From NCBI GenBank assembly GCA_019973155.2, contig BPQB01000001.1, positions 2,418,001 to 2,482,000 of the forward strand: a stretch of DNA of 64,000 nucleotides. Reading direction: 5' to 3'. This DNA is from Phanerochaete sordida. Taxonomy: Eukaryota; Basidiomycota; Agaricomycetes; Polyporales; Phanerochaetaceae. Each line of letters starts with the position of its first letter. Positions within the stretch are counted from its first letter, which is position 1. The notes beneath the pieces are model-generated. The model worked only from the letters and a program-made list of their open reading frames with translations. It was not told where the DNA came from and did no database searches. Shown one piece after another: positions 1 to 64,000 of the stretch. A program made the translations under genes and the position numbers.

Positions 1-9
1 GGCACTCAC

Positions 10-239
10 CCTGGCGGGTACAGCCCACCCGAAGTCAAGGGCACTTTCTCTACCTCGTCATCATCATACTGCCCTTGTTGTCCGAAGTCACCAGTGAGCG
101 AAGTGGTGCTCGCGTAGGCACTCGGGGCCTCCTGAAAGGCGATGTGCGGGCGATCAGCGAATGGATCGTGCTCGGCCTCAGGGCCTAGGCTGGCTTGCGA
201 GTTGAAAGACGGCAACTGCGGGCGACGGTCCTCGGCCAT
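10..239 (-). CDS. Probable chitin synthase, 5' exon only (partial)
   Basis: The ATG is at 239 and about 76 codons follow before a good GGTGAGT donor at the window edge, so only the first exon is present. The peptide is a disordered, acidic N-terminus with an HDPFADRPHIAFQE segment, a YDDDEVEKVPLTSGG segment and a YPPG turn. This layout (DPFAD, then YDDDE.EKVPLT, then FYPPG) resembles the cytosolic N-terminus of basidiomycete chitin synthases, which make cell-wall chitin at the plasma membrane. The catalytic domain lies outside the window, so the call rests on the N-terminal signature from memory and could be wrong; another membrane protein with a similar disordered tail is the alternative. 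Confidence 0.5.
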
Positions 240-1190
240 TAGTCGTGAGTGTTGCGAGGATGGACGTTACAGAAAGCGAATGCGCTGGGGACGTGGCCTG
301 CCGCGCCTGGAGGAGGAGAATGAGGTGAGAGCGAGACGTAGAGTGGTGTTGGCTGTTGTCGAGGCGGAAGCAAGTTATACTTCCTCCAGACCCCGAACAC
401 CCGCTCGTAACTACACAGCATCCACTGATTACAAGCGCCTAAAGGCTCTGCAGTGCCGCCTCATTGCTCTCGTTTGCCGAGCCTGCTGTTCTATTTATGA
501 CGCGAATAATACGGCGACTGATGCTGCAGCGTCCGAGAACCTCGCGTCGCGCCCTCGTATTTTTCTGCATTTACTCTCATTTTCTGCAGGGAGGAAGAGG
601 GACAAAAAGAGGGCCTGTGCATCGATGGCGTAGGACCTCCGCCGTGAATGGCTGTGCGAGTTGCGGGATATGCTGATGCGCGAGGCGCGCTGAAACAGCC
701 ACAGCTGTGCGCTACTGCGTCCATCAGGGTCATCGATGGGCGACAGTCCGCCCGAATATGCGGGCTGCTCAGCGTCGACACCGCTCACTCCGGTGCGACC
801 TAGTGCGACACCGCCAGAGGCAGCGCGACCGCAGGGCCGCCTGCTGGAGCGAGTGTGAGCCTCGGGCACTCCGCTGCGTCAGCGCCTAGGCCCCCGAAGA
901 CACCGACGGTAATCAATCTTCTCAGCTTCGCAAGTCAATTTTGAGGGTTGGGCTGTTGCCTAGGCAGTGGCAAGGATTCGCAGACGACGGGTGTTTCGGA
1001 CATGTATAAGCACATGTACGCAGCAAACGCGGTTCCATTACGGGGGATGTCTAACCATGGTACAAACGACCCAGTCGTTGAGAGCTATAACACAACAGAG
1101 CGAGAACGAATCGACGAGGACAAATACAAGAGACAGAGGAGACGGTCGTACGGGTTCGTAACATCGTGCGCGCGTGATTGCGCAGGGGAT
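240..1190. other. Intergenic: upstream of the chitin synthase candidate, downstream of spo12
   Basis: No coherent coding sequence on either strand. It holds the presumed promoter of the gene starting at 239 (minus) and the 3' flank of the Spo12-like gene. No clear TATA box was found. Confidence 0.5.
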
Positions 1191-1681
1191 TTAGAACGGA
1201 TTCTCGTCGTCGTCCATCTTCTTGGCTTCATCACCGCTCGAGTCGGATTCCTTTGACTCCGGCTGTGAGAAGAGCGATGGCATAGGCTTTGCCACGCCCC
1301 TGCGAACCTCATGAGTGTCACAGATACACCGCTGTATTGATGCAGTACGTACTTGGCAAAGGTCTTCTTCTTCGCCGCATTGAGTTTCTTCGAACATGGG
1401 GTCATCAGGTTGTCTGTCGGCGAGACGAACGCAGGGTTTCTGTCGATCAAACATCCAAAGCTAAGCGTCCGTGGCGCATACGCGAGCAATGAGGCTTACA
1501 TGTTCTTCGCCATCCTCTTGGCGAGCAGCGCCTTGGCGCCCATTCCGGGTGCGAGCGCTGCTGTTCCGGTCGTCGCAGTGCCGACAGGTGCTTGGGGGAC
1601 GACGACCTTCGCTGCCTGAGATGGGTTGTGCAGCGGCTGAACGGGGACGGGGGATGCATCGGGGGTCGGAAGCGCAGACAT
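1191..1681 (-). CDS. spo12: Spo12-family mitotic/meiotic exit regulator
   Basis: Three exons: 1681 to about 1499, a middle exon beginning NPAFVSPTDNLMTPCSKKL, and a last exon ending in DDDENPF at 1191. The intron phases join cleanly (ACAT|GTAAGC and GCCAA|GTACGT donors). The product is about 125 aa with a low-complexity Pro/Ala N-terminus, the hallmark Spo12 box (SPTDNLMTPCSKKLN, then a KKK run) and an acidic Ser/Asp tail. Spo12 proteins act in the FEAR pathway that releases Cdc14 at anaphase; the SPTD Ser and TPC Thr in the box are proline-directed phosphosite candidates. The family is small and recognised almost entirely by this box, which is intact here. The neighbouring genes are unrelated. 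Confidence 0.8.
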
Positions 1682-2796
1682 CTCGGCGGTCGTGTGAGGC
1701 GTTGGGCGAAGTAAAGCGAGGGATGGGAGAGGGGGACGAAAGCCGGGGAGGTTGAAGTTGGTTGTAAGGAGCGAACTCGAACTTGCAACGCGAGTTCGAA
1801 AATGAACCTCACGTGGAGCGTGAGAGGGACACGTTCCTCACGTGCTCGTGTGGCAGCACGTGCAGAAACCCTAACCTCCCTTCCTTCTCCTTTCTCCTCC
1901 CGGGCTTCGTTTGTCTATTTGCTCCCTGTGAGTGTCGCCGTCTTGACGTGGTACATCTGACGGCCGATCCTCAGTTAGAGCTGTGCTTCCTGCAGACGCT
2001 ATGTCGATCTGATCTGCATAGTACATAGCTGCAGGCTAAGCCGTCTGTGACCAGCCTCGCGCCGAGGTGTCTCAACAGTCCATACCCACAACCGAGACAA
2101 GGCACGTCACGGCGGAATATTCTCTGTTGCGCCTTACAGCGAGCTCTCGCGCTATCAGGCGGCGCGGCAGCCATACTGCATTTCCACCAACGGCCATGGA
2201 GACCAGCTGCTTAACGACATAAGCCAGCTCATTGTTCCTGCTGCATTATCTACTGTCCTTCGGAGACGGTGCCTGGTCTAGTGAGTCTCGGACGCGAACA
2301 ACGATGCTGACTGGTATTACTGTATTCCAGAATGTATGACGTGGGCATTGCGTAGGTTCTACGTATACGTGCGAAGCCGCCCTACAAGTGTGGGTCGATG
2401 AAGCTTTCACCTCTTAGGCCAGGGACTTATCGTTACGACAGGGCGGGCGAGCTACCAACGAATATGATCCTTTTGTTCCACAGACGTACATTTCGACCCG
2501 GTCAATTTGCACCACATCTCCAAGGTATCCCCGCCCGACGTCTCAGGACCCTGAATCATCACTCCTGGGCGAGATAGGAGGAGGCCCTTACGCTAACGTG
2601 AGGCGGACATGAAGGACTTACGGCCCAGCCTTCCGAGGGTGCTTCATCCCAGCACCCTACAATCTCGACTATGGGAGACCACTTAGAGACCGAGAGGAAG
2701 CGCACGCTTTCTCTCTCTTCAACCTTCGCGGGGCTTGAACCCGTGGCTCTGCCTAGGCAGGTGGTGAATTCTAACGTTGTGCAGATCTAGCTCTGG
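1682..2796. other. Intergenic, no gene recognised
   Basis: Moderate-GC sequence with only short ORFs. It contains the presumed spo12 promoter next to 1682 and a tRNA-like B-box near 2733-2745 that does not fold into a full tRNA (see rejected items). Confidence 0.5.
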
Positions 2797-4030
2797 TCAA
2801 ACGGGAACGATCTGTCGGCCCAGAGCCTCCAGACTGGCCGCCTCTCCTCCGTATCGCGCCAGCGCGTCACGTCTGTACGCAACACGTCGCGCTCGACTTC
2901 TTATCTTCCAGCAACGTGTTGAGGGAAAACGATAGTGGCGTCGCGTTATTCTCCCGCAATGAACGAGGCCCGCAGCTTGCCGCCATTGCCGCCGATCATC
3001 CTGCGAAAGGGCGCGCGCGAAGGCCGGCCAGCGCGAAGCGTGTCGTTCACGTGTAGTCGCGACCGTCCCGCCGGACGCAATGGCGACGTGGGCGAGATTG
3101 TCGCGGCGCACGTGGGGCCCGGGGTGGCGGAGAATCTGCCTCGCAAAGGCTAATTCGCGCCTCGGGCTGTGCGTCGCGCAAGCCGTGGGCCGGGCGGCCC
3201 CCTCGTCAGAGGGCGCACACGCCATGGGCAGGCCTTCCCGCGGGAGTGCTTCACGAGCCCCCGGGCTCGCGTACAGCCTTGTCCCGCCCACGGTGCTGCG
3301 CAACGCTGTCCGCCGCGCCGCCCCAATTTCACCGCTCTGTAATTCGGGCTCGCTGTCCGCCGCGCTGCGCTCCGCGAGGCCCAAGCGCACCCGCGCGCCG
3401 CACGCCCGGCGTGATGTGAGCCCTTGCGTTATGCGCCCTGCAGATAAGGCCGCGCAGCTGTGCGTGCGCACACTTGATCCGCGTCGCCCGCCTGCGTTCG
3501 CCCGCGCCGGGTTTGGGCCCCTCGCGGCGCGCACTGTCGCCACCCTGTCGTCGCGCCGCCGCCACACAGCCTGGCCGCTGCCGTCACGCCAAGCGCCGGC
3601 CGCGCGTCCGAGGCCGTGCGTCGCACGCGCGGTGCCCGTCCGTGGGAGGTTCGTGCCCCGCCTGGAACTGGCGTATGTGCTCGGAGCGCGGTGGCGGCGA
3701 GGCTGTGGCAACGATCAGTGCTGCCGTCTTTGGGCCGCCCTCGCAGGCGTCCGGGACACATGCCTTACGACATGGTGCGGCGTCGCAGGGACGTGCAGTG
3801 TCAGTCGTACGCGTAATACCGAACGCGACCGCGGGTGCCGAGCATCATGCATTCATACCCGGCGCGTCTGCGTCAGATTTCCCCCGGTGTCTGCGACCTG
3901 GCATGCGCGACTTCGAGCGGAACGCAGGGGGGATGCCCGTGGCCCTGGTGGCAATCCATGTCTATCTCGGGCAGCCTGAGCGCATGGCCCAGCCGGGGCG
4001 GGCCATGCTAAAAGGCCATCTCCGCTGTTA
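2797..4030. other. GC/CpG-rich island with long ORFs on both strands
   Basis: About 1.2 kb markedly richer in GC and CpG than its flanks. ORFs of about 300 codons overlap on opposite strands (2797-3711 minus, 3080-3979 plus). Both translate to Arg/Ala/Pro-rich sequence with no domain, no intron pattern and no plausible translation context, so I treat them as products of base composition. No terminal repeats or transposon motifs were seen. Confidence 0.45.
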
Positions 4031-6159
4031 GCCTTCACGGCGTTCGGACGATGCCTTTTGCACCCGTCGTAGATCGCTCCTTTATAGCGAGCCATGCAGG
4101 CTTTAGCCTTCTGCTCTGTTGCTTCATCACCCGTCGCTCTTGCTTGCTCACAACTTGCGCCGAAGTTCGTCGGGAGTTATCACGCGCTGCGGATGGTTTC
4201 ACGAGCATATCTATTGTAAGGCACGCACATGCGCCTCGAGAGCGCGGTGCATTCCAGCGTCGAGCAAAATGCCATGCACATTGTGTTCAATCGGCTATGT
4301 AAAGTTGTCCCTAGGAGAAGCGATGTCGTCGCGACGGGCGGTTTCCGACACACAGGGCCGAACAAGCTAAGCACTGTCCCTGGCTGCCCGACTGCGAACG
4401 TGCCCCGGAGAAAATCACACGTACATAAGTGCGTGAAGGGCGGATCCAGAGTGGCAACGTCGCGACCTTGTTCCTAGCAACATCTCGCCTCATCAGAGCG
4501 CGTCATTACGCAGGGTAATTCTTCGGGCCCGCTGGGCACACAAACGAGGTGATTCATATGGCTGACCAGACCGCGAGGCAATTCTATGGGGCTTGCTCGG
4601 CTGTCGACCACCTGGGAGAGGAACGGAGCGAGATGGATCTTGGGAGGGAAATGTGTTCTGCACCGTGGCGTAGCGACGAGCTCCTTGAAACGCGGCATAT
4701 TCCAGGGGGGACTGGGACGCAATGCGTTCATAGCTTGATGTGCCCAATGGCGATGTGTCGGCCTGTCGGCGCGTCGGACTGTGCTTGAAGCAGGAGGTGA
4801 CATAGTCGCCACAATGTCTCGCTGGAATCTGTTCACGCCGCTGTACGCGGTGCGCCCGTCGTGGCAAGGGCAGTCCCGGCAGCAGCAAGATTTGTGATAA
4901 ATGACGGTTTGGACATCAGGAAGTTCTGCCGTAGCACGTTGGGCGTCCTAGTAGCTGCGGCCTCGTTGCAGGACCTTGGGAAGCGTGGCTTGCCAAATAC
5001 GCCGGCCTTATCTTGCGCGCTGGGTCCGGCTAGGGTGTGGCGAGGGAGCATGATATACATCTTCGGGAGACGAGAGTTTAAGGTTGCCTCGGCCGTACGT
5101 AGGGGGAGTGCGCAGAGAATGCGTGCGACGTTCTAGGCTCGCGTAGGTCTTAGTGTGGTAGCCGTTCCGAGACCTGGTCAGCGAGGATGCACGCGATCGC
5201 CGGAAAATGGTACGGAGCACTTACCGACGGAATCATGCACGAGACCCGGGAGGATATACGATGACTGTGGGCCGGGCCTTGTAATGCATACGGAGCATCA
5301 GCAGACCGGCCGATGGTGAAACTGTGCAAGCAGGTATGGCAAGGGGGGCCAATAGACACGTAAAGGGCCCGGAGCTCGAGGAGGGCGGCGGCTGAAGAGG
5401 CCAGATTGGCGATGCAACAGCGTCCGATGGAGAGAGCCACGAGACGGAGGAAGCGAGGGGAGGATTCACACTGGGCGCAGGCTGGGGAGGCACGTTCGGA
5501 GGCGTTGGCGAAGCGTGCGGAGGAGTTCTGGCAGGACAGGGCAGGAGGCAGCCAGGACAACGGAGCGGGTTGGGATCAGAGATGGTGGGAGAGAGGAGGA
5601 GAGACTTGAGACCGCGCGAGCCGCCGGGTGCGAGACCATGGATGTCTCCCTCTGGCTCTCGCTCTGGCGACGTGGCCGCGGTGTAATTTTTTCTGTGGAG
5701 AGTTCTGGCGGTTGGCAGGGTGGGTTGTATTCAGAAAACGAGCATGCTCCTTGGCTGGTTGTTTAGCCGGCCTGCACCGATTCGAGCACCGATCCGGCGA
5801 CCCAGTTTTCGGTCGCTGCCCTTCCTACATATGTCCGTTTCGTGTAACGCTTAAATACCCCTTTCCTTCCTCCCGCCCAACACCTGCTCGCCCTTCCTCC
5901 TAGCCCGCCCTCGCCGTCGCTGACGTGCACCACAGGTGCCCCTCGTCGCGTACACGCCCGCCCTCACCACCCGCCACGCGCATCCGGAGAAACGGCGCGG
6001 AAAATAGGTGGACACCCAAACCGTCCCGCCGCAAGACCCTTTACTTCAATCTCCACCGTCTTCATCCTTCTCCCTTCCGACACCTCCGCCAGTATCTTAT
6101 AAACTACCCCACGAACGCCCACCTCACCCACCCCTTTTCCCTCCCACACCCGTCACGAC
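4031..6159. other. Intergenic, no gene recognised; 3' part is the Rheb leader
   Basis: Many short ORFs on both strands but none with a recognisable motif or consistent splice pattern. From about 5860 to 6159 the plus strand becomes strongly C/T-rich (long CCTTCC-type tracts), which is common just upstream of start codons in basidiomycete housekeeping genes; I take it as the core promoter and 5' leader of the GTPase gene at 6160. Confidence 0.5.
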
Positions 6160-6998
6160 ATGCCCGCCGAAGTCCTCAAGAAACGCAAGATCGCAGTGCT
6201 CGGCTCCCGTTCAGTCGGTGCGCGCGTTTTTTCTCGGCCGAGCGCCCCCCTGTGCGTCCCACTCACGAGACCTCACAGGCAAGTCGTCGCTCGTCATCCA
6301 GTTCATCGAGAACCACTTCGTCGAGTCCTACTACCCGACCATCGAGAGCACGTTCTCGAAGACCATCCCCTACAACGGCGCAAACTATGATTGTGACATC
6401 ATAGACACAGCCGGTCAGGTACGCTTACCGCCACCTCGCCCCTTCGTCCGAAGACGCTTACCCCATGGTCTCAGGATGAGTTCACCATCCTCAACTCCAA
6501 GCATGCTATCGGAATTCACGGCTTTGTGCTCGTGTACTCGGTCGCATCCCGCAAGTCCTTCGACATGGTCCAGATTGTCTATGACAAAATTGTCAATTTC
6601 TGTGGCCTGAACCAAATACCTTGCGTCATCGTCGGCTCGAAAACCGATCTGCAGAACAGGTATGTGGTGGGGCTCGCGTGTGCGCCGTCGTCTGGAGAGA
6701 GACCCCTCAATTCTTGTCCCTACGTTCAGTGCACCTCACCCCAAACCTAGACAGGTGCAACCCGAGGAGGGCCAGCAGCTGGCGAAGCAGATCCACGCAG
6801 CCTGGGTAGAGACGAGTGCGAAGACAAACACCAACGTCGGTACGTGTTTTCTACACGTTTCACGCCCCGCCCGAGTGACGCCCTGACATGTGTCGCGTGC
6901 CTACAGGCAAGGTCTTCGAACTCTGTCTCGCCGAGATCGAGAAGGCCTCTCCGAACAGCAAGGCAGAACCGCCAGCCTCCAAGTGCACGATTCAATGA
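6160..6998 (+). CDS. rhb1: Rheb-type small GTPase (TORC1 activator)
   Basis: Five exons give about 187 aa. The first intron splits G1 (GSRSV|GKSSL, residues 15-24), with Arg-Ser-Val-Gly in place of Ras Gly12-type residues, which is diagnostic of Rheb. Then follow an effector region YYPTIESTFSK, G3 DTAGQ at about 62-66, G5 ETSAK and a C-terminal CTIQ box for prenylation. GTP-bound Rheb activates TOR complex 1 at endomembranes in response to nutrients. The G4 motif reads GSKTDL instead of GNKxDL, so the guanine-contacting Asn is Ser, which is unusual (see findings). Splice junctions checked: CAG|GTACGC...CTCAG|GATGAG; AACAG|GTATGT...CCTAG|ACAGG; GTCG|GTACGT...CTACAG|GCAAG. Length matches the family. 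Confidence 0.95.
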
Positions 6999-7672
6999 TT
7001 TATAGAACCTAGAACATTCCGCTCTCGCACGCTCGTCATCTGCATCCTCGACCCGCCATCCGATCTCTGCGCCGCGTTCCCCCCTTCATGCTGCATTGGT
7101 CGCCTGACCTCTCATGTTCACTATAATGAGACGCCTGGACGCACTCGGCGCTCCGGTCGTCTCAGCATCGCCCACGTCCTCCCCTCTCTCACCATGCTTT
7201 CGTCTCTTGGGTTGACTGTTGGCTATAAACTGGACCTTGACTTATCGTTCTCGACTCAATCGCATTCGTACAACTCCTCTGTTTGTTCTCTCATTCCGCT
7301 CACACGATATGTAAAGCCTGTATGATACAATTATCCGTCACCTAGGTCTCCATAACGGGACGTACATACACTCTGTAATCTACGTGGCGGTTTCTAATTT
7401 CTGCTTGATTGTAATGACATCCCGCGCCCGCGTTTCTCACCCAATCAGCCCCGGCATGACGAGGGAGGTCGACGCTCACAGCGTTATGAACAGGTGCGGC
7501 ATCCCCATTTCATAATCCACTGACAATAGCCGACGGCTCGCCCTCGGAAAACGCGATGATGGCCTGCTGTTCACGAATACATTCTTTCATTTAGCTACCG
7601 ACCGGTCTAGCTCTCCACGTCGTCGATCTCGATACCCCCGAGGGGCAGGCGCCGCCACCAGGCCGCTGCTTC
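6999..7672. other. Convergent 3' flanks of rhb1 and the beta-mannosidase
   Basis: T-rich, gene-free spacer between two genes that end towards each other; it should hold both polyadenylation regions. No further ORF or repeat is visible. Confidence 0.6.
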
Positions 7673-10600
7673 TCAGGCCGTCCCATCGCCCAGGTAGCGC
7701 GCCCTGACGGGCCTGCCCTGGAGGCCCACGGCACGGACCACCTGCGCGTCGCCGGGCACGAGGTCGACGGCCTGGTCGTCCCACTGGACGGCGTCGCCGT
7801 CGACGTCGAGTACGACGCCCTTGACGGGCCTGCGCGCCGAGAGCCGCACGGACTCCCCGTCGGCGCCGACCGCGACCTCGAGCCCGACCGCCTGCGCGTC
7901 CGGGAAGTGGATGAACTTGAACGGCTCGGGCCTGCGCCGCGGAGCGCGCGTGTCAGCACGGGGGCGCGGGACGGAGCCGGAGGGGCGCGACGCACCAGTT
8001 CGCGTACCGCGCGAGCACGGCGCCGGCCGCGTCGAGGAGCCGCGCGGAGACGACGATCGTGCGCGGCGCGTCGTTCAGCTTCGTGCGCGTCGGCTGCCCG
8101 GGCACAGGCCCCGCCCAGAGCTCGGTCGCGGCGTTGGGCGCCAGGACGACGTCGCGGGTCCAGCGCTCGGTCCAGTCGGAGTGCAGGTCGAACGCGGCGA
8201 CCTCGAGGGTGACGCTCTTCTCCGCGAGCGTGCTGTTCGTCGCCCAGACCTCGAGGCGCGCCTCGATGGCGACGCGCGCGGCGGAGAGCGCGTCGGGGTG
8301 CGTCGTGACGTCCTTGCGCGCCATGCCGACCGTGTACGGGCGCAGCTCGCGCTTGATGGTGAAGTACGCCGGCTTGGGGCGCAGGAAGTAGTCCACGATC
8401 GCCCAGGACGTGACCGGCCAGCAGTCGTTGATCTGCAGGCGCGGGCGTGAGCCCGCGTGCACTTGCACGCGAGGGAGCGGAGACGCACCTGCCACACGAG
8501 CGCGCCGGCGGTGTACTCTCTGCCCTTGCCCTTCCAGTTGCGCCGCCAGAGCCGGTAGGCAGACGCCAAGGTCTCGGCCTGCATGATTTGCGTGTAGTAC
8601 ACGTAGCTGTCGACCGCGGACGTGCAGGGTCAGCGGGCCGTGCCCAGGTGCCCAGGGCGGCGTCCAACGACGCACCTCTCAATGTCGAACGCATGCTTGA
8701 AGTTCTCCATGAGGTAAAGCTGGAGATCCGGAGCGTGAGCATAGGTCCCGTGCGGGAGAAGAGAAGCCGCCCCAGGGCCGAGCGTGCCTACCTCCAGTCG
8801 ACGCTCGAAACCGTCCGCCTTGTTGTGGTTATTCATGGTCCTTCATTTCCGGTGCGTCAATGCATAAACACTACGTAATAGCCACATGGCGGAAACACCT
8901 GGACTGCGGGAACCGCTCCGCCTTGTTGCCACCGAGCCAATAGTCCACGGTGCGGATGTCGGGGTATCCTTGCCTGAGCGTCGTCCGGTGGTGAGCGCCG
9001 CGGGTCACATTGGCGTGGCAGAGCGGAAACAGGGTACGCACATGCCGAATTCGGACACGAAGCGGCCAGCCAAGATGTCCCAGTTGTGCCATGGTTCCTG
9101 AGAGCCGTGCCAGACGTTCCCTGTGCTCCGCACGCATGAGAAAACACACGGTCATGGGCTCGCAAATAACGTACACTGATGCAGGTCTCCGTATGTCCGG
9201 TCCGTGGTCGGCTTCCCGAAGCCACTGTAAGGCGAGCTGCGGTGGTAGAAGATGTTGCTGAACTTTTCGACGACGCCCGGCAGCAGACGTTCGTAGATGT
9301 GCCGCGCAGGGAAGTTCGTCTTACGGAAGTCTGAGTGCTCATCGTTGTAATCCAGCTCTAATTTGAAGGACTCTGCGACTTGGTAATCTGTAATAATGGC
9401 GTCAGTGATGTGCGATCATAGGTAGGCCGTACGGAGCGTTACCTTCGTTGTTCCCAGCTAGACAGGGCATATATTAAGTCACGCGCCCAAGGAAGCGGCG
9501 AAAGCACGAACCGAAAATGACAACAGAAGGGTGATGGCGCAACCGCTTGACGTTTTGCTCTGCCTCGATCTCGATAGATTTCAGGAGCGAATCGTATGCG
9601 GGGTACTGGACCGAGGGTCAGAGTCCAGACGCGGGGCACGATCGAGGCGACGGACCTGTCCACAGCCAAACATGAAGTCCTGCCAGACGAGGATCCCGAG
9701 CTCTAAGGCCGAGGTCCGTCAGCGCTCGTAGGCACAGAATAACGGGGACACCGCACCGTCGCAGAGCTCGTAGAAATCGTCCGCCTCGTAGATGCCGCCG
9801 CCCCAGACGCGCACCATGTTCTGGTTCCCGTCGACGAGGAGCTGCAGCCAGGCGCGGTAGCGCTCGCGCGTCATCCTGCAGCAGCAGCGCGCGTGTCAGC
9901 GCCGGGGGCGACGCGCGAGGGCAAGGGACGCGGCACACACGTTGTCAAGAACGAGTCCGCAGGGATCCAGTTCGAGCCGCCGCAGAAGATTCTGACGCCG
10001 TTGACTTCGAAGAGGAACGTCCGGCCGGGCTGGTCGACGAGCGCGTCCTGCACGACCTTGACGCGGCGGAACCCGAACCTGTCCTTCTTCGTGTCGAGCA
10101 CGGTGCCCTCCTGCATGTCGAAAGGTCCATCAGGGCGCGGGGTAGCACGCGAACGGCATATTACGTACCGCGTCGAGGATGGTGACCTCGGCTGTGTAGA
10201 GCGGCTGCTTGCCGTACCCCACGGGGTACCAGGGTTCGTATGCACCCTTGCTCAGCGAGAACTCACACGTCTTTGAGCCGGCGGTCACGTCGATGTTGGA
10301 GGCCCCGATGATGATAGCCTCGCTGGGCTGCAGGATCCGCACCACGGCCTTGAGCGGGCGGGCAGGGCCCGAGACCGCGAAGAAGACGTCGAGCTTCGCG
10401 TTCCCACTGTCGTCGATGGCCACGCGGACATCGATCTCGTCGATACGCGACGCGTAGGTCTCGAGCGTCACAGGCTTCCAGGGACCGGTCGTCATCAGGA
10501 CCGGGCCCCAGTCCCACCCGTAGCTGCGGCATCATGTCAGTCGCCGCGGCGCGGAAGGTTTGGGGGGCGTACTTGTACTGCGCCTTGCGGACATGCAGGC

Positions 10601-11358
10601 GGCTGGAGTCTCCGTTCCAGAGATTGAGCTTCTCGTGCTGAGCTTCGATCTCGCGGCCCTGGACGGCCTCAGTCAGCGGCGCGGAGGAGAGAGTTGGTGG
10701 GACTGACCTTGCGGAAGGCGCTGGCGAAGTTGATGACCAGCTCGTTGTCCGTGGCCTTGAGCTGACCGACGACAGAGACACGATGCGAGACAAACTGGTT
10801 GTCTGACCTGTCAAGCTGGTCAGTATGCATGCATTGCGGTGTATGTATGCAGCGTACTCGAGGATCTTTGTCCCGTTCTTGAGACGCCGGTAGGAGTGAG
10901 TAAAGGGTGCTTCGATGATGTGCGCAGCACTCACCAGGAGCACTGTCGCAAAGGTATCGAGCCCGTCGAACACGAGGTCAGCGTTTGGCGCGGCAAGCTG
11001 CTTCTCGTCGACGGCAAAGCTTGTCTTGAACGACCAGTCGGCCTCGCCGACCCCTGCAGCGACAATTGAGTGACGTTCGCACACAACGATATCCACACGT
11101 ACATTGCACATCCCATTCATTCAGCCCGATGAACTACGATCACCGCCGACATAAGCAGCATGGACACGAATGACGCAGCGCGAGACGTACGGGATCAGGT
11201 ATCTTGCCCTCCTTGAGCAGCTCGACGTGCACCGTCGTCGGGAACTGCTGCACCGCAGCCCACTCGCCCACCTTCACGCTGCCGGTGTCCGTGCCGTGCG
11301 CATCGGCGAGCGCATAGCTCCACCCCTTGTCCAGCGCCGTCTTCGTGAAGCCCGCCAT
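7673..11358 (-). CDS. Beta-mannosidase, glycoside hydrolase family 2, intracellular type
   Basis: A many-exon gene starting [12 protein letters not shown] at 11358 and ending YLGDGTA at 7673. In order: galactose-binding-like N-domain ([18 protein letters not shown] then TTGPWKPV), immunoglobulin-like part, a TIM barrel with [29 protein letters not shown] strand, GNNE (acid/base Glu), SEFG (nucleophile Glu) and [15 protein letters not shown], then a C-terminal beta domain. The enzyme removes beta-1,4-linked mannose from the non-reducing end of manno-oligosaccharides. No signal peptide is visible, so it is probably a cytosolic type-B enzyme acting on imported oligomannosides. A 31-nt exon encoding [10 protein letters not shown] restores the motif [19 protein letters not shown]. 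At least two introns appear to end in AAG. Both catalytic residues are intact and no frameshift is needed. Confidence 0.93.
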
Positions 11359-11721
11359 CGTGTGTGAGTCGTGCGCGTGCGTGCTGCGTGGGGCGCAGGG
11401 CGTGGTCGGCACGCATGGCGCGTGGGACGCCGCTCTTATACGCTGCTGGGCCGTCCGCGATTCCGAGAGCGGCCTCGCGAGATAGTGGGGAGCCCAGGTC
11501 AGATGTGTGCGAAAGCAGCCGCGAACACGGTTGCGGGCCTGTGTGTCCGCCGAGGATTCGCCGCGGCGCCGCTATGTCAGGCGCCCGGCGGACGCAGCCA
11601 ATCAGCGCTCGTGTTCACAGTCGCCTCGAAGGGGAGAACGACGCAGCCGGTACGTTGCTCTATCCCAGAAGCTGAGAGACGATCTATGAAATTACAGCTA
11701 CAAGCGTATTGTCCTCGAACC
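11359..11721. other. Beta-mannosidase upstream region / 3' flank of the editing protein gene
   Basis: Short GC-rich spacer between two minus-strand genes; no ORF of its own and no clear TATA box. Confidence 0.5.
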
Positions 11722-13347
11722 TTAAAGACCCAGTATCTCGTTCACAACAGCCCCCTCCTTCGCCTCCTTCCACACGCCCGTGAACTTCCCACTCCAGCGC
11801 ATGCCCTTGCCGCCGCCCTTGACCCCAAGGCGCGCCTTCAGCGCATCCCCCACCTCCTTCACGCGCCGCTCGTCATCGCCAAACACGAGCACGACGGTCG
11901 TGCTCGCAGGCGTCTGCGCCGGCGGCGCGGAGCTCAGCACGACGGTGTGCGGCCGCGTGCCGGCCTCGACCGCGCACACCGTCGCGACCGCGCCGAGGAA
12001 CGCGAGCGCGTTCGCGCCGTCGTCCGTGCGGTGCCGGCGGCGCACGAGCGCGGCGCCGTCTGCAGACGCGAGGAGGTCGCGCGCGAGGTGCGCCGCGAGC
12101 TCGAGCTCGAGGTCCTCGGCGCGCTTCGCCGCGCGCCGGCGCTCGTCGACGACCTGCGCGACGCGCGCGGGCACCTGCGGCGCGCCGCAGCTGAGCGTCG
12201 CCGCGGCGGCGGCGAGGTGCGTGTGCGCCGCGGCGAGGTGCGCGAGGAGCCGCGGCCCGGCGAGGAAGAGCAGCCGCGCGGAGGCGGCGCTCCCGCGCGC
12301 GAGCGTGTCGGTGTGCGGGAGGAGGAAGAGCTGGAGGTTGTGCAGCGAGGGCGCGTGCGTGCCGCAGCAGCTAGGGGGGGCGCGTCAGAGGCGCCGTGCG
12401 GCGGGGCGTGGAGCGCACTCACGGGTTGCGGTCGAGCCCGTCGATGACGACGGTGCGCTTCACGCCGCCGGTGTAGTCGTCGGGGATCGCCTTGGACGGC
12501 GTGCGGTAGTTCTTGCCCTCGGCGTCGAGCTCCTGCACCTCGATGTGCACGCGGCGGCCCTCGAAGACGTAGCGATTGCATTCGTCCTGGACGGCGGCGA
12601 TCTCGTCGGGCGTCATCGCCCGAGGGATCTCCACGTACGACGGGGTCGGATATGCGGTCAGAGACCATGAGAGCGTGTCGAGCTGGTAGCGCTGCTCTAG
12701 GACCGCCGATAGCAAATGCTGAGACGTATGCATGCACATCTATTGGACGGTCCGTGAGGCGAGCGCGGGACATAGAAAGAGGGGGAAGGCTTACATGGTC
12801 CAGCCTCCGCTGCAGACCGGCATCTCCTAGTTGTACGTGGACCTTTGCTCCCGTCGTAAACACGGCGAGCGCGTCTTCGACAGTCTTCTCCACGACCTTG
12901 ACATAGTGCACCGCGTGCCCTCCGATACGCTTTACCTCGGCTACGTCCCACACATGGCCGTCTGCACTCGTCAAGAGGCCAATGTCAGATGGTTGCCCAC
13001 CGCCTTCGGGGAAGAGCACAGTGTCATGCAGGAGCACCTCGAGGAGTGGAGTAGCCGGCGGTGGTGGTGCACCGGACTTGTCCTTCTTGGCACGCTTCGG
13101 CTGTGGGGGTGCCTCTGCCAGACGGGAGCTAACCACGGTGGTGGCGAGTTCTCGCAGAAGGGGATCGCCTGTGACCGAGTCAGCAACGCTAGCACGGAGA
13201 GGGGACGCACAGGCACGCACGCTGGCACGCGAGAAGCCCGACGGGGATCGTCGTCTGGGGGTCGCTGGGGACGCTGAGCGTTGACGAGACGATCCTGTGG
13301 TAGTCTGGCGGTGTGACTGGAGGCAAAACGAGGGCAGCGGCAGCCAT
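11722..13347 (-). CDS. Alanyl-tRNA editing protein, AlaX/AARSD1 type
   Basis: Starts MAAAALVLPPVTPPDYH at 13347 and ends VVNEILGL. An N-terminal barrel domain contains DTVLFPEGGGQPSDIG, the signature of the AlaRS editing family, followed by the zinc motif DHMCMHTSQHLLSA (HxxxH) and a downstream Cys (GLDRNP|CCGTHAPSL, with CxxxH) completing the zinc site. A long C-terminal coiled region and a short LVFGDD..RVKEVGDAL segment follow. Freestanding proteins of this type hydrolyse mischarged Ser-tRNA(Ala). There is no aminoacylation domain, so it is not AlaRS itself. Exon 1 ends CAGC|GTGCGT, and the Asp-His|Met junction is GACCAT|GTAAGC. A large open frame on the opposite strand over the GC-rich 3' half is a composition shadow. 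Confidence 0.88.
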
Positions 13348-13675
13348 GTCGGGCGAGATGTGCGGTTCAATGGATTAGAGCAGGCAACGTCGAGGGAGTC
13401 GCGGCCGATGGCAGCTTCGCTAGGGCGAATGGCAGCGGGAAAGTTTCGAAGCGAGCGCCAAGCGGGAGCTCCCAGGCACGCCGCCAAATTGAGTGATTGG
13501 CCGATCGCCCGATCACGATCAGCGATGACCACACGACCGCGGCGGGCCGCGCGCACCGGCCGTGGGAAGCGCCGCTTCTCGCGCGGCGGCGGTGGTCAGC
13601 TGCCCGCCGCACGCCACGAAACGCACCCGGGCAGGGTGCACACACAGGCACCCACACGCCGTGGCTGCACGCGCG

Positions 13676-13684
13676 TATAAAAAG
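13676..13684 (+). promoter_or_regulatory. TATA-box-like element (TATAAAAAG), distal
   Basis: A strong TATAAAAAG match in GC-rich surroundings, 466 bp before the ATG of transporter 1. It could drive a long-leader transcript of that gene or a separate non-coding RNA. Confidence 0.4.
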
Positions 13685-14049
13685 GGCGGGCTCCGGGGAC
13701 GACGTGCAGACGGCCCCGCCCCCGCACCCCGCACGCCGCGCTGTCAGTCCCCCGGATTGAAGCTTACCCCACATCCAGCGGCGCCCCCGGACCGCGTGCA
13801 ATTTACCCCGCCCCCACCGCTTTTTGGCGGGCCCTCGAGGCTGCCATGGCCACGCTGGGCACGCGCGGAAAATTTCCTCGCCCCCCACTGGCCTCTCGGC
13901 CCCGCCGCCCGTGCCAGGATCCGCCCACGGCGCCCTAGATTCCATCAATCTCCCATGGGCTGCTTGTTTCTCCGAGCCCCGCTACCGCACTGCGTGCCTT
14001 GGCAGCGCGCGGAAAAACCACAGGCTCGCAGCGCACGCCCGCCGCGGCG

Positions 14050-14057
14050 TATTTAAG
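14050..14057 (+). promoter_or_regulatory. TATA-like element (TATTTAAG) of transporter 1
   Basis: Lies about 90 bp before the ATG at 14142, the usual distance for a fungal TATA element plus short leader. Transporters 3 and 4 have similar elements at similar distances. Confidence 0.5.
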
Positions 14058-14141
14058 CCTCGCGGCCCCGTGGGGGGCCCTCGACGCTTCCCGGACGCTC
14101 CCCCAGCCCGCGCCGCCCCCTCGCCCCGCGCCCTCCGAGAG

Positions 14142-15760
14142 ATGTCTGTCGAACGCTCCCCGTCGCTCGCCTCCAAGGAGGAGGCCGAGCTGGGCTTTTC
14201 CAAGGAGCTCGCCCTCGGTGACGAGGAGTTTGGCGGCACCGAGGAGCGCAAGAAGCTCGAGCGCAAGCTGCTCCGCAAGCTCGACATGCGCATGTCCATC
14301 CTGATCGTCATCTACATCCTCAACTACGTGCGTCGCGCTGTCACTCTGTGTTAGAGACAATCTGACGATGCTTGTTCCTGCAGATCGACAGGAACAACGC
14401 CAGCGCGGCGCGTCTTCGCGGTTTCGAGGCGGACCTGCACCTCAAGGGCCAGCAGTTTGCGACGATCCTGAGTATCCTCTACGTCGGCTACATTCTCATG
14501 CAGATCCCCTCGTAAGCAACGCTACTGGACAACGTCTCCGCCATGATCTGACCGCCGTCTAGGAACATGCTGCTCAACCACACCGGCCGGCCGTCGATCT
14601 ACCTACCGTGCTGCATGATGATCTGGGGCACGATCTCCTGCCTGACGGGCGTGACGACGAACTTCGTCGGCGCGCTGCTCACGCGCTTCTTCCTCGGCTT
14701 CGTCGAGGCGGCCTTCTTCCCGGGCGCGCTCTTCCTGCTCTCGAAGTGGTACACGCGCCGCGAGCTCGGCGTGCGCACGGCGCTGCTCTCGTGCGGCTCG
14801 CTCATCAGCAACGCGTTCGGCTCGCTCATCGCGAGCGGCATCCTCGACGGCATGGAGGGCCGCCTGGGCCACGCCGCCTGGCGCTGGCTCTTCTACATCG
14901 AGGGCGCGCTCACGATCTTCGCCGCCGTCTGCGCGATCTTCATCCTCCCCGACTTCCCCGCGACGTCCGCGCGCTGGCTCTCGCCGCTCGAGGTCCGCCT
15001 CGCCGAGCGCCGCATGCAGGAGGACGCCGGTGTCGGCGACGAGGCGCAGACCGAGAGCGGCGGCCAGTTCCACGGCCTCATGCAGGCCGTCACCGACTGG
15101 AAGGTCTGGTGGCTCGCGCTCGCGCTCACGAGCATGGTCATCTTCCTCTCCTTCGTGAGTGCCCCCCGCCTCCGCGCGCGCGCGCCGTGCTGACCGTGCG
15201 CGCAGAACGCGTTCTTCCCGACGCTCTCCGCGACGATGGGCTACAACCGCACGGTGACGCTCCTGCTGTGCGCGCCGCCGTGGGTGTTCGCGACGCTCGT
15301 CGCGTTCGCGGTCACGCGGCACTCGGACGCGGTCGGCGAGCGCTTCTGGCACATCGCGTGCCCGCTCGCGCTCGGCGTCGTCGGGTGCATCATTGCGATG
15401 GCGACGATGAACACCGCGGCGCGCTACATCGCGCTGTTCCTGCTCGCGCAGTCGTACGCGGCGTTCATCACGTTCCTCGCGTGGATCTCGAACAGCATCC
15501 CGCGCCCGCCGAGCAAGCGCGCCGTCGCGCTCGCGCTCATCAACGCGTTCTCGCAGCTCGGCAACGTCGCGGGCTCGTACGTGTGGCCGACCGGCTGGGG
15601 CCCGAGCTACCGCTACTCGTACGCGATCTGCATCGCGACGAACGGCCTCGCGATCGCCATGTGCTACCTCTTCAAGCGCCACCTCGAGGGCCTCAACAAG
15701 AAGGCCGAGGAGCGCGAGCGCGAGCAGGGCGCGCCCCAGGGCTTCCGTTACATCTCATGA
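14142..15760 (+). CDS. MFS transporter 1, DAL5/TNA1-like anion:cation symporter family
   Basis: Starts MSVERSPSLASKEEAELG; acidic cytosolic N-tail, then RKLDMRMSILIVIYILNY entering the first membrane segment. The TM1 motif IDRNNASAARLRG, RFFLGFVEAAFFPGALFL (TM4), WRWLFYIEGALT (TM5-6), a cytosolic loop FPATSARWLS...RRMQEDAG, and six C-terminal segments ending GFRYIS give about 12 membrane spans. Relatives import organic anions such as allantoate, nicotinate or other carboxylates with protons; the substrate cannot be read from sequence. Only three introns are needed (NY|IDR, QIPS|NML, LSF|NAF), against seven or eight in the three paralogues downstream, and the third is found only here. First member of the same-strand array. 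Confidence 0.9.
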
Positions 15761-16035
15761 TCGCCATGCCTCCCCACACGGGTCTTATTCTTACGCATGT
15801 GTAATTTCTGCACGCATATATCGCATGTACTCTGTATCATTATCACGTATTTCAGCATATCGAGTCTCATAATGCCCGAGTGTTCACGTAACGTCGTGTT
15901 GTGTGATTGTCCATTGAGAAGTACAAATCGAGGGTCGTCCTACGGATGAGATGGCCTATGTAAAGTGGTGATGTGGAGAGGAGGGAGGGGAGCACCAATG
16001 TCCAGACTGCGGAATGTCAGACGCAATGGCAGGAA

Positions 16036-16904
16036 CTACTTGCTAGCCTCGGCATCGCTCAGGACGACGTCGCTTTCCTCTTCTTGCACTCGTACATCGG
16101 CTATTTGACCATCGTGAGCATGAAGAGTGGGAAAGCGTACAGGGGACGTACCGTCGATCATAGCATCCACCTCGAGCGCCTCGTCCGCACTCATGGTTCG
16201 ATCGCCCTCTGAGAGACTGTCGCCATCGCTGAGGCCCCAGTTCTCCAATGGATCAAACTGGGAGGAAGGACGCCATGCTTCGCGCTCGAGTCCGTCCATG
16301 AGCCCAGCGTCGAAGTCCCATGCGTCGGGCTCGTGTTCGGCCTCGAACGGATCCACAGCAAAGTCCGAGCCCTCGTCCGTGGAGAAGTCGACGTCCTCGT
16401 CGTCGTCCCAGTCGTCGTAGTCCGGGACGTAGTCGCCATCGGAGCTCTCGCCGTCGCTCTCGGACACGGGCTGCACGTCGAGGAAGGTGTGCCGGCACGC
16501 GGGGCAGGTGCCGTGCTGCGCACACGCAAAGCGTCAGCCGCTGCGGGGCCCGTTAGCGCAGAAAGGAAAAGGCGCACCCGGCCGCGTATCCACTCGATCA
16601 GGCTGGCGCAGGGGTCAGTCGGGCGAGACGCAGAGGAAGGAGCACAAACGCACTCGAGCCTGCAGAACACATGTCCGCAGCCCGCGAGCTTCGTCACGCC
16701 CGCGAGCTCGCGCGAGTGCCCAGGGCCGACGTTCTCGCCGCCCAGCACGCTCGCGAACGGGAGGAGGCAGATCGGGCAGGAGTCGTCCGCGGGGACGTCG
16801 TGTGCCGCGAGCGTGGGCAGCGCCTGGACGGCGCGTTCGACGCGCTGCTCGGGCGTGAGCGCCAGCACTGTGTCGAGGTCGTCGTCGTGCGCGGGGGCGG
16901 CCAT
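16036..16904 (-). CDS. RING-finger protein, probable E3 ubiquitin ligase
   Basis: Starts MAAPAHDDDLDTVLALT at 16904, ends SDAEASK at 16036. Zinc ligands: CPIC at about residue 43, a long loop, then CGHVFC, RLDLIEWIRGR and CPAC. The residue at the sixth ligand position (C-x2-D) is Asp, assembled across an intron (CTCGA|GTGCGT...CAG|C). The 51-nt intron is a multiple of three and stop-free, so retention would insert 17 residues into the RING. After the RING comes an acidic, disordered tail rich in Asp/Glu/Ser with no recognisable domain. RING proteins recruit E2 enzymes; the target is unknown. The gene is antisense between transporters 1 and 2 and ends 275 bp from the end of transporter 1. Confidence 0.85.
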
Positions 16905-17312
16905 CGCTGCGTGGGTGCTGGGGGAGTAGGAATGTGTGCGGGGTGCCGGTGGTGGTGAAGGCGGCGAGGGGCGTGCGGGCCGTTCGGACGCGGGACCGGA
17001 ACGCGTAAACAACGTTCGCGTCACGTCACGTGCTGGGCGCTCTGTGGCCACGTGGGCGCCACCAAGGCGCCGGCTTGGTCGGCATGGCTGGGGAGCTCCC
17101 AGAGCCCACGATGGCGGGTGGAGAGCCCCAGATAGCCTATCTCATCTGTTCAACACCGCTCTGGGTCGTCTTGTGCTGGGGTGCCGACGCTCTCTCCGCG
17201 CGCTGTAAGACCTAGACTCGCCCGACTGCGCATATCCCCGCCCCAAACCCCACACGACCCCTTCTAGCCCCGGGATTGCCAGACGGTACGCAGCGGAACG
17301 CGCCGTATCACC
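16905..17312. promoter_or_regulatory. Divergent promoter region, RING gene / transporter 2
   Basis: A 408-bp spacer between divergent start codons. It contains a CACGTCACGTGC stretch near 17017-17034, a palindromic CACGTG-type E-box candidate for a bHLH factor. No TATA element is clear for transporter 2. Confidence 0.45.
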
Positions 17313-19191
17313 ATGGAAGACGACACCCTCGTCGGCGCACGCACCCCGCTCCTGAAGCACGCCACCACCGACGACGACGTGACCATGGGCCATGCCTCCT
17401 GGAGCACCGAGGACGAGCTCGACGGCGACTTTGGCGGCACGCTCGCGCGGCAAGAGCTCGAGAAGAAGCTGCTGTGGAAAGTGGACAAGCGCATGTCGAT
17501 ACTGGTGCTGATATACATCTTGAACTTTGTGCGTATCCATGTCCGTTCTGCTGGCCCCACTAACCTCACGCTTTGGGACACAGATTGACCGCAACAATGC
17601 TGGGTGCGTTTCGTGTCTCAAAGGAGCTCTCTGACACCCAGTACTTCATGGACATTGACAGCCGTCTCTTCTACCAGTGCGGCTCGATTACGCGGGTTCG
17701 AAGAAGATCTGGGACTGAAAGGTCAACAATTCGCGACTGTCCTGTCGATCCTGTATGTTGGCTATATCTCCATGCAAATACCCTCGTAAGTGTCAAGTCA
17801 TATTCGTAACTGGACCGCATTGACAGTATCTATGCTGTAACAGAAACGTGTTCATGAATCATATCGGCAAGCCATCCATATACCTGCCCGCCTGTATGGC
17901 TGTTTGGGGTCTAATCTCCGTCATGACGGGTGCGTATGTTTCAGGCTCTGGATAATCTCGTTCCTGAAGGTCTCCATGTTGCAGGTTTTGCTCACAAGTG
18001 CGCTTCACCCTGCATATATGCGCCTCTGCTGACGCGCCCGCAGCTTCTTCGACGTCCTCCTGACGCGCCTTCTGCTGGGCGTGGTCGAAGCGTCCTTCTT
18101 CCCAGGCGCGCTCTTCCTCATCAGCAAGTGGTACAAGCACAGCGAGCTCGGCTCGCGCACCGCCCTCCTCTTCTGCGGGAACATCATCAGCAACGCCTTC
18201 GGCGCGCTCATCGCCTCTGCGATCCTCGACCACATGGACGGCGTGCTCGGCCGCGCCGCCTGGCGCTGGCTCTTCTACATCGAGGGCTCGCTCACCGTGC
18301 TCGCCGCGCTCCTCGCGATGGCCGTCCTCCCGGACTTCCCCGAGACGACGCGCGCGGGCTGGCTCACCGAAGCCGAGGTGCGCCTCGCCGTGCGCCGCAT
18401 GCACGAGGACGCCGACGCGCACGCCGCACCCGGCGCGCGGCCCGCGCACGCGTTCGTGCTCGCCGTGCGCGACCCGAACGTCTGGATCCTCGTCGTCGCG
18501 ATGTTCTTCCAGGTCGTGTCCAACAGCTTCACGGCGTGGTTCCCGACGATCGTCGCGACGCTCGGCTACAGCCGCACCGCGACGCTCCTGCTGTGCGCGC
18601 CGCCGTACGTCTGCACGGCCGTGCTCACATACTTCGTCTCGCGGTACGCCCCGCGCACCGTGCCCGCACGCCCCCCGCTGACGCCGCCCGCAGGCACTCG
18701 GACGCGAAGGGCGAGCGCTTCTACCACATCACGCTCCCGATCTGGACGTCCGTCGCAGGGCTCCTGCTCGCGCTGTGCACGCTGGACGTGCGCGCGCGCT
18801 ACCTCTCCTTGTGCGCCCCCCCCCCCTCCTCTCCGTGCCGTGCGCCCGCTGACGCCGCAATAGCTTCCTGATGACGCAGAGCTACGCGGGCTTCAGCGTG
18901 TTCTACGGCTGGATGAGCAACAGCGTGCCGAGCCCGCCCGCGAAGCGCGCCGTCGCGCTCGCGCTCGTCAACGCGCTCTCGCAGCTCGGGAACGTCGCCG
19001 GCGCGTACGTCTGGCAGCCCGTGTGGGCGCCGCGGTTCGCGCCGAGCTTCGCGGTCTGCGCCGCCGCGAGCGCCGCCGCCGTCGGCTGCTGCGTCGTCCT
19101 CCGGCGCAGGCTCGTGAAGGAGAATGCGCGGCTCAAGAGGGTGGAGGTCGAGCGCGGCGTTGGGAGGGAGGGCTTCAGGTATCTTGTGTAG
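17313..19191 (+). CDS. MFS transporter 2, same family, the most divergent paralogue
   Basis: Starts MEDDTLVGARTPLLKHA and ends EGFRYLV. It keeps the family landmarks: KVDKRMSILVLIYILNF, IDRNNAGAARLRGFE, RLLLGVVEASFFPGALFL, AAWRWLFYIEGSLT, HSDAKGERFYH, PPAKRAVALALVNALSQL. It has seven introns, at the shared positions NF|IDR, NAG|AA, PS|N, MTG|FAH, AH|NFF, SR|HSD and LSL|FLM; one contains a run of C at 18813-18826. The cytosolic mid-loop (ADAHAAPGARPAHAF) differs from the other copies, and TM sequences such as VVSNSFTAWFPT have diverged, so its substrate may differ. Its C-terminal half is strongly GC-biased (Ala/Arg-rich). Plasma-membrane proton-coupled uptake is inferred from the family. Confidence 0.88.
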
Positions 19192-19450
19192 AGTGTGCAT
19201 GTCATGACGGACTCCTTGCATTACGTAGACTGTGTATTTTCCACTTTGTACTCTATTTCTTGTCGTCAGGATTTCCCAGGTTCCCGAGAGTGGTGCGGAC
19301 ACCCTGAGATATACGAATGATTATTGCAAGAGTACTAACTTAGCTACTGGCTATCATCCTAACATTCCACTTTTTCTCTCTCAGCCACAAATAGACCTGG
19401 TGAGAAGCCTGTCTTATCTTCCAGCGTTTTTCCATCTGACTACTTCCATC

Positions 19451-20894
19451 TCATGCAGGGATAGGTTCCTCGAGTAAAGCTTCCAAGGTGGCCTTGATTT
19501 CCCGTACCAGCTCCTCGCCCAAGCTGTCTTCTAGTGCATCCTTGCTCCATGCGAATGTGATGTTCGTCGACCCCTCCGGCGACCCAACGACGTTGATCTT
19601 GAACGCAGAGCCCTGCACGGCGTCGCTCTGGCAAAAGAACACGTTCTCCAGCTTCCACGGAGCATCCCCCGCCTTCTCTGCATCGCCATCCGGGAAACGG
19701 CCGAGGTTCGAGATCACCAGCCCACACGCCCTCGGCTTCCCGAGCTTCTCCGCGTAGTAGCTCTCCGCGGAGCCCATCCGCTGCAGGAGCCGCAGCATCC
19801 CGAGGAGCTCGCGCGTCTTGCCCACCCGCGCGTGCAGCACCTCGCCCGCCGCGCGCGCGTCGTCCCAGGGGAAGGGCGCGCCGCGCTCGAGCGGCACGGC
19901 GCGCGGCGAGACGTACACGGACGAGACCTGGTCGCACAGCGCGACCGGGGGCACGCCCGTGAAGCGGCGCAGGGACACGGGCGTCTCGGCCGCGATGCGC
20001 GCGACCCCGCGCAGCGCGCCGTGCGCGCCGAGCACGCGCGCGAGCACGCCGACGGCGAGCACGTGCAGGGCCGCCGTGAGCGTCGTCTGGCGGGCGCGGC
20101 AGCGCGCGAGCAGGGCGGCGGTCTGCGGCGGCGCGAGGCCCCAGGCGCGCACGGCGATCGCGAGCGAGGGCGTGCGGGGCACGCGCCCGCCCGTCCAGGC
20201 GCGCCGCCGCAGCTTCTTGGGCGTGAAGAGCTCCTGCAGCATCTGCACGAGGCCGCCGGGCGAGACGGAGATGTTGGTGAGCGCCTCGACGGGCGCGACG
20301 AGCGTCGCGTCGGGCGCGATGGCGACGATGTTGCTGGCGGCGGCGGCGGCGGTGCGGTTCAGTGCGGACAGCAGCGCGGCGTGCAGGGCGGGGCCGCTCT
20401 GGCCGTCGCCGATGGCGTGGTGGAAGCTAAGCACGACGGTGCGGCCCTTCACAACGGTCACCCGCCACAACGGAACAGCCGTGTCCAGGGCAAACGAACG
20501 TTCGAGCTGCGTACGGAGGAGGTCGTCCGTGGAGGTGGCATCGTCCTCGAGGAACTCGACTATGGAGTCCAGGTCGACTTGAGGAAGCCGGATGAACTGT
20601 GGGACAACCTTGGACGTGGCTCCTGGCCGGACTTGTACGCCCAGTGCACCGTGCTCCCGGATCATGGTATGCAGGGCGGGGTAGAGAGTCTCCTTTGTCA
20701 AGGCAGAGCCGGTCGCGGAGACATAGTCTCCTGAGATGGTGACGCCCGAGTCGAACCCCAGCTGGCCGAGCAAAATGTGGTACCGCTCGATGGTACCTAC
20801 AGGGCGCGACCGAGGTGTCAAGACAGACCATGCTCATGAAAGACCCGCACGTACCTGCGTCTCGAACCACATCTGTTGAAGAAGGAGAGGACAT
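19451..20894 (-). CDS. Alcohol O-acyltransferase-like protein (AATase/condensation fold)
   Basis: Two exons: MSSPSSTDVVRDA from 20894, intron GCAG|GTACGT...CTGTAG, then GTIERYHILLGQLGF to the stop at 19451, about 460 aa. The catalytic motif HHAIGDG (HHxxxDG) is intact at about residue 155, and the N-terminal ERYH and FxLD..PLWRV segments match the AATase group of CoA-dependent acyltransferases, which acylate alcohols or other hydroxyl acceptors to esters. A pure phthiocerol/PKS-associated acyltransferase of the same fold is an alternative. There is no signal peptide, so it is probably cytosolic or lipid-droplet associated. It is antisense within the transporter array, 259 bp from the end of transporter 2, which makes a shared metabolic role possible but unproven. 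Confidence 0.8.
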
Positions 20895-22080
20895 TGCGAC
20901 GGTCTATGATCGAACCCTTCCTGTGCTTGCTGGGCTAAATAGACTTGCATCCGGCGGCCGAGAACCGCACTGCGCAAACGGGGCTGCTGCTAATTGGCCG
21001 CTAAGCGAGGGGGATGACGACTTTACGCAGCAACCAGCATGCGTGCTATGATCAACTTCCGCTTGTTCGCAGGCGGCCATTGAAGGCCATTGAGTCCGCG
21101 GTCGTCTCGAGGTCGTCTCGAGGCCCATCTAGCCATAGCATCGCTGCAACGCTTACCTTCAGTTTGCTTCCGCATCATTTTCAGGAAGCCACGACAAAGG
21201 TCGTTCAGCACTGTCATCGTCGCGGGGATCAGACATACCTGTGAAGCGCAGACCACCTTTGACATGGGGGCGCACGTTCGCATGCAACTGTGCCATCTGC
21301 TCATGGACATTTCAGTGCTACGTACTCTCAAGCGGACTGCGACACAGACGTAATGACGACCCAGGCGAAGATGTACGACGTCACACGCAGCACAACCAGC
21401 TCTGTTTGTGAAGTACGTTGACGAGGGTCATCTGTTTCGTTCGTAGCGCGGCGCAGGAACAGAAGGCAAACGTAGACAGCGCTGTGACGAATTAGAAACC
21501 GCGGCGCAGTTGCGCCCGTCAACTAGAATATTTTAATGCCTTCATCACCACGAGCCTGGTGAAGATCCACCACAAATTCACCGATAGTTTGATAACAGAG
21601 GTGATACACAGGGAATGCGTAGCAGGCCGTTCATATATCTGTGCAAGAAAGCTGAGCATGTGAACAGTGAGCAACTCACTTCATCTATCGCAATGTAAAC
21701 TGACGTCGGTATAGATCCTAGGCAGCGTGATATAGCCATGTTCGATACCTATTGGTATGAGCACATTCGCATAGCTAATGTTCTGAGCGGCGTAGTGCGT
21801 AGTACACCTTGGCTCCTCTTGGCCTCACGCTACAAACCTCCGGGCCGGAAGGCACTCTAAATGTGACCACGGTCCACGGTTTCCCCATCATCACGCTTCT
21901 CGATAGACGACGCATCGTGTTCTTGTGACCGCCCACGACAGTTCTTCCGAGCGACCAGTACGTGTGTTCCCTTCCCATTCCCGGCGAAGTTAAAGCCTGC
22001 GCTCCACCTATGCGGCATCGTCGCGCAATATAAGGCGGACGCTCACATGGCTGGCGTGGGACGGCCCTCACACCTCCGCC
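20895..22080. other. Intergenic: divergent promoter of the acyltransferase and transporter 3
   Basis: About 1.2 kb, lower in GC than the coding parts, with only short ORFs. No remnant of a further transporter or transposon could be recognised. Confidence 0.5.
22029..22035 (+). promoter_or_regulatory. TATA box of transporter 3 (TATAAGG)
   Basis: TATAAGG 46-52 bp before the ATG at 22081, in a position comparable with the element of transporter 4. Confidence 0.55.
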
Positions 22081-24006
22081 ATGGCGTCCTATAGCGAGAA
22101 GCACCAGCCCGCGGACGCGTCGCCGTCGATCGACGAGGACTCTCTCAAGTCGCCAGACGTGGAGAAGCTCGGCGTCGAGGTTGATATCCAGGACGACCCC
22201 GATGCTGAGTTCGGCGGGCATGAAGCCCGCAAGAGGCTTGAGCGCAAGCTGATACGAAAGCTGGACTTGCGGATGTCGATCATGGTGGTCATCTATATCT
22301 TGAACTACGTGAGTATCGTATGTTTGCTATGTAGGGCATTTCACTCACGCTCGACTCCCAGGTCGATCGGAATAACGCAGGGTAGGATGTCCTTCATTGA
22401 GTCCCGACTGCTCTGACAGAACTCACAGTGCAGCGCGTTTGCGAGGCTTGGAGGCCGACTTGCATTTGACAGGGCAAGACTTTCCTACCCTGCTGTCTAT
22501 CCTTTATGTCGGCTACATCCTGATGCAAATTCCCTCGTGAGTAGATCCTAGCTCCACAGCGTTTCCACTGAACTTGCGGTATACCAGGAATATGCTTCTG
22601 AATTATCTTGGGAAACCGTCGCTGCAATTGCCGATATGCATGATGATCTGGGGTATGATGTCTATTCTGACAGGTGAGATACTTCGGCAACGATGAAGTG
22701 CAGGCATGACTAACCTGGACTCCTTAGGCGTTACTCACAAGTGCGTGCGATTTCATGCGTCAGGCAGCGACCCTGACATCCTCCGCCCAGCTTTGTCGGC
22801 GCGCTATTAACCCGATTTTTCCTCGGCTTTGTCGAAGCCGCCTTCTTCCCCGGGGCGCTCTTTCTCCTGTCGAAGTGGTACAAGCGCGACGAGTTAGGGC
22901 TGCGCACCGCGATCCTGTACTGCGGCAACATCATCAGCAATGCGTTCGGCTCGCTGCTCGCGTCGGGCATCCTCGACGGCATGGACGGCAAACTCGGGCG
23001 CGCCGCGTGGCGCTGGCTCTTCTACATCGAGGGCGCGCTCACGATCTTCGTCGCGTTCTGCGCGATCTTCATCCTGCCCGACTTCCCCGCGACGACGCGC
23101 CGCCGCTGGCTCAGCGACGAGGAGCGCCGGCTTGCGATGCGCCGCATGCAGGAGGACGTCGGCGTCGGCGACGAGGCCGAGACGGAGGTGACGCAGATGC
23201 AGGGGCTCGTCATGGCGCTCAAGGATTGGAAGATGTGGCTCATGGCCCTCGCGATGACATCCCAAGTCGTCTGCTTATCCTTCAACGCGTACTTTCCGAC
23301 CTTATCGGCGACCATGGGATTCAATACCACGGTGTCGTTGTTGCTGTGCGCTCCTCCGTTCGTCTGGACGGCACTTGAAGCCTTCCTTATCTCTCGGTGC
23401 GTAAGCTCGAGGAGCGACAGGGGATATAATGCTAAAGAAAAGCAATTACTGTCAGCCATTCGGACAAACACAAAGAACGATTCTGGCACATCTGCATACC
23501 GTTCATGGTTGGAATCGTGGGCTTCATAATTGCCATCTCGACTATGAACACTGCTGCCAGATACGTCTCACTGTGAGCATCCAGATTCCATCCCAGCTCT
23601 GAATTGCTTACCAAGACTTTCGCCCCAGATTTTTGATGGCCCAATGCTATGCAGGCTTCGTCTGCCTGTACGCGTGGGTCAGTAATACATTTGCTCGCCC
23701 GCCAGCAAAACGTGCGGTCGCGGTCGCCTTCGTCAACGCCTTCTCCCAACTGGGCAATGTCGCTGGATCGTGAGTGCCATTTTCCAGCTTGTATGAGGCA
23801 GACCTGACAGTCGCATTACCAGTTACGTCTGGCCAAGTATGTGGGGGCCGACGTACACAAACTCGTACGCCATCTGCATTTCGACGGGGGGCTTCTCGAT
23901 TCTTCTGCTGGCGTTCATGAAGGTCCACCTCGAGCGGAAGAACAGGGAGATGGACGCACTCAAGGATGGTGACCCCAGGAAGAAGACTTGGAGGTATCTC
24001 TCATGA
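22081..24006 (+). CDS. MFS transporter 3, close paralogue of transporter 4
   Basis: Starts MASYSEKHQPADASPS and ends KTWRYLS. Eight introns: NY|VDR, NAG|AA, PS|NML, LTG|VTH, TH|NFV, ISR|HSD, VSL|FLM, GS|YVW. The TM1 motif is VDRNNAGAARLRGLE with the acidic residue kept. RFFLGFVEAAFFPGALFLLS, GILDGMDGKLGRAAWRWLF and PDFPATTRRRW are almost identical to transporter 4, as is the mid-loop pattern RRMQEDVGVGDEAETEV. All intron positions are shared with transporter 4, so the two are a recent tandem duplication. Role inferred from the family: proton-coupled uptake of an organic anion at the plasma membrane. Confidence 0.9.
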
Positions 24007-24865
24007 GGGGTCGGACTGCCGGCGCTGTACAACAAGTGTAAATCAGCCATGTGTAGTTGCCACATCCACCGTCACCTACTGCGATCTCAGGCTCTTCCCT
24101 GCTGCATGATGAGTTACGTTGCCGCGGGACACGAGGAAATCATGCGAGGATTCGAGGGACGATAAGCAGCTTAATGAGAGGTTAACTCTATCGTTGCTGC
24201 CGTTGACGTTCGTAAGAGAGACTATGCAAGATGCTGTCGGCCCTGGATAGCCTTTCGCGATTGCGTCCAGGAGAATTCACGGAGCACGGTGTGACCATAT
24301 ATCTTACGTGCGCGGTCCGTACATTTGGTAACCAACGTGGGGCCGCAATCTAGCAAAGGTTTGCAGAGTGATGTAGCGAAAGCTTATCCAAATCCGTAGC
24401 TGCTGTACGTACCTGGGCGGCGACTCGTAGCAGAGAGTGATATTCCTGTTGAGTATCGATGAATGGGGATGTAGCCCTGGTCAATCTTCCGAGAGATGTT
24501 CTATTGGTCAAGACACCTATAGTAGAAATCATACTGCGCGTACAACTCACGGTGAGACTCTAGTAGGATTGGCGATGTGTCCCATTTGCCTCCTTTTTGC
24601 ACTCTTGCGATGGAAAGGTCGATGGCCCACGATGACAGGGTACGGCACGGTCGGGCCATACGCGTCCAAAATTATGGCATGGTAATGCTTCCGGGAGAGC
24701 GCCGTGCACCTGCCATGCGTTTGCCTTCGCTCTGTAGTGCTTCAGGTGCGTGGCGTTGCCACCATGAGCATGTGGTAGTTTACCCTAGGCGCACAACTAT
24801 CAGCTATTTAACAGGAAGACGAAGGAGGAACTCGACTATTTTAGCCGTCTCTGCCTCTAGTCACG
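24007..24865. other. Intergenic spacer between transporters 3 and 4
   Basis: An 859-bp AT-richer spacer without a gene. It holds the 3' flank of transporter 3 and the promoter of transporter 4. Confidence 0.55.
24805..24811 (+). promoter_or_regulatory. TATA-like element of transporter 4 (TATTTAA)
   Basis: TATTTAA 55-61 bp before the ATG at 24866. Confidence 0.5.
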
Positions 24866-26821
24866 ATGGCGTGCCTCAGCGAGAAGACGCTCTCCGCGGC
24901 GACATCTTCGATTGACGAACACTCGCTGCATGCGCTCGAAGCTGAGAAGATCGACTCGCACACGAGCGTCGAGGAGGTCTCCATCGTCACGCTCGAGGGA
25001 GACTCCGACGTCGAATTCGGTGATCGTGACGCGAGAAAGAAGCTGGAGCGCAAGTTCCTACGAAAGCTCGACTTGAGGATGTCCATCATGGTGCTCATCT
25101 ACATCCTGAACTACGTAAGTGAAGCGACTCGAGCGTAGACTGGCGCATCGCTCACCATTGGTGTTCAGCTCGCACGGAACAACGTAGGGTACGTGCACCA
25201 ACATCTACACGCTAGTATATTCACGCTGACCACGATGCAGCGCAGCACGACTACGTGGCATAGAGGCGGACCTGCACCTAACTGGACAAGATTTCCCGAC
25301 TTTGCTGTCCATTCTCTATGTTGGGTACATCCTGATGCAGATACCTTCGTAAGTGACGCGTCGCCGATGCAAGTGCAAGTCGGAGATGGCTCACCAACAA
25401 GACAGGAATATGCTCTTGAACTACTTCGGCAAGCCGTCGCTGCAGCTGCCTCTATGCATGATCCTGTGGGCCATGATATCCATCCTCACTGGTAAGAGAG
25501 AGATAGTTGAGGCATTTAAACTATCGCTCACCAGAGTTTCAGGGATAAGTACCAAGTAACGATCATTTTCCGACGTAAATGCGGCCCAGACTTACCAAAT
25601 CCCTCTCTCCAGCTTCGCGAACGCACTTCTAACTCGGTTCTTCCTTGGCTTCGTCGAGGCGGCCTTCTTCCCCGGGGCGCTCTTCCTCCTGTCGAAGTGG
25701 TACAAGCGCGATGAACTCGGCCTTCGCATCGCGATTCTTTACTGTGGTAACATCATCAGCAACGCCTTTGGGGCCCTGCTTGCCTCAGGCATCCTCGACG
25801 GCATGGATGGGAAACTGGGTCGCGCCGCATGGCGCTGGCTCTTCTTCATCGAGGGCGCGCTCACGATGTTCGTCGCGCTCTGTGCGACGTTTATCCTCCC
25901 CGACTTCCCCGCGACGACGCGCCGCCGCTGGTTCAGCGAGGCTGAGCGCCGGCTTGCGTTGCTACGCATGGCAGAGGACGTTGGCGTCGGCGACGAGGAT
26001 GAGACAGAAGTGACGCAGGTGCAGGGGCTTGTGATGGCGGTCACAGACTGGAAGACGTGGGTCATGGCCCTCGCTCTGACGTCGCAGGTCGTGTGTCTGT
26101 CCTTCAACGCATACTTCCCGACGCTCTCGGCGACGATGGGGTTCAACACCACTGTTACGCTCCTTCTGTGCGCTCCACCGTTCGCCTGGACAGCGATTGA
26201 AGCATTCGTAGTTTCTGCGTAAGCCCATTTATCCGGGCATAATTTGTAGCTGGAACCTGATTCATTGTCATTAGCCATTCCGACAACCACGAGGAACGAT
26301 TTTGGCACGTCTGCATACCGTTCATGATTGGCCTCGTAGGGTTTGTCATAGCCATCTCGACTATGAACACCGCCGCGAGATACGTCTCACTGTGCGTCCC
26401 TCCTGCGCGAGGACATTCAAACACTAACGCCCTCCTTCTCTACAGGTTTCTGATGGCGCAGTGCTACGCGGGCTTTGTCTGCATGTATGCATGGGTTAGC
26501 AACACCTTCGCGAGGCCCCCAGCGAAGCGTGCTGTGGCAATTGCCTTCGTCAACGCATTCTCGCAGCTGGGTAATGTCGCAGGATCGTGAGTTTTGTTCG
26601 ATAGTATCATGGAGTGAATACTGAATTTTGAGGTCAGTTTTGTCTGGCCAAGTGCATGGGGGCCCACATACACAAACTCGTATGCGATCTGCATCGCGAC
26701 TGGTGGCTTCTCAATTCTTCTGCTAGCTGTCATGAAGGTTCACCTTGAGAGAACGAATAAGAAGATGGACGCTCTGGCTGAAGGAGATGTGAGGGGAAAG
26801 ACCTGGAGATACTTGTCATGA
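24866..26821 (+). CDS. MFS transporter 4, with altered TM1 motif
   Basis: Starts MACLSEKTLSAATSSIDEHS and ends KTWRYLS. Eight introns at exactly the positions of transporter 3. The same landmarks are present (RKLDLRMSIMVLIYILNY, RFFLGFVEAAFFPGALFLLS, AAWRWLFFIEGALT, FPATTRRRWFSEAERRLALL, HSDNHEERFWH, PPAKRAVAIAFVNAFSQL). The TM1 motif, IDRNN or VDRNN in copies 1-3, reads LARNNVGAARLRG: the conserved Asp is Ala, encoded CTC GCA CGG right after the acceptor CAG. Because that Asp is conserved across this family, the copy may have a changed coupling or substrate mode, or may be losing function. The rest of the frame is intact, with no stop or frameshift, so it is not an obvious pseudogene. Confidence 0.9.
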
Positions 26822-27000
26822 GACGAGCGTAGAACGTTTACCTCTAGTAGTGGTAGATGTACGGCAGCGACGAGCATGCGGTGGCTATCTTCGTACTTTC
26901 CGCGCCATGCGGGCTTCCAAGACACTTGTACAACAGGAAGCATTGAATTGAGCAAGAGGAACGGAAGACAGAAATGCGTTATACGGAACATACGGTGCTC

Positions 27001-27954
27001 CTAGATATAGTTCACCGACATTACCCAGCCCTTCTTCAAGGAGAAGCCGTCGAGCGCATCTTTCGCGACCGTCGACATATCCGGCGAGTCGAAGAGGACT
27101 TGTGCCATCTTGCATTTCTGCCCGCTGGCATTTGGTGTGGGTGATGGTGCCACTTGCGTGGAGATGAAACCTTGGTACCTGGGAGGACTCTTGTCAATGC
27201 GTGGGAGCATTCACGTGGAAAACCGACCCACTGTTGAAATAGCACCGAGAGAACATCGTCCGTGACCTCTATCGGCAGATTTGTGCAAAATAGCCTCGCT
27301 GAGGGCTGTTGGACCACAGCGGGAGCAGCGTCTGTGTTCTGACGTCAGCTGACCGTTATAAGACAACATGCGCAGCCTATCTGTACCTTTCGGTTCCTCG
27401 TCGTCCTCAATCTCCATCTCCTCGCCGTCGTCATCGTCGACGCGCTCACGCTTTGCCTCGCGCGCGTCCTCGTCCATCCTGTCGTCCCTGCCACGCTTCT
27501 CGCCGCTGAGGGCGCCGTTTCCGAGGCGTGCGGCGGTCTCGCGAGCGTGTACAGACATCGGCGGTACAAAGTTGGGGTCTTCCTTCTTCATGGTCGCCCA
27601 TGACTTTTGCTTGGAGTACTCAATATGCTACACACAGCGGGGCGTGCCAAACGCACAAGACTTGTTCACATCAATGACTTCCCAAGAGAGCGTTCTAGCA
27701 AGAGGTAAGCGTACCATCGGTTTCTCGTAGAAGACAAATCCCTCGCACGCCCGAAGCGCGGCTGTCGCGGACGCGAGGTCGCTGAAGACGACAAAGGCCT
27801 GACCCCGCATTTTTTGGGTCTTTAGCGCGACGACGTCGATGACACGGCCATAGGTGGTGAAGAGAGCGTAGAGCTGGTGCCTGAGCTCCTCCTTGTTGAC
27901 CTTGTCGTTGAGGTTTTTGAGGTAGAGCGTGGCCTGCGGCTGTGTGGAGGACAT
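27001..27954 (-). CDS. U1A/U2B''-type spliceosomal RNA-binding protein
   Basis: The ATG at 27954 begins MSSTQPQATLYLKNLNDKV. RRM1 has RNP2 LYLKNL and RNP1 RGQAFVVF, followed by FVFYEKPM and HIEYSKQKSW, the layout of U1A/U2B'' snRNP proteins. A charged linker (EKRGRDDRMDEDAREAKRER and an acidic stretch) leads to RRM2 (RLFCTNLPIEVTDDVLSVLF) and the end GFSLKKGWVMSVNYI at 27001. These proteins bind the loop of U1 or U2 snRNA in the nucleus. Which of the two it serves cannot be told from sequence; fungi often have only one. An in-frame TTG lies five codons upstream, but the ATG is the better start. Four exons are inferred. Confidence 0.88.
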
Positions 27955-28407
27955 GGTCGGGGACGGCAAGGGAAACGACCTCGCGGTTGGCGTTCAGCCA
28001 GGGCGTTGACCATATTGGGACGACTACGGTCTGGGGTTCCCACGGTTAGTGGCAGTGATATTTTTCCCGGAAAGTGCACGTTTTCGAGGAAGCAATGTCG
28101 CCCGAGACGTGGCATAGCGATGGGATAATTAGCTGCTCGAGGTGTCCTCTCCCAACCCCCTCGTTGTCCACAGCGCGACCCGCCAGCAGGTCAGCCATCC
28201 TCGACCGCCCTCCGTCGGTAAGGCCTTGATCTAACAGGCGCGCGGTATATCCCAGTGGGCTGATTCTGCGACCCGCCAGCAGCCGTCTGCGTTCCCCCCA
28301 CCACGTCGCCAACGCGCCGCACGTCCCCCGACTCCCCCAAAATCTCTCACGGCCCGTCGCGACGCCGTTTATGATATTTTGACGCGACCCACGAACACAC
28401 CTCGGTC
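27955..28407. promoter_or_regulatory. Divergent promoter region, snRNP gene / ceramide synthase
   Basis: A 453-bp spacer between divergent start codons. It includes a repeated GCGACCCGCCAGCAG word (28169-28183 and again near 28269-28282) about 100 bp apart, a possible paired regulator site. No TATA box is clear. Confidence 0.4.
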
Positions 28408-29744
28408 ATGAACGCTGCCCACGCCCCGCAAGGGCTCATATCCTTTCTCACACCGTTCTTCGTCCTCTCGCACCCAACGAGCCCACCAGCCGCGCCGAAC
28501 GCCTTCAAGAATTCGAGCTACTACGAGGTCGGCCTCCTCGATGGCTGCTTCATCATCGGCTGCATCGCGGTCATGGCCGTCCTGCGCGACGCGCTCCGCC
28601 TCGGCGTGTTCGAGCCGTTCGCGCGGTGGTACCTGACGCGCCAGCTGCTGCAGAGCAAGGCGAAGCAGAACGGCCACGCGAACGGCCACACAAACGGCCA
28701 CACAAATGGACATGCGGCGACGGAGGCGAAGAGCAACGGTGCCACGAACGGACACGCTCGTCACGACGGACCTGTCATCACGAAACGGGAGGCCCGGAAG
28801 GTGCGACGGAGCGTGATGCGCTTTGCGGAGCAAGGCTGGTCGGTGGTGTACTATACCCTCCAATGGCTGTACGGACTGGTAAGTGCACTCTCTGTTCGTC
28901 GTCGCTGCCAACTGACCCTGTGCGTCTAGTACGTGCACCGCAATCTTCCGACCCAAGTGCTGAACCCCGTCGATGTCTGGATTGGCTATCCCCACCTTCC
29001 CCTAGCGGGTCCCCTCAAGTTCTACTACCTCACCCAGAGTGCTTTCTATCTGCACCAGGTGCTCATTCTCAATGCCGAAGCGCGTCGCAAGGACCACTGG
29101 CAAATGATGACCCACCATGTCATCACGATCGTCCTCATGCTCGGCAGCTACTCCTACAACTACACACGTGTCGGATGCCTTGTGATGATGCTTATGGACC
29201 TCTGCGATATTTTCCTACCGGTATGTTTGCGTCGGCACCTCTCCTCAATGAGATCTGAACCGTCTCCCCCAGCTCGCTAAAATGCTGCGTTACCTTGGCT
29301 TCACGACGGTCTGCGACGTGATGTTCGTCGTGTTCATGCTTTCATGGCTCGTTACAAGACATTTCCTGTTCCTCTTCGTCATCAAGTCGACATACTACGA
29401 CGCTCCCAGGCTCACTCCTTTCATCTGGGACCCTGCGACTGGTCACTTCACGACAAAAGAAGTATTGAACGGGTTCAACGCGATGCTCTGCGCGTTACAG
29501 GTGCGTAGTCGAGCTTGTATCGAGTATGCGCGTGCTGATGATCCTCGCTGCAGGTCATCCAGCTCGTCTGGTTCGGAATGATCTGCCGCGTCGCATACGG
29601 TGTTGTCACAGGCCGGGGCGCCGAAGACACTCGTAGTGACAGCGAAGAGTGCGTACCCATACCCAAACATCGCGAAGCTGATGTACTGACGTTTCCCGCA
29701 GTGACGGCACAGACGAAAATGGCGAAGCCAAGAAGGAACGTTAG
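28408..29744 (+). CDS. lag1: Ceramide synthase, Lag1/TLC-domain family
   Basis: Starts MNAAHAPQGLISFLTPFF and ends NGEAKKER at 29744, about 395 aa in five exons. Membrane segments start at YEVGLLDGCFIIGCIAVMAV. The Lag1 motif is complete: HWQMMTHHVITIVLMLGSYS, then YNYTRVG and MDLCDIFLP, with the paired catalytic His and the Asp pair (MDLCD). The enzyme N-acylates sphingoid bases with acyl-CoA in the endoplasmic reticulum. A loop after the first span holds four 12-nt repeats (Asn-Gly-His-Thr/Ala). The C-terminus is acidic then basic (DTRSDSEED...KKER), suggesting phosphorylation sites and ER retention. The last intron is GAAGA|GTGCGT...CCGCAG|T. Confidence 0.95.
28669..28716 (+). repeat. Four 12-nt coding repeats (Asn-Gly-His-Ala/Thr)
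   Basis: Four consecutive units of AACGGCCACxCx type in the ceramide synthase gene, with diverged NGx copies after them. Such in-frame tandem units are prone to copy-number change. Confidence 0.8.
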
Positions 29745-30058
29745 ATAGACTATCTTGGCCGGCCTGTCATCCTTGTCCTCTGGGAAACGCGCCTGGGGCG
29801 CGATGGTGCTAGTGCTTGGTTTCTACCGATGTATAACGACTCGCATTAGCCCTCTTAATCAGTGCTTCATCCTCTGCACGCATACACTTTTACGTTTACG
29901 GACATCTCGGCTTTCCAGGGGTTACGAATGCGCATATATCCAAGATATAACTACAACTACACGAGGTGACACCCTCCACGACGACTAGCCACGTCTAACG
30001 TACAAACAAACCGAAGAGTCCATCAAGTCAGATCCAGCATTCCACAGTCCATGCACGC
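29745..30058. other. Convergent 3' flanks of lag1 and the AAA ATPase gene
   Basis: A 314-bp AT-richer spacer; nothing else is seen. Confidence 0.55.
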
Positions 30059-32038
30059 CTAGAAAAGGAACGAGCGGCCCAGGGCCGCCGCGTGCAGCGC
30101 GCGCGAGCGCATGTCGCGGCCGTCGCGCGGCTCCTCGTCGCCGCCCGTGGGCATCTCGCCAGGCATGCCGCCGCGACGCTGGAAGCGGCTCGGGTCGACA
30201 TTGCCCGCGACCCAGATGCGCTCGGAGCCCGACTCGAAGCGCCGGCGGTCGACGCGCGCGAAGGCGTCCGGCTGCGGGGCGCGCGACGCAGCGCCCGTCC
30301 ACGCGCCGGGCACGCTGAGCGCGTCGCCCTGCGCGTCCGACGCGTCGTTGTTGAGCTGCTTGCGCAGCGCGCTGATCTGCTCCTTGATCTCGCTCGCGAA
30401 GGTCGGTTTCTTGTCGCCCTCGTAGCCGGCGAGGGTCACGAGCGCCGAGACGCTGTAGAGACGTGAGATGGGGGGAGATATACTTGGAGGAGGGACGTAC
30501 AAAGCCTCCTTGAGGAACGCAAAGCTGAACTTGTCCGTCGTGTCGACAATCTCGTCCGCAAGGCTCTCCGGGAAGTCGATCTCCTTGTTAGGGGAGAGCT
30601 TGTGTTGCCAGTACTGGACGTAGAGCTTGCGCTCTTCTGAATCGGGGTTGTCGAACTTGCTGGAGGGAAAGCGTCAGCGACGAACTTGGTTTGTAAGTCG
30701 ACGTGTTCTTACAATTTCCTATCGAAGCGGCTGGGGCGATTGCGGAGCGACGGGTCGATGTTCTCGAGGTGGTTCGTGGTGCCGATAACAAGCAAACCAT
30801 CGTTGCTGTCGAGGCCGTCAAGCTGATTCAGGAAGAACGACCTGTTAGACGGGTTGATCAGGGAATCGAGGTCCTCGAGGATGACCACGCAAGGTGCCAT
30901 GCGGCGAGCGTGCTCGAATACGTCGACCATAGCGCCCTCGTCGCCCTTCCAGCTGCGGAAGGAGCGCACGTAGAGCGGCGCATAGTTGTTCTCATCCGCC
31001 TGCTTCATGATGGCCTTCATGCTGATAGTCTTGCCGTTGCCTGGAGGACCGTGCATGATGATACCACGCTGCAGGACAGGTGAGTGGCTGCGGAAGCTAG
31101 ATACTGCGGGCGCGGACCTTCCATGGAATGCCGAGGTCGTGGTACATGTCCTCAGAGTCGAAGAAACCGAAAACGTCCTTCTGGAGGCCTTTCTTAAACT
31201 CGTCTTTGAGGATAACATCGTCCCAGTTAGCCTTCTGGACCTCGAGCCAGAGCTTGTGGTCCTTCTGCCAAAAGCCACTGTCGAAGACGAAGATTTCCTC
31301 GTGCAACGACTGGGTGTAGCTGCCTGCGGCGGCCAGAAGGGCCCTCGCGGGCTCTTCGTTACCTTCAAAGAGCAAGAAGTTCTGCGACTGTTCGAAGGGG
31401 CCATGCAGGTACTAAGGGACCGCGCTCAGTGCTTGGCGTTGGAATGAACGGACACGCGCGTACCTGCATGGTGTAGAACGTAAAGTCCCAGTTCTTCCGT
31501 GTCGTGTGAGAGCAATACAGCGCGTATTTACAGCTCAACATACCTCCCAAGCGACGGAGAAGGCGCCAAAGCGAACGCTGTTGACGAGGACGCCGGCGTT
31601 CTCACCCATGCGGCGTGCCAGGGGGAAGTACATAGCGTTGGTGATCAGCTCAGGCGGCGAAATGGGCTGCAGGTAAGCCCTGGGGAAGCCAAAGAGGTCG
31701 ATGCCCCAGGTGAAGGGCACGATGGACGCCTTGGGGTGGAGCTCGCGCAGCTTACGGACGCTGGGTGCGCGTGTTCAGCGCGCGCGCGAGGACGAGGAGG
31801 CGCATACACTCACGCGAAGCCGACAGGATCCTCAAACTTGGCATTGCCTATGTGCGCAGTATTTAGTCCGGCACCGAGAGCGTGTGTGAACGCGTGTACC
31901 GTGGTCGAGCCATGGCTTGTAGAGCGGGTCCTTGCCCGGAGGGAGCTTCTCGACCGGAGGGGTCGGGAGGGTCGGACGAGAGAAGTCCTCCTCGCGAGTG
32001 CTGATGACGACGAAGGCGTCGTTGAAGCTGCTGGCCAT
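30059..32038 (-). CDS. AAA-type ATPase, subfamily uncertain
   Basis: Starts MASSFNDAFVVISTREEDFS at 32038 and ends ALGRSFLF at 30059. A unique N-terminal half (VPFTWGIDLFGFPRAYLQP, LARRMGENAGVLVNSVRFGA) precedes one AAA module: Walker A GPPGNGKT, Walker B CVVILEDLDSLI, sensor GTTNHLENIDPSLRNRPSRF with arginine finger. The C-terminal tail is rich in Arg/Gly/Pro. The single AAA domain is of the general BCS1-like/fungal orphan type, but the N-terminal BCS1 mitochondrial sorting domain is not recognisable, so the substrate is unknown. Several introns; exons join in frame at HGN|AKFED, GFA|VRKLREL and PWK|RGIIMHG. It shares a 243-bp divergent promoter with TOM20, suggesting but not proving a mitochondrial link. 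Confidence 0.85.
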
Positions 32039-32281
32039 GGTGTACTGTGTGCTCGACAAGGTGGGGGTTCGGTGTCAAGCTGGCTGGAACCACGGCGGGC
32101 TGCGGATACCGTTAAGTAGCCTCCGCAGTGATGAGAGCGTCGAGCGCGTGGGACTGCGGGGTAGGCGCTTGCCGCCTAGCAGCGCGCCTACGTAATGAGA
32201 TGTTGCCGGCAGTCTCCGGGGGCGAGGATTTCTGGGTTTGCGCGGCTAGCCCTGCGACCTACCTCGTCTTCGTCGGCCACC
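32039..32281. promoter_or_regulatory. Divergent promoter, AAA ATPase / TOM20
   Basis: A 243-bp GC-rich spacer between two start codons; likely a bidirectional promoter. No TATA box. Confidence 0.5.
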
Positions 32282-33084
32282 ATGTCTTCCTCGGCGTCGC
32301 GCACGTCGACCTTCCTCACCATCGCCGGTGTCACCGTCCTCAGCGGCTTCCTCGCATATGCCGTCTACTTCGACTACAAGCGCAGAAACGACGCCGACTT
32401 CCGCAAGAAGCTGCGTAAGTCTCAGGAACACATGTCAAATCGCGCAGCATGGCCTGACTGCTTCGTGTTCTTCTTCAGGGAAGGACAAAAAGCGCGTGGA
32501 GAAGGCCGCCACCGCATCGTCGTCCACGGTCGACTTCACCTCAGGCAGCCGGGCTGATGTGCTGAAAGCCGAAATGGCCAAAATCCGTGCCGAGCCTCTC
32601 CCAGAGGGCACTCGCGAAAAGGAGCAGTACTTCATGGAGCAGGCGACCCTCGGAGAGCAGCTTTGCACACAAGGTGCGTCATCCTTGTCTCGCATACTGC
32701 CCCGCATACTCAGAGTCTGCGCAATCAGGTCCTGCGTTCGCTGTCAGCGCAGCGTTCGCGTTCTTCCGGGCACTTCGCGTCTACCCATCACCCGTGGAGC
32801 TCATCATGCTGTACCAGTCCTCGCTTCCTCCCGAGGTCTTTGCTGTGAGTGATTATAGCAGCCACTGCTTAAACACTCTTCTAATGCTTTCGTAGGTTAT
32901 CCTGGAACTTACTAATTTGGACGTGAGTGACTCTTCCTCTTCGACGAAGGAGGAGGCAGAGGAAGCCCAGGAGACTGAGGAGCAGGAGCAAGAGACCAGC
33001 CCGGAAAGGACTGGTCCGCCCTCAGAAGCTTCGTCCCAAGAGTGGGACAAGCTTACAGATCCTGGCAGCCAGCCTGGATTGTAG
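32282..33084 (+). CDS. tom20: Mitochondrial import receptor TOM20 (short isoform)
   Basis: Starts MSSSASRTSTFLTIAGVTVL; one N-terminal membrane anchor (FLTIAGVTVLSGFLAYAVYF) followed by the basic stretch YKRRNDADFRKKL, a charged linker, and the MAS20 receptor fold (REKEQYFMEQATLGEQL; FAFFRALRVYPSPVELIMLY; VILELTNLD). This product continues after LTNLD into an acidic tail (KEEAEEAQETEEQEQE) and ends DPGSQPGL at 33084. TOM20 sits in the outer mitochondrial membrane and recognises presequences. Exon joins: CTGC|GTAAGT, CAAG|GTGCGT, TTTGCT|GTGAGT. The last exon of this isoform contains a perfect internal donor that could redirect the transcript into the downstream SET frame (next entry). Confidence 0.92.
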
Positions 33085-34637
33085 ATCTTCCTTCGGCTTC
33101 ATGGCTAGACTATGCTTGCTTGCATCTACCACTACTCCATCCTTTCCCTCTGTGTCGTCGCAAGTCTTCGATCTAATGCATATTGTATCCTTGCATGTAC
33201 GTCAATCCGGCTGTCCCCCGACAGGTCAAGGAACGTGCCGAAGGTGAGCAGCTTCTTCCGCAGATGCTTGGCATGCGGCTGAAGTGCTGGTGGGTCCTTC
33301 TCAGGCTATTATGACCACTTCCCGCCAAAATCATGGAACGTCCGAGTGCAAGACAAGGACGGCAAAAAGGTTCTGGTCGCGGATAAAGACTTTGAGAAGG
33401 GTGATGTCATCTATAAGGTCAGTGTAGTGATGGTGCTACCAGGCTCCTCCTGACTGTTCTGCAGGAATACCCTATCGTGGCTGCTCTGGACTGGGATTTG
33501 CTTGAGGCAGGATCGCATTGTGCGTACTGCTTGAAGCTCGTACACAAAGTGTCCGAGTACCGGCCAGAGAGCGACCTCCTCAACACCGTCTACTGCTCCA
33601 GGGACTGCTACGACAAGGCCAAGCAGCAGTACCACGGCATTCTGTTCACTCTCGACCCTCTCCTGCCGCCCGACTTGGACGCCGAGGGCGTCGCTGCCGA
33701 CCCAGAAAAGCGCAAGGCAGCGCAGGAGGCCCTCGTCGCGCACCTCAAGTCGAACAAGAAGCTTGCGGACTTCCTCGTCGCGAAATGGGTCGCGCTCCAG
33801 ATCACGATCGAGACGTCGAAGGTCATTCCGGGCTCCGTGAGCCCCGCGAAAGACCTGCCGAAGTACCTCGACGACGACGCGCCCGAGTACGCGATCGGCG
33901 ACCACCTCGAGCGCCTGCGCTTCCTCGGCGCAGAGGTCAAGGAGGAGGACACTGAGATCCTCCGCAACGTCTTCGGCACGGCGCTCCCGGGCCTCGAGAA
34001 CTCGCTCACCGAGGACCGCCACGCGACGACGCTGGGCAAGATGCTGTACAACGCCATCGGCATCTGCTACTCTGGCGGCCGCGACGACAGGGTAAGTGCC
34101 GTGTCGGCCAGACGTGTGCGCTGTGGCTGAGCGTGCGTTCCAGCCCCAGTTCCACGAGCGCCCGGAGGACCAGGAGCGCACGCGCACGCCGTACGGCACC
34201 TCGCACCAGGTCGGCAGCGGCCTCTTCCTTGTCTCGTCCTACGTGAGTCTTCCCAACCCCCTCGCATCCCGACGCGCGCTGACGCGGCGCAGATCCAACA
34301 CTCGTGCGAGCCGTCCGTGCGCCCGTCCTTCACGGCGGGCAACCACAAGCTCTCGCTCATCGCAACGCGCGCGATCGCGGCGGGCGAGGAGCTCACGATG
34401 GCGTACGTCGACGTGGCGCAGCACGAGGGCGAGAGCGCCGCGGACGCGCGCCGCCGCCGCCGCTTCGAGCTCGCGCGCGGCTGGCGCTTCAAGTGCGAGT
34501 GCGCGCGCTGCGCGGCCGAGGACGAGGGCGCTGGCGAGGCGGACCTCGGCGTGACGGTCGACGAGAGCAAGGTCGAGGACGCTGCGGCGCGCTTCGAGGC
34601 GAAGAAGGCGGAGGCGGAGGCGGCGGAGACCGACTGA
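32282..34637 (+). CDS. TOM20-MYND-SET fusion isoform, putative lysine methyltransferase
   Basis: If the GTGAGT at 32923 (just after LTNLD) is used as a donor and CCCCGACAG ending at 33224 as acceptor, the frame continues in phase through a 19-nt exon (VKERAEG, 33225-33243) into YYDHFPPKSWNVRV and a complete SET protein. Landmarks: MYND-like zinc cluster (CAYCLKLVHK...VYCSRDCYDKAKQQYH), a helical insert, SET core (SHQVGSGLFLVSSY, IQHSCEPSVRPSFTAGNHK, AIAAGEELTMAYVD) and a post-SET cysteine cluster (FKCECARCA), stop at 34637. Catalytic-core motifs (NHS-type QHSCEPS and the late Tyr in AYVD) are present. The SET frame has no convincing start of its own: the nearest ATG at 33178 would need a 28-nt intron. 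Family context: SMYD/Set5-like methyltransferases. Isoform use is inferred, the coding is seen. Confidence 0.75.
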
Positions 34638-34896
34638 GCGTGTCGTACGCGTGTTGGATAAGCGTCGCTCTACTATAGCCGTAGTCTAATGGGTCCAGCT
34701 AGGTGTCCGCGACGAAGTAGCATAAGCGGGCAGTATCTGTGAACTGCATACAATGCGCTAGATGATCTCTCAATAACGAAGCGAGCCGGATAACCCTGTG
34801 GCGTTCAAGCTCACGCCACACGATAGCCAGAGTCAACGTGCAAGTGTATCGGTCCTTGCTACTGTACAACTTCGCCCAATCTCTATGCGGCACCGC

Positions 34897-35796
34897 CTAC
34901 TTCTGCAGAGCCTTGAGGATCGCCTGGCCGATGGGGCCGGCCGAGGCAGGGTTCTGACCGGTGATGAGGTTGCCGTCGACGACGACCTTGGGGGCCCAGG
35001 CAGCGTCGGCCTTGACGTACTTGCCGCCGAGCTCGTTGATGCGGTCCTCGAGAAGGAACGGGATGGCCTGCGGGCGGACGTGAGCACGGCGACGGCGCAA
35101 CTGTGCGCGGCGCGGGGCGTACCTTGACCTGGTCGATCGCGATCTCCTCCGCGTTCGAGAAGCCCGTGGCCTCGCGGCCCTTGAAGATGGACGCGCCGGT
35201 CGCGTCGACGGCCTGCACGAGCGCGGCGGGGCCGTGGCACACGGCGGCGGTGACCTTGCCGGCCTGGAAGAACGCGCTCGCGAGCGCGGCGTTGACGGGG
35301 TCCGACGCGAGGTCGATCACGGGGCCGTGCCCACCGACGTAGAAGACGGCGTCGTAGTCCTTGGCGTCGACGTCCGCGAGGCGCTTCGCGGTCGCGAGCT
35401 TCTGCTGCACGGCCGCGTCGGCGAGGAACTTGGTGCAGTCCGCGTCGGCCTTGAAGTTCTGCGTGCGGCGTCAGCCTCCTCGTGTGGCGCGGGCGCGCGG
35501 GGAAAGGGGCGCACCTCAGCGCTGCCCGGGTCGAGCGGCGGGTTCGCGCCACCGGGCGCGGCGAAGTCGATCTCGGCGTGCGGCGCGAGGACTGTGAGGC
35601 TGGTCAGCACGACGTGCACCGAATATCGCGCGCTCTGCACGCACTGTAGTACGGGTGGGCAGCCTCTGGGAGGTACCAGCCCTGCGTTTCAGCTTCAGTT
35701 CTTGGTGTCCCGCAGCACACGCGCCGCACGCACCGTGGGCTTGCCGGTGAGGCTCTTGTCGGCAGAGGTAAGCACGAAGAGGATGCGGGGAGACAT
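34897..35796 (-). CDS. Glutathione-independent glyoxalase III, DJ-1/PfpI (Hsp31) family
   Basis: Starts MSPRILFVLTSADKSLTGKP at 35796; exon 2 gives GWYLPEAAHPYY, exon 3 LAPHAEIDFAAPGGANPPLD, then VGGHGPVIDLASD and the nucleophile elbow AAVCHGPAAL with the active Cys, ending ILKALQK at 34897. About 235 aa, the usual family length. Proteins of this clade convert methylglyoxal to lactate without glutathione and act as stress chaperones in the cytosol. The Cys, the Glu of LPEA and the downstream His of CHG fit the catalytic triad layout. A TATA box lies about 80 bp upstream. GC-rich antisense ORFs across it are shadows. Confidence 0.92.
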
Positions 35797-35875
35797 TTCT
35801 GTGCTGTGTTTCGAGTGTCTGGTGTGAGTGTGTGTATGAAGAATCGATGCTGGGAGTGTCCTACCGGCGGGATGC

Positions 35876-35883
35876 CTTATATA
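35876..35883 (-). promoter_or_regulatory. TATA box of the glyoxalase III gene (TATATAAG)
   Basis: Reads TATATAAG on the minus strand, 80-87 bp before the ATG at 35796. A TATA promoter fits a stress-induced gene. Confidence 0.6.
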
Positions 35884-36859
35884 CCGGAACGGCGCCGGAC
35901 CCTGTGACGTGCACCTACGTGCACGCGTCGAGGACCTCCTCGGGGAGGCTAAACCGTCTTCCCTGAGAATCCCACTCATTGCCGCGCCTTCCGCCGCGCG
36001 CATTGCTGCGCATTGTGTCCCGTCGCGCTCTGGCCTCCACGCGTGCGAAGTCGCATCTACGCGTTTGTAAGGGCTGAGGTGACTAACTAGGCGCCCCGCG
36101 AATTCGATAGGGAATACCGGCTGTGATTTGGCAGCACACCGTCGCGAATGAGCTGCAAGGACCAGGCGGGACTGAGCGGCGAAGGGGTCGCCTTCCGAAA
36201 TGTACGGGAAAAAGCTTCGAGAAAATCCTGGAGCCGCAGGCGGAGGCCAATGGAAAGCCGCGGATCCTGCTCCGAGTCGGACCCATGAATTGCCGCGCAG
36301 CGTCACTCAGTCGTAGCTGCGCAACGTAAGAGCTCGTTGTCAAATCAACGGGTGCAATGCAGACGAAGGTGCCTCGATGGTATTGCGCCTCGAGAGCTGT
36401 ACATGTAGTACTCGCAAAGTGCTAGTCACCTCCGGAGGCCTGGTACTACCTTTCCGCACTTCCCACCAGGCGATCGCGGTTGCTATATACCGCACTTCAA
36501 CGAGCATAACCTCGCAAAACTGTCATACTGTATACACGATGGAGTATCGAGCCATCGCAGTCTTGAACTCGTTCGTGTCATCGCGTCAAGCATCTAAGCG
36601 GTACATATGGGCAAGTCATCCACCAGTGGATCCTCCGATCTTCAGCTGGAATGTGAGCGGCATACTGTGTTTGTGGCAGAGATTTGTTTAGAGTGGTGGT
36701 TTCTACACGAGCTGGATCTTGCCGCACGTCCGGAGGATGTGCACAGAGAGAAATAAGCGATAGATTAGCAGTCTTACATGATGTTCCAGACAACACAATT
36801 AGACACGACAGCGTTGACTCAGAGCAAACAAATTAAAATAGGTACACGCAGCGTTGCGG
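35884..36859. other. Intergenic, no gene recognised
   Basis: Distal promoter of the glyoxalase gene and 3' flank of the 14-3-3 gene. Short ORFs only. Confidence 0.5.
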
Positions 36860-37758
36860 CTACTGTATCTCGCCAGACCAGAGGACCATGTCGTCGCGGA
36901 GGAGCTGGAGGATGGTGAGTGAGTCTTCAAGCGCCTGGCCCTCGGGCATGCCCGCCGCCGCCTGAATCGCCTCGTCGAACGCATGCTTCGCGAGGAAACA
37001 CGCGCGCTCGGGGCTATCTGCGATGTCGTGGTAGTAGACCGCGAAGTTGAGCGCGAGGCCGAGGCGCGTCGGGTGCGTCGGCTCGAGCATGCACGTCGCG
37101 TGCTTGTACGCGAACTTGTACGCGTCCAGCGACGACGACGCGTTCCGGTCGTCCGGCTGGTCTTTCGTGAACTCCGCGAGGTACCGGTAGTAGTCGCCGC
37201 GCCTGGTGGCGGGTGTCAGCGGATCGGTATAGATGAGAAGAGGCGCGCCCACATTTTGCTGTAGAACACCTTCTCCTCGCCTGGATTTGACGAGGGGATG
37301 AGGAAGTTCTCGAGCAGCTCGACGATCTCGACGCAGACGCCGTCGAGCTCCCGCCGTATGCGCTCCTTCTGGAGGTGCATGAGGGCGACCTGATGTGGCG
37401 AGGAGCGCGGCGCCTCGCGTTTCTCGAGGTTGTCGATGATCCGCCACTGGTTCCGCAGCTGGCCCGTGATGTGCTTGAACGCGATGGACAGCAGGTTTCG
37501 TTCCTCAATCGTGAGCTGGTCGTTCGGGCTGTTTATGAGCTCCTTCATCGATGCGACAACATCTGTTAACAGGTCAGACGACCACAAAGTGCTGCGGAGT
37601 GAGGCGATGCACCTTTGTAGCGTTCTGCTTGATCAGCTACCCTCGCAAGGTACAGCCGGTCAAGCCGCGACACAGTCAAGTCCAGCTATGAGGGTGCAGT
37701 ACGTCAGGTGGGATCGACGCGCCTTCGACAGGACGCGGGCACTCACAGCGGGAGACAT
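36860..37758 (-). CDS. Divergent 14-3-3 protein
   Basis: Exon 1 is MSPA from 37758, exon 2 LDLTVSRLDRLYLARVADQA, exon 3 starts DVVASMKELINSPNDQLT, and the last exon starts with the RGDYYRYLAEF signature and ends DDMVLWSGEIQ at 36860; about 255 aa. 14-3-3 dimers bind phosphoserine peptides in client proteins. The peptide-binding basic triad is kept: Lys and Arg in [13 protein letters not shown] (equivalents of K49 and R56) and Arg-Tyr in YYRYLAE (R127, Y128). The rest differs: canonical fungal copies have YKNVVGARRASWRI and [20 protein letters not shown], here [14 protein letters not shown] and [20 protein letters not shown]. It is therefore likely a secondary, fast-evolving paralogue rather than the main BMH-type protein, which is not in this window. 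Confidence 0.9.
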
Positions 37759-38551
37759 GAGGTAGAGCGTAGGGTTCGTAATAGGGCGCAGGGAGGGGAT
37801 GTCGCCGTAGATTTATTGTCCTCGTTGCTTGAACCCTGGGCGCAGGGTATGGACGCACTATCTCAGAAAGGGCAGTCCGGGGGTGATGGCGTCGGTAGGG
37901 CAGAGGGAAAGCAGGGTGTAGGGGGAAGGAGGTGAGGTGAGGCTCAAGGGCGCAAGGCCATGAGGCGCAGCCAAGGCGGGTGTTCACGGTGCGTGTCCAA
38001 CGTTGAGGCCGCCGGAGATTGTGTCGGCAGCACGGATCGCTCATCGTGTGAGAGATCGTCGCCCCCGCTTCCTGATGTGATGTCACCGCACAAGCATCTT
38101 CAAATACGAGCAGCCTGAATACAAATCCAGCGTTGCAGAGATTCGATGCGCTGGACGGCACGCATGAGGGTTTCAGACGCAGGGGAGGAGGAGGAGATGG
38201 ACTGGTGTCAGACAAGATCCCGAGCTGTGCTGCCCGATCGTCCCGGTCCTCCGGATCAACTCAGTTCATCTCCCGCCGGACACCGCGCAGGCACTCCTTC
38301 CCTTCCGACATTCACTCCGACGGGTGAACCACGTCGGACTCCGAAGAGCGAAGTGCAGCCGAACCTAGTGATATTTTCCCTTGGACAGTTGACACAAATT
38401 CTGTTCTTCCCATACACTCGAAGTACACTTGAACATAATGCCACTCATAGAGAGTACCATTCCCGCGACCTTTCATCCTGACCAGACAGGACCACCTGGA
38501 CTTCGGGTCAACGAATCAGCAGCTGCGGTAGATGAACACGACATATTGTGC
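37759..38551. other. Intergenic, no gene recognised
   Basis: Upstream region of the 14-3-3 gene (right of 37758) and 3' flank of the LPMO gene. Only short ORFs are present. Confidence 0.5.
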
Positions 38552-39516
38552 TCACGCCGTGTAGCTCTGCAGGTTGTTGTAGATGTTGATAGTGATACCA
38601 GGATCTGTCGGCTTGTAGTTTCCCGGAAGCGCGATCTTCGGCGGGTTCGCACTCCCACCACCGCTGATGTTGATCTGAGCGCAGCCTGCACGGTAACATT
38701 AGACTGAGCTCGACAAGCCTGACCTTGGCGTGCTCACCGATGTACTGGATGCGTACGTAGCAGCATTTATGGTGAGTGTAATATTGCCACAAGCTGGATG
38801 ACTACGCACAAATTGGGCGCCAGGATAGGTTGAAGCGACATGTAGCGCAATCTTCATACAGACGGTCAGCCCCTGGCACAATCTGTCGCGCTCAGATGGC
38901 TTACAATTTCTGCACGAAGCAGGTATTGCCCAGCGGGCAGCGAGCTCGGAATCGTGACGCTATGCTTGCCTGTGTGCGGTCAATGAGCCCTGGCTTCGTG
39001 CCACTGGCGGATGCATGCGCTTACCGCCATTCGCGTTCACGACGTCCGTCGCCCACTGCTGCGACGACGGGTTGACAAGACCAGACGAGTAGATCTTCGT
39101 CCAGACGGTGCCCTGGCCATCGAACGCCGCGGCGGTCGACGGCGCCTTCGCGATGTACACCTGCACGGGCCCCTTGTGCCCGCCGCTGATCGCGTCCTCG
39201 CCGGTGCGCTGCGCGTGCTGGTGCCACTCGAACGTGAGCGTCGCGCCCGCGGGCACGGTCGCGGTGCCGACGCCCGCGCCCGAGAGCCCTCCGACGTTGC
39301 ACGTCAGGTCCGTGCTCGTCACGTCCGTCACCGGGTTGTTGTTCGGCGGCACGCGGATGTCGACGTTCTGCCCCTGGTCCGCGCCGTTGATCCAGATGTA
39401 CTGCATCGTGACTATGCGGTGTCAGCGGCGAGAGGGCATGAGGAGGCGGGGGACGTACAGTGCGCGTGCGCCGACGCGGTTAGCAGCGCGAGGAGGGAAA
39501 GGAAGGCCAACTTCAT
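38552..39516 (-). CDS. AA9 lytic polysaccharide monooxygenase (formerly GH61)
   Basis: Six exons, 230 aa. Signal peptide [18 protein letters not shown], cleaved before His19, which becomes the N-terminal copper ligand (HFTMQYIW). The second ligand is His98 in [13 protein letters not shown] and the axial Tyr185 is in GAQFYIGCAQI (QxY motif); Cys57 and Cys188 can form the usual disulfide. The enzyme is secreted and oxidatively cleaves cellulose or hemicellulose chains. There is no CBM1 or linker; it ends NLQSYTA. The middle ([19 protein letters not shown]) departs from the common WHHTxxGxxPSDPID loop, which may alter substrate range. A TATA box lies 55 bp upstream, fitting a carbon-regulated gene. 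All introns have standard borders. Confidence 0.95.
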
Positions 39517-39570
39517 GGCTGGAAGGCTGTCGGGTGCTCGACGCTCTACTCTGGCCATCCATATAGCTGG

Positions 39571-39578
39571 CTTTTATA
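39571..39578 (-). promoter_or_regulatory. TATA box of the AA9 gene (TATAAAAG)
   Basis: TATAAAAG on the minus strand, 55-62 bp before the start codon at 39516. Confidence 0.65.
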
Positions 39579-40205
39579 GTCGTTGCTCTGACCGTGCTCA
39601 ATTCCTGGTTTTGGTCGCGAAATTGACTCTGACGCTTATTCTCTGCCAAGCGTGCCAAGCCAGGCGCGTTGAATGCGAGCACACGCGAAGAAGGCTTGTT
39701 CACCGAGGAATAGGCTGATTGAGGGAATTCGTCGGTGACTGCTTGCGCGAACCTAGGACGAGAGATGCAGCGCAATCGTCAATCGTTGAGGTTCGTTGTC
39801 GTATCGAAGGCAACTCACAACAGCGAGAATCTTCGTGGCGTCTTTTAGAATATCTATCGTCGAGTCTGAACCGTCACATTCAGCTGAGCTAGTAATTATG
39901 TGGTCCACTGCGCAGGGGAAGAAGAGGATAATCTCCGGTAAACAAGCCCCACCATGCATCACGAATATCGCGCTATGACGGCCTCCCAAGCAGAGCTGTA
40001 CATACCCCGACCCCGTTCTAGCGGATAACCGCAACACGATGGCACGACAGAAGACGACCCGTGCACGACGACGGCGGTCATCTGCTCCAGCACGCACCTT
40101 GCCCACACAGCCCACGCCGCACGCCACGGCCCGCGCTCTCACGGCCTGGAAAAGCAGCAAACCTTCTATTACAACACGGCGCCGCCGTCAGCCACGCTCC
40201 GTAGT
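39579..40205. other. Intergenic: AA9 upstream region and 3' flank of the aldo-keto reductase gene
   Basis: No gene recognised. It should contain the carbon-responsive control elements of the LPMO gene; no site could be assigned with confidence. Confidence 0.45.
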
Positions 40206-41576
40206 CTACCACCCGAGCTGCTCGAGCGTCCAGCCGTTGACCTTCCCATTCTCGTCCGCGGCGTTGCACAGGCGTTTCCCCTTGTCCAACGCGGAGATGC
40301 GCGCGACGTCCGCGGGCGCGAGCACGGGCAGGTCGATGTTCTGCGCCTGGTGCGCGGGGTCCTTGCTACACGGCATCGCGTGCACGCCGCGCGCGACGTG
40401 CCACGCGAGGATCACCTGCGCGGGCGACGCGCCGTACTTCTCCGCGAGTGCGACGATCGTCGGGTCCGCGCGCACCGTCGCGTAGCCCGTCGGCGCGTAC
40501 GCGGTGACTGCGATGCCGCGCGACTGGCAGTACTGTACGAGCTCTTCTTGGACGAGGTATGGGTGTAGTCTGCGGGGAGCCCGGGTAAGCGGTAAGCGTG
40601 CTACAGGACGAGAGCTGGGACATACTCAATCTGATTATCGGCGGGGGTGACCTTGGCGTCCTTCAGCAGAATCTCGAGGCTACAAATGCCATGAATATGC
40701 AGCGCTCGGGTGTAGCGGAGGGCGAGCGACGCACTTCTTGATAGAGAAGTTGCTGACGCCGATGGCACGAGCCTTGCCCGACTGGTAGATCTTCTCCATA
40801 GCGGCCCAAGTCTTGCGGAAGTCAGCTTCATGGTTGATTTTCAGGTTACCATTCTCGTCTTTCGGCAGCGGGTCGTTGTCTAGTGGCTATCAGAACCGGG
40901 TATCAAGACACTCGTCACGGACTGCTTACTCTCGTACAGAACGGCTTGGGGCCAGTGCATCAGCCACTAGATATATCAGAAAGCCCGTGAGCACGAGCGC
41001 GCCACCTGGGCTGCAAGCTGAGACATACCAGGTCGACATACTCAAGGCCGAGCCTTTCGAGGCTGCTGTTTATGCCCTCTTCCTCGCGGCCGTATGCATG
41101 GTGCCATCTACCGGTGCGTGAGTCGCTTCGCTCCAACGCCCGCCGGGCTTCGGTACGCACGAAAGCTTCGTGACGACGAAAATCTCCTCTCGCGGGATGC
41201 CAGACTCTTTAATGGCCTCTCCGACAGCCTGCTCCGTGCCTATCAGACACCTCGTCAAACATGGCGTGGCGTCGCTGCGAGAGCAATAGCCACACACCGT
41301 AGAACCATGCAGTGTCAATGCGCCTGTACCCTGCCTGTGCGGCACGGTCAGCCATTGGAAACGCTACCAATCCAACGAGTAACCACTCCTAACCTTGAGA
41401 GCCGACAGGATCCACTGCTTGGACGCGTCTCGGTCCTTCTGCTCGAAGCCTGCCCAGCATCCAAGCCCTAAGTAGCATGGCGATTAGCAAGTGAAATTTT
41501 AGGCAAAGGACACTGCGGTACCAATTGCTGGAGCCGTAGCACCTGTGTTCAGCTTGAAATAAGGGACCGGGGCCAT
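40206..41576 (-). CDS. Aldo-keto reductase
   Basis: Starts [19 protein letters not shown] at 41576 and ends WTLEQLGW at 40206, about 320 aa in about nine exons. The catalytic tetrad is visible in order: Asp in [13 protein letters not shown], the Tyr of the same segment, Lys in FVVTKLSWHH and His in [20 protein letters not shown] and the C-terminal cofactor segment ([20 protein letters not shown]) are typical. These NAD(P)H-dependent barrel enzymes reduce aldehydes and ketones in the cytosol; the closest functional class (glycerol dehydrogenase, aldose reductase) cannot be fixed from sequence. An upstream ATG at 41628 is in another frame. A TATA-like element lies about 72 bp upstream. Confidence 0.9.
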
Positions 41577-41647
41577 TGCTGCTTGTATCGCAGGTCAGAA
41601 GGGGAATCGGCGAGGTAAACGTCGTCATCGTCGTTCGGACTGCACAA

Positions 41648-41653
41648 TTTATA
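41648..41653 (-). promoter_or_regulatory. TATA-like element of the aldo-keto reductase gene (TATAAA)
   Basis: TATAAA on the minus strand, 72-77 bp before the ATG at 41576. Confidence 0.45.
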
Positions 41654-41805
41654 TCTTCATTTTCGCAGGATCTCGAGTGGCAAAGGGGTAGTTGCGTCGC
41701 GAGGCGCGACAGGAACGGGTCTTACTAAGGTAGATGTCATTTCTTAGCGCAAAATCGCGCCCCACAGGAGGCTCGCACTGTACCGACAACTCTTGGCCCT
41801 GCTTA

Positions 41806-42620
41806 TCAATCGGCCGACTGCGTCAAATTCGTCGCAGGGCTCTCTTCCTCGTCGTCGAACCACCGCTCTTCCTCGTCCCGATCGAGATTCGGGTCCCATT
41901 TTTCGTCCCAATCAACGCCGTCGTAGTCGACGAGGCCCTACAAAACCGCAGAGAGTAAGTCCCAGACAAGGTTTCTCAGCAGCTGAATCAGCTACGCACC
42001 TCGAGCAGGCCGTAGATAAACCGCTCCTTCAGACGACGCTTGAAGAGTTCCTCCGCCTCGCGCGGCGACAGCTCCTCCTGCGCCGCCGCTTCCGCAGCCT
42101 CTTCGTCGTCCGTGTCCTCTTCTTCTTCTGGGACGGCCTCCTCGGCCTCACGCTGCAGCCTGCGCAGGTCGCGTGCCCGCTCGGCTTCCCGCTCTTCCGT
42201 CCAGGTGCCGAGCAGCTCCCCCAGCTTTCCTACCTGGCGCCCTTCCGTTCGCCCCTCCATGAACTCCTTGTCTGCCCACTCCTTCTCATCTTTCGCCTCC
42301 CCTCTCGCCACGTCCTGCATGTTCCCGACAGGCCCTGGCCAGAGCGAGGAGAAGGTCGCCTTCGCACCCGGTAGCCGGAACTCTGGCGGGCTCGAGTCGA
42401 AGTAGCGCAAGCGGCGGTTCCGTATTGCAGGCAACTTCGTGCGCTGCTTTGCGTTGATAGATGGAGAGAACAGGGCCAGGAGGTCTCGTGGTAGGCTTCG
42501 CATGTGCTGCGCTAGGAACTCCTCCGGCTGCTCGACAGGTGACGGCGTGTAGTCCTTCGGAAGGCCCAAATATTTGAGTACGGCCAAGACATGTGGCTCA
42601 GACTGTGTGGTATCCGCCAT
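41806..42620 (-). CDS. CCDC97-like protein (DUF2052)
   Basis: Two exons, about 250 aa: MADTTQSEPHVLAVLKYLG from 42620, intron CTCGAG|GTGCGT...TTTGTAG, and the C-terminal exon GLVDYDGVDWDEKWDPNLDR with the DEEERWFDDEE motif that defines the family, stop at 41806. The middle is strongly charged and predicted coiled coil (EEREAERARDLRRLQREAEE, ELSPREAEELFKRRLKERF). CCDC97 proteins are reported to associate with the SF3B part of the U2 snRNP; the biochemical role in fungi is not established. It is nuclear by inference. Confidence 0.85.
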
Positions 42621-42838
42621 ACTAGGCGTCTCGTGCGTGCAAGTGTGGGGTATAGGATGGGTGTATGCAATGCAGGATGGTATTCGAGTGCAAGATGCGA
42701 GGCGTTCAAAGCAGGATGCCGTCATGCTCGCACGGAAGCGCCGGGCCGTAACCCGGGGAAGTTGTGGGCGTTTGTGTGTGCGGTCGTCGACGCCGAGGAG
42801 GTACAGCTTCCGAATCACCGTCTCAGACAGCGACCGCC
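42621..42838. promoter_or_regulatory. Divergent promoter, CCDC97-like gene / alpha-beta hydrolase
   Basis: A 218-bp spacer between opposite start codons; no TATA box seen. Confidence 0.45.
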
Positions 42839-44400
42839 ATGTCTGCGGACGACGTACACACCATTACTTCACCGCTACAGTCTCCAGCAACAGACAAGAG
42901 CGCTGCGACGGCGCCTCAGGACTTGCTACTCATCATCTTCATTCACGGGTGAGTGCTGCGGCTCTCAACCCCAAGGGATTCAAGCCTGAGGTGCATACCT
43001 TTCAAGATTCAAGGGCACGGATTCGACATTTGGAGAATTTCCCGAGAGGCTGCAGCATGTCCTCTCCGAGACAATAAGCAACGTTCACGTTGAGAGTGTC
43101 GTCTTCCCTGCTTACGAGGTGCGCTGCCTGTCCTGTCGAATTCGCAGCAGGGCACTCACGATGGATTTATACGCTAAAGACGAAGGGGGAACTGGTAAGC
43201 TGCAACGGCTGATCATGTGGCTGTGAATCCTGAACCTCACAGAACGCAGCTGTAATCCGATTTGCAGACTGGCTCACTAACCTCACGGTCGAGCGTGAGG
43301 TCGCCAATGGGGTGGGTGGGGGAGCCGGCAAAGCAAAGATCGTGCTCTGCGGGCACAGGTACGTCTCGCATGACGCTTTGTATCTTCCACCTTCTGAGAG
43401 TGGTCTAGCATGGGCGGCCTTCTTGCTGCAGATGCACTCATAGAATTCGTGCGTACACGTCCGGACCAGTCCGCCCCTCTTTGGCCCAACATCGTAGCGT
43501 GTCTTGCCTACGACACTCCAGTACGTCCCTCATAACCATACTCTGTGACTTACTTACGTCATTGCAGTACTTCGGCCTGCACCCCGGCGTGTTCAAGGAC
43601 AAAGCCAATCAAGCAGCGGGCTACGTGAAGTCTGCGCACGAGCTCATCTCCGCCTCGACGTCCTTCTGGGGCTCAAAGCCAGCGACCGCGGCGGCGGCAG
43701 CTCCGAAGGCGGCACTGCCAGCTCCACCAGCTGCTGCTTCCGCTGCCTCACCCTGGTCGAAATGGGCTCCAGCTGCTTTCGCAGTCGGCGGTGCGCTGCT
43801 TGCCGGTGCTGCAGCGGGGACAGCCTACTACAAACGCGAGGAGATCGGGGTCGGCTATAACTGGGCAACGGACCACATGAAGTATGTCGGGAACCTCTGG
43901 GACGAGGCAACGCTCAAGAAGCGGGTGGACGATCTCATGCAGATCGAGCAGAAGATGGGCGTGCTCTTCAGGACGTGCGTCTCTCACACTGCTATGTCAT
44001 GGGCGGACCAATGCTGATGCTCCTGCACAGATTCTACACATACCTCCCGTCGACTCCGGCGCACTCAACGCCGCGAACGTTCATGATCCTGCCCCGCGCG
44101 CCGTCGCACTACGTCTCGCACTTCCTGCAGGCGCCGAACACAATCGCGAGCGACGAGATCGAGGCGCACACGGGCATGTTCGACGCGAAGACGAACGACG
44201 GGTACTACGAGCTCGGGCTCATTTCCGCGCAGCTCCTCCGCGACGTCATGCTCGCGAGCCGCACGGGCGACTCGGATACGGTGCGCCGTACCGCCAAGCA
44301 CCCCGCGGGCGAGGAGGGCGTCACGAAGCTGAGCGACGACGAGGGCGCGCGTCTGGCGACGGACGCGGCTGACGCTGCGAAGGCGCAGAATGCCGCGTAA
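42839..44400 (+). CDS. Alpha/beta-hydrolase, DUF676-like lipase with membrane segment
   Basis: The ATG at 42839 begins MSADDVHTITSPLQ. DLLLIIFIHG|FKG gives the oxyanion-hole strand, and the nucleophile elbow GHS|MGG is split by an intron (GGCACAG|GTACGT...TCTAG|CATGGG) after KIVLCGHS. The continuation LLAADALIEFV and PNIVACLAYDTP|YFGLHPGVF fits serine lipases of the DUF676/PGAP1-like group. An Ala-rich segment WAPAAFAVGGALLAGAAAG is a probable membrane span. The last exon (FYTYLPSTPAHSTPRTFMIL ... DAAKAQNAA) carries PRTFMILP and a late His that may complete the triad. Likely a membrane-tethered lipase/esterase; the substrate is unknown. Confidence 0.85.
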
Positions 44401-44505
44401 CGCTTTGGGGGAATTGAGGACGGACGGTTTCGGTGTATGTATGTTTACATAGATGTATGACGGACTTGTAGCGTGCTGTACAAATGGGTATATATGTACT
44501 TTTCT

Positions 44506-45267
44506 TCACCGAGCGAGGTGCTTGAGGGAGAGTCGCATCGCGTAGGCGTCCTCACCATCCGCGTCTAGTCGGGAAAACATAACTGTCATCATAGGGCCTC
44601 CATTACGTGTAGGGACAGACGTACAGTACTTCTTCTCGATCTCCTTCACGGTGAAGCCTAGCGTGTCCTTGTACAAGGACAGCGCAGCGCGATTCGACTT
44701 CCGCACGTGTAGCGAGACGTAGGAGGCACGGTACACGGTCGCCATGGCTTCTTCTGCACAGGTGTAGACATTGCGGCATGAATATGCAGCAGCGCCAGAG
44801 GGGACACGGAACACGCACGAGATTGCACCATGAGTCGCTTCGCAAGACCCAGCCGCCGGTAGGACCGCAGGACCGAGATCGAGGTGACATGTCCGTGGGA
44901 CTCATCGCCATCTGCAACGTCCTCCTCCCTGCCGCACGCATTCACCCGTCAGATCACGCTGCACGCGGCCGGCGAGCACTCACATCTTCGCCAGGATGTA
45001 CCCCACGATCCGTCCCTCATGGTCCTCCGCGACGTACGACAGCTGCGGCCAGCTCAGCGCGTGGTAGAGGTCTGCGTGTGTGTTCGGTGAGCACAGGAGG
45101 GGCGGCAGGCGGTGGGTGTGCACGGACAGTACTTCATGGTGTAGTTCTCGGGCAGGTTCTGCAGGTTGCAGGCCTGCATGCCTGCGAGGTCTTCTACCTG
45201 GCGTTGGTCAGTCTCTTGGTGGCTGCGAGAGTTTGCATGGGCCTACCCGGGCTTGACGGATGTTCAT
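44506..45267 (-). CDS. naa10: N-alpha-acetyltransferase Naa10/Ard1 (NatA catalytic subunit)
   Basis: Starts [26 protein letters not shown] at 45267 and ends [11 protein letters not shown] at 44506. GNAT fold: [38 protein letters not shown] (acetyl-CoA loop RRLGLA), [40 protein letters not shown]. Naa10 with Naa15 acetylates N-terminal Ser, Ala, Thr and Cys co-translationally on ribosomes. About 160 aa, without the extended C-terminal tail of animal forms. Six exons; the AGATG|GAG and TCTC|AA junctions restore the frame. Confidence 0.93.
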
Positions 45268-45628
45268 GGAGTGCGAGGAAGGGAGGGAGCAGGGCTAGTG
45301 GTGTATGAGACGGAAGAGGGCGAGTGAAGCACGCGAGCTTGAGCCGCGCTTCTCGCACCGCTATCCCTGTTTGGCATGCACAGAATTCCGGGACGAGCGC
45401 ATATAATTACAGTTTCCGTGTCCTGCGAGACGACAGACAATATATACAGGGGAGTTGTAGTACACTAGGCGATGATTACAGAAGGTTCGTGGGTATGTAC
45501 ATAACAGAGGGGGCTGAGCAGCAGCTCGCAGCAAATTACGATTATTTACGCCAAATACATAATGCTGCACCAAACGCGAAAAGTTGAAACGAGGAACATG
45601 ACCATCCAAATTGCGTTCTAATACATGA
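45268..45628. other. Intergenic: naa10 promoter and GRR1 3' flank
   Basis: A 361-bp spacer between two minus-strand genes; nothing else seen. Confidence 0.5.
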
Positions 45629-48607
45629 CTAGTGTCCGGGCTGATCCATGGAGTCGCGGCGAGGCTGCGGTGCTGAGGGGCCCTCGTTGAGGTTCGGGTT
45701 CGACCCACGGCCAAAGAGGAAGGAGCTCGCGTAGTGTTCGGCAGCATTGATGGTGCTCCGGAGGCTACGCTTCACACTCCTACCCCTTGCGTCGACTTCG
45801 CGGCTGTCGGCGTACGCATGCGGACCACCGAGTGCAGACTGGACGGAGTCGTGGAGCTCGCGACTCGCCGATGACAGAGGCTGCGCGTCCTCGTGCTGGA
45901 TCTGTGTCCACGACGAGGTCGACTCTGTTCGCGGCGGCGTGCGCTGGTACGAATTCGAGGAGTCGTTTAGCACAGGGTAGCCGTTGAAGCCGTTGACTCC
46001 GTTAACTCCGTGGACTCCGTTGGCACCGCTGGCACCATTGACACCGTTGGTGCGATGGTCGTCCTCCACGATAGGAATCTGCGACGACGATCCTCCATTC
46101 GGCACCGCAGAAAACCGCGGGGGAAAAGATGGCGGGCTGGCAGGGACGACCATCGGCTGTTCGCGGCGAGGGGAGAACTGCCCATTGGTCCCAGGGCTAG
46201 GTCCCATCCCCCGCCCGTGTCCGATCTCCGCAAAGACCAAGTCGGGCGTGATCACCCCAGCCCGAGTGGAGTTTGCCGCCTCGACGTAGTTGCGAAAGAA
46301 GCCGGTCCCCGTTGAGTGGTTCGTGCCGCCACTCCGGTTCGATGCTGCATCGCTGGGCGCGGGAGAAGTCGATAGTTCTACGATGGGCTGTTGGCCGAAT
46401 CCGCGCCCACGTCGAGACGGTCCCGGGATGGAAGTAGGGCCTGCGGGCGAGGCATGTCCGGAGCTTCCTCGAGAGGTCGGTACGCTGCCACGCTCCCTTG
46501 TCATGAACAGCTCCCTCGAAATGAATTGTGGCGTTGCCTGAACGTCCATCGGGATGTACTGCTGGGCGATTTCGCGGACGGCGTGTCCATTCGCCCCGTT
46601 GCGCCGCGTCGGTGTCAGCTGAGATATCTGTATTATCGGCGCAACGTCCATGTCTTCGTCGTCGTCTTGTTCGTCGTCTCCGTCATCGATGACTTCCATG
46701 GCGGCAGTGTACGGAACGCGGTAAGTATCTTCTGATTCGTACTCGTATTCCGTTCCGCTCTGTTGTGCGCCGTCCTCAGTGATGGCGTTGTACAGATCTG
46801 ACAGGTAGACCCGCAGATCTGTAACGCCTTTGCCGGAGTACACACAGAACGTTGACCGTTGTGTAGAGTTGAATTCCTGCCAAGGCGGAGTGCCGAGCTG
46901 TTAGGTTATGGAACATCGAGCTGTACATTCACACTTACCGGGGGAGGTTCGCGGCAGAATTGCTGCAGCTCCGTGCGGCGAAATGCCGGTATACCGGTCA
47001 GACTCAGGTGTGTGAGCTTAGATAGCTTCTGTAAAAGGAAATGTATGGCGAGCACTGTGATTTGGTCGCAGTACGATAGATGTATGCGCTCCAAAGTTGA
47101 GTTGCCTTCGCCGAGCGCGTAAATTGCTTGGTCTGTTAGGTTGCTGACGCGTACCAGGCCGATACGTCGTAGTTTCGGCAGGGAGGACAGCTCAAACACG
47201 GACATATCCGTGAGCTGGACGCAGTCTGATAACATCATGCGTCAGTTAGAGCGGAAAGATGCCAAGGTGTGACTCACTGGCGAGGTCGATGTACCGAAGT
47301 CTGGTACATGAGCGGGCCAGGGTGCGCACGGAGCGGTCGGTGATATTACTCGCGTGCCCCAGGTGAAGATAGTGGAGGTTCTTGCCCAATGCGCAGATGC
47401 ACTCGACCGCGTGGTCCGTGATATGCGTGCACTTTGCGAGAACAAGGTTCCGAATCTTGGGCGCGACGGATACGATGCCTTCCACCGCTTCGTCGGTAAT
47501 CGCCGAGCAGGCTGTGAGGTCGAGGAGGCGTAAGTGGTCGAAACGGCGGGTGATGCGCAGAGGCGGCATCCTCTCGCCTAGGGCGACGTTAGAGGTGGGG
47601 AAGGGATTGGGGCCATCGATTTGGATCTCGTTCTTCGGCGGGGCCGGGAAGGCAGAGTCGGTGAGCTCGCTGCAGTGCGACAACCGCATTTCTCGCATGT
47701 TCGTCGAAAACATCCAAAGGTCGCGCACAGAAACGTCTGTGATCTGCTTGCAGTGCGTGAGGTCGATTTCGAGAAGCAATGGACATGACTTGGCGAGCGC
47801 GGACACGGCCTCGTCCGTGATGAGCTCCAAACCACCGAGTTTCACTCTGCGAAGGAGCGGGCAGTTGGCAGCTAGTGCTTGGATGGCTTGGTCTGTGAGC
47901 TTCTTGCAGCCACCTAGGTTGATGCCCTGCAGTCGCTTCGTGGAAGATGCAAGTGCGACGATAGCTCTGTCCGACGCCTCCCCAACTCCTGTCAAGTCCA
48001 ACGCGACTAGGTTCGGGCAGCATGGCAGGACTCTCGCAAGCGCACCGTCTGTGATGTTGCTACAGTTGAGGAGGGTGAGGCGCTCCAACCTCACGCATTG
48101 CGCGAGACGGGAGAAGAAGACGTCCGTCAGCTCCCCGCCCAAGTACGAGAAGTTGAGGCGTCGAATGAAGCGAGCGTAAAGGAATGTTTGGTCATCGCCA
48201 GAGAGTACGCGCATCATCTTGCCCAGCGTGGACAGCTTAGTGAAGTTGGGGCGGTGCCACAACAACTCGACTGAGCATTCGCACCAACTCCGGGAGACCA
48301 GCACGCAATGGTACAGGTCGCGTGGGGAGTGCAGATGCTTGAGGATATGGATGAGGATTTCGGGTGGCAGCTTCATGGCGTGTGACGATGAAGAACGTAG
48401 CGTGTCGACTGGGGAAGGTAGCGACATCGTCCGCGACCACTGGGCCGGAGAGGCGGCGACAGGTTCGGCAGGCGCGAAGAAGGTGGATTTGTTGAAGTCC
48501 TCATCATCACCGTCGTCGTCGGAGAGGGAAGTGTTGGACTGTGCGGGGGAGGCTTGCCTGTATATCGTGTGCCGCGACGAGCTCGAGGGGTGTAAGGACT
48601 TCTTCAT
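45629..48607 (-). CDS. grr1: F-box/leucine-rich-repeat protein, GRR1 type (SCF ubiquitin ligase)
   Basis: The first ATG in frame is at 48607 (MKKSLHPSSSSRHTIYRQ); the frame upstream only offers GTG. An F-box (MKLPPEILIHILKHLHSPRD) is followed by about twelve AMN1/GRR1-type Leu-rich repeats of the pattern CxxLxxLxLxxCxxITDxAV, for example LVALDLTGVGEASDRAIVAL and YLHLGHASNITDRSVRTLA. Two introns (CTCGCCA|GTGAGT and CCCCCG|GTAAGT) lead to a 330-aa disordered C-terminus ending RRDSMDQPGH, with an acidic stretch and NGVNG repeats. GRR1 recruits phosphorylated cyclins and nutrient-signalling factors to SCF. The long tail is larger than in yeast. The start is only 81 bp from a divergent gene. Confidence 0.92.
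45981..46052 (-). repeat. Imperfect 9-nt coding repeats (NGV/NGF units) in GRR1
   Basis: About eight units of Asn-Gly-x (NGVNGASGANGVHG-type) in the disordered C-terminal tail, formed from variants of ACCGTTGxx on the plus strand. Confidence 0.7.
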
Positions 48608-48688
48608 CGTCGTCGACAACAATGCGGGCGGCACGTGTGACGAGAGAGGAAGGAGGAGGATGAGCTTACGTCAGCAGGTGCCCTTGCA
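48608..48688. promoter_or_regulatory. Compact bidirectional promoter, GRR1 / uncharacterised gene
   Basis: Only 81 bp separate the two divergent ATGs, so both transcription start regions and leaders must overlap here or extend into the coding regions. Confidence 0.6.
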
Positions 48689-49381
48689 ATGGATGCTCAC
48701 CCGGAAGAGGACTCTGAGCCTGCGGAGACTGCACTCGGCATCGTTGTCACCGCGCCGTCCTCCCCAGAACAGAAGGCCCTGCCGCCACCGCTAGATGGCC
48801 ACTCACAAGAGCACAGCGACCCCTTCGAACTCTCCTTCGTTCCTCTCGACACGCTCTCCGTCCCACTTATGAGTGCCTCGCCCCCAGCGCCGCGTTTCAC
48901 ACCATTCGAGCAGGCCATGGCGAATGCCACCCTGCCTGAGCCAGGTCCCGCGTACTTTGCGGCACGACAGGCTCTCTGGAGGACCGTACCCGGCGCACAA
49001 TCCTCGCAGCCAACCACGGCGCCAAGACGGTCGAAAAAACTCCAGTCTATACTGCAGGCCGATGGCCCGCTGGACACGGAGAAATACTGGAGTGCTGGCC
49101 TGGAGAAAGTTTGGAAGGGTCTGATAGGTGGCCAGAAGCTTAAGGAGAGACTGCCCCTTCGCGACCTCGTGTGTTTCCCTCCGTCTATCAGCTTGCCTGC
49201 TACCTCTGACTATTTCTAGATCAAGATATTGCAAGCGGGATGGATACATGACGGCACTTGGCCCAAAGGTCAAGTAGCTCCCGAGCCAGACGATGAGGCA
49301 CGACTGGATTCTACCTCAGTTATCACGACCGCGGCGACGTCGCGCGTCCCAACGCCCCAAAGCGGGAAGCGCGCCACATAG
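48689..49381 (+). CDS. Uncharacterised protein, about 210 aa
   Basis: Two exons: MDAHPEEDSEPAETALGIVV to LKERLPLRDL, intron CTC|GTGTGT...TTTCTAG|ATC, then IKILQAGWIHDGTWPKGQ and the stop at 49381. The first half is Pro/Ser-rich and acidic, followed by FTPFEQAMANATLPEPGPAY and a basic RRSKKLQSILQADGPLDTEKYW helix-like region. I do not recognise a domain. The conserved look of the second half (YWSAGLEKVWKGLIGG) and consistent splicing argue for a real gene. It is divergently paired with GRR1, suggesting co-expression, but no function is proposed. Confidence 0.65.
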
Positions 49382-50233
49382 CCGCTCTCATATCGGTCTC
49401 GACCCCTCGACCCTTCCACAATTTACACTCTCCCTATACACAACCATGAAGCGTAACTTTGAACGGACGTGTCGTTTTGACCTTCGCGTGAGTACTCTGA
49501 CAATCACGTTCAAACCGTGCATTTACTAAGTCCAGAGGGTGAAGGTATACCATCAACCGCCTGGAGAGAGGCTCTCGACAGTTGCATGCACTGAATCTGC
49601 TGATCTGCACATCATCGTATCTGCTACCAACATTATACTTGTACTATAGTAGCGTCTAGGTACGATACCAAGACAGCAATAATTTATGCCCTTTGGCCTA
49701 GGGATTACGCACTCTATATTCACGACTGAGAAACGCACAGCCAGGAATATTTTGTCATGTGCCAGTAGCTATTCCATAGAATATCCGAAAATACTACAAA
49801 ATGACACTGCTACAGCTGCCAACTGAAGGCGTGTCTGGCTCAGATAGGTGTGCGCGTGCGCCACAGAAAGGAGATAGAGGGTCTGCCGCAGAGCCGTAGG
49901 CGTTGCGGCGTCTGTATGCCCTTGAGGTGCTCAGTTCCATCCTTGCGGTCACTCGAGAATTGCTTTCAACGAGGCTCGAGCCTGCAAGCAGCTCATCTGC
50001 ACTGCACCTTCTGGATGGTGCTGGGTGCGTGCAAGCGCCTAGCTGCCATATCGGGGCGATCGAGTGACCTCAGCCGGGGAACAGCCGCAGCGAGGCCTCT
50101 GACGCTCCGGCTCTGCACAGTTACAACACCACTCACACCCGCCCCGTCTCTACTCTATATTCTTGCTCTTGGCCGCGGCCTCCGCATTTCCCTTGGCACA
50201 CTCCGTCAATAGCACGCACATTTGGCACAAACA
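49382..50233. other. Intergenic, no gene recognised
   Basis: An 852-bp spacer between two plus-strand genes. The first 450 bp are AT-rich; the last 100 bp before 50234 are C/T-rich like other leaders here. Confidence 0.5.
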
Positions 50234-51120
50234 ATGATGAGCGGCTTCATGAGCTACTTTGGCGGGCGGCGCGACCCCAAGCAGTCCTCGCGCGATGCGA
50301 TAGTCACGCTGCGGCAGCAGCTGCAGATGGTCGAGAAGAAGGAGGAGTACCTTCAGAAGAAGATTGAGGAGGAGCTCAAGAAGGCGCGTGAGAATGCCGT
50401 CTCGAACAAGGCTGGTGCGTCGCTCTGCGTGCCGTCCCTGGCGCCGCCCGAGCATGTGCTGACGCCCTACTGTCTGCTGTAGCGGCGACGGCGGCGCTGA
50501 AGCGCAAGAAGGTGCAGGAGCAGGAGCTCGAACGTCTTCAGGGCACGCGGTTCCAGCTTGAGATGCAGGTCAACACGCTCGAGTCCGCGAGCTTCAACTC
50601 GGAGACGATGGCGGCGATGAAGAAGGCGACAACCGCGCTCAAGGACATCCATGGCACGCTGTACGTCTCCATGACCTCTCGTGATATTGTAATCTTGCTC
50701 ATGCGTGGCGCAGCACCATCGACAAGGTCGATGCTACCATGGCAGATATCCAGGAGCAGACGCAGCTCGCGCAGGAGGTCTCGGAAGCGATCTCGAGCAC
50801 GACATACACTGGCGTGGACCTAGACGAGGTGCGCACACCCGCGCTTTGCGCTTCCTTTGCCGCAGCTGATCACATGCACAGGACGAGCTGAAGCAGGAGC
50901 TTGCGGAACTCGAGCAGGAGGAGCTCGATACGCGCCTGGCAGGGGCAGACCACGTCCCAGTACACCATCCGGCAGGCAAGGTCGCTGCGAGTACGTCCTC
51001 CATATCCACAATCCGTCCAGTATTTATCTGACCCACACAACCGCAGAGCCAGTGCAGGTCGCGGAGTCAGACGACGAGGACGCACAGCTCAAAGAGCTAC
51101 AAGCTGCGCTTGCGATGTAG
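50234..51120 (+). CDS. snf7: ESCRT-III subunit Snf7/Vps32
   Basis: Starts MMSGFMSYFGGRRDPKQSS; five exons, about 225 aa. A basic N-terminal helix (DAIVTLRQQLQMVEKKEEYL) that binds membrane and polymerises, then LKRKKVQEQELERLQGTRFQ and NTLESASFNSETMAAMKKAT, acidic helices ADIQEQTQLAQEVSEAIS and DELKQELAELEQEELDTRL, and the C-terminal microtubule-interacting motif DAQLKELQAALAM. Snf7 filaments remodel endosomal and other membranes in multivesicular-body formation and are recycled by Vps4. The joins AAGGCTG|GTGCGT and ACGCT|GTACGT keep the frame. The length is standard. Confidence 0.95.
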
Positions 51121-51787
51121 CGCCTGTCGTCCTCTGCCCTTGTCTCTTTCATATCCTAGGAACCTCCCGCCCACACTGTCTCTTCCCGACTTCCCTTCAT
51201 GACGACGCTGCTGCTATTTTGTTCGCGAACCAACCGCTCTCGGGCCGTCTATATCACACCTCCTTTCTCTCTGCCACCTGTGTTAATAACGCAATCTCCG
51301 CCCCTTTGTACACTTTACGACACGATATTGTATATTCTTACCGGTGACGATTATCAATGCAAGACTGCAAGGCAATTTAGAAGACACGCGCTCGGGTGAC
51401 ACGCAGGCGTTGAGGCCTGCGCAAATGGGAGACGTCATCACAGACTACGGAACTGATATACAACCGGGGATTTGTACACGAAGGAAGGGGGACAATATGA
51501 GGTGAATAATTAGCGAGGCTGCTGCAAGGGAGAACTATGACGACGACGAAGGAGTCTGTGTACGTGCTTGTGGGTGTGCTTGCGGTGTGTTGGTGCAATG
51601 ATTTATGTAGGTGGTAGCTAGTAAATTAGAAACAGACGACGAAGCGAACGGGCGACCCAGAGAGCAACGCGCGATGCAAAAAATCGATACCGCCCAGTGA
51701 GAAGAGGAGAAATGAAGTGTTCGTTTGTCGTAGTCAGAAAAGCGTCCTCGGATGGGCCTTACTCGTGGGTAAGACCCGAGGCGGGTG
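51121..51787. other. Convergent 3' flanks of snf7 and the NEM1 gene
   Basis: 667-bp AT-richer spacer without a gene. Confidence 0.55.
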
Positions 51788-53333
51788 TCATGAAGAGAAG
51801 CCGCGGATGCCCAGCACGCGCCGAACGTCGTTCGTGAAACGTAACGAGTCGAGCACGGGGAGCAGGTCGAGGAGTGCTTCGTCATGCGGGTCGTTGGTCC
51901 AGCCTTCTATGGGGATGCCGTTCGCTGCGGGCCGTCAGCACCGGGTACGCGTGGGCACGCGCGAGCCACGTACCTTCGTTGATGCTATAACATATCGGCG
52001 AATTGTCTACGAGACAAACGCGCGAGAGATCCTGCTCGATTATCGACAAGTCCTTGGTATATGAGCCGTTCGGCAGCTGAGTGCACGACTGTATGCGAGC
52101 GTCAGGCCGGCGCCCGAGCGCATACATGCGTTGTACGCACCTCGCGGAAGAAACGTCGCCCGAGAATACCCCTCCCAGCGTCCAGCCAGTCAATGACAGG
52201 ATCGGCATACTCTTGCATAGAGGCCGTGAATATAACGAGCGTGTACCAGGCTGAGACCTAGAACAACGACGAGGGTGTCAGCGCACTGTCACCACGAGCA
52301 TACAACGGTCACTGCCACGAACCTTCCGGAGAAAGTAGTCAACAAAGGGCCGCTTGTAGACGTGATACAGAGTGCTGCGACCGCCGAGTGTGACCTCAAC
52401 AGTGTGTCCTGAGCTCTTGTTCCGGTGCCCAATTCCAAAGCTGCCCAGGACGTTCGAACCCATGCTGTTCGAGTACATTGGGCGCGATGTAGAATGGATG
52501 AGCGTCTCGTCCAGGTCGAGTACGAGCGTCTTGGGCAGCAAGTGCAACGCTGCCTTGCGGCCCCCGGGCGGGGGCGTGGACGTGCGCGAGCTCTCGGCCG
52601 TGCGTGCAACAACAGCCAGAGAGGCGAGGTGAGTGGCAAGTGATGGCGACGAGTCGAGCAGCGGCGACTTCACGTCGACAAGCGTATCCGTGCTCGAACG
52701 ATGCAGTAGCGGCAACGTGAGTACCTCTGGCAGGATTGGCGGTGGTATTGGTGGGGGCTGCTCGACTTGTATTGTCATGGGCTTCTCGTCCTTGGTCTCG
52801 TCCTCGGTCTCCTTCCCCTCATCGTCACTCGCGTCTTCCGCAGTAGCCTCGTGTTCTGCAACGACGCCGAATTGCCCACGTATTGATCGCCATACACCGC
52901 AGAGATAGTGCCAGAGCGCAAAGAGAACATGGACAAAGCATATGCGGTGGAAGAGGCCCTCAGAGCGCAGCTTCGGACGGAGAGCCTTCTCGGTTGAGGA
53001 GAGCGACGGGCGTCGAGACGATGGTCGCGGCACCGCAGGCGTGGGCGCAGAGGTGCACTTCGGGGTCGGTGGTGGGACAGCGGAGGAGGACGGCTCACCA
53101 GGCTGAACGTCCGGGGACGAATAGGATCGTTTCAGGCTCCATGGCGAGTAGGAAGCACTGTCCACGGCACCCGCACTCGCCAAGGACTTGGTAGACCATG
53201 TGCGCACCCGCTTGAGGGACGCAGCGTCCTGTGTTACGAGGAGAGGGCTGGTCTCGAGTGTGGGGGTGGAGGGTGGCGTTCGAGGCGAGGCGAGTACATC
53301 GAACTGACGGGAGAGGTATGCCAGGGAGTTCAT
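51788..53333 (-). CDS. nem1: Nem1/Dullard-type protein phosphatase (FCP1/SCP1 fold)
   Basis: Starts [20 protein letters not shown] at 53333; stop at 51788, about 475 aa. A long Ser/Pro-rich N-terminus contains a hydrophobic segment ([18 protein letters not shown]), consistent with ER/nuclear membrane insertion, then an acidic stretch. The catalytic domain has [13 protein letters not shown] (DxDxT, first Asp the nucleophile), [40 protein letters not shown] and [14 protein letters not shown], ending GIRGFS. Nem1 with Spo7 dephosphorylates the lipin Pah1 and so controls phosphatidate use and nuclear membrane growth. The insert between DLDET and YKRPF ([20 protein letters not shown]) is typical of fungal Nem1. 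Four exons. Confidence 0.9.
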
Positions 53334-54002
53334 GTGCGTTCCTGCGCCCGCTGGTGGCGTGGACTCGCGAGGCCCTGACGGCGGGGGTCGTGGGCGAGGA
53401 CGGCAGAGATGGTGGTCGATATGAAGGGACGAAAGCGTGCTCGAGTGGTTGATGTCAAGGAGCAGCCATGCATGGACTGAGCGGCGGGCGTCTAGGATAA
53501 TTCGGCGGCTTTGTTCTGCGACGCTCATGAGGCCTCCCCAAACAATTCCAGCACTCAAATTCCCTCGCTCTCGCTTCCTCTGGGGATCTCCGCCGTCGTA
53601 CCACAATGCACAGGGCAGCGCCCCCGGCAGTTCACGCGAGCACCTGCAGAAGACGGTCAGGCTGAGGATCCATCCGAGGGCAGCCTTCCGAACGTTTGTG
53701 TCCTGAAACCACTCACATCTCCAAACCAGCGCCGTGGCTGACGGCTGCGATGCTCTCAAACCCGTTCCACGTGCTCGACGCCTCCGCGAGAGCACAACCA
53801 ACGTGCGAGGGAGCCAGGGAAATTTCACAAAAGGGTCGGCGGATGCTGGAGATACGATGGCGTTCACCCTCTTCGGATCGGTCAGATAACCCAGTCGCCC
53901 GCCGGCCGCGTGTCCGAACACGTCCACGGAACGATGCTCAGAGCACTTTCGCTCAAGCCCTCGTATTCAGTGTGTCCGCAGAACCAACGTGCCACGTAAA
54001 GA
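53334..54002. other. Intergenic: NEM1 promoter and CYB2 3' flank
   Basis: 669 bp between two minus-strand genes; open frames over it are weak and lack motifs. Confidence 0.5.
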
Positions 54003-56405
54003 TTATCGACAGCGCACAGGGTCCCGGTCCACATACTGCACGAGCTCCGGAGTCAACTGATCTATGCTCGTAACTCCCAGCAGACGCATCCCCGTCGCAA
54101 TCTCGTCCCGCATGACTGCCAGCGCGCGATGCAAAGTGACGGCCGTGTCAGCAAACGCTCGCGGACGCGTCCCGGGCCCGCGACGCGGGTCAGGAACAAC
54201 CAAGGACAGCCACTCACTTTCGATGACCCGCCGACAGCCGTCTTCGCCCCATACACTGTTACCCCACAAAAACGGACGGCCAAGCCCGACACCGCGAGCT
54301 CCGAGGCACAGTGCCTTCAGCACGTCCGTTCCGCGTCGCACGCCGCCGTCGATGTACACCTCGTGCCTCTTCAGCAGCTCGGGCCGCCTTTGGCGGATCT
54401 CGTACAGGAGCATCATTGGCGATGGAGAGCTGCGGGCATGTCAATAACCTGCCCAAACAGAGCCGAAGACGACGGACAAGTCAAGCTCCCGGCCACCGTG
54501 GTTTGACAGAATAATACTCTGTGCGCCATACTGGAAGGCTTTTTCTGCGTCTTCCACGCACTGGATGCCCTTGATGATCAGCGGCAGCTTCGTCAGACTT
54601 TGTATCCACGGTATGTCGTCCCCTGTGCCCAAACCTCGTCAGACCTAGCTCAGCTATTCCCATCCTGACTCACAGCAGACGTCCGGATCCTGGTATCCAG
54701 AGATCGCCTACGCCGGATCAGCACAAGCTACCGCGCTCATCCGAGATTTCCTCACCAGCGCGACACCACCGCCTTCAGTCCCAGACTTCCCATGTGCAGG
54801 GCCAACCTATCCAGCGCAGCACGGGTCAGCACGCACGCATACGAGTTGGAGGTGGATGCACGCACGGTGAAACCCTTTGCGCGCCGGTCGATTTCCCGGT
54901 TGCCCGGCACCGCCGCGTCGACGGTCAGCATGATAGCCTTGAAGCCCTCGCGTTCGAGACCCCGGATGACCTTCTCCGACGCGCTGCGGTCCTTATTCAT
55001 GTACAGCTTCCGCGCCGTCAGTCTGCGTCCTTAACGCCGCGTGCGGTGCCGCGAAGCGCACCTGGAAGATCAGGTCCTGGCCCGGCCGCTTTACGGACAT
55101 GATCTCGTCGACGGAGCAGCTCGCGTTGTTCGAGATCTGTTCCGCTGTCAGAAGCGCGTCGTCGCGGGGAAGCTTTGTGCTTACGCCTTGCAGGATCCCC
55201 TCCGAGCCGGCCGCGCGCACAAGGTTCATCTCGCCGTCGGGGTGCCCAAGTCGCGCGAGGGCCGCTGGTGCGATGAAGATCGGGAGCGAACTCTTCAGGC
55301 CGAACATGGTCGTCTCTGTCGAGATTTTCGAGATCTTGTTCAACCTAGTATCGAGTAAGTAATCCGGTCGCTCAAAAGTGATGGCAGCTACCCACACGCG
55401 TGGCCGGAACCAGAATCGCTTGAACGCGGCGAAGTTCTCCCAATACGCTGCGGGGGGACCGTCAGTGTTCGAGCATTGCAAGCCAGCACGTCGCAAGACC
55501 TAACAATACTCATCGTCGCCCGTCGAGCGGTAGTACGCCCACGCCGTCTGCGTGAGCACCTTCTGCGCGAACTCCTATTCCCTCCATCAGCTCCGCGTTT
55601 CACGGCGACACGACAAAAACAGACCTCGATATCCTGCAGGTTGAGCGCCGCGCCGGGCTCGGGAAGCTCCGCGCGGGCATGCGCAATGCGGAGCTCCTCC
55701 TCCGTCGCCGCAAACGCGTCCGCGGGCAGCGTTTCCGGGTCGACAGGTCCAAGGTGGGCCTCAGGCGGCAGGTGCGACAGCACGTTCGGCGGGTGGATCG
55801 GCACGAAGGCTTTCCTGCGGGGCGCACGAAGCGTCAGCGCTGTTCGTTGCGAGGTACGCGCCCCGCCGAGCGAGCGAGGCCAGCCCAGACGGCCGTCCGC
55901 CAGGCGCCGGCGACCGTACCGCAGGGCCCAGAGGACTCACGTCGCGTCCTTGCCCGCGAGCTGCAGGATGACCTCGGCGCCGGCGGGGTGCCACGCGAGC
56001 ACGCTCGTCGCGTCGTACACCTGCCCGTCGACGACGACCCAGCAGCTCTCGCGCGTGTTGTGCCGCTGCACCTCGTCGTACGGGATGAGCCGCGGCGCGC
56101 CGGCGCGCGCGTGCGGCACGCCCTCCTTCGCGGCGTCCGCTGCGGAGGCGTCGTCCAGCGCGACTGGGCGTGCGGACGCATATGCGAGCTGGCCAGGGGT
56201 GAGCATGGGCAGAACGGAGAGAGTGGGCACGCACATATCCCGCGACGAGTGCGCCGCCGGCCGCGAACGCCGCTGCGAGCGTGCGCGGCACGGGCTTGGG
56301 CGCCGCTTTGGTCGACACGACGCGCACGGGCGCGCGTGCGCTGCCACGTATGCCTGCGCCGAGCGTCCTGCCCGCGAGCCTCGCCGTCGTCCTCGCCAGT
56401 ATCAT
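54003..56405 (-). CDS. cyb2: Flavocytochrome b2, L-lactate dehydrogenase (cytochrome c)
   Basis: The ATG at 56405 opens an Arg-rich mitochondrial presequence ([18 protein letters not shown]) and a hydrophobic sorting segment ([16 protein letters not shown]). A cytochrome b5 domain follows: [20 protein letters not shown] and [20 protein letters not shown] with heme His. The FMN-dependent hydroxy-acid dehydrogenase barrel has [57 protein letters not shown], the catalytic-base motif SNHGGREL and [19 protein letters not shown], ending RDPVRCR at 54003. Located in the intermembrane space, it oxidises lactate to pyruvate and reduces cytochrome c. Some exon joins are tight: DDEYS|YWENF uses a GTTAGG donor, RPRV|LNKIS a GTGGGT donor, FQ|LYMNKD an AAG acceptor. 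The loop before [14 protein letters not shown] is the least certain. Confidence 0.9.
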
Positions 56406-57079
56406 AGTCTGTGCCAAATACGTAGTCAAAGGATAGGATTCGTGCGAAGATTTCCGAAAATCCGCTAGTGTGTCGTCGATGCAGGGAAGGGCGTGTCAGA
56501 GGCGTTGCCTGCCCGCAGAGAAGCAGAAACGAGGTGGTGGTTGCACGCCAACGTGCGGACGGCCGCGGCGCATGGCCTCTATTAAACCTACCGCCGGATG
56601 CCCGGGCCGGAATCCGGTCGATCGTGTCTGTCGGACAGGCTGGCCCTCTGACGCGTACCGAGGGGGTTCCGGCTCCCGAGGCCTCGCCACCCCGTCGCAA
56701 GGCGCTCGGGCTTGAGTATAGCGACGAGCTGACTGGCTGGACGGTCAGAGGCGAAAGACAGCCGTCTCTGCGCCAGCGGACACCGTCATCATCCGCCGTC
56801 GCACGGAGGTTTGCCATCGTCAGAAGGGCAACGGAGACCGCCAAATGTTTGAATTAAATATTGCGAGACAGGATATGCGATACAGCAAGGCGAGGATGCA
56901 ACGACAGCGATAGCTTATACGAGAAATTAGCGAAGAAGGTCGGGGGTAGCGTACGAACGGAACCTAGAAATACAACATGATCCGGAGCCGAGTGCTATTG
57001 CTTTGAGGCCGGACGACAGACCGGCGGAGGGTTTTGACGATAACCGGAGATGAAGAAGACGGAAGTGCGTCGTGCGGAC
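56406..57079. other. Intergenic: CYB2 promoter and BTB gene 3' flank
   Basis: 674-bp spacer; no gene seen. No clear TATA within 100 bp of the CYB2 start. Confidence 0.5.
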
Positions 57080-58343
57080 TCAGGCCGTGCTTATATGGTT
57101 CTCTGTGCGGAAGCGGAAAAGGTTAGTATGCTCAAGACACTGACACCGGATCGTGAATCTTACTTTCACCAAGGCCCACTGGACCAGGAGCACCTTGATA
57201 CGCTCGTACAGAGATGTCCTGCAGACTGTGCAGGTTAAGTGATCGCCCAGCGGACGCAGTGCGACCTCCATGGCTGTAGTTGACAGATCTGCGGGGTACA
57301 TTTAGCAACGCGAGGCAGATAACGACAAGTCATGGCACTAACCTGGCCGTGCATCCCACGCCAGGTACGCGGACGCCAGCGCCCAGGCCCGGGTCAGCTT
57401 CTTCTGCTCGACAAAGTCGCAGTCCAGCGTTGCGGGGTGACCTTGCGGAGGCGGGAGGAGGAGGCGCTTGAGCGCGTCGACGCGGCCAAGATGGAGGAAG
57501 AAGAGCCGTTTGAGGTAGAACGGGCCCATGCGCCCGACATGCCGGTCCTCGAGGTCCACGAGCGGGAAGCTGAGCATATACGGCGAGACGGCGACTGCGA
57601 GCTCCCACAGGTCATAATGCCCTGCGATTGCGTAGTATTCGACGGCGGCAGTTGGCGACTTGCCGAGGATTTGCTGGAAGAGGGGCGTGTTAGGTGCAAG
57701 CTGCTTCTTCAGGTCGGCGCCGTACCGGGCGAGAGCGTCGACTGCGGCAAGCAGCGTCTCGTTGGAAGGCGAGTAGTGCAGACTGGACATGCCGTACAAG
57801 GTGTGCAGGACGACATTGAGCACAGAAGACGCTTCTGGGACGGTGACTACGGGCCCGAAGCTGGCCTTATTGGACGTCCCTTCTTCCACCTCCTCCGTGC
57901 TCGAGACGAGCGAGTTGAAGCGGTTGGAGGACCCGCGTAGGAGCACCACGGAGTGCACATAGAAGAAGACGGCGTCGGATGAGATGAGCACGATGTCATG
58001 TGGTGAGGAATGCAGGTTGGCATTTGGATAGAACGTCGTCGAGACGGAGACAACTGAGGGCTCTTCCGTCTCTTCGATAGGCGAGCCGGCGTTGGAGTCC
58101 TGCAACCGGTTAATCTGAGCGCATATAGACAGCCAGAAATGAGATACATACAGGGGGCGTAGGGATCGGAGTCTCCGCCGTGGGGCGCGTTGAGGGCAGG
58201 AGCGAGGCGAGCGTCTTCTCGTGCACAACCTTCTCTGAGTGCGGTTGCGGTGACGGAAGTGAATGGGCGGAAGCAGACGCGGACGCGCCTGCGCCATCCG
58301 CGAAGGGCTCCGCCACAAACTGTAGCCATTCGGGCGTGTCCAT
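57080..58343 (-). CDS. BTB/POZ-domain protein, uncharacterised
   Basis: Starts MDTPEWLQFVAEPFADGAGA at 58343. A Ser/Pro-rich N-terminus is followed by a BTB fold (ANLHSSPHDIVLISSDAVFF; YVHSVVLLRGSSNRFNSLV) and a helical extension (LLAAVDALARYGADLKKQLA; FQQILGKSPTAAVEYYAIAG). The pattern DIVLISSDAVFFYVHS matches the large agaricomycete BTB family, which has few characterised members; roles in cullin-3 adaptor or transcription complexes are possible. The last exons hold a CTVCRTSLYERI pair of Cys. The 3' end is uncertain: without a final intron the stop is at 57080; with intron GTAAGA...CGCACAG it is at 57091. Confidence 0.75.
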
Positions 58344-59111
58344 GATTGTGTATGCGTTGGACTGAGCTCAAGGCGTGCGCAAGAGTGAAGCGAAACTAAG
58401 TTACAGGGCTGAAGCTGCCACCAGGAAGAGGCGTGAACACCACATGGAGACTGCGGAGAAGAGAGCCGTACCTGGACGTCGGTGCGCGGAGTGAGCTAGA
58501 GCGGAGCGCAGGCGGCGGTGGAGGAGTTCAAGGGCAAGAGGCAAGGCCGGGGCGCATGGCTCACGACGTGGCGGGGGGTCTTATAGCTTGCGCGTCGGGG
58601 ACGAATCGAGGTGGACGGGCAGCCTGCTGTCTATGTGGGGATGCTTCCGGCACAATTCGACGCCGATCAGCCTGGGCGCCTGCGACAGTGTCCTCCCGCC
58701 GCGGCTGCAACGCTTCTGCTGCCGTCTTCGCGCTGCGCGACCGCGAATTGCTGCCATGGATCGCTATCCGCCGCGCAACATAACCATAACGAACCTGCGG
58801 CGACCCACGCTTAGCCCGCAGACAGTGCAGCCGCGACACCGAAGACGTCAGTACTTCGAATCCTATCATCCGTCTCTCAGTCTGAGCACGGCTGACTTGA
58901 CGACCTATCGCCAATTGTCACCTTGCAAGTCTGGGCGAGGCGCTGTGGCAGCAGTGCAAAGCGACCAAGGAGACCACGCCACTTCGCCACATCCACATCT
59001 CTCGACGGAGGACAGGAAACGCTCGAGCCTGAAACGGTCAATTACAGCGATGAGTACAAGACAGGTGGGTATCCGCGGGTATACAATGCTCGTGGTCGTT
59101 CGTGTGCGAGG
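58344..59111. other. Intergenic: BTB gene promoter and MOB1 3' flank
   Basis: 768 bp; ORFs here are short and featureless. Confidence 0.5.
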
Positions 59112-60238
59112 TTATCTGGACTTGTCTTCTGCAAGTATCGCAACATTCAGCTCGTCCAAGGGTGCCAGCTCTTTCTTCTCCACAAGATCGAACTGGAATG
59201 AATTCAGTCGCTTGTGTGCTTGGTACAAGCCTCGTTGCGTACCTCGTTTATGAAGAGGAAAAAGTGGCGGTAGCTTGTGTTCATGTGAGCTGGTGTACAC
59301 AGCATCAGCACTGATCCCGGATATCCAATGTCTCGGAACGTACCCTCGATACCCAAAGCGCATATATGGTCAAAGTGGTTGCTGTAAAGGTGAGCGTATA
59401 CACGGAACAACCTCCGGAAGAGCGTCCGAATGGTGTCACGGAAGTTCTTGGGGAAGGGGACACCTGATTCACGGTCAGACCTCGTAGTGCCAACGTAAAT
59501 CTCGGGGACTCACCAATCTTGTTTGGGAAGATTTCCTCGTTGTCCAGCAGCCCTTGAGCCCAATTCATGAGAGCATCGACATACTCCGGTGCCGGGAGCT
59601 TCGTGGGCTTCTTGTATTTAACACCGTCTTCCCAGAGGTACTCGTATCTGGGCGTCCGTCCATTCAGGCTATCTGGCTTCCACTTGGGCCAAGTAACACT
59701 AACCGTGGGCCTGCAGACATGATGGGACACTAATCAGGGTAGAGCAGGTCAAATATGTACGTTAGAGAAGGTCATGTATGAAAAGCCAGACGCGAACACG
59801 CACCTCATTAGGCGTGCAGAACTCGGAGATTGTCCCGTAGAGCATGTTCAAGTGGTTGAAGAAGTCCACGACTGCGCGCTATCGTGAGCTACGCCTCCGT
59901 ATAGCCCTGCTGCCCGCGCACCGTGCACCGCAAGCCACTCATTGAGATCCTCGCCCTCTGGAAGCTGCACAGCCTTCCTCAAGTTGCCCGAGCCCTGCCA
60001 TCACGCGGAGCCGCGCATCGATGAGCACCCTGCAGGCTGCGGCGGCGCGGCACACTCACGAGCGTCGCCTCCGCGTACTTGCGCAGCTGGTACTGCTTGG
60101 TGCCCTCCGGGACGTCTCTGCGCGGCTTGAACGTGCGTGTCTTCCCCCTGCAGCCGCGATCGCGCGCGATGTCAGCGTGGGCACACGCGCACGGCGAGGC
60201 AGCGGCGCGGATACTTGCAGACCAAAAAACGCAGACAT
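59112..60238 (-). CDS. mob1: MOB1-type kinase activator
   Basis: Spliced by motif to about 216 aa: MSAFFGLQ|TRTFKPRRDVPEGT and LPEGEDLNEWLAVH, then VDFFNHLNMLYGTISEFC, ECPIMSAGPRYEYLW, NEEIFPNKIG|VPFPKNF, LFRRLFRVYAHLYSNHFDHI, EAHMNTSYRHFFLFINE and AILAEDKSR, stop at 59112. Zinc ligands Cys-x4-Cys (FCTPNEC) and the His pair (AHMNTSYRH) are intact. MOB1 activates NDR/LATS kinases in the mitotic exit or septation network. The open frame at about 59645-59705 that looks exonic (TVSVTWPKW...) is intronic: the true exon reads CPIMSAGPR|YEYLW. The first intron appears to end in GAAG. About nine exons. Confidence 0.92.
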
Positions 60239-61120
60239 GCTTCCGGTGTCGTAGGCTAGCTGGAAGCGGGCGTCGTGGATGAGCGGAGGTGGAGGGAGGT
60301 GTGGTGCAGACCTCGAGACAAGGCAGGTTGAGGTCTTGATCGCGGCCCTGATACCGCGTCTACACGTGGTTATCTAAAGGCTAATTGGGCGCCTAGATGG
60401 CGAGGACCTTCCGCGAGCGCGTTGGCGAGTCGAACTTGTTTGTTCACTACGACATGGACGCCATCCATAAAACCCATCGAGGCTATCTCACAGAAGCTCA
60501 GAAAACAGATGCTGCTTACTTACCGGACGGCTGAGCGGTATGTACACTACACGCTGTCTCAGTCTACAATATTTACTCTGTTAGTGTTCGGCTGCCCACT
60601 TGACCCAACCCAGACCGTAGTGCGGTGGAAAGCGCGCCCGCCCCATCAGCTGTACGCCACGCAGCGGTCGCAGAACACGATGAGGAGAACGCGCTTTGAC
60701 GAAATATTGACATCAGCGGGAGTAAGAGTCACTTGAAGGAAGGTTAGCTATCTCCTGTTACTTCGGTTGAGTGTCTCTCGATGAATCGTGATTTATTATC
60801 AGCCCCCCCTCCCCTTCAATCGACAAACGCGGATGCAACAGCAGGCGGCGGAGTATATGAGTCTCTTTCACGTTGGCCGGTCTGCAAGTCTCAGATGCGC
60901 TGAAGGGTGCCTGGAACCGACGTGATGGACGAGCAAGGTGCTCAGATCCGACCGCATGGATACGTTGGGCTAGTCCCTGATATTTAATACGAAGCCAGTG
61001 GCATTCGCTTTGCGCTGGGACCAGCCTCTCCTCTCTCTCACCCACGTAGGTGCGTACTCGTCACTTTACATTGACGACGAATCATTTGACCCCTGAAAAT
61101 AGGATACGGCGGCGGAAGCC
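60239..61120. other. Divergent intergenic region, MOB1 / F-box-like gene
   Basis: 882 bp with no recognisable gene; ORFs of up to about 100 codons lack motifs. Confidence 0.5.
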
Positions 61121-62559
61121 ATGGGCACACGTAGATTGCCTGTAGAGCTTATCGACCTTTGCCTGAGGTTCCTCCGTGAAGAGCGTCGTGAGGAAGAGGC
61201 CGACCAGGGCAGCAATGCGATCCAGGACTTGAAATCGAGCTCGCTCGTCTCACGCCAGTGGCGACCTCTTGCCCAGGCACACATCTTCCGCTCGATCTAC
61301 TACCTTTTCACGGCGATCCCTCGTGATATTGACAACAACGAGATGATGAATTTTCCAGTCTTCTCCTTGCCGATGAACCTGGGACTGTTCTTCGCGTTCG
61401 TCTACCGGCATCCCGCCATCGCATCCTATATCCACACTCTCAGCCTCCGCTCCGACTCTTTGCTTTGCGATCGCCAACGGTATCCCGAAAGCGAAGACGG
61501 GCGGGCTCCAGAGCACAACGTCTACCATGGCTTGCTCCACGAGATCCTCACGCGGCTCCCTCAGCTACGCACGCTGTCCTTGTACAACGTTCTGGTGTAC
61601 GGAGCCATAATCCCTGAGAAGCGACCCTCACTCCAGGACTTGCTGCTGTGGTTCAATGGCATATACGAGGCCATGTACACCGTCGGTGATCTACGGGACC
61701 TGTTCGCGACCTTTTCCCGCATAGACACGGTCTCCATGATAAATCTGCAGCCGCACGGCTTCCACCTGTCCGCGCCCGAGGAAGACATGTCCCCGGCTCC
61801 GCACCGTGTCGAGATCAGGCACCTCAAGCTCGTCGACCTGGAGGTCCACACGCCAGCGCTTCTCGCGCGAGCATTGTCCCTCGGCGTGCACGTCGACAAG
61901 GTCCGCTGCCTCAGTCTGGAGAACTTCACCGTATGGGGAAAGCACGACCCTCAGGCCATCATCGACGTGCTGAGCCCCGGGCTGTATGAGCTGCGGTTCT
62001 CTGTGGTTCAGTTGGAGGGTAAGCCCATTTTTCCACGCGTGCCGCAATGCGTGCTAACGTGCACCTCACAGTCATAACCAAACACCCCGGAATGAGGCAG
62101 ACGGCGCTATTCCTCATGCCGACAGTGTTCGACGCCCTGCCCGTGGTCAACTGTCACACGTGCTCAGAACTCAGGACGCTCTCCATCCTATTTAACATCA
62201 ACCCGCGCGCCGACGACGAAGTGTGGCGCACTCACACGCAAAACCTATGCGACTTCGTGGAGCAGTCGCGTATCTCCGCCGCGTCGCACCCACACCTCCG
62301 CGAGCTCGCCATCTGTCTATCCATGCAGAAGACAGCGAACATCCCGGCCAGTGTTCGCGAGTACGTCGAGCCCTTGGACGCCCTACTCGTTGCCCTCGTG
62401 CGCCGGTCTGTGCTGGAGACGGTCACCTTCGAGTGGGCCGTCGGCAACGAGGGACAAGAGATGCTTGTTGGCGCGGAGTTCGAGGAATTCGTCCATGAGT
62501 CATTCCCTACCCTTCGCGATAACGATATGGTTTCTGTGAGGGCATGCGATAGGAAATAA
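61121..62559 (+). CDS. F-box-like protein with degenerate Leu-rich region
   Basis: Starts MGTRRLPVELIDLCLRFLRE, an F-box-like motif (LPxEL...LKSSSLVSRQWRPLAQAHIF) near the N-terminus, followed by about 400 residues with irregular leucine-rich strands (IHTLSLRSDSLL, LPQLRTLSLYNVLV, VRCLSLENFTVWG, LRTLSILFNINPR). One intron (GAGG|GTAAGC...CTCACAG|TC). The stop at 62559 follows VRACDRK. Agaricomycetes carry large, fast-evolving families of such proteins; probably an SCF adaptor, target unknown. The frame is intact. Confidence 0.8.
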
Positions 62560-62671
62560 ATGCCGTCGATGGAACTACACCATCAATGTGGTTACGGAGC
62601 GGAGCGTCACATACAGCGCGCTCAAAGCGCTCCCAAACACCCTGTTCCTTCAACCATCATTTGCCACGTAT

Positions 62672-62998
62672 TCAAGTCGTACATTTACGCTTCCCTGGTA
62701 GTATTTTACGGGCCTGTCTTTTGCTTTTGAGACACGGGCTAGTCCATGCGGGAAGTTCAGGTTCAAGGTAATGAGGTGGCGAATTACCCAGAAGGTCAGC
62801 AACATGAAACGACAAATACACATCTTGACTAATCGATGCCAGTGCAAGAAGGTACTCCCACCCCGTGCCTTCCTCGAAAGGGTCTGCCAATGGCGTCGGG
62901 TGAGCCATCCATGCATCGCGGTGAAATAAAGAGTTTGGCGGGTGCGTGCATACGAAAGACGCATGGAAAGGGTCCTCAGTGCCCAGCGTACAACCCAA
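62672..62998 (-). pseudogene. Orphan ORF or gene fragment, about 108 codons
   Basis: An open frame with natural amino-acid composition: NSLFHRDAWMAHPTPLADPF, then EGTGWEYLLALASISQDVYL, then SFHVADLLGNSPPHYLEPEL, ending in a stop at 62672. I do not recognise the family. There is no ATG at a sensible place (the 5' end falls on TTG) and no obvious upstream exon, so it may be the 3' part of a decayed gene; a small functional gene with an unseen first exon is the alternative. Confidence 0.3.
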
Positions 62999-63152
62999 TT
63001 GTCCTCCGCGACTCGTGTATGTGACTGTCGCGGCGACCGCGATTGACGGTGTGTGCTGGCGAAGCAGTGCTTTATCACACCTTTTAAAGGTGAGTTCTAC
63101 AATTCACTTAGCCATCGTATAGTCCTAGCACAATGCTGACGCAGTCATTTAG

Positions 63153-64000
63153 TGTGCAGAACGTGTCAACCAGTATCTGACCGACAGCTCTGCAATGAGA
63201 GCTGAATCGCAGGATGACATCTTAGCCCAGATCCGTGCAGAGCGGCTCACAGGTGACCAGACAGCGTGTACACGCAGCTTAAGTCAAGTAATTCACATCT
63301 CGAACGTCTATGACTGATACGCGATGCCAATGTAGCGGTGTCCGTGCAAACTGTTCACGAGCAAGCACGCTCAGATGTTTTCTGAGAAGCTTGGAAAGGG
63401 TCTTGTTCAGTCGTTCAACGCGTATTGGCTGTGGCTAAGCGCGTGATTCTTTCACTGGCAGAGGCACTCGCCGCCAGCACCTATATATTCGTGACAAGCC
63501 GTTCAAATCCACCAGTCAAGTTCATCGCCTACCCAGACAGCGCATTACTCGACACATCTGCTCTAGTCATGATTCGCAGCCTTAAGCCCTCGCAGAAGCT
63601 GACCAAAGCGGCCGACTCCCTCCTCCTAAAGAAATACACCTACGATACCACCGGGGAGGCCCTGCTCTTCCGCACGAAGGACACCAGCAACGACAAGTGG
63701 GTGAAGGCGATCCGCCTCGAGGCACCGTTCATTGGCAAAGAATTCACCGACGGCGTGCAGATCGGCAGAGGTGCGGGACTGGTTCGTTTGGCGTACGCGC
63801 ATCTACTCACTCTCGCATAGATCCTCAGGGCATCCTGTACTTCAACGCCATCCGCGACCTCGACGATGGGCGGAAGGTGAAGTACAAGGTGCAGAAGAAG
63901 AAGCACGACAGCGTCGACTACGTCTGGATTGGATTCTACTCCGAGACTGAGACCAACTGCCATGCCGAGGTCAGTGCTGCCCTGAACATCGTCCCCGAGT
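63153..64000 (+). CDS. Uncharacterised gene, cut by the window end
   Basis: Candidate exons: CAERVNQYLTDSSAMRAESQ (from 63153, after a TTTAG acceptor, to a GTGACC donor near 63253), a large exon ending LEAPFIGKEFTDGVQIGR, then DPQGILYFNAIRDLDDGRKV running off the window. The last part alternates hydrophobic and charged residues (VWIGFYSETETNCHAEVSAA), suggesting beta structure. I do not recognise it. The join between the first candidate exon and the large one is unresolved (the frame meets a stop near 63384), so the 5' part may belong elsewhere. Confidence 0.4.

Follow-up and report, generated by a model that had tools for sequence, protein, structure and literature searches.

The locus lies in a window of Phanerochaete sordida DNA, by which we mean the whole stretch of 64,000 nucleotides that was analyzed. 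It carries a gene for TOM20, one of the main receptors for proteins entering mitochondria, followed by the exons of a SET module. The last TOM20 exon contains a splice donor within its coding sequence, and it can be read either through to its own stop codon or out of this donor into the SET exons. Flanking genes on the other strand include an open reading frame (ORF) with an AAA ATPase domain (30709-31404, - strand; E 9.8e-21), an ORF with a DJ-1/PfpI domain that lies tail to tail with the SET exons (34883-35410, - strand; E 2.6e-10), and a partial 14-3-3 gene (36860-37447, - strand; E 1.5e-37). The features of the locus, in window coordinates, are the following:

32282-32414, + strand: TOM20 exon 1, common to both forms; membrane anchor, within the MAS20 match
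32479-32673, + strand: TOM20 exon 2, common to both forms
32729-32844, + strand: TOM20 exon 3, common to both forms
32896-32922, + strand: first 27 nt of exon 4, encoding VILELTNLD, common to both forms
32896-33084, + strand: full exon 4 of the short form, with the stop codon at 33082-33084
32923-32928, + strand: GTGAGT, donor site in the fusion and Val-Ser codons in the short form
32923-33084, + strand: tail of the short-form TOM20 with its stop codon
33031-33069, + strand: conserved tail motif, SSQEWDKLTDPGS
33043-33054, + strand: W-D-K-L within the tail motif, a fit to the Atg8-interacting (AIM/LIR) consensus
32923-33224, + strand: intron 4 of the fusion, 302 nt
33195-33197, + strand: ATG in the SET frame, within intron 4; a possible separate start
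33225-33243, + strand: conserved 19-nt exon, encoding VKERAE and the first base of the following G
33305-33417, + strand: exon 6 of the fusion, GYYDHFPP..., start of the SET module
33465-34091, + strand: exon 7 of the fusion, half-MYND finger and SET insert
34144-34242, + strand: exon 8 of the fusion
34293-34637, + strand: exon 9 of the fusion, C-terminal part of SET, post-SET cysteines, and stop codon
34296-34298, + strand: Gln445, replacing the asparagine of the NHxC motif of the SET domain

Both products named in the original prediction can be read from these exons. The four TOM20 exons translate to a 210-aa TOM20 ending in SSQEWDKLTDPGSQPGL, with the acidic tail and the stop at 33084 as described; reading through the donor gives Val-Ser and the 53-residue acidic tail VSDSSSSTKEEAEEAQETEEQEQETSPERTGPPSEASSQEWDKLTDPGSQPGL, then TAG. 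The donor itself (GAC/GTGAGT at 32922/32923) is present, and joining 32922 to 33225, just 5' of which the acceptor sequence is CCCCGACAG, leads through the 19-nt exon into the SET frame and on to 34637 as one open frame of 557 aa. This fusion and P0001, a public P. sordida protein of 557 aa, are identical from end to end, which rules out the splice join being a chance reading. In Pfam, MAS20 covers residues 18-151 in both products (E 5e-38 in the fusion and 1.9e-38 in the short form). The receptor part has a predicted Tom20 fold, and its N-terminal helix is predicted with low confidence.

MAS20 matches occur at one locus only in the 40.8-Mb assembly, so a second TOM20 gene was ruled out. A stand-alone SET paralogue as the source of the fusion was also rejected, with the next-best SET match of the genome outside the locus scoring 31.5 bits. 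Among the donor-like hexamers in 32282-33224, only the one at 32923 falls within the tail. Intron 4 is a length outlier, since the seven other fusion introns measure 47-64 nt, and its CTAAT branch-like site lies 48 nt from the acceptor, compared with 10-22 nt in the six other introns that have such a site. This distance is suggestive of weak splicing, and we kept it out of the evidence.

We think it likely that this one gene makes two C-terminal forms of TOM20, depending on whether the donor inside its coding sequence is used or read through. The support consists of the open frames, the public fusion model, the conservation of both tail and junction in relatives, and the predicted folds; from these, we infer the presence of both RNAs in P. 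sordida, their regulation, and the topology of the products. In this proposal, a single-copy gene would yield two proteins via a composite last exon. When GTGAGT at 32923 is not used, it would be translated as Val-Ser and followed by a disordered tail with W-[DE]-x-[LV] and the stop, giving the old plain receptor. When it is used, the tail would leave with the intron, and VILELTNLD would continue through the 19-nt exon into an SMYD-like SET module. The product would be a TOM20 enlarged by a whole domain, which we would expect to face the cytosol from the outer membrane.

The proposal requires that the tail be coding sequence. Querying with the short protein yielded 186 matches, of which 120 are listed. 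None of these 120 is a short protein from P. sordida, and they include P0132, which is closely related to the P. sordida short form and has the same tail end. The conserved end of these short relatives is SSQ[ED]W[DE]x[LV]TDPGS, and the motif is found in 64 of the 120 listed matches with a lenient pattern and in 59 with a stricter SS-pattern. Conservation of the tail at the protein level spans Agaricomycetes to Dacrymycetes, and the W motif extends to Ustilaginaceae (W-D-T-L in Ustilago) and Naganishia (W-E-T-L). The motif is thus older than the Agaricomycetes, which makes the plain short TOM20 the likely ancestral form.

Conservation can also be followed at the donor itself, where GTGAGT or GTAAGT encodes Val-Ser. 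An alignment of the donor position took 99 of the 120 listed short-form matches, and Val-Ser stands there in 48 of the 64 motif-bearing relatives; the others have Ile-Ala (nine, Ustilaginaceae or close), Leu-Glu (four, Naganishia), or single variants (P0151, P0179, and P0206). Among the 35 aligned relatives without the motif, two have Val-Ser: P0203, from Cystobasidiomycetes, and P0143, whose ORF extends into an intron. Val-Ser and the motif also occur together in Dacrymycetes-like sequences, for which no fusion was seen among the matches listed. With Val-Ser present in these sequences, and in P0203 without the motif, the pair may predate the fusion or the use of the donor. P0203 ends in SSGTGSYVDV..., with Y-x-x-V at the place of the Agaricomycetes W-x-x-L/V, possibly the same motif.

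Indirect evidence on RNA comes from three sources, lgn, jgi, and ena, which are contig-only, that is, they hold no gene models for the TOM20 and SET matches. ORFs from these sources often run into introns (e.g. P0143, P0174, P0178, and P0183), so an ORF that crosses the intron positions cleanly points to an origin in spliced RNA. Among the matches listed, at least 18 contig-only short ORFs carry the tail and cross the intron positions (P0124, P0125, P0127, P0132, P0135, P0136, P0145, P0146, and P0148; P0149, P0150, P0152, P0163, P0164, P0165, P0175, P0190, and P0192), and at least six are fused (P0045, P0111, P0117, P0147, P0242, and P0246); these counts are not abundances. The fused set draws in part on a further protein search, for which 120 of 147 matches are listed. 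We infer that ORFs of both kinds indicate spliced RNAs. The short P0127 is 99.3% identical to the Pisolithus microcarpus fusion P0064 over 146 residues, and the pair P0136/P0249 reaches 100% over 47 residues, so both forms exist in near-identical organisms.

These data bear on whether the locus makes the fusion alone, the tail being intron sequence that is open by chance. The public P. sordida model is indeed the fusion only, and 53 open codons arise in 12.5% of composition-preserving shuffles. The GC3 of the tail is also middling: its 0.62 is below the 0.75 and 0.88 of the coding parts on either side. By itself, an open tail is thus weak evidence, and DNA signals alone are insufficient; it is the conservation of the protein in relatives that carries the case and rules out the tail as a mere open intron. 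Together with the tail-bearing contig-only ORFs, it makes a fusion-only locus highly improbable. The expectation that one locus encodes a plain TOM20 and a TOM20-SET protein therefore agrees with a widespread public fusion, a conserved short tail, and contig-only ORFs of both kinds.

The TOM20-SET architecture recurs across Agaricomycetes. Our protein search with the fusion gave 228 matches, and the counts here refer to the 120 that are listed. MAS20 and SET occur together in 117 of the 120, which bears out the earlier, unverified suggestion that such proteins exist in other basidiomycetes; the exceptions are P0002, with SET only, and P0107 and P0108, which are marked MAS20 only with a query coverage of 97-99%. 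Four fusion models (P0032, P0034, P0049, and P0106) have an additional PF04430, which we take to be DUF498/DUF598, after SET; they are probably run-ons into a neighboring gene in Boletales annotations.

Junctions were counted in 119 models (the 120 listed matches minus P0002). In 73 of them, TOM20 runs without interruption into the residues that the 19-nt exon encodes (71 by pattern and 2 by eye); 25 retain the tail motif between TOM20 and SET, and 21 are irregular. Annotators thus disagree, and some species may make a fusion that contains the tail. P0083, P0087, P0051, P0075, and P0112 splice right after W-D-K into VKxRVEG and keep W-D-K-V in the fusion; judged from the models, this may be a third form or a gene-model artifact. 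The 19-nt exon and adjoining residues are strongly conserved, with R161 in 93/117 sequences, G164 in 104/119, and Y165, F169, and P170 each in 119/119. Column 174, the starting Met of many SET-only models, is Met in 103 of 166 sequences and Trp in P. sordida. There would be no reason for the stretch upstream of it to be conserved if translation began at this Met.

This last point is relevant because the SET frame does have a potential start of its own. It had been stated that none was credible, with the nearest ATG at 33178 and an intron needed to use it; ATGs instead sit at 33176 and 33195, and the latter is in frame with the 19-nt exon without any intron, giving MYVNPAVPRQVKERAEG... (410 aa), so an independent SET product is possible. 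The locus could then hold two overlapping genes, a plain TOM20 and a SET gene that is transcribed from in or close to intron 4. Translation of the latter would start at ATG 33195, or a bicistronic RNA with the intron retained would supply it, and the fusion models would be annotation run-ons. In 10 species, TOM20 and SET are annotated as neighboring genes with consecutive tags. At least five contig-only SET ORFs (P0258, P0270, P0271, P0287, and P0289) also have their start within the 19-nt exon and continue across the later splice sites without TOM20, which fits retained-intron or SET-only RNAs. However, the SET models of those 10 species begin at non-homologous places, and the start at 33195 has no counterpart in the other SET-only ORFs examined by eye. 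The 19-nt exon and GYY..FPP lie upstream of the SET-only starts and are conserved nonetheless, and the six or more fused contig-only ORFs run straight from TOM20 into SET. We therefore regard overlapping genes as quite unlikely, and the choice of donor within one gene as the better account.

The SET module is predicted to have an SMYD2/3-like fold, and Pfam reports SET above its cut-off beside MAS20 in the fusion. It had been described as a complete MYND-SET protein, but Pfam finds no MYND in the fusion at E<=0.1; the cysteines 220, 223, 245, and 249, invariant in a 40-row alignment, make up about half a MYND finger. We compared the SET sites in an alignment of 175 sequences of at least 340 aa, taken from the 120 listed fusion matches and P0241-P0304. 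The NHxC asparagine is kept in 15 of 174 relatives and is Gln445 in P. sordida. No Gly occurs in columns 184 (168 sequences) and 186 (169 sequences), which were assigned to GxG by eye against L005 and L008. Position 481, a key tyrosine, is Tyr in 115, Phe in 42, and Trp in 18 of the 175 (60 substitutions), with Tyr in P. sordida. H446, C448, W507, and C511 are invariant, and F509 is found in 171/175. At 15 other SET places in the genome, by eye, 13 keep the NHxC asparagine, one is without it, and one is undecided. L007 and L008 (G000:C2:303820-306621) are two SET exons, one on each strand, in a stretch of about 2.8 kb, and both have intact glycine-rich and Asn motifs.

Of the lysine methyltransferase originally predicted, the SMYD-like fold stands and the activity is doubtful: the family is degenerate at the cofactor and active-site positions, which most of the genome's other SET genes keep. 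An active enzyme at the outer mitochondrial membrane, with both forms made, would be consistent with the predicted fold, the Pfam match, the invariant residues, and Tyr481 of P. sordida. Given the loss of the asparagine and of both glycines, and the substitutions at 481, we consider it possible but rather doubtful. The lost cofactor-site residues point to a binding role instead, and we think that the module may bind a precursor, a chaperone, or a TOM partner and is not an ordinary methyltransferase.

The tail, too, may have a partner. Within this fast-changing region, the block [PS]PSE[AT]SSQ[ED]W[DE]x[LV]TDPG is distinct, and the third residue after the W is Leu or Val in 63 of the 64 motif-bearing relatives (W and its acidic neighbors were fixed by the search pattern). 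The Atg8-interacting (AIM/LIR) consensus is W/F/Y-x-x-L/I/V preceded by acidic or Ser residues; the short-form tail fits this consensus, and Atg8 binding is putative. The model of a short form, P0121, is predicted to have no secondary structure beyond residue 156, with a pLDDT of ~46-56 from residue 161. A kinesin light-chain W-acidic motif, the other meaning considered for E-W-D, was set aside because fungi are not known to have kinesin light chains. [DE]Wxx[LIV] is absent from the last 45 residues of all 120 SET-side matches listed, so a tail-less fusion would be without the motif. Splicing may thus swap an autophagy-type motif for an SMYD-like module. Fungal mitophagy work names Atg32 for yeast (PMC4326477, PMC13208281, available portions), and the available part of the U. 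maydis mitophagy paper names no outer-membrane receptor of that fungus.

A more far-reaching version, which we offer tentatively as rather improbable, is that the basidiomycete TOM20 tail contains an ancient AIM and that TOM20 also serves as a mitophagy receptor. A donor in the Val-Ser codons would, in Agaricomycetes, splice this motif away in exchange for an SMYD-fold pseudo-methyltransferase, and splice choice would decide whether the main import receptor signals “eat me” or takes on another, non-catalytic role in binding. If the two-tail arrangement is true, splice-site choice could link protein import in mushroom-forming fungi to the turnover of mitochondria or to another signal.

The fusion is already known from public annotation and, as far as the available text goes, from Ding et al. 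(2022; PMC9692433). That text describes Group 25 SET genes with MAS20 upstream of SET, the same two-domain architecture as in P. sordida, and reports that they were not found in Ascomycota. It makes no mention of TOM20 isoforms, a donor within coding sequence, the tail motif, or the loss of SAM-site residues; the word “isoform” is absent, and the lone mention of “splic” is unrelated. Our literature search found no published description of the two-tail TOM20 layout or of the tail motif.

Several known systems can be set beside this locus. The Tom20 of the Chaetomium TOM complex (9i7s_K) differs from the basidiomycete protein, which has a C-terminal W-motif tail or a SET module. Compared with SMYD2 and SMYD3, the module fused to TOM20 has only half of their MYND finger, and the NHxC asparagine and GxG are lost in most or all of the TOM20-SET relatives examined. 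Mitophagy receptors such as yeast Atg32 likewise sit in the outer membrane and have a motif of the W-x-x-L/V type in a cytosolic region that is disordered; they have no homology to TOM20, for whose tail Atg8 binding is putative. The human mitochondrial methyltransferases covered in the available part of a review (PMC9006661) belong without exception to the seven-beta-strand class, so it would be unusual to find a SET module attached to TOM20, active or not. A parallel in layout is offered by dual-localized fungal enzymes, which, in the accessible part of their description (PMC4207609), also obtain two C-termini from one gene by alternative splicing or stop readthrough. In those enzymes the added end is reported to be a peroxisomal targeting signal, whereas in TOM20 a whole domain would replace the tail.
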